Part shown: positions 1 to 17,618 of the stretch, piece by piece
How positions within the stretch are numbered: position 1 is the stretch's first letter
Layout: the number at the start of each line of letters is the position of its first letter
Notes under the pieces: model-generated
What the model was told of the DNA's origin: nothing
What the model saw: the letters and a program-made list of their open reading frames with translations, nothing else
Databases searched by the model: none
From: Candidatus Iainarchaeum sp.
Lineage (GTDB): Archaea > B1Sed10-29 > WALL01 > JAGHAM01
DNA: 17,618 bases
NCBI GenBank assembly: GCA_021161465.1
Contig: JAGHAM010000028.1
Span: 1-17,618, forward strand
Direction of reading: 5' to 3'
Program-made: the position numbers and the translations under genes

Positions 1-338
1 CTAAGTCCAGACTGTCCGACCTGTCATTCTCATTCCAGGAAACAATCTTTGCTATGCTTGTGGAAGTTAGCGAACGCGCGCTTGCCCACACAGAAAAGAA
101 AGAAGTCATGCTAGTTGGTGGAGTCGCGCAGAACAAGCGCTTGCGTGAGATGTTCACTGGGATGGCCAAACAGCATGGAGCGAATTTCTTAGTCCCAAAG
201 CCAGAGTACAACGGTGATAACGGATTTATGATAGCTTTAACTGGCTGGAAGATGTACAAAGCGGGCGTAAGGCACAACCTAAAAGAGCTAGACATCAGGC
301 AGAAGTGGAGAACAGATGAAGCCGAGGTAAGCTGGTGA
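1..338 (+). CDS. kae1: Kae1/TsaD, C-terminal part (incomplete at 5' end)
   Basis: Kae1 is the catalytic subunit of KEOPS, which transfers threonylcarbamoyl to A37 of ANN-decoding tRNAs (t6A). The frame is open from base 3 to the TGA at 336-338, so the gene enters from outside the window and the first in-frame ATG (54) is internal. The visible residues match the end of the family: a SFQET segment before FAMLVEVSERALAH, then LVGGVAQNKRLREM, a GDNGFMIALTG segment carrying the conserved nucleotide- and metal-binding Asp region, and the ending RTDEAEVSW. No Bud32 kinase domain follows the stop, so the two proteins are not fused here; bud32 lies about 3.8 kb downstream on the same strand. The ORF at 360-560 converges on its end. 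Confidence 0.95.
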   Translation, partial: KSRLSDLSFSFQETIFAMLVEVSERALAHTEKKEVMLVGGVAQNKRLREMFTGMAKQHGANFLVPKPEYNGDNGFMIALTGWKMYKAGVRHNLKELDIRQKWRTDEAEVSW

Positions 339-359
339 ATTACACCGAGGGTTACACCA

Positions 360-560
360 TTACTCCTTCTTCCCAAGGAATTCAAACAATCCCTTAGCAC
401 GTTCCTTGGTCTTGCTCTTAATCTCCTCAATGCCTTTCTTCTTCCTTCTCCTCATGATAAAGAGTATTAGAAGCACAAGTAAGATTAATATTACCCAACC
501 AAATGAGGAAAGGAATGTGTACAGACCTGTGATGATTATCTTCTCAAATTGCAGGTGCAA
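360..560 (-). CDS. Small single-span membrane protein, or C-terminal anchor remnant
   Basis: This is a 66-residue ORF with no family I recognise. It has one strongly hydrophobic segment (about residues 19-36, rich in I, L and V), followed directly by a basic stretch (RRRKKK) and a Lys/Glu-rich cytoplasmic-looking tail ending GKKE. The only start is TTG at 560, the frame is blocked by TGA at 585-587, and I see no good ribosome binding site. It converges with kae1 and is divergent from the broken gene that follows. Because the whole neighbourhood is decayed, it may be the surviving membrane anchor of a larger lost surface protein rather than an independent gene. Confidence 0.4.
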   Translation of the reverse strand: MHLQFEKIIITGLYTFLSSFGWVILILLVLLILFIMRRRKKKGIEEIKSKTKERAKGLFEFLGKKE

Positions 561-565
561 AAAGT

Positions 566-1790
566 GTGATTGCAGTTGGTTTATTCAAGACCAGTATAAA
601 AATGCCTAGCACCGTATGTAACTGAAACAATTTCAATCAAAAGCAAGTTCACAGACAGCGTTGAGCTTGCCAAGAAATTCATTGCTATAAAGCCCACAAC
701 ACAGGTTTTGATTTCTGATGGCAGGTACTTGGAGCCGGAACTTATCCCTGGTAGTAGGGGCTTATCCCCAGTTATACTAGTGGGGCCCAACTTGTTGCCA
801 AATGAAGTTACTGAATTCTTGTTGAATAGTAATATCAAGACAGCAGTAGTTATTAGAAACCAGTTGTCTGTAGTTGGAGAAAGCATAAGGAAATCAACAA
901 ACAGGAACACTGTTGTTTTCATTAAATTTGGTATGGGCCATGCGGCAGGCACACAGATGGGCTTCAGTGCATTAACTATGTTCCCATTGCCAGCTTATGA
1001 AGCAAAGCTGTCTACTGAATCCGTATTCTACTCACCGAAGCATGGAAAGCTTTCGTTAGGTTCAAGAATGAGGGTAAGGTAGGTGTCTTCGAGTTCACAT
1101 CGCTTACAGTGAAATCAGGAGATGAGGTAGTTGCGAAGGCATCAGACAAAGAGCCACAATTCGTTGGTGGCGATGAAATGTACACAACCCCATTTGATAT
1201 AGGGATACCAAGCAAGAGGCTTGCAGAGAACTTAACTGTCATAGTGTATACTTCTTATGATGAGAGCCCAATGCTCTCGATAAGTACATAACAGCTACTG
1301 GCAAATATAGGCCACCTCTGGAGCTTCCTCTTAGCATTGAGGACGTGCAGGATGCCTCAAAGCTAGAAGTGGTTTCACTATCATATTACAAATTATCAAA
1401 AAAGTTTGGCATCAAAGTGAAGAACACTGGTAAAGTGACAGCTTTTGCTGATGCTGAACTTCCAGATGTCAGCATAGCTGGAATCACTAAAACCTTAAGA
1501 TACGAGGGAGTAAAGGAAGTAGAGCCAGGAAAGTAAGTAAAACTGCTCATACCTGCAGACCTGACGGAATTGGAGATTAAAGTATTAGACAAACAGAGAG
1601 TTAAAGTGTTCTACGGAGAGAATGAAAACCTCCTATCAATAAGATAGACCGTGAGATGAAAGTCAACATTGGGGAAGTAGGTGGGATAACTGGTTTGATA
1701 ACTGGCTCAGGTAGCTATGTTTTAGGTGCTGTTATTCTGGTCATAGCGATTGCTGCAATCTTCTTCTGGAAGGTTAAGAAAGAGGAGTAA
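566..1790 (+). pseudogene. Broken gene for a secreted, membrane-anchored surface protein (cell-wall-binding-repeat-like plus Ig/CARDB-like regions)
   Basis: One protein can be followed across three reading frames. Bases about 600-1045 give a segment resembling cell-wall-binding repeat 2 folds, including SPVILVGPNLLPNEV and IKTAVV. Bases about 1046-1275, in another frame, continue with AFVRFKNEGKVGVFEF. Bases about 1279-1644, in a third frame, give FGIKVKNTGKVTAFADAELP, typical of beta-sandwich CARDB/Ig-like domains. Bases about 1644-1790, back in the first frame, encode a C-terminal transmembrane anchor (YVLGAVILVIAIAAIFFW) with a Lys/Glu tail. Lesions are frameshifts near 1045, 1275 and 1640, an in-frame TAA at 1534-1536, and an unclear 5' end with TAA at 597-599. 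Intact genes elsewhere in the window argue against general sequencing error. The family calls are inferred from residue patterns only. Confidence 0.75.
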
Positions 1791-2102
1791 GTGCACGTAG
1801 GGAACCATTACCTCTGGTTAAAAGAAGAACCCATTAGATTTGAAGTATGCGGTAGCTATAATGCTGGTGGAAGCTACAAGCACGTTGCACGCCAACCACA
1901 CTGTTTATCCAACCAAACATGCTATACTCCCCCTTCCTCCCTATTGTTTTTTTACATCTTGACCTTCTAGATAGTTACTTCTGCTCTAAGAAGTCTTAGG
2001 GGAGTATCTTGTAATGGTCACTACCTAAGCTCAATATAGATAGTTATCAAACCACTTGATGGTTTTCACTGCTTCAGCTTGGATGGCACTTTCAGCTCGT
2101 AG
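1791..2102. other. Gene-free spacer inside the decayed block
   Basis: No convincing gene is seen in these roughly 310 bases. A GTG-led open stretch of 60 codons starts at 1791, but it has no recognisable motif and runs into low-complexity T-rich sequence near 1948-1955. Two structures stand out: a 9-bp inverted repeat (1924-1932 with 1999-2007) and a near-perfect palindrome, CTAAGA-AG-TCTTAG, at 1986-1999. The sequence just left of 2103 should hold the rest of moxR or a following DUF58-type gene, but none of their motifs is found in any frame, so this is probably deleted or eroded coding sequence. Confidence 0.4.
1924..2007. repeat. 9-bp inverted repeat around a 66-nt interval
   Basis: ATACTCCCC at 1924-1932 is the exact reverse complement of GGGGAGTAT at 1999-2007. 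The palindrome at 1986-1999 abuts the right arm. It may be the footprint of a small mobile element or a transcription terminator for the two converging broken genes. I see no clear target-site duplication. Confidence 0.3.
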
Positions 2103-2597
2103 TCATAAGTCCCATATTTTCCCACCGATATTCACCTTTCTCTCCTGCATGATTTCAAGCATGGCTGACTGGGTCTTTGGTGGTGCCCTGTTTATCTCAT
2201 CTGCGAGTATGAAATTAGCAAACACTGGACCTTTAACTATGTAAAACTCACCAGTCTTTGGGTTATAAGCATTAACACCAGTTATGTCTGCAGGTAAAAG
2301 GTCTGGCACGAACTGGATTCTTTTGAAAGTCGACCCGGAGATAGTTCGGGAGATAGTTTCAACCAACGGGGATTTTGCAATTCCAGGCACCCCTTCCAAG
2401 AGAGCATGTGCATCCGAGAAAAGTGCTATAAGCACTTTATCAACTGTATTCCTCTGCCCAACAACAACCTTTTTTATCTCGGCTCTAACATCATCTATCT
2501 TCTTTCCATAATCTTTAATGGTCGTCTTGCTTAACCTATCTTCTGTTCCCTTGTCTTTTTGCTGCTCCTGAGGGGGCTGAGCCGAATCTCCATCCAT
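2103..2597 (-). pseudogene. moxR: MoxR-type AAA+ ATPase, N-terminal half only
   Basis: MoxR ATPases are usually about 310-330 residues and act as chaperones with DUF58 and VWA proteins. Here 164 residues remain. Walker A is present as GVPGIAKS (residues 69-76, Ser where Thr is usual), followed by the family block of GSTFKRIQFVPDLLPADI type, then Walker B with LADEINRAPPKTQSAMLE (131-148) and QERKVNIGGK. The frame ends at a stop directly after IWDL, and sensor 1 (ATQNP), the YPLPEAQLDRF block and the C-terminal lid are absent from all frames downstream. The start at 2597 has a TATA-like AATTTAAATG about 28 bp upstream, so the promoter looks intact and a truncated product could be made. The low-complexity Gln/Lys-rich N-terminus is not conserved family sequence. 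Confidence 0.8.
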
Positions 2598-2620
2598 GTT
2601 TTTACCTTATACCCTTCTTC

Positions 2621-2630
2621 AATTTAAATG
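2621..2630 (-). promoter_or_regulatory. TATA box of the truncated moxR
   Basis: CATTTAAATT on the minus strand is centred about 28 bp upstream of the ATG at 2597. That spacing predicts a leaderless or nearly leaderless transcript. The promoter survives although the gene is truncated. Confidence 0.45.
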
Positions 2631-2710
2631 TTTAGCTGTTACTCTCGTATAGGTGATACAAAGCACAAGGTATTTAGGCTTGAAATCCCAATATTGGTAC
2701 AGGTGGTAAG

Positions 2711-3415
2711 ATGGCAACCGAATTGATTTACCTGAATGATAGTTATGCCAGAGAGTTTGACGCGCGAGTCACGAAAAACATGGGTGAGTATGTTGTCCTC
2801 GACAGGACTGCGTTTTACCCTAAAGGGGGTGGCCAGCCAACAGATACTGGCTTTCTCAATGATATTCGTGTAACGCACGTACAGAAAAAGGGAGACGAGG
2901 TAAGGCACTTTCTGGAAACCCCTTTATCAGGGAGCACGAAAGAAGTGCATGGTGTCATCGACTGGGAACCAAGGTACGCGCGGATGAGGATGCATACTGC
3001 CCAACACCTGGTTTCTGCAATTGTGCTTGACGACTACAAAGCAACCACTGCTGGAAACCAGATTCATGAGGACAGGTCGCGCATTGATTTCAAGCCATGG
3101 AGACCCAGCCAAGAGGAACTAAAACTAGTAAAACAGAAGTTCGATGAATACGTTGAGAAAGCAATCCCTGTGAAAACCTACTTCACCACACGTGAGAGAG
3201 TCATGGAGGAGATAGACCCATTGAGAAGAAACCTTTTCAGCAGAGTGCCCGCCTTCGTGAAGGATATTCGAGTCGTGGAGATAGAGGGTGTTGACAAATG
3301 CCCTTGTGCGGGAACCCATGTCAAGAACACAAACGAGCTTGGTGAGCTTGTGGTTATCGAAACCAAAAGCAAGGGGGCAGAAACCACACGGTTGGAGTAT
3401 ACACTGAAAAAGTGA
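2711..3415 (+). CDS. alaX: Alanyl-tRNA editing protein AlaX (AlaX-M type)
   Basis: AlaX is a free-standing relative of the alanyl-tRNA synthetase editing domain; it deacylates Ser-tRNA(Ala) or Gly-tRNA(Ala) in trans. The 234-residue length fits the medium AlaX-M class, which has a partial N-terminal beta-barrel domain with the Gly-rich GGGQP motif (39-43) and the editing core. The zinc site is visible as HTAQH (H95, H99) and CPCAGTH (C199, H203). The ATG at 2711 is preceded by AGGTGG at a suitable distance, matching the archaeal anti-Shine-Dalgarno. It starts a (+) gene series: the next gene begins 4 bases after its TGA. Nothing looks damaged, in contrast to the decayed genes just upstream. 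Confidence 0.93.
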   Translation: MATELIYLNDSYAREFDARVTKNMGEYVVLDRTAFYPKGGGQPTDTGFLNDIRVTHVQKKGDEVRHFLETPLSGSTKEVHGVIDWEPRYARMRMHTAQHLVSAIVLDDYKATTAGNQIHEDRSRIDFKPWRPSQEELKLVKQKFDEYVEKAIPVKTYFTTRERVMEEIDPLRRNLFSRVPAFVKDIRVVEIEGVDKCPCAGTHVKNTNELGELVVIETKSKGAETTRLEYTLKK

Positions 3416-3419
3416 TGAC

Positions 3420-4136
3420 ATGCCTGAGATAAAGAAACATATTGTGAGAGTGGGGAAATCTGAAATTCATTTATTTCCTGTAGAACACACCATGGATGAC
3501 TACCAAAAAAGACGCTGGATAGGTATAAAACCAGTTCTGAAGAGAATAAGTCCAGACTTTGATGCCATAGCCCTCGAGGGTAAAACTGATGAAGGCTTTC
3601 GAGAAGAACTTGGGAGGGCATTATACAGCAAGAAGAAATTTAGGGAGCCTGAGGAAAAGCTAATACGCAAGAAAGTAGTGAAGGACAATATCAAACTTCT
3701 GGTTATTGATGCCATAAAGACAGAAGAGAGCGTCAGGGATAGAGAAACTGATAAGAAGGCGCTGTTTGCTTCCATCCAGATCCCAACACGTGGGAAGAGG
3801 GGCAAGTTAAGGGAGGATTGGAAAGTGGATTTCTCAGAGAAGGAATTCAGGGATGTGATGATGACAAGCAATCTCTTAAAGGCAATAAAAGCCATGGAAG
3901 AGCAAAAGGACGCTGTAAAAGTGGCTCTAATTGCGCATCCAGCCCATATAGTTTCAATAGAGAGATACTTAAAAAACCCAAAAGAATTCAAAAAATTAGA
4001 GAGTTGGGTGAAAAGCCTCACTAAAAAATATGGGACATCGAAGTGGGGTGAAGTTGCCATACTGCATCCAGAGAATGTGGATGCCGGGCCAGTGGCAAAG
4101 TTAGAGAGGGCTCTAAGTAAGGCGGTGAAAAAATGA
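3420..4136 (+). CDS. Uncharacterised protein with a TraB/EreA/ChaN-like pattern
   Basis: This is a 238-residue soluble, very Lys-rich protein that I do not firmly recognise. The order of motifs resembles the TraB/Tiki/EreA-ChaN-like superfamily: an N-terminal strand ending in a His (LFPVEHTMDD, residues about 18-27), a strand with Glu (DAIALEG, about 48-54), a helix with R-D-x-M-M (FRDVMM, about 143-148), then a strand ending in a His (VALIAHPAH, about 168-176). In that superfamily the corresponding GxH and Glu positions are conserved and may bind metal, but the glycines differ here, so the assignment is tentative. It sits between alaX and bud32; its stop overlaps the bud32 start (ATGA), so the two are probably translationally coupled. 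Confidence 0.8.
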   Translation: MPEIKKHIVRVGKSEIHLFPVEHTMDDYQKRRWIGIKPVLKRISPDFDAIALEGKTDEGFREELGRALYSKKKFREPEEKLIRKKVVKDNIKLLVIDAIKTEESVRDRETDKKALFASIQIPTRGKRGKLREDWKVDFSEKEFRDVMMTSNLLKAIKAMEEQKDAVKVALIAHPAHIVSIERYLKNPKEFKKLESWVKSLTKKYGTSKWGEVAILHPENVDAGPVAKLERALSKAVKK

Positions 4137-4720
4137 AGCTAATATACCATGGGGCTGAAGCTGAGCTGTGGCTGGACACATACCTTGGAGAAAAAGTGGT
4201 GCACAAAAGACGCGTTCCAAAGCCTTACAAGCATCCCTCTCTTGACGAAAGTCTTAGAGCCAGCCGGACAAAGAATGAAGCTAGGATACTTTCAATGGCA
4301 AGGAGTGCTGTGCAGACACCACATGTCTACGGCTTAAGTGGGTACGAAATCACGATGGAGTTTGTAGATGGTGAACGTGTGAAAGAATTGTTTTACAGTG
4401 GGAAAACGCACGTAGCGCGTAGGATAGGCCATGACATACGCAAAATGCATGATATTGATATAATCCACAATGACTTAACCACCTCCAATATGATTCTCTC
4501 AGGAAGAGATTTATTCTTCATAGACTTTGGATTAGCAAGAGTGTCCAGTGAGCTTGAAGACAAAGCAATGGATCTTGTGGTGTTCAAGAAAATGTTATCA
4601 TCAACCCATTATGATGTCTTTGATAGGATTTGGGGTAAAGTGCTTGATGGATATCATGCCGATGAGACTATCAAAAAGAGGATAGGTGAAATAGAAAAAA
4701 GAGCGAAGTATACGAGGTGA
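4133..4720 (+). CDS. bud32: KEOPS kinase/ATPase subunit Bud32, stand-alone
   Basis: Bud32 is the small atypical kinase of KEOPS that activates Kae1 and supports t6A formation. At 195 residues it has the family's minimal architecture: invariant Lys in VVHKRRVPK (K25), Glu in KNEARIL (E49), catalytic loop HNDLTTSN (D114, N119), metal-binding IDFGLA (D131), and a basic C-terminal tail (KKRIGEIEKRAKYTR) used for ATP handling in KEOPS. The family usually has HGD where HND is seen. Many archaea fuse Bud32 to Kae1; here it is separate although both are on the same strand within 4 kb. The ATG at 4133 overlaps the preceding stop and follows GGTGA. Its stop lies inside the Shine-Dalgarno of the next gene. 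Confidence 0.96.
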   Translation: MKLIYHGAEAELWLDTYLGEKVVHKRRVPKPYKHPSLDESLRASRTKNEARILSMARSAVQTPHVYGLSGYEITMEFVDGERVKELFYSGKTHVARRIGHDIRKMHDIDIIHNDLTTSNMILSGRDLFFIDFGLARVSSELEDKAMDLVVFKKMLSSTHYDVFDRIWGKVLDGYHADETIKKRIGEIEKRAKYTR

Positions 4721-4725
4721 AAAAT

Positions 4726-5280
4726 ATGATTTTCGTGACCAGCAATACATACAAGTTCAAGGAAGCCCAGCAGATAATGAGCATCAAGCTAAAGCAAAGC
4801 CATATAAATGTCCCAGAGATTCAGTCGGATTCCATAACTGAGATAGCTGCAGAAAGCGCGAGATATGCTTACGAGCAACTAGGCGAGCCATGCTTCGTTG
4901 AGGACTCAGGATTGTTTATACATGAACTTCATGGCTTCCCGGGACCTTACTCAAAGTATGTGTATTACACGATAGGTCTTCATGGAGTACTGAAAATTAT
5001 GGCTGGAAAGAGGAATAGGGGCGCGGAGTTCCGGTCTGCTGTAGCGTATGTGGACTCATCTGGCGTCAAAACATTCCTTGGAAGGGCTTATGGTGAACTA
5101 GCAGAAGAGCCACGTGGCTCTGGTGGATTTGGATACGACCCCATATTTATCCCCCTAAAAAACACAAAAACATTTGCGGAAGACCCTGAGTACAAAAACA
5201 AAGTCTCGCATAGGCAACACGCCCTAAAACAGCTGGCAGATTACCTATCGATTGGAGAAAAACCAAGCAAACATTTATAA
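4726..5280 (+). CDS. rdgB: XTP/dITP diphosphatase (RdgB/HAM1 family)
   Basis: This enzyme hydrolyses non-canonical purine triphosphates (XTP, ITP, dITP) to monophosphates and cleans the nucleotide pool. Family signatures are in order: N-terminal FVTSNTYKFKEA, the metal-binding FVEDSGLFIHELHGFPGPYSKYV block, GFGYDPIFIP, and the C-terminal SHRQHALKQL. I chose the ATG at 4726 (184 residues) over the upstream GTG at 4717 because GAGGTGA at 4714-4720 is a near-perfect Shine-Dalgarno five bases before it, and the family normally starts just before FVTSN. The SD overlaps the bud32 stop, so the genes are coupled. The bud32-HAM1 neighbourhood is common in archaea. Confidence 0.96.
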   Translation: MIFVTSNTYKFKEAQQIMSIKLKQSHINVPEIQSDSITEIAAESARYAYEQLGEPCFVEDSGLFIHELHGFPGPYSKYVYYTIGLHGVLKIMAGKRNRGAEFRSAVAYVDSSGVKTFLGRAYGELAEEPRGSGGFGYDPIFIPLKNTKTFAEDPEYKNKVSHRQHALKQLADYLSIGEKPSKHL

Positions 5281-5282
5281 AG
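5273..5282 (+). promoter_or_regulatory. TATA-like box upstream of rps15
   Basis: ATTTATAAAG overlaps the end of the XTP pyrophosphatase gene. It would place the transcript start near 5300-5308 and give rps15 a leader of about 50 bases, long enough to carry a regulatory structure, though no clear hairpin is seen. Confidence 0.5.
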
Positions 5283-5353
5283 CTCATGGCATCAAATAAT
5301 AACACTTCCCTCTACGCCTTCGCACGGATCAACCTCATTTTCCAGTGATGAAT

Positions 5354-5809
5354 ATGGCTAGAATGCATGCAAGAAAAAAAGGAAAAAGTGGCTCTAGAAA
5401 GCCGCAAATGAAGAATCCCCCAAGGTGGGTAGATATGACTAAGAAGGACTGTGAAGAACTAGTCTTAAAGCTGGCTAGAGAAGGGAAAAGTGCAAGTGAT
5501 ATAGGACGTATTTTAAGAGATGTCCATGGTGTTCCAGATGTTAAATCCATAACTGGTAGAAGCGTGACAGGCATTCTAAAAGAGAACAAGTTAGCCCCAG
5601 ATTTGCCAGAGGATTTCATGAATCTTATAAAAAAAGCTGTGAATCTGAGAAAGCACCTTGAAAAGAACACAAAGGACCTACACAACAAAAGGGGTTTGGC
5701 ACTCATAGAATCAAAAATCAAGAGGCTACAGAAGCACTACAAAGAAAAGCACGTGCTACCGGAAGACTGGTACTACAACCCTGAAACAGCAGCACTGTTG
5801 GTGAAGTAA
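5354..5809 (+). CDS. rps15: 30S ribosomal protein S15 (archaeal S15P/S13e)
   Basis: S15 binds 16S rRNA in the platform of the small subunit. The protein has the archaeal/eukaryotic N-terminal extension (MARMHARKKGKSGS, then RWVDMTKKDCEELVLKLA), followed by the core that includes NLRKHLEKNTKDLHNKRGL, IESKIKRLQKHYK and the ending LPEDWYYNPETAALLVK. I set the start at the ATG at 5354 (151 residues) because the family starts MARMH and GTGAT at 5345-5349 works as its Shine-Dalgarno; ATG 5348 and GTG 5345 are less likely. Its TAA overlaps the ATG of a small ORF, and rps3ae follows, a ribosomal-gene arrangement found in many archaea. Confidence 0.97.
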   Translation: MARMHARKKGKSGSRKPQMKNPPRWVDMTKKDCEELVLKLAREGKSASDIGRILRDVHGVPDVKSITGRSVTGILKENKLAPDLPEDFMNLIKKAVNLRKHLEKNTKDLHNKRGLALIESKIKRLQKHYKEKHVLPEDWYYNPETAALLVK

Positions 5810-5934
5810 TGCGGACCTATAGCATAAAAGCCACAATTGATAAAAAACAAATTAAAGGGCGATATGGGTTGTTGGAACTCATAGGAAAACTTGAGAGAGT
5901 GGTAAAATGGCAAGGAAAAGGAAAAAGAAAGTAG
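5809..5934 (+). CDS. Possible 41-residue ORF coupled to rps15
   Basis: The ATG at 5809 shares its first base with the rps15 TAA (TAATG), a typical coupling arrangement. The frame runs 41 codons to TAG at 5932, overlapping the first 28 bases of rps3ae. The product is very basic (begins MRTYSIKATIDKKQIKG and ends KGKRK) with no recognised motif. In several archaea this slot between the S15 and S3Ae genes holds KEOPS subunit Pcc1 (about 80 residues), but I see no clear Pcc1 sequence. It could be an eroded gene or simply the S3Ae leader. Confidence 0.25.
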   Translation: MRTYSIKATIDKKQIKGRYGLLELIGKLERVVKWQGKGKRK

Positions 5935-6494
5935 ATACCTGGAAAGCCAAAAAATGGTATTCCATAGTTGCTCCAGGATGCTTCAACGAGAAGGAACTTG
6001 GCGAAACGCCGGTGGCAGAGGCAGAGTCTTTAGTGGGAAGGACCATAAAGATGAGTCTAGGGGAAATCACAGAGAAGAGGTCACAATACCAAACAAGCCT
6101 TATATTTCAAGTTTATAAAGTGGAAGGTAACAAAGCCTACACTGAGATTAGAGGCCATGAGATAAAGAGAGGATACATTGGAAGGCTTTCCAAAAGGATG
6201 CGTTCCGTAGTACGGACTATTTTTAATGTAGAGACTAAGGATAAGAAAATCGTCCAGATGCAGACAATCTGCTTGGCAAAGGTGAAGATGGATAGGGAGC
6301 AAAAGAAAGCTATCAGAGAAACTGTAATTGAGGTCGCAACCAAGGAAGCAAAGAAGACGAACCTTGATAAGTTCTTCCAGGAAGTAGTGTTTGGAAAGAT
6401 ATCAACAGAGATTTTCGCGAAAGTGAAGAAAATATTCCCTGTCATAAGGATGGAAATCACCAAAACCAAAGTAACAAGTGAAACCAATGATTGA
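5907..6494 (+). CDS. rps3ae: 30S ribosomal protein S3Ae (eS1)
   Basis: eS1 is an archaeal/eukaryotic small-subunit protein near the mRNA exit. The family pattern is clear over 195 residues: basic N-terminus MARKRKKKVDTWKAKKWY, then IVAPGCFNEKELGETPV, GRTIKMSLGEIT, and FQVYKVEGNKAYTEIRGHE followed by RSVVRTIFNVETKD. The start at 5907 follows a GTGGT element. The C-terminal end overlaps the DUF92 gene by several bases. It is complete and undamaged. Confidence 0.97.
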   Translation: MARKRKKKVDTWKAKKWYSIVAPGCFNEKELGETPVAEAESLVGRTIKMSLGEITEKRSQYQTSLIFQVYKVEGNKAYTEIRGHEIKRGYIGRLSKRMRSVVRTIFNVETKDKKIVQMQTICLAKVKMDREQKKAIRETVIEVATKEAKKTNLDKFFQEVVFGKISTEIFAKVKKIFPVIRMEITKTKVTSETND

Positions 6495-7176
6495 TTCTAC
6501 CTTTGTGCTTGAAGCAATAATCCCCATCGTGATTGGCTTTTCAGCGTATTACCTAAAATCTCTGGATGCTGCTGGTTCACTGGTGGGAACGGCAATTGGC
6601 CTTGTGATACTTGCCAGAGGGTTTGAATGGTTCATAGTTTTCCTAACGTTTTTTGTATTGGGCATGATAGCAACCAATTATCGTGTGTCAGAGAAGCTAA
6701 AATACGGGCTTGGACAAAAACGAAGAGAAACTGAAAATGTGCTTGGAAATGGGCTTGCTGCCTTAATTTTTGCTCTAACTGGGAACGTGTATGGGTTTTT
6801 TGGTGCAGTGGCAGCCGCAACATCTGACACCATCTCTTCTGAGATAGGCATACTATCGAAGAAATCCCCTGTATCCATCCTGAATTTCAAGACTAAAGTA
6901 AAAAGAGGCTCAAATGGGGGCGTAACAAACCTTGGCAACTTGTTTATGTTTCTTGGATCGGGATTAATCGGGATACTTGGTCTGTTGCTATTCAATAATT
7001 TCTTGCTTTTCTGGGTTGGCTTCTGGTCTGGCATATTTGGGTGTATAGTTGATTCTATACTGGGCGCAACCCTCGAGAACAAAAAAATCATAGGCAACAG
7101 CACAGTAAATTTCCTGTCAACTCTGATTGGCGGTAGCTTTGCATTCCTACTGTCCATTTTGTTCCAATTGCCATAG
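6487..7176 (+). CDS. DUF92 family membrane protein
   Basis: This integral membrane protein has about six or seven hydrophobic segments over 229 residues. Family marks are LDAAGSLVGTAIG near the N-terminus, a central GNGLAALIFAL, the ATSDTISSEIG block, and GSNGGVTNLG with GCIVDSILGATLE towards the C-terminus. Family members include plant VTE6, a phytyl-phosphate kinase; the archaeal role is not settled, though an activity on an isoprenoid phosphate at the membrane is a reasonable inference. I prefer the ATG at 6487, which overlaps the rps3ae stop, over the GTG at 6478. Confidence 0.9.
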   Translation: MIDSTFVLEAIIPIVIGFSAYYLKSLDAAGSLVGTAIGLVILARGFEWFIVFLTFFVLGMIATNYRVSEKLKYGLGQKRRETENVLGNGLAALIFALTGNVYGFFGAVAAATSDTISSEIGILSKKSPVSILNFKTKVKRGSNGGVTNLGNLFMFLGSGLIGILGLLLFNNFLLFWVGFWSGIFGCIVDSILGATLENKKIIGNSTVNFLSTLIGGSFAFLLSILFQLP

Positions 7177-7190
7177 TGCATAAAGAAAAA

Positions 7191-7199
7191 CTTATAAAA
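7191..7199 (+). promoter_or_regulatory. TATA box for the KaiC-like gene
   Basis: CTTATAAAA lies about 35 bp before the ATG at 7230 and predicts a start of transcription near 7220, just ahead of the GTGGTAG ribosome binding site. This argues that the earlier GTG at 7176, which lies upstream of the TATA box, is not the translation start. Confidence 0.6.
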
Positions 7200-7229
7200 G
7201 AGACACGTGTTAGTCTACCAGTGGTAGCT

Positions 7230-7913
7230 ATGGAACGGATTAAAACACACATCACCGGACTGGACAACATAATCGAAGGTGGCTTCCCGAAGGGAAGCAG
7301 CATCCTGCTAAAAGGCAAACCAGGAACAGGAAAAACCATATTTGGTCTTCAGTTCCTATACAATGGATGTGTAGAAGGGAATGAAGCAGGAATGCTCATC
7401 CAGATAGAGGAATTTGATAAAACCCTGGAATGGTACGCTAACATCTTTGGGTGGGACCTTGGTGGATGCCAGGGAAAGGGGAGATTGGCAATTTTCTCTT
7501 TCAAGCCCAAAAGTTATGAAAAGTTCCACCCAGCTAAGCTGGAGGGAGAGTTCCTCGGAAAGCTTGGCAACATAATTGAATCGATGAAAGTAAGCAGGAT
7601 AGTACTTGACTCAATAACACCAATGGAAATCGCACTTAACAGCTCTGCGGACTATAGAAGGAGTTTCTATGAAACTGTTGATTTTCTCAAGGGAAGTGGG
7701 GCAACAAGCTTAGTAATCTGCGATGAGAAGCAAGAGGACCTGTTTGACGCGGAAGAGCATATTTGTGATGGTGTGATAAAGTTACGCCAGGCTGAGGATG
7801 GGAAACAAAAAGAGCTTAGGGTAACAAAAATGGCCGCCACAAATTTCTCTGCAAAGTGGTACCCTGTTACAATAAATTCCAAGTTGGGGTTCACTGTAAA
7901 GCCATTTGTTTAG
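7230..7913 (+). CDS. KaiC-like RecA-superfamily ATPase (single domain)
   Basis: This is a 227-residue one-domain relative of KaiC/RadA, a group common in archaea with mostly unknown signalling or regulatory roles. It opens with the family phrase GLDNIIEGGFPKGSSILL, then Walker A GKPGTGKT (29-36), FLYNGCVEGN, the IQIEE segment, Walker B in RIVLDSITPM, and a C-terminal LRVTKMAATNFSAKWYPVTI resembling the KaiC phosphosite-loop region. The start at ATG 7230 is chosen because TATA and SD sites sit just upstream. It ends the (+) gene series, 38 bases before tRNA-Gln. No effector domain is fused to it. Confidence 0.9.
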   Translation: MERIKTHITGLDNIIEGGFPKGSSILLKGKPGTGKTIFGLQFLYNGCVEGNEAGMLIQIEEFDKTLEWYANIFGWDLGGCQGKGRLAIFSFKPKSYEKFHPAKLEGEFLGKLGNIIESMKVSRIVLDSITPMEIALNSSADYRRSFYETVDFLKGSGATSLVICDEKQEDLFDAEEHICDGVIKLRQAEDGKQKELRVTKMAATNFSAKWYPVTINSKLGFTVKPFV

Positions 7914-7919
7914 ATACTT

Positions 7920-7929
7920 TTTTTAAATG
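7920..7929 (+). promoter_or_regulatory. Probable TATA element of tRNA-Gln
   Basis: TTTTTTAAAT, just after the KaiC-like stop, is centred about 27 bases before the mature tRNA 5' end, the usual archaeal spacing. A second TATAAAAT at 7937-7944 is too close to the tRNA to be the main box. Confidence 0.45.
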
Positions 7930-7971
7930 TATGGAGTATAAAATAACTGATAGCCCCGTGGTGTAGCGGCC

Positions 7972-7998
7972 AGTTCGCGCCTAGGTGCGAATCCGCAA
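7972..7998 (+). other. tRNA-Gln intron 1 (D-loop, 27 nt, BHB)
   Basis: The junctions form a textbook bulge-helix-bulge. Exon GCGG (7966-7969) pairs with intron CCGC (7993-7996) as the 4-bp central helix. Three-base bulges CCA (7970-7972) and AAA (7997-7999) flank it on opposite strands, and GTTCGC (7973-7978) pairs with GCGAAT (7987-7992) as the inner helix. Cutting after the second base of each bulge gives exactly this interval. Confidence 0.88.
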
Positions 7999-8037
7999 AA
8001 TCATACTGGCCTTTGGAGCCAGTGACAGCGGTTCGAA

Positions 8038-8204
8038 AAAGGGTTGCACCTCTTTACGCCTGCAGGGATTGCTCCGCAATCCTTCTGTATAAACAAACTG
8101 CCTTGTAAACAGGGTTGCTAAAGGAGTAGGATAAGAGAGGGCGGCATCTGATGCAGCTGCACAAACCTTTGTATTAACATCGGTGCACCCTTTTAGGGAG
8201 AAAC
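8038..8204 (+). other. tRNA-Gln intron 2 (T-loop 59/60, 167 nt)
   Basis: It interrupts TTCGAA-T in the T-loop. The ends pair with each other: AAAGGGTTGCACC (8038-8050) with GGTGCACCCTTT (8182-8193), with one bulged T. The T-stem forms the exon helix, T54-T55-C56 can pair with GAA (8200-8202), and ACT (8203-8205) serves as the 3' bulge, so the splice motif is a relaxed one. The interior contains a perfect 7-bp hairpin, GGATTGC-TCC-GCAATCC (8067-8083), and further pairing, but no open reading frame. No C/D-box pair is evident. Confidence 0.8.
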
Positions 8205-8218
8205 TCCGCTCGGGGCTA

Positions 8219-8713
8219 CTACTTTCTTGTGCGCTTCTTTATGGTAGTCCCATCCAGTTTTAATATAAGTAGGTAAATCCCAAGAACCAGCAAAACACTC
8301 AGCATCCAGAAGGTGTTATGCAAAACCTCAATCAGCTCACCACCCAAAGAAAGTGTTGCAGTGACCCTAAACACATTCCATAAAATCGCCAGCGGAAAGA
8401 ATGCCGTTATATAAGTTAGCTTTCGCTTCTCCTTTTTCATGGGTGTTGCATACAGCAACCCTGCAAATATCGAAAAAGAAACAACACCTGTGCAGGATGT
8501 TATTATAGTAAAGCTAGAGCCACCAAGAGTTATCGTCAGCCCAGAAAGAGAAACAGGCAAGCTTAACATGGCAAGTAGCATAAAAGAAGAAACAGCGACA
8601 AACTGCCGTAAAGGCAATAACAAACCAAAGAATAGGTCAACAGCGTGGAAGAACAAATAAAGTATTGAGAACACAAGAAAAAATTTACCAAGAAACTCCT
8701 TCATACTTACCAT
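8219..8713 (-). CDS. Archaeosortase/exosortase family protein
   Basis: Archaeosortases are membrane cysteine transpeptidases that cut C-terminal sorting signals of surface proteins and, in known cases such as haloarchaeal ArtA, lead to attachment to a prenyl lipid. The 164-residue protein is almost wholly hydrophobic, with about five membrane spans, and shows the catalytic set in order: Cys in SCTGV (C74), Arg in WNVFRV (R116) and His in VLHNTFW (H132). It is shorter than typical exosortases and close to small archaeal versions. I keep the ATG at 8713, which overlaps the carS stop, because GGGAG lies four bases upstream; ATG 8704 is the alternative. It is the last gene of a three-gene operon. 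No obvious substrate with a sorting tail is in the window. Confidence 0.85.
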   Translation of the reverse strand: MVSMKEFLGKFFLVFSILYLFFHAVDLFFGLLLPLRQFVAVSSFMLLAMLSLPVSLSGLTITLGGSSFTIITSCTGVVSFSIFAGLLYATPMKKEKRKLTYITAFFPLAILWNVFRVTATLSLGGELIEVLHNTFWMLSVLLVLGIYLLILKLDGTTIKKRTRK

Positions 8714-9234
8714 GGAACTCCCTTTAACTGTAATTTGAAAGCTACATAATTAGATGCTATGTGTATGAAAGGTGTCACAACTAAGATAGTTAGCACCATC
8801 AGCAAGCTAGGCAAGACCACAAAATCTTTGAATATGTAAACCATCAGGAGCGCGCCAAATATGAAATCCCATTGGTCAAGTAGTGGCGTTGCCTGACCGC
8901 GCTTTAAGTCAAACCTGCGCTTCACAAAAGACCCAAGGGAGTCACCAAACATAGCGCCAAAGGCCAATAACAAAGCTAATGATACACCCTCCATTGAGAA
9001 ACCCCCAAAATTGGGATACCCAAAAAGAGATTGGACAACGCCCGCCAAAAAGCCAAATAAAACTCCGGAAAAAAAACCTATTAGTGTCTTGCCTTTGCCA
9101 AGAAAGGGCCGCCCATCCAAAAACTTAACCCCATGGTCTAGTGGATATTTCCCATGTATCACCACTGCTGAGGCGTTTGCAACGTAAGCAGGCAGGATAT
9201 ACCATAAAGACCAGATTAAAAGGTCTAAAATCAT
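8707..9234 (-). CDS. carS: CDP-archaeol synthase CarS
   Basis: CarS transfers CMP from CTP to 2,3-bis-O-geranylgeranylglyceryl phosphate, making the activated precursor of archaeal phospholipids. The 175-residue membrane protein has the expected four or five spans and family motifs: YILPAYVANASAVV near the N-terminus, PLDHGVKFLDGRPFLGKGKT in the first cytoplasmic loop, GAMFGDSLGSFVKRRFDLKRG with the conserved Asp, and LLDQWDFIFGALL. It follows the unknown gene 9237-10166 by two bases and its stop overlaps the archaeosortase-like start, so all three are probably cotranscribed. Confidence 0.95.
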   Translation of the reverse strand: MILDLLIWSLWYILPAYVANASAVVIHGKYPLDHGVKFLDGRPFLGKGKTLIGFFSGVLFGFLAGVVQSLFGYPNFGGFSMEGVSLALLLAFGAMFGDSLGSFVKRRFDLKRGQATPLLDQWDFIFGALLMVYIFKDFVVLPSLLMVLTILVVTPFIHIASNYVAFKLQLKGVPW

Positions 9235-9236
9235 AA

Positions 9237-10166
9237 CTAGCTTTTTGTAGAAACTAGTTTAAATTCTTGGTGTGGCTTCCCTATTTTCCCAGTTTCATGC
9301 TTCCTGGCCTGCTGTTTCAGCCTAAGTTCTGGAGACACCTCTGGGTCCTCCTTGGTACCGAGAACTTCCAGAACATATTTCTTTGGCTTAAGGCCTAATT
9401 TCTCCATCAGAAGCCTTTCTCTAAGCGTTGTTTTTCTTATTTTTCCTTTAACCGTGCCATTAAAATGTATTGTTTTGTGGAAGGACGCATCCATCAGGGA
9501 GTCGTTGTGATGTTCCTTCATTTTATAGTGTTGTATTGCCTTCAAAAAACTTTTATGATTCTTTAATGAGCTCAAGTCTATAATCTCTGCTGGTAGCCCA
9601 CCCTCTCTCTTAAGTTTTTTGAAGAGTACTTTCAGGTCCTTAACCTTCTTGAGCCAGGGTAGTTTTATTTTGCCTTTCTCCTCCAGACCCCGCAGAAATT
9701 TTTTGGTGTAGTCCAGCTCACCATCCGCTGAGGGTATAATATCAGCTGACATTTTGTAGTTGTATCGCCTCAGGGCAATCAGGTTATCCAATGGCCGCCC
9801 ATCCTCTGCGTGGATTGCATACGGTGTGAAAACTGTCACTGGAACAGCCTCGCTTCCGGGGGAGGTTACTATTGGCTCGTTTGATAGGAAAAGTCTGGGC
9901 TTCCCAACCTTCTCCACCAGAGAACCTTTGTTTTCCAGAACGCCCTCTATTGACACTCTTATCTTATTCTTGTGCAGCCAGCTTAACTTCTTCTCGTTGT
10001 TAAGCTCACTTGGCATAAGCGAGATTTCCCTTATCCTCCCGCCGTTATCAGCAAAAATCTTCCCAATGCTTGGCAAATCAAAGCCTAGCCTACGAATGCC
10101 ACTAAATAAGTCACCTTTATGCTCTTTTGGTCTCCTTGGCCCTCTTGGTTTCTTCCTGGGTGGCAT
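9237..10166 (-). CDS. Uncharacterised 309-residue basic protein
   Basis: I do not recognise this protein. It starts with a Pro/Arg/Lys-rich tail (MPPRKKPRGPRRPKEHKGD), has no membrane segment, and is rich in Lys throughout. A region around residues 90-150 reads like a beta-rich domain (RLFLSNEPIV, VPVTVFTPYAIHAEDG), and the rest looks helical and charged. The basic tail suggests nucleic-acid or ribosome contact, but that is inference only. It is first in the operon with carS and the archaeosortase-like gene; its promoter gives a near-leaderless message. Codon use and length look like a real, undamaged gene. Confidence 0.8.
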   Translation of the reverse strand: MPPRKKPRGPRRPKEHKGDLFSGIRRLGFDLPSIGKIFADNGGRIREISLMPSELNNEKKLSWLHKNKIRVSIEGVLENKGSLVEKVGKPRLFLSNEPIVTSPGSEAVPVTVFTPYAIHAEDGRPLDNLIALRRYNYKMSADIIPSADGELDYTKKFLRGLEEKGKIKLPWLKKVKDLKVLFKKLKREGGLPAEIIDLSSLKNHKSFLKAIQHYKMKEHHNDSLMDASFHKTIHFNGTVKGKIRKTTLRERLLMEKLGLKPKKYVLEVLGTKEDPEVSPELRLKQQARKHETGKIGKPHQEFKLVSTKS

Positions 10167-10190
10167 GCTCTTGTTTTGTATCAGCTAATC

Positions 10191-10200
10191 TATTTAAATA
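10191..10200 (-). promoter_or_regulatory. TATA box of the unknown-carS-archaeosortase operon
   Basis: TATTTAAATA is centred about 29 bp upstream of the ATG at 10166, predicting transcription to begin within a few bases of the start codon. The interval up to 10277 is a divergent promoter region; CATTTAAGG near 10237-10245 may serve the (+) genes. Confidence 0.6.
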
Positions 10201-10276
10201 TTATACATTTAGTAACCTTACAGTAGTTACAAAATCATTTAAGGATAACCCGCACAAACTATTGTGAGGGGAAAAT

Positions 10277-10429
10277 ATGAAATTTAAAGACACGTGTCCG
10301 ATATGCTTTACAGAATCTGGCTATTCTGTTCCATTGAAGTACCTGGGGAATGGGATATACCAGTGCCAAAGGGATGAATCCCACAAATTCAAAAGAGATG
10401 AGAACGGCTTCTGGAAGAAAGTCATATGA
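10277..10429 (+). CDS. Small zinc-ribbon-like protein (50 aa)
   Basis: This 50-residue ORF starts at ATG 10277 after a strong GAGGGG site and ends at 10429, overlapping the dtdA start (ATGA). The N-terminal CPIC (residues 7-10) and a later C-x5-H (YQCQRDESH) could form a single zinc site, as in small archaeal zinc ribbons. The remainder is polar and Lys-rich. The tight overlap, good ribosome binding site and conserved-looking Cys spacing make it likely to be real. Its partner and role are unknown; coupling to dtdA hints at a translation or tRNA-related job. Confidence 0.7.
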   Translation: MKFKDTCPICFTESGYSVPLKYLGNGIYQCQRDESHKFKRDENGFWKKVI

Positions 10430-11214
10430 AGGCAATAGTATTCTCAAAGAAAGATACCGCAGGGAAGAACATCGCCAAAGCACTCATCCAAAAAGGCTTT
10501 CACGAAAACGGGAAAACCTTCAGTGGCTCCCCCATCTACGAGAACAAGGACCTGCTGCTTTTCTCCATTGAAGAAGAGGCTATATTTGGCGACAGCCTAA
10601 ACGATTTCATCATGGAATATAACCCAGAGCTGCTTGTTGTTGCCTCAAAACACAAGTCAGAAAGTGGCAGACCTACTTTAAGTGTGCACCCAACAGGCAA
10701 CTATCACGAAGCAAAGTACGGGGGAGAGCCAAAAACACTTCAAGCAACAAATGCAAACGCTATGAGAAATGTCTTTTTGTATCTACTGAACGAAACGCCA
10801 AAGGGATATGAATTATCCCTTGAGGCAACGCACCATGGGCCTACAGATATCAGAGTGCCCTTATTTTTTGCTGAGGTTGGGTCAACAGAAAAGCAATGGC
10901 AAGATTTAGAAGCTGCTGATTTCCTGGCTGAGGCCATACTAAATGGCCTAGAAAGTAAAGAGGAGGCAGAGGCAGTCATTGGTTTTGGTGGAGGGCATTA
11001 CTGCCCAACATTCACAAAAATGGAAAGTGAGGTAGCATTTGGTCACATCTGCCCAAAGTACTCAGTTGACTTTATAGATGTAGCCTTGGTGAAACAGATG
11101 GTAGAGCAAACAACCGATGGTGTTAAACATGCAATACTTGATGAGAAAGGTCTGAAAGGCCGCCACAAAACATTGATAAAGGATATCTTAGACGAAGTTG
11201 GTGTTGATTACTAA
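10426..11214 (+). CDS. dtdA: D-aminoacyl-tRNA deacylase DTD2 (GEK1 family)
   Basis: DTD2 removes D-amino acids wrongly loaded on tRNAs; it is found in archaea and plants in place of bacterial Dtd. Its 262 residues match the family length and signatures: SGRPTLSVHPTGNYHEAKYGGEP, LSLEATHHGPT, FAEVGSTEKQWQD and GFGGGHYCPTF, with the conserved histidines. The ATG at 10426 overlaps the stop of the zinc-ribbon gene. The TAA at 11212-11214 is followed without any break by the reading frame of the HD-domain protein, in the same frame. Confidence 0.96.
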   Translation: MKAIVFSKKDTAGKNIAKALIQKGFHENGKTFSGSPIYENKDLLLFSIEEEAIFGDSLNDFIMEYNPELLVVASKHKSESGRPTLSVHPTGNYHEAKYGGEPKTLQATNANAMRNVFLYLLNETPKGYELSLEATHHGPTDIRVPLFFAEVGSTEKQWQDLEAADFLAEAILNGLESKEEAEAVIGFGGGHYCPTFTKMESEVAFGHICPKYSVDFIDVALVKQMVEQTTDGVKHAILDEKGLKGRHKTLIKDILDEVGVDY

Positions 11215-11226
11215 GGGGGATTTTCC

Positions 11227-11793
11227 ATCAAAGCCATAATACAAGAGATTGAAAGTTCAGCTAAAAAACTTCTGGGAGAGGACTACCTTCATGGCTGGGA
11301 GCACACACAGAGGGTTAGAAGGTTAAGTGTCAGGATAGGCAAAGTTGAAGGAGCGAACCTAGAAGTGCTTGAGATTGCAGCCCTACTACATGACGTGGCG
11401 AGAGGCCATGAGAACTCAAACCTGCATCACGCAGTAAAAGGAGCTGAAATTGCAAGAGAACTGCTGACTGCCAGAGGCTACCATAAGGTTAATGAAGTTA
11501 TCCATTGCATTGAAGCCCATAGCTTCTCTGGTGGTGTGGAACCAAAAACGCTTGAGGCAAAAATAATCCAGGACGCCGACCGGCTAGATGCCATAGGCGC
11601 TATAGGGATTGCAAGATGTTTTGAATACCATGGGAAGTATGGGGGAGAGCCAATAGCACACTTTCAAGAAAAGCTCCTAAAGCTGAAAGACCTAATGCAC
11701 ACAGAAACCGCAAGAAGACTTGCTGAAGAAAGGCATAGGTTTATGGTAGAATTTCTAGACCGACTTGATAGAGAGGAAAAAGGGCTGTTATAG
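11227..11793 (+). CDS. HD-domain phosphohydrolase with no normal start codon
   Basis: The protein belongs to the HD superfamily of metal-dependent phosphohydrolases, resembling the small YpgQ/YedJ-type group likely to act on nucleotides. Visible metal ligands are H in HGWEHTQRV, HD in ALLHDVA, and D in IIQDADRLDAIGAIG, with the family end CFEYHGKYGGEP. The frame is open back to the dtdA TAA, yet no ATG, GTG or TTG lies before HGWEH; the first, GTG at 11365, would delete the first metal-binding His. A Shine-Dalgarno-like GGGGGA (11215-11220) stands six bases before ATC AAA GCC at 11227, which looks like a start ATG changed to ATC. I set the start there. Translation from ATC, readthrough of the TAA, or a sequence error are the options. 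Confidence 0.8.
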   Translation: MKAIIQEIESSAKKLLGEDYLHGWEHTQRVRRLSVRIGKVEGANLEVLEIAALLHDVARGHENSNLHHAVKGAEIARELLTARGYHKVNEVIHCIEAHSFSGGVEPKTLEAKIIQDADRLDAIGAIGIARCFEYHGKYGGEPIAHFQEKLLKLKDLMHTETARRLAEERHRFMVEFLDRLDREEKGLL

Positions 11794-11810
11794 TCTTACA
11801 CACATAACTC

Positions 11811-11819
11811 ATTATAAAC
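11811..11819 (+). promoter_or_regulatory. TATA box of tRNA-Leu
   Basis: ATTATAAAC is centred about 30 bases before the mature 5' end of tRNA-Leu, the expected archaeal position. Confidence 0.6.
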
Positions 11820-11864
11820 CAGAAAAACAAAAAATAAGAAAAGCGCAGGGGTTCCGGAGCGGTC

Positions 11865-11897
11865 AAAGGTCTTCTTGCATCAGCAGGAGAATCGCGC
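11865..11897 (+). other. tRNA-Leu intron 1 (D-arm, about 33 nt)
   Basis: A CAAA repeated at both junctions leaves the exact cut uncertain by a few bases, but every choice gives the same spliced tRNA. In the drawn version, exon GCGG (11859-11862) pairs with intron TCGC (11892-11895, one G-U), with bulges TCA and GCA. The interior forms a hairpin, TTCTTGC with GCAGGAG. The splice motif is therefore a relaxed BHB. Confidence 0.72.
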
Positions 11898-11947
11898 AAA
11901 CGGGCAAGGTTCAGGGCCTTGTGGCTTAGTGCCTCCGCGAGTTCAAA

Positions 11948-12112
11948 ATAAGGGGCACCTACGGTTCCCCCTTATAAGCCCCTTCCCTTAATGGGATGGA
12001 AAGCAGTAAGGGTGTTAGGCGTTCCTTATAAGCCCCCTCCCTTAATGGGATGGAAAGCAGTAAGGGTGTTAGGCGTTCCTTATAAGCCCCCTCCCTTAAG
12101 GGGGGTGGAGAC
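11948..12112 (+). other. tRNA-Leu intron 2 (T-loop 59/60, 165 nt)
   Basis: It interrupts TTCAAA-T at the same T-loop site as in tRNA-Gln. The sequence can fold as four consecutive hairpins: ATAAGGGG/CCCCTTAT (11948-11975), two copies of CCCTTA...TAAGGG closed by GCC/GGC, and a last C-rich/G-rich stem around TTAA near 12085-12108. ACT at 12111-12113 is the 3' bulge, and the T-stem is the exon helix. No open reading frame is contained. Confidence 0.78.
11964..12100 (+). repeat. 54-nt tandem repeat, about 2.5 copies, inside a tRNA intron
   Basis: CTTATAAGCC recurs at 11971, 12025 and 12079, exactly 54 bases apart. Copy 1 (11964-12020) has three extra C and one T/C change, copy 2 (12021-12074) is complete, and copy 3 (12075-12100) is cut off by the intron end. 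Each complete unit encodes one long hairpin. Confidence 0.9.
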
Positions 12113-12147
12113 TCTCGCCCCCTGCACCACAAGATTTTAATAGCAGG

Positions 12148-12156
12148 TATTTTAAA
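12148..12156 (+). promoter_or_regulatory. TATA box of the DUF1648/SdpI gene
   Basis: TATTTTAAA is centred about 29 bp before the ATG at 12181, so the message is probably leaderless; no Shine-Dalgarno is seen. Confidence 0.55.
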
Positions 12157-12180
12157 CGCTAGCAGGCACAATTACAGTTA

Positions 12181-12840
12181 ATGCAATCGAGACATGTTTG
12201 GATTGTAGCCGTCCTATTGGTACTCCTATCTATAAGCATGGCTGTCTTTGCTTATTATGAGATACCTGGGGATAGGATAGCTTCCCACTGGAACGCCCAA
12301 GGGGAAGTGAATGGGTATATGAGCAAGCTGTGGGGTCTGTCACTATTCCCAATCGGCTTAGCCGTTATCTGCTTGATTTTCTTGATAATTCCCAGAGTAG
12401 ACCCCCTGAAAAGAAACATCAAAAAATTCAGGAATTACTATGATTTATTCTTGATTGTAACGCTGTTATTCCTTCTTTACATACAAGGGCTTACTACAGC
12501 ATGGAACATTGGCTTTGCCTATGACATGACTTTTGCAATAGTGCCAGCCACTTCTGTTCTGTTTTATGTAACTGGTGTTCTTATGGAACACGCCAAGCGC
12601 AACTGGTTTGTTGGCATTAGAACCCCATGGACCTTAAGCAGTAATGTTGTATGGCGCGAAACTCACAAAGCAGGAGGCAAGTGGTTCAAGATCCTTGCTG
12701 TATATATGCTTTCACTCTTGCTGCTCGGAAATGTTCTAAAGGATTATTTCATCATACTGTTTTTGGTGCCTACACTCGGCGTTGCTTTTGGACTGTTCGT
12801 GTACTCCTATTGGTTATACTACAACCTGAAAAAGGACTAG
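12181..12840 (+). CDS. DUF1648/SdpI-family membrane protein
   Basis: This 219-residue protein has about six membrane segments and both family motifs: the DUF1648 loop IASHWNAQGEVNGYMSK (about residues 38-54) and the SdpI-type loop WFVGIRTPWTLSSNVVWRETH (about 141-161). Bacillus SdpI gives immunity to the SdpC toxin and sequesters its repressor; archaeal members have no proven role, so immunity or signalling is only a possibility. The gene stands alone between tRNA-Leu and the convergent panE, and both genes end inside the same CTAG (12837-12840). Confidence 0.9.
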   Translation: MQSRHVWIVAVLLVLLSISMAVFAYYEIPGDRIASHWNAQGEVNGYMSKLWGLSLFPIGLAVICLIFLIIPRVDPLKRNIKKFRNYYDLFLIVTLLFLLYIQGLTTAWNIGFAYDMTFAIVPATSVLFYVTGVLMEHAKRNWFVGIRTPWTLSSNVVWRETHKAGGKWFKILAVYMLSLLLLGNVLKDYFIILFLVPTLGVAFGLFVYSYWLYYNLKKD

Positions 12841-13661
12841 GGTAAGTATGTTCCTTCCACGCTTTTTATCTCTCCTGTAATCCGCACATTCTCTGGTGTC
12901 TCCACACCCACCAATCCCCCAAGGACACACACAGCACCATTTAGGTAATCTATCTCTGTTTTCCTGCCAGCTTCAATATCCTGCAGCATCGAGCTCTTGT
13001 TCTTCCCCGTCATACGCGCAACTTGAATTGCCTTATCAAACACCAAACCTGGTTTTGCTCCAAGACCACTAACCAAAACGGCTTCCTCAACAAGTCGTCT
13101 CATCCTCCCCCTAAGTCCTTTGTCCTTAACCAGCTCACCGTTCCTTTTGCCCGTGACCGCACCAAGGGCATTAATGCCAACATTTACAAAGAACTTCTCC
13201 CATAGTAATCCACCGATATGTTTGACAAGCTTAACATGAAGTCCTCCCTTTTCAAGCTCTTTGGCAATTTTGCCTGAACTGTTAACATCATGTAGAAAGA
13301 GCACACCCTCAGCGGTGACTGTTGACTCTATGTCACTAATCCTAGTTGCAGCATATGTTGTGACTCCCCTTAGCGCCCCATCGATATGAAGCAGACCATT
13401 TTGGATAGCAACCACAGGTGTATGCGGATTGTACTCTCTGATGGTTTCAAAAGTTTTCAATGCATCGTACGCTTTTGTCGTAAGAATGAAAAAATCAACA
13501 TCCTCTGCCTCAGCCAGTTTGACAGTTGCGTCAAACTTATCCTGCAAAGCAACAGCCTGCTCCTCCCGTCTACAAACCAGTAACACTTCTTGCCTTTTGC
13601 TTAGTATAGATGCAAACGCAAGCCCTAAAGCGCCAGCACCAACTATAGCAATCCTTGCCAC
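12837..13661 (-). CDS. panE: 2-dehydropantoate 2-reductase (ketopantoate reductase)
   Basis: PanE reduces ketopantoate to pantoate with NAD(P)H in pantothenate/CoA synthesis. The Rossmann motif IAIVGAGALGLAFA is at the N-terminus; TTKAYD and IQNGL follow, then the catalytic-domain block WEKFFVNVGINALGAVTGKRNGEL with its conserved Lys and Asn, and SSMLQDIEAGRKTEIDYLNG. I chose the GTG at 13661 (about 274 residues): it overlaps the upstream stop by one base (TAGTG), follows a GGTGGG site and places the Rossmann strand right at the N-terminus. The ATG at 13682 would add seven residues. It follows the HPS-RraA gene in one operon. It is slightly short for the family but no motif is missing. Confidence 0.93.
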   Translation of the reverse strand: MARIAIVGAGALGLAFASILSKRQEVLLVCRREEQAVALQDKFDATVKLAEAEDVDFFILTTKAYDALKTFETIREYNPHTPVVAIQNGLLHIDGALRGVTTYAATRISDIESTVTAEGVLFLHDVNSSGKIAKELEKGGLHVKLVKHIGGLLWEKFFVNVGINALGAVTGKRNGELVKDKGLRGRMRRLVEEAVLVSGLGAKPGLVFDKAIQVARMTGKNKSSMLQDIEAGRKTEIDYLNGAVCVLGGLVGVETPENVRITGEIKSVEGTYLP

Positions 13662-14956
13662 TAACCCACCACTTTCTCCCATTTCTTAAGCTTAACTACT
13701 TTGGATAGAGTACTTCCACGCTTTATCTCTTCGCGAATCCTATTCTCCTGCTCACGCACATTCATAGCCCTGTTTGCTATCTCTTGAGCGCGCTCAGCTG
13801 GCACCACCACAACACCGCTATCATCGCCAATAACCCAGTCGCCGTTCCTGACCGTAAGACCATCACACTTTATCTCAGCACCAATCTCACCGAATCCTTT
13901 TGGCTCCCCTGCGTTCGGGACAAAATGCCTTGCAAAAACTGGGAAGCCCATCTGTAGGATATCCTCAACATCCCTAGCAGCTCCATCTATGACAACACCT
14001 GCTATGCCCTTTTTCCTGCAACTCCATGATGCTAATTCCCCCCAAACAGCATCTGAGCCACTACAGGCATCTATTACTATCACATCACCCTTCTTGGCTA
14101 TGTCTATTGCTTCGACTGGCTTTGCCCAATCGCCATTGTAAGTCCTAACTGTGAGCGCCCTCCCAACCATTTTGTATCCAGTTTTCAATGGCCGTATGTT
14201 TGGCATCGCGCCCTTGCGATGCATGGCATCACTTATGTTGGATGTAGAAACCCTTGAAAAAACAGTGTAAAGCTCATCTCTTGAATACTTCTTGTATAAC
14301 TCTGTTGGTATCGCCTTATGTTCTGATATGGCTTTTTTAAGTTTTTTAACCTCTTCAGTCACGTTGGCTGCCTTAGTTATGGCACCGCCAACTATAATTA
14401 TGCTGGCTCCAGCTTCAACAGCAGCGGCCACGGTTTCTGTGTTTAGGCCACCTGCTGCAGCTACAGGGATGGTAACTGTTTTTGCTATCTTACGGACGGT
14501 GTCCAAAGGGTTCTCACCCTTCATTTGCTGGTCTATCCCAACATGTACACATATTGCATCAACCCCAAGGGCCTCGACTTCCTTAGAACGGTTGACCTTA
14601 TCCTCAACACCAAGTACATCGACAACGACTTTTGAACCATATTTTTTTGCTGCCCTGACGGCCTCTGAAATTGTCCCATCATCTGATATACCGAGTATTA
14701 TGCAAACCTGGGCGCCTGCCTTAGATGCCATCTCAACCTCAACACCACCAACATCTGCAGTTTTCAAGTCGGCAACTATAGTTTTATCTGGAAATTTCTT
14801 CTTCAAAGCCCGAACACTTTCCATGCCCTCGCTCTTTATCAAGAGTGTACCTGCCTCAATCCAGTCTACGCCACCAGCTACTGCTTCCTCGGCTATCTGC
14901 AAAGCTCTGTGTAAGTTCATCAAATCAAGAGCCAACTGCAAAACTGGTTTATCCAT
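13661..14956 (-). CDS. Bifunctional 3-hexulose-6-phosphate synthase / RraA-like protein
   Basis: Residues 1 to about 210 form a 3-hexulose-6-phosphate synthase barrel (LQLALDLMN, VDWIEAGTLLIKSEG, IVADLKTAD, and a phosphate-binding AAGGLN and IVGGAIT). Residues about 225-431 form an RraA/HMG-aldolase-like domain (SNISDAMHRKG, GDVIVIDACSGSDAVWGELAS, GVVIDGAARDV, the last with the family's Arg-Asp). Such fusions are known in archaea. In archaea the synthase usually runs towards ribulose 5-phosphate plus formaldehyde, supplying pentoses; the RraA-like part is of uncertain role. The ATG at 14956 follows a GCAGGT site. panE follows with a one-base overlap, so they are coupled. Confidence 0.94.
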   Translation of the reverse strand: MDKPVLQLALDLMNLHRALQIAEEAVAGGVDWIEAGTLLIKSEGMESVRALKKKFPDKTIVADLKTADVGGVEVEMASKAGAQVCIILGISDDGTISEAVRAAKKYGSKVVVDVLGVEDKVNRSKEVEALGVDAICVHVGIDQQMKGENPLDTVRKIAKTVTIPVAAAGGLNTETVAAAVEAGASIIIVGGAITKAANVTEEVKKLKKAISEHKAIPTELYKKYSRDELYTVFSRVSTSNISDAMHRKGAMPNIRPLKTGYKMVGRALTVRTYNGDWAKPVEAIDIAKKGDVIVIDACSGSDAVWGELASWSCRKKGIAGVVIDGAARDVEDILQMGFPVFARHFVPNAGEPKGFGEIGAEIKCDGLTVRNGDWVIGDDSGVVVVPAERAQEIANRAMNVREQENRIREEIKRGSTLSKVVKLKKWEKVVG

Positions 14957-15067
14957 AAGACCTGCCCCGCCTTTCAGTTATCTTCGTCTTAGTATTAATA
15001 GGTTATATCGCTGTTAGACGAATTTTTCAGAGTAAAGATAATAACCAAGTGGGAAGAAAAATAAACC
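14957..15067. promoter_or_regulatory. Divergent promoter region between the HPS-RraA/panE and CoA operons
   Basis: This 111-bp AT-rich gap separates the two divergent operons. TATTAATA-like sequence near 14993-15000 could be the TATA element for the minus-strand operon. No strong palindromic operator is visible. Confidence 0.35.
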
Positions 15068-15802
15068 ATGAAGATACCAAAAACCCACCCAAGATACAAA
15101 TCTCTCCTCCAAAGAGAGAAACTGATAGAAGGTGTAGAGAATGGTGTTACTGCCACCGCAGGTCTGATTGCGCAGGGTAGGGGTGAAGCTTTTGATTACC
15201 TCATAGGGGAGAGAACAACCGAAAATGCAAGGAAAGCCATAAGAGCTGCAGTTGCCAAACTCCTACTGGCTAAGCACCCGGTTTTGTCCATAAATGGCAA
15301 CGTTGCCATGCTTGCACCTGATGACTACATAAAACTAGGAGAAGTTTTAGACGCCCCAATCGAGATTAACCTGTTTTACAAAACACCAGAGCGCGTTGAT
15401 GCTATAAAGGCCCTCCTGCACGAGCATGGTTGCAAGAACCTGCTCTTTGGGGATAACACCCGCATACCCACTGAATCTGCCAGGGGATTTGTTGATTCCC
15501 GCGGACAAGGCATAGCGGATGTTGTGCTCGTTCCGCTTGAAGACGGTGACAGGACAGAAGCCCTGAAGAAAGCAGGGAAGTTCGTCATTGCAATAGACCT
15601 AAATCCCCTCTCCCGAACAGCACGCAAAGCAGACATCACGATAGTAGACAACATAGTGCGCGCCCTGCCACTAATGATTAAATACGCTGAAGGTTACAAA
15701 AGCCGAGGAGTTCCAAACATAGAATTCAACAATAGAGAGAACCTCATGGGGGCAATCGCCTTAATAAAGGAGAGGCTTGCTGATGAAACAATTCTCGATT
15801 AA
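15068..15802 (+). CDS. 4-phosphopantoate-beta-alanine ligase (archaeal phosphopantothenate synthetase)
   Basis: This enzyme joins 4-phosphopantoate to beta-alanine with ATP, the archaeal replacement for bacterial pantothenate synthetase and pantothenate kinase. At 244 residues it fits the family, with PKTHPRYKSLLQREKLIEG at the start, LIAQGRGEAFDYLIGE, the core LSINGNVAMLAP, LFGDNTRIPTESARGFVDSRG, and VIAIDLNPLSRTA with TIVDNIVRALPLM. The gene overlaps coaBC by 20 bases, and panE lies just across the divergent promoter, so most of the CoA route from ketopantoate is grouped here. Pantoate kinase is not in the window. Confidence 0.95.
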   Translation: MKIPKTHPRYKSLLQREKLIEGVENGVTATAGLIAQGRGEAFDYLIGERTTENARKAIRAAVAKLLLAKHPVLSINGNVAMLAPDDYIKLGEVLDAPIEINLFYKTPERVDAIKALLHEHGCKNLLFGDNTRIPTESARGFVDSRGQGIADVVLVPLEDGDRTEALKKAGKFVIAIDLNPLSRTARKADITIVDNIVRALPLMIKYAEGYKSRGVPNIEFNNRENLMGAIALIKERLADETILD

Positions 15803-16973
15803 GTCTGTGAAGTCAAAATCCCTACTAGGCAAGAAAATAACACTCTGTATCAGCGGAAGTGTTGCCTGTGTCAGGGCTCCAGAATTAGCACGAGAGCTCA
15901 TCCGACACGGAGCTGAAGTGGCTGCAGTAATGAGCGAAAGCGCGCAGAAACTTATAAGTCCGGACCTCCTACAATGGGCCACAGACAGAGAGGTTGTTTC
16001 CAAGCTTACAGGTAGGATAGAACATGTTAGGCTGGGGGCATACTCTGACATGGTTCTTGTCTGCCCAGCCACTGCAAATACCATATCTAAGATTTCCTGT
16101 GGCATAGATGACACACCAGTAACCAGCACTGTCAGCTGCGCACTTGGAGCGGGAGTTCCTGTGATGCTTGTGCCTGCAATGCACTCCAGTATGTATAACC
16201 ATCCTATAGTTAAAGAAAATCTGGGAAAGCTGAAAAGCATAGGCGTAGCTGTCATAAACCCCCACATCGCTGAGGGGAAAGCCAAAATAGCTGAAAATGA
16301 TGAGATAGTAAAGCGTGTCATCAGTACCTTGACGCCAAAAGACTTAGCTGGCCTGAAACTTGTGATAACTGGCGGACCGACCTATGAGCGCATCGATGCT
16401 TGTAGGGGGATAATAAACCAGAGCTCCGGCAAGATGTCCTGTGCAATAGCCGCCAATGCCTCAGCCAGAGGCGCGGAGGTAACGTTGGTGTATGGTCCAG
16501 CCAGAGAGGAACCTCCCTCAAATGTAAAATTGATTAAGGTTACTGGGGCAAGAGAGATGATTGAAAAAACCATGGATGCCATCAAAAGTGCAGATGCACT
16601 CATATCAGCAGCAGCAATAGCAGACTACTCACCAATCAGCGTTACAAACGGAAAGCTTGAGTCAAGAAAAGACTTAAAGCTTGAGCTCAAGAAAAACCCA
16701 AAGCTCGTCGCCCTTGCCAAAAAGAGATTCCCGGAGAAACTTGTTGTCGGCTTCAAGCTTGAGGAAACAATCAGAGAGGACAAGGCTCTTGAGTGTATCA
16801 AAGAGAGTGGGATAGACCTTATGGTTGCCAATTCAACAAAAACCATAGGTGCCAACAACGCTGAAGCTGTAATAATGGATGTTAAAACAAAAACGCGCGT
16901 AAATGGGACAAAAGCAGAGGTAGCAAAGGAAATACTGGATGCCCTAAAGAGTAAATGGAAGAAGCAAAAGTAG
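15783..16973 (+). CDS. coaBC: Bifunctional phosphopantothenoylcysteine decarboxylase / phosphopantothenate-cysteine ligase
   Basis: CoaBC adds cysteine to 4'-phosphopantothenate and decarboxylates the product to 4'-phosphopantetheine. The N-terminal flavoprotein (CoaC) half shows CISGSVACVRAPELARELI, the His in RIEHVRLG, the FMN-site PATANTISKI, and PAMHSSMYNHP. The bacterial substrate-flap Cys region reads AEGKAKI as in archaeal members. The CoaB half shows LVITGGPTYERID, ISAAAIADYSP and the Lys-rich KKNPKLVALA, with FKLEE. I take the ATG at 15783, following GGAGAGG, rather than the TTG at 15777; this gives 396 residues. It is translationally coupled to the preceding ligase gene. Confidence 0.96.
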   Translation: MKQFSIKSVKSKSLLGKKITLCISGSVACVRAPELARELIRHGAEVAAVMSESAQKLISPDLLQWATDREVVSKLTGRIEHVRLGAYSDMVLVCPATANTISKISCGIDDTPVTSTVSCALGAGVPVMLVPAMHSSMYNHPIVKENLGKLKSIGVAVINPHIAEGKAKIAENDEIVKRVISTLTPKDLAGLKLVITGGPTYERIDACRGIINQSSGKMSCAIAANASARGAEVTLVYGPAREEPPSNVKLIKVTGAREMIEKTMDAIKSADALISAAAIADYSPISVTNGKLESRKDLKLELKKNPKLVALAKKRFPEKLVVGFKLEETIREDKALECIKESGIDLMVANSTKTIGANNAEAVIMDVKTKTRVNGTKAEVAKEILDALKSKWKKQK

Positions 16974-16998
16974 GGGAAGAGCCCAAAGAGTATAGGGA

Positions 16999-17618
16999 CT
17001 ACTCTCCCATCTGCTCTTTCACTATCTTATCAATCAGCTCAAGGAACTCATTCTTGTGCTTTGGGCTTATGCGCGCGCCTGCTGCTATGTTGTGGCCACC
17101 GCCTTCTCCACCAACTACCTCACAAGCCTGTTTCATAGCCTTCCCAAGATGCAGCCCCTTGTTGACTAACATCCAGTTAGCCCTGCCAGAAACTTTAAGC
17201 ATACCTTCCTCATCTATTGCAAGCGCGATTATTGGTTTTCCCTGACCTGCAACCTTGCTGCCATACAGCATTCCAGCAATCACACCAACTAGGGTGTCTT
17301 TGATGTGCGTTCCAGCATCCAGGATATAAATGTGCTCCATCTCATCCAAACCTTTCTCTTTGGCAAACTCTATCCCATCACGGAGCATTCTCCTGTGCTT
17401 CTGCAACAACAACTCTGCTCTGTGATAATATTCACCCCTATCACCCATGCAAACTTTTATCCCAATAAGCCCCTCCTCATGCCTACCACAAGCATTAAGG
17501 AGTGTTGCATATTCGCGCGCATCTCTTAGGGGTGTCTTAGGTTGCTCTTTAAGAAGCTCATAAACCTCTCCCACAAGATTTCTCAAGAGGAATTCTGGAA
17601 TAAAATTCTTCTTCCCAA
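16999..17618 (-). CDS. GAN/RecJ-like DHH-DHHA1 nuclease, C-terminal part (5' end outside window)
   Basis: The open frame runs to the window edge, including sequence before the first TTG at 17586 (FIPEFLLRN), so the N-terminal DHH catalytic domain is missing only because the window ends. What is visible is the DHHA1 domain of the archaeal RecJ-like family: PKTPLRDAREYATLLNACGR, a middle helical part (ELLLQKHRRML), ISGRAN-like KVSGRANW, and the diagnostic GGEGGGHNIAAGARI near the end. Members include GAN, a GINS-associated exonuclease of the replisome, and other archaeal RecJ-like exonucleases; which subgroup applies cannot be told from this part. It converges on coaBC with 25 bp between stops. 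Confidence 0.92.
   Translation of the reverse strand, partial: GKKNFIPEFLLRNLVGEVYELLKEQPKTPLRDAREYATLLNACGRHEEGLIGIKVCMGDRGEYYHRAELLLQKHRRMLRDGIEFAKEKGLDEMEHIYILDAGTHIKDTLVGVIAGMLYGSKVAGQGKPIIALAIDEEGMLKVSGRANWMLVNKGLHLGKAMKQACEVVGGEGGGHNIAAGARISPKHKNEFLELIDKIVKEQMGE

Follow-up and report, generated by a model that had tools for sequence, protein, structure and literature searches.

The question raised by this locus, a stretch of 17,618 nt from Candidatus Iainarchaeum sp. (hereafter the window), is why it appears to hold no intact tRNA gene: ARAGORN and Rfam find none in it, and tRNA-Gln(TTG) and tRNA-Leu(CAG) are both missed in their unspliced form. The initial annotation had proposed that each of these genes is interrupted by a D-arm and a T-loop intron, that the latter lies at 59/60 in both and that neither gene has an intron at 37/38, and all three points hold. 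Removal of 27 + 167 nt from tRNA-Gln and of 33 + 165 nt from tRNA-Leu (Table 1) restores complete cloverleafs, to which ARAGORN assigns the anticodons TTG and CAG, and the exons are identical to those of the orthologues in the nearest sampled relative (G001) at 69/73 and 76/84 positions, respectively. The T-loop junction of tRNA-Gln is fixed because the corresponding T loop in G001 (TTCGAAT) is uninterrupted; where As are repeated, the cut might lie one base earlier, at 58/59. No second intact tRNA-Gln(TTG) or tRNA-Leu(CAG) was seen among the tRNA-model matches in the genome, in line with the reading of the insertions as introns, and the Rfam catalytic intron models (group I and II) had no match in the window at gathering scores.

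Table 1. Coordinates of the two interrupted tRNA genes and their parts in the window.
Feature	Position	Strand	Remarks
tRNA-Gln(TTG) gene, two introns	7952..8218	+	Cloverleaf once spliced; ARAGORN tRNA-Gln(ttg); 69/73 exon identity with G001 orthologue
tRNA-Gln D-arm intron, 27 nt	7973..7999	+	Ends uncertain by 1-2 nt; G001 orthologue interrupted likewise
tRNA-Gln T-loop exon TTCGAA (54-59)	8032..8037	+	U54-C56, 5' strand of predicted splice helix
tRNA-Gln T-loop intron, 59/60, 167 nt, family B	8038..8204	+	Clusters with 12 other T-loop introns
tRNA-Leu(CAG) gene, two introns	11845..12126	+	Encoded CCA at 12127-12129
tRNA-Leu D-arm intron, 33 nt	11868..11900	+	Ends uncertain by 1-2 nt; no counterpart in G001 tRNA-Leu(CAG)
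tRNA-Leu T-loop exon TTCAAA (54-59)	11942..11947	+	U54-A57, 5' strand of predicted splice helix
tRNA-Leu T-loop intron, 59/60, 165 nt, family A	11948..12112	+	Like introns of Lys(CTT), Leu(CAA) and Arg(TCG)
54-nt tandem repeat in tRNA-Leu intron, 2.5 copies, 97%	11970..12103	+	

With the standard Rfam tRNA model, the window's genome (976 kb in 40 contigs, 93% complete) yields 8 tRNAs; in 18 relatives from its class the model yields 13-44. A search that takes introns into account, combining pattern searches (the start of an intron after a T loop) with a custom finder that allows introns in the D, anticodon and T loops, turned up 37 complete tRNAs, 32 of which, spread over 16 contigs, carry a T-loop intron at the same site. 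Thirty-six of them score >31 and the next candidate 26.0, while the 37th, tRNA-Lys(CTT), scores low (22.9) because it has four introns, and was accepted since its exons match the tRNA-Lys(CTT) of G001 once these are removed. Only Met(CAT, L005), Tyr, Asn, Leu(TAA) and Pro(TGG) are without a T-loop intron, and three further such introns are found in tRNAs truncated by contig ends. As the pattern search favours T-loop introns but matches to the tRNA model were also included, 32/37 is a fair estimate rather than an exact one, and it refers to genes located by these searches in the stretches around their matches, so that tRNAs without a match may be absent from the census. For three complex genes the anticodon given by the finder was revised after visual inspection (L081:818, Lys(CTT); L083:2321, probably Pro(GGG); L001:1246, Ala(GGC)).

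Several of these genes have peculiarities of their own. The four apparent introns of tRNA-Lys(CTT) (L081 ~705-950, G000:C30) lie in the D loop, at about 30/31, at 37/38 and at 59/60. The T loop of tRNA-Cys (L004:763-845) is odd, TGCGAC with ~12 extra nt, and its U55G change is seemingly compensated in the splice helix. A tRNA with the isoleucine anticodon TAT, which is unusual among archaea, carries a 321-nt T-loop intron (L048, match ~1501-1590, minus strand). Finally, contigs break inside the T-loop intron repeat of tRNA-Ser (L171, G000:C34 end; L172, C25 start; L173, C20 start), of which there are two versions with a different number of modules and different downstream sequence.

Pairwise comparison of the T-loop introns at E<1e-5 gives two clusters, family A (n=14) and family B (n=13), which cover 27/32 introns. 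The window's tRNA-Leu intron belongs to family A and its tRNA-Gln intron to family B, and the two have no significant match to each other in this comparison. The idea that a family of introns has been spreading to one T-loop position is thus upheld genome-wide, where repeated families are found and each window intron, once aligned, has its place in one of them, but not for the pair on which it was built, which represents two separate families. The similar ends of these two introns (AAGGG..GCACC), originally taken as a sign of kinship, reflect a similar hairpin design only, because the introns fall in different families. Their near-equal length (167 and 165 nt), to which meaning had been attached, is accidental: lengths range from 13 to 321 nt in this genome (median 65, five introns >160 nt), and the tRNA-Leu intron has been lengthened by a tandem repeat.

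Near-identical copies are found in different tRNAs. The introns of Gly(TCC) and Gly(GCC) are 100% identical over all 60 nt, those of Phe and Gly are identical over 50 nt, those of Lys(CTT) and Leu(CAA) are 98.9% identical over 90 nt, and the group formed by Lys(CTT), Leu(CAA), Arg(TCG) and the window's Leu(CAG) shows 95-99% identity over 88-96 nt (95-97% in the comparisons that involve the window intron). Family A introns of 108-119 nt contain one 54-nt module, of which Leu(CAG) carries an extra copy, and the composite family B introns (197-321 nt) are built from arrays of similar hairpin modules. Both families have an extra hairpin just 3' of the 5' splice site, AGAAGGG..CCCUUUCU in B and AUAAGG..CCUUAU in A; the bulges of the latter shift among members. 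In tRNA-His the module AAGAGGGGCTGCGCCCC is present at both 37/38 and 59/60, and a module like AAGAGGGGCTGCGCCCC occupies 37/38 in the tRNA-Asp of G001; copies therefore move not only from gene to gene but also from site to site. What these data show is copying between genes and sites, not the route by which it takes place. Further intron families exist beyond A and B. The anticodon-loop introns of Gln(CTG) and Arg(TCG) (L084 and L085, G000:C35) have a further repeat in common, CATCAGAACCTACGGTTCCGATAC, and several D-arm introns terminate in CGCAAA. Copies of the family B hairpin are also found directly 3' of, rather than inside, tRNA-Ala (L001, G000:C21:8155-8203) and tRNA-Ile (L007, G000:C16:28259-28277).

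Copies that are repetitive, rich in hairpins, arranged in tandem in the long introns and in a few cases placed just 3' of tRNA genes could also be DNA-level mobile repeats, i.e. MITE-like hairpin elements that insert into tRNA genes by chance and for which splicing is secondary. We consider this improbable, since family B matches occur at the same T-loop site (except for the two copies 3' of tRNAs and one 14-base match that looks like chance), the ends of the introns obey splice-site rules and no target-site duplication is evident in the sequences inspected.

The splice-site rules in question emerge from 37 introns (32 from the window's genome and five from G001), with the cut set at 59/60. 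A full 4-bp helix between U54-R57 and the 3' end of the intron, leaving a 3- or 4-nt 3' bulge, is found in 32/37 of them, while random placements within the same introns (5,000 trials) give on average 0.88 introns with a helix and at most five. In the window, the tRNA-Leu T-loop exon forms four pairs with TGGA at the 3' end of its intron (with a 4-nt 3' bulge), and the tRNA-Gln exon only three, with AGAA. Base 57 and its partner in the intron covary: A57 faces U in 27/29 introns and C in 0/29, and G57 faces C in 4/6 (Fisher p=0.0003, a value that overstates independence, the rows being related). Predicted folds contain the T stem together with the splice helix for 20/37 introns, compared with 10% of shuffled introns. 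The strict symmetric hBHBh' form is nevertheless departed from, since on the 5' side A58-A59^A is followed at once by a hairpin, after which there is often a second helix that abuts the 3' strand (e.g. AACCC..GGGUU in Leu(GAG) of G001). The full helix with a 3' bulge of exactly 3 nt is seen in only 18/37 introns, and two mini-introns of 13 and 16 nt, both in tRNA-Val, are without a clear helix. As judged from sequence and predicted folds, the splice signal would be a BHB of relaxed form, whose 5' bulge carries a hairpin.

It is thus highly probable that at least 32 tRNA genes have been invaded by protein-spliced BHB introns at T-loop position 59/60, mostly from two families that have spread by copying. 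In the mechanism that we propose, the 3' motif of the intron (UGGA, UGAA or UGAG, and CGAA in some introns whose exon has G57) would pair with U54-U55-C56-R57. The resulting central helix of 4 bp would stack on the T stem, flanked on the 5' side by A58-A59^ and on the 3' side by a bulge of 3 or 4 nt that ends in ^U60. Because the exon half of such a signal is nearly universal, one intron would fit, and could be excised from, any tRNA T loop, and two families could therefore cover nearly all isoacceptors. EndA would cut the introns and RtcB join the exons. Copying might proceed by reverse splicing or by recombination between the short conserved flanks in the T loop; the longer introns consist of arrays of hairpin modules.

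The genes for this machinery are present, including the one for RtcB. One EndA was found, the single PF01974 match (170 residues, contig C16), and it aligns end to end with the homotetrameric M. jannaschii enzyme (1a79) with no insert. By its sequence it is alpha4-like, without the loops linked to relaxed substrates, and no second endonuclease subunit or specificity loop of the (alpha-beta)2 or epsilon2 kind was found in this draft genome, from which a subunit may be missing. In ARMAN and crenarchaeal enzymes, EndA loops have been tied to relaxed substrates and intron-rich tRNAs (PMC12397907). The present genome does not fit this rule, unless the draft misses a subunit or the introns fold better than predicted.

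In G001, T-loop introns are present in 5/35 tRNAs, all of them short and B-like, one being in the syntenic tRNA-Leu(CAG) and none in tRNA-Gln. The D arm of the G001 tRNA-Gln is interrupted by an intron, at the position seen in the window, and since this gene has only this one, the D-arm intron of tRNA-Gln is the older of the two; its T-loop intron is most simply explained as a later gain in the window's lineage, even if loss in G001 is possible. The expansion thus looks recent, in that it largely post-dates the split from the nearest sampled relative. In genome G012 three tRNAs share an identical start of a T-loop intron, which belongs to a related hairpin, and the hairpin loop of family A, CACCTACGGTT, also occurs in G002, G012 and G013, in part immediately 3' of tRNA genes. 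On G012:C33 (L097 / L125), a tRNA-Leu is followed on its 3' side by decayed repeats of its own 3' half and pieces of intron, as after repeated insertion events.

That the window's genome is a draft of metagenome type in 40 contigs, three of which (C20, C25 and C34) break within such an intron, might suggest that the interrupted genes are decayed tRNA pseudogenes or an artefact of assembly. The 32 cases are, however, spread over 16 contigs, their exons are conserved with respect to G001, the same kind of intron is found in the independent assemblies G001 and G012, and uninterrupted additional copies of these isoacceptors did not turn up among the tRNA-model matches, all of which makes this explanation very improbable indeed. 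Spread of the invading introns seems to stay within the class: in a search of 297 relatives, convincing family B matches in or beside tRNA genes were confined to its members. Matches in G167 and G233 were rejected because both lie within long open frames rather than tRNA genes; the one in G233 (L292:1501-1529, AGAAGGGTTTCACCCCTTTCTAAACC) is very like the family B hairpin and lies inside an open frame of 587 residues in a distant archaeon. The family B hairpin had no match in IMG/VR, and the single match of the family A hairpin there, in GC-rich surroundings with no tRNA in sight, was treated as chance.

A further possibility, compatible with spread by copying, is that the introns are kept by selection because they disrupt the 3' half of the tRNA, an integrase attachment site. 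The idea of attachment-site protection is that of Randau and Soll, as cited in PMC3293823, and T-loop introns do divide the region that typically serves as attB. The pattern is, however, explained by the spread of repeats alone, and we regard a contribution of selection as unlikely, although less so than chance insertion of mobile repeats.

Expansions of this sort have been described in other archaea, and the comparison with Thermoproteales made in the initial annotation is apt as to the kind of event, which is known there, but not as to the host, which is a DPANN archaeon. Multiple and non-canonical tRNA introns, some at 59/60, are reported in Thermoproteales (Fujishima 2010; Sugahara 2008; PMC4090602, PMC4033280), where very similar introns occur in unrelated tRNAs at canonical and non-canonical sites (PMC4090602, PMC4033280). 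Similar introns across unrelated tRNAs, several introns per gene and use of the 59/60 site are common to both cases, whereas the DPANN host, the single dominant non-canonical site and the extra hairpin that the intron families carry at the 5' splice site set the present one apart. So does the single alpha4-type endonuclease, in contrast to the (alpha-beta)2 enzyme of intron-rich crenarchaeal species. The maximum in these reviews is three introns per tRNA (PMC4090602, PMC4033280). Nearly all tRNA genes are likewise interrupted, often non-canonically, in the Asgard Atabeyarchaeia and Freyarchaeia, with introns in 92-95% of tRNA genes and more than half of these having several, but the accessible text of that account describes neither repeat families nor a concentration in the T loop (PMC11291895). 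ARMAN (Micrarchaeum) is, as here, a DPANN archaeon with non-canonical tRNA introns, but it has a three-unit epsilon2 endonuclease with a special loop, whereas the EndA found here, with its 170 residues, is M. jannaschii-like and without the loop (PMC12397907). The open-access literature yielded no description of intron families directed at the T loop in the majority of a DPANN genome's tRNAs. Large-scale tRNA-intron expansion is thus known in kind; its form here, modular structured introns aimed at the T loop in a DPANN archaeon, is new.

A bolder reading can be put forward tentatively, and with somewhat less than even confidence: that this is a self-spreading intron element specialized for the universal T loop, with a 3' complement to UUCR and a 5' hairpin of its own, which would stack up to 321 nt, reach nearly every tRNA gene, move between 37/38 and 59/60 and be processed by an alpha4-type endonuclease thought to accept strict BHB only. 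The case bears on how archaeal tRNA introns multiply: in an expansion that looks recent, with many near-identical copies and one target site, the donor, the recipient and the junction are directly legible in the sequence. The genome challenges the link of non-canonical introns to broad-specificity endonucleases, and it illustrates that a standard tRNA model may recover no more than 8 tRNAs from a genome that is 93% complete.

Follow-up and report, generated by a model that had tools for sequence, protein, structure and literature searches.

A tandemly repeated T-loop intron in an archaeal tRNA-Leu(CAG) gene: probable growth by module duplication and spread of the intron cassette between tRNA genes

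Introduction

Transposition of tRNA introns is known from the Thermoproteales (2010 work summarised in PMC4090602 and PMC4033280), and gain of tRNA introns through integration of mobile elements has been proposed for Caldiarchaeum (Sugahara 2012, PMC3293823). Which introns can be removed depends on the splicing endonuclease. Enzymes of the alpha4 type act strictly on the canonical motif, and their hosts have few introns (reviewed in PMC4090602 and PMC6379350), while relaxed introns require an (alpha-beta)2 or epsilon2 endonuclease or an enzyme with a CSL/ASL loop (PMC6379350).

How does a tRNA intron come to contain a tandem repeat? Here we describe such an intron in a contig of 17,618 nucleotides (the window) from an archaeal genome (Candidatus Iainarchaeum sp.; G000), which is a short-read draft of 976 kb in 40 contigs with a completeness of 93%. 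We consider it to be a protein-spliced archaeal T-loop tRNA intron that has grown by module duplication and whose cassette, called type A below, has spread between tRNA genes, a reading to which we assign a probability of roughly 80% and which is carried by the insertion site, the repeat, the ladder of zero, one and two units among paralogs, the mosaic introns and the covariation of hairpin 1, all of them legible in the sequence.

The tRNA-Leu(CAG) gene and its introns

The tRNA-Leu(CAG) gene (Table 1) is interrupted in the D-loop and in the T-loop and is directly followed by a genomic CCA at 12127-12129. The T-loop intron, for which the first-pass annotation had given exactly these coordinates, most likely sits between positions 59 and 60, the alternative being 58/59. 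Without it the T-loop reads TTCAAAT, the T-stem closes and the acceptor stem forms seven of seven pairs. ARAGORN and Rfam searches did not detect the tRNA genes carrying these introns, tRNA-Leu(CAG) included. The order HD protein, tRNA-Leu, SdpI-like protein (protein names by inspection) is also found in a relative (G001, L019), where the orthologous tRNA-Leu(CAG) has a T-loop intron resembling type B and no D-loop intron, indicating that the intron content at this site was replaced or separately gained.

Table 1. Positions in the window of the tRNA-Leu(CAG) gene, its introns and their parts, with one intron for comparison.
Feature	Position	Strand	Basis or remark
tRNA-Leu(CAG), two introns	11845..12126	+	acceptor GCAGGGG/CCCCTGC, anticodon stem-loop CAAGG-TTCAGGG-CCTTG, T-stem GCGAG/CTCGC
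D-loop intron, ~33 nt	11868..11900	+	comparison with tRNA-Leu(TAG) and tRNA-Leu(TAA) of the same genome, both without it; ends uncertain by at most 3 nt (AAA repeats)
T-loop intron, type A, 165 nt	11948..12112	+	insert at the same place in 30 further tRNA genes of the genome
Hairpin 1 (TAAGGGG...CCCCTTA)	11949..11974	+	three compensatory pair changes, 97.9% paired cells, in A-short introns
54-nt unit, copy 1	11970..12023	+	TRF, sequence comparison
Degenerate hairpin 1 within unit 1 (TAAGGgtgttaggcgttCCTTA)	12007..12028	+	sequence and folding; repeated at 12061-12082
54-nt unit, copy 2	12024..12077	+	53/54 identical to copy 1
Partial third copy, 26 nt, begins terminal hairpin 2	12078..12103	+	
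Terminal hairpin 2 (CCCCCTCCCTTAAGGGGGG)	12087..12105	+	
3' splice-site strand TGGA-GAC/T (predicted)	12106..12112	+	complementary to T54T55C56A57; full 4-bp match in 27/31 introns
T-loop intron of tRNA-Gln(TTG), type B, 167 nt	8038..8204	+	comparison only; gene 7952-8218

T-loop introns across the genome

An insert at the identical site interrupts at least 31 of the 36 complete tRNA genes that were read, with lengths from 13 to 321 nt, and intron removal has a unique solution with full acceptor and T-stem pairing in each of 35 genes. The length of the tRNA-Leu(CAG) intron had been remarked to match that of the tRNA-Gln intron within 2 nt. As a measurement this is right, but the type B sequence of the latter differs and, given the range of intron lengths in the genome, the agreement is coincidental. 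The tRNA-Gln(TTG) gene also has a D-loop insert and was likewise missed by ARAGORN.

The inserts belong to two sequence types with a common architecture, in which hairpin 1 is followed by a short linker (TAAG or AAA), hairpin 2 and then TGRR. Type A starts with ATAAGG and is found in T-loops only, whereas type B, which typically starts with AAGAAGGGTTGCACC, occupies T-loops and, in addition, anticodon loops (that of tRNA-His here, others in relatives). Near-identical introns are thus shared by different tRNA species of one genome, with type A in 14 tRNA genes and type B in more than 20 module copies. Several further genomes of the class contain relatives of type B. A search of 30 other archaeal genomes yielded no clear type A intron and one 20-base match (G003, E 0.007). 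A viral origin was also considered and rejected, as viral contigs do not contain the core pattern of type A or of type B in exact form.

As to splicing, the 3' end of the intron can pair over the full 4 bp with the TTCR of the T-loop in 27 of 31 introns, as compared to 4.1% of shuffled introns, a count that admits two registers with a bulge of 3 or 4 nt. The resulting TTCR:TGRR helix of 4 bp with its 3' bulge of 3-4 nt has the sequence of the central helix expected in the splice motif of a 59/60 intron. No helix is apparent on the intron side, suggesting that the motif may be of the relaxed hBH kind. In the tRNA-Leu(CAG) intron, ViennaRNA assigns the TTCA:TGGA helix a probability of only 0.01-0.02 and favours the shorter TC:GA register.

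The 54-nt repeat and the fold of the intron

Tandem Repeats Finder (TRF) reports a period of 54 with 2.5 copies, 97% matches and a score of 254 at 11970-12103, which far exceeds chance and agrees with the first-pass annotation, where a precise 54-nt duplication and a partial third copy ending at the intron boundary had been described. At the sole base that separates copy 2 from copy 1, copy 2 agrees with the partial third copy, as would be expected of a recombinant, though at a single site. We infer that the 54-nt unit, in which hairpin 2 is joined to a degenerate hairpin 1 (TAAGG...CCTTA), represents a single intron module read in a shifted register. Elsewhere in the window a 24-nt tandem repeat of 2.2 copies lies at 16652-16705, inside the coding region 15777-16973.

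Compensatory changes, which the first-pass annotation had named as bearing on the hairpins, are indeed present in hairpin 1 of the A-short introns, where three pairs changed on both sides. In these introns pairing of hairpin 1, the H helix and the T-stem amounts to 98.9%, and the covariation score exceeds that of all 500 shuffles and of all slid versions. In the five A-long introns the unit is too uniform for covariation. The minimum-energy fold of the tRNA-Leu(CAG) intron (-69.6 kcal/mol) nests each unit in a longer hairpin, and enforcing an independent hairpin 1 costs 3 kcal/mol (-66.6 kcal/mol). The arrangement of four serial hairpins proposed earlier is therefore one among several near-equal folds and not the most stable one. 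Predicted pairing of the T-stem is unaltered for 0 to 4 units (0.92-0.95), which in the folding model is in line with tolerance of unit number.

A ladder of units and mosaic introns

Among the type A introns, the 54-nt unit is absent in nine tRNA genes, present once in four, namely Leu(CAA), Lys(CTT), Arg(TCG) and Arg(CCT), and present twice in tRNA-Leu(CAG), the four sister introns with one unit being about 95% identical. The variation in copy number that had been predicted for the unit thus exists, between paralogs within one genome. In sister introns with a single unit, the direct repeat CCTTATAAGCCC already stands on both sides of it (one or two genes have CCTTATCAGCCC on one side), and this would provide a substrate for slippage. 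Type B introns have likewise grown and contain one, two, three or four modules each, and two Ser-like tRNA genes at contig ends carry near-identical type B introns that are one module apart (two versus three). The assembly breaks at the T-loop intron of the Ser-like tRNA (contig ends C20, C25 and C34; L087, L162 and L085), and the downstream flanks of both continuations differ. Apparent intermediate stages coexist, comprising the cassette with zero, one or two units, mosaics with clear breakpoints and the Ser-like pair, and by its sequence the repeat of tRNA-Leu(CAG) appears as a single step within the spread and growth of tRNA introns across the whole genome.

Hairpin 1 is identical in all five A-long introns and the 3' ends vary by tRNA. 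Arg(CCT) and Arg(TCG) combine the 5' cassette of Leu and Lys with a 3' end that is nearly that of Arg(TCT) (86% identity), an intron with a different hairpin 1 and no 54-nt unit. Common 5' cassettes joined to tRNA-specific 3' ends suggest recombination between tRNA genes, and the breakpoints of this type A mosaic, situated in shared sequence, fit recombination or gene conversion.

Type B modules are also seen at other places of tRNA loci. In tRNA-His (L075, C40:31256-31407) they occupy both the anticodon loop and the T-loop, and in three tRNA genes (L061, L063, L071) they begin about two bases past the discriminator base and thus outside the mature tRNA; a shorter hairpin lies 3' of a tRNA-Ile (L059). 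That type B occupies an anticodon loop and also lies immediately behind tRNA 3' ends makes insertion likely as a further route for this type. A second intron spread is seen in G012, which belongs to another family of the class and has a near-identical T-loop intron in four tRNA genes (L174, L183, L188, L192).

Proposed mechanism

On the reading preferred here, the splicing endonuclease would cut on either side of the short helix formed by T54-A57 and TGRR near the 3' end of the intron, whereupon the exons would be ligated. Under such a mode of splicing, the sequence between hairpin 1 and the 3' strand would be only loosely constrained and extra hairpin modules would consequently be tolerated, the number of units being presumably neutral. 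The 54-nt module was probably duplicated when the direct repeats CCTTATAAGCCC slipped or recombined unequally, and the type A cassette would have spread among the 14 tRNA genes, probably through recombination or gene conversion for which the shared sequences GGTTCAAAATAAGG and CCTTATAAGCCC served as anchors.

Alternative explanations

Could the second unit be a product of the assembly, the real tRNA-Leu(CAG) intron holding one? The unit occurs in five tRNA genes, which can mislead an assembler, and several contigs end in such introns. However, the two copies are unlike at one base, both carry the variant GTGTTAGGCGTT where the sister genes have GCGTTATGTGTT, and the array of 134 nt is short and the contig runs on beyond it into the gene order common with G001, so that an artefact appears very improbable to us. 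Less credible still is the suggestion of the first-pass annotation that the intron acts as a promoter, with CTTATAAG as internal TATA boxes from which transcription would start within the tRNA. By eye CTTATAAG does resemble a TATA box, and a tRNA-Val of the same genome has CTTATAAAA upstream. A TATA matrix derived from 29 upstream regions of the genome's tRNA genes places the boxes 27-35 nt ahead of the tRNA. On this matrix CTTATAAG nevertheless reaches 2.6 bits, below each of the 29 tRNA boxes (3.1-9.1), and a score as high is attained at about 1.2% of the positions in the window. (A motif search for TATA boxes run without constraints settled on A-rich stretches and was set aside.) Together, the TAAGG/CCTTA arms of hairpin 1 and the linker TAAG dictate the motif, which returns in almost all type A introns and lies in GC-rich, transcribed surroundings. 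A sigma-70 and terminator scan of the region gave no match. The promoter idea is thus abandoned, the hairpin arms and linker explaining the motif.

A more serious competitor, albeit one that we consider unlikely as an account of the tandem copies, takes the modules for a small, non-autonomous mobile element that resides at tRNA loci. Such an element would enter T-loops, anticodon loops and 3' trailers as a unit, with the help of a tRNA-targeting integrase if it moves as DNA or through reverse splicing if it moves as RNA, and the tandem copies would have arisen by repeated insertions. The positions of the type B modules in T-loops, in the tRNA-His anticodon loop and, in three tRNA genes, just past the discriminator base are what such an element would leave behind; every model match with E <0.05 falls at a tRNA locus, as far as these were read; other families in the class have related modules in these same three places, the T-loop, the anticodon loop and the trailer; G011 and G012 show inserted sequence with a repeated tRNA 3' end behind it; and the proposal of Sugahara is of this kind. 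The type A breakpoints, by contrast, lie inside the introns and within shared sequence, in keeping with recombination and not with insertion of whole units. Moreover, the modules were not seen linked to any mobility gene, nor was a target-site duplication seen around the 54-nt unit. For type A we therefore prefer module duplication together with recombination between tRNA genes. In the tRNA-Leu neighbourhoods in question (L184 of G011 and L046 of G012) a hairpin insert precedes a second tRNA 3' end, as is found after integration or local duplication.

The splicing endonuclease

Which enzyme could process so many introns? The genome contains one gene matching PF01974/PF02778 (L109:1474-1986, minus strand, contig C16), encoding a protein of 170 amino acids that aligns over its full length with the alpha4 enzyme of M. 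jannaschii (1a79) and has no extra loop, that is no CSL/ASL insertion. Searches with the two Pfam models gave no second endonuclease subunit in the draft at its completeness of 93%, and a single endonuclease locus is also found in G001 and most relatives of the class. As neither a second subunit nor the specific loop was found, the substrate rule for relaxed introns (PMC6379350) would not hold in this genome, which is a lead towards an exception to the alpha4 rule, provided that the draft misses no second subunit. Only tentatively, and against our own expectation, can it be put forward that hairpin modules confined to tRNA loci spread and multiply in the T-loop introns of nearly all tRNA genes alongside a lone alpha4-like endonuclease that lacks the loops regarded as required. 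If this were true, an undescribed recognition rule would be followed, either by the enzyme or by the modular fold of the intron. The genome also tests the rule that alpha4 endonucleases take only strict motifs at the anticodon position, since the at least 31 of 36 interrupted tRNA genes would need something else.

Relation to known systems

The disruption of tRNA genes by mobile elements in Caldiarchaeum (PMC3293823) resembles the situation described here in the heterogeneous intron content and in the duplications of tRNA 3' ends beside inserts (G011, G012), and differs in that no recombinase gene was seen adjoining the modules and that the inserts are hairpin arrays of 13-321 nt. With the non-canonical archaeal 59/60 introns with a relaxed bulge-helix-bulge motif (PMC4090602, PMC6379350), the tRNA-Leu(CAG) intron shares the site, and the geometry of 3' bulge and helix fits the hBH type; it differs in that no helix is apparent next to the central helix on the intron side, a place that is taken by hairpin 2. 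The closest resemblance is to the intron transposition family of the Thermoproteales, where a tRNA may likewise hold several introns, a large share of the tRNA genes is interrupted, and near-identical introns are found in different tRNAs and at more than one tRNA position, the latter here for type B. In contrast to the Thermoproteales, the introns described here belong to another lineage with small genomes of about 1 Mb, have the T-loop as dominant site (at least 31 of 36 genes), consist of countable repeat modules and coexist with an alpha4-like rather than an (alpha-beta)2 endonuclease. Transposition of tRNA introns as such is known; what is new is the modular growth, the mosaics, the lineage and the lone alpha4-like endonuclease.
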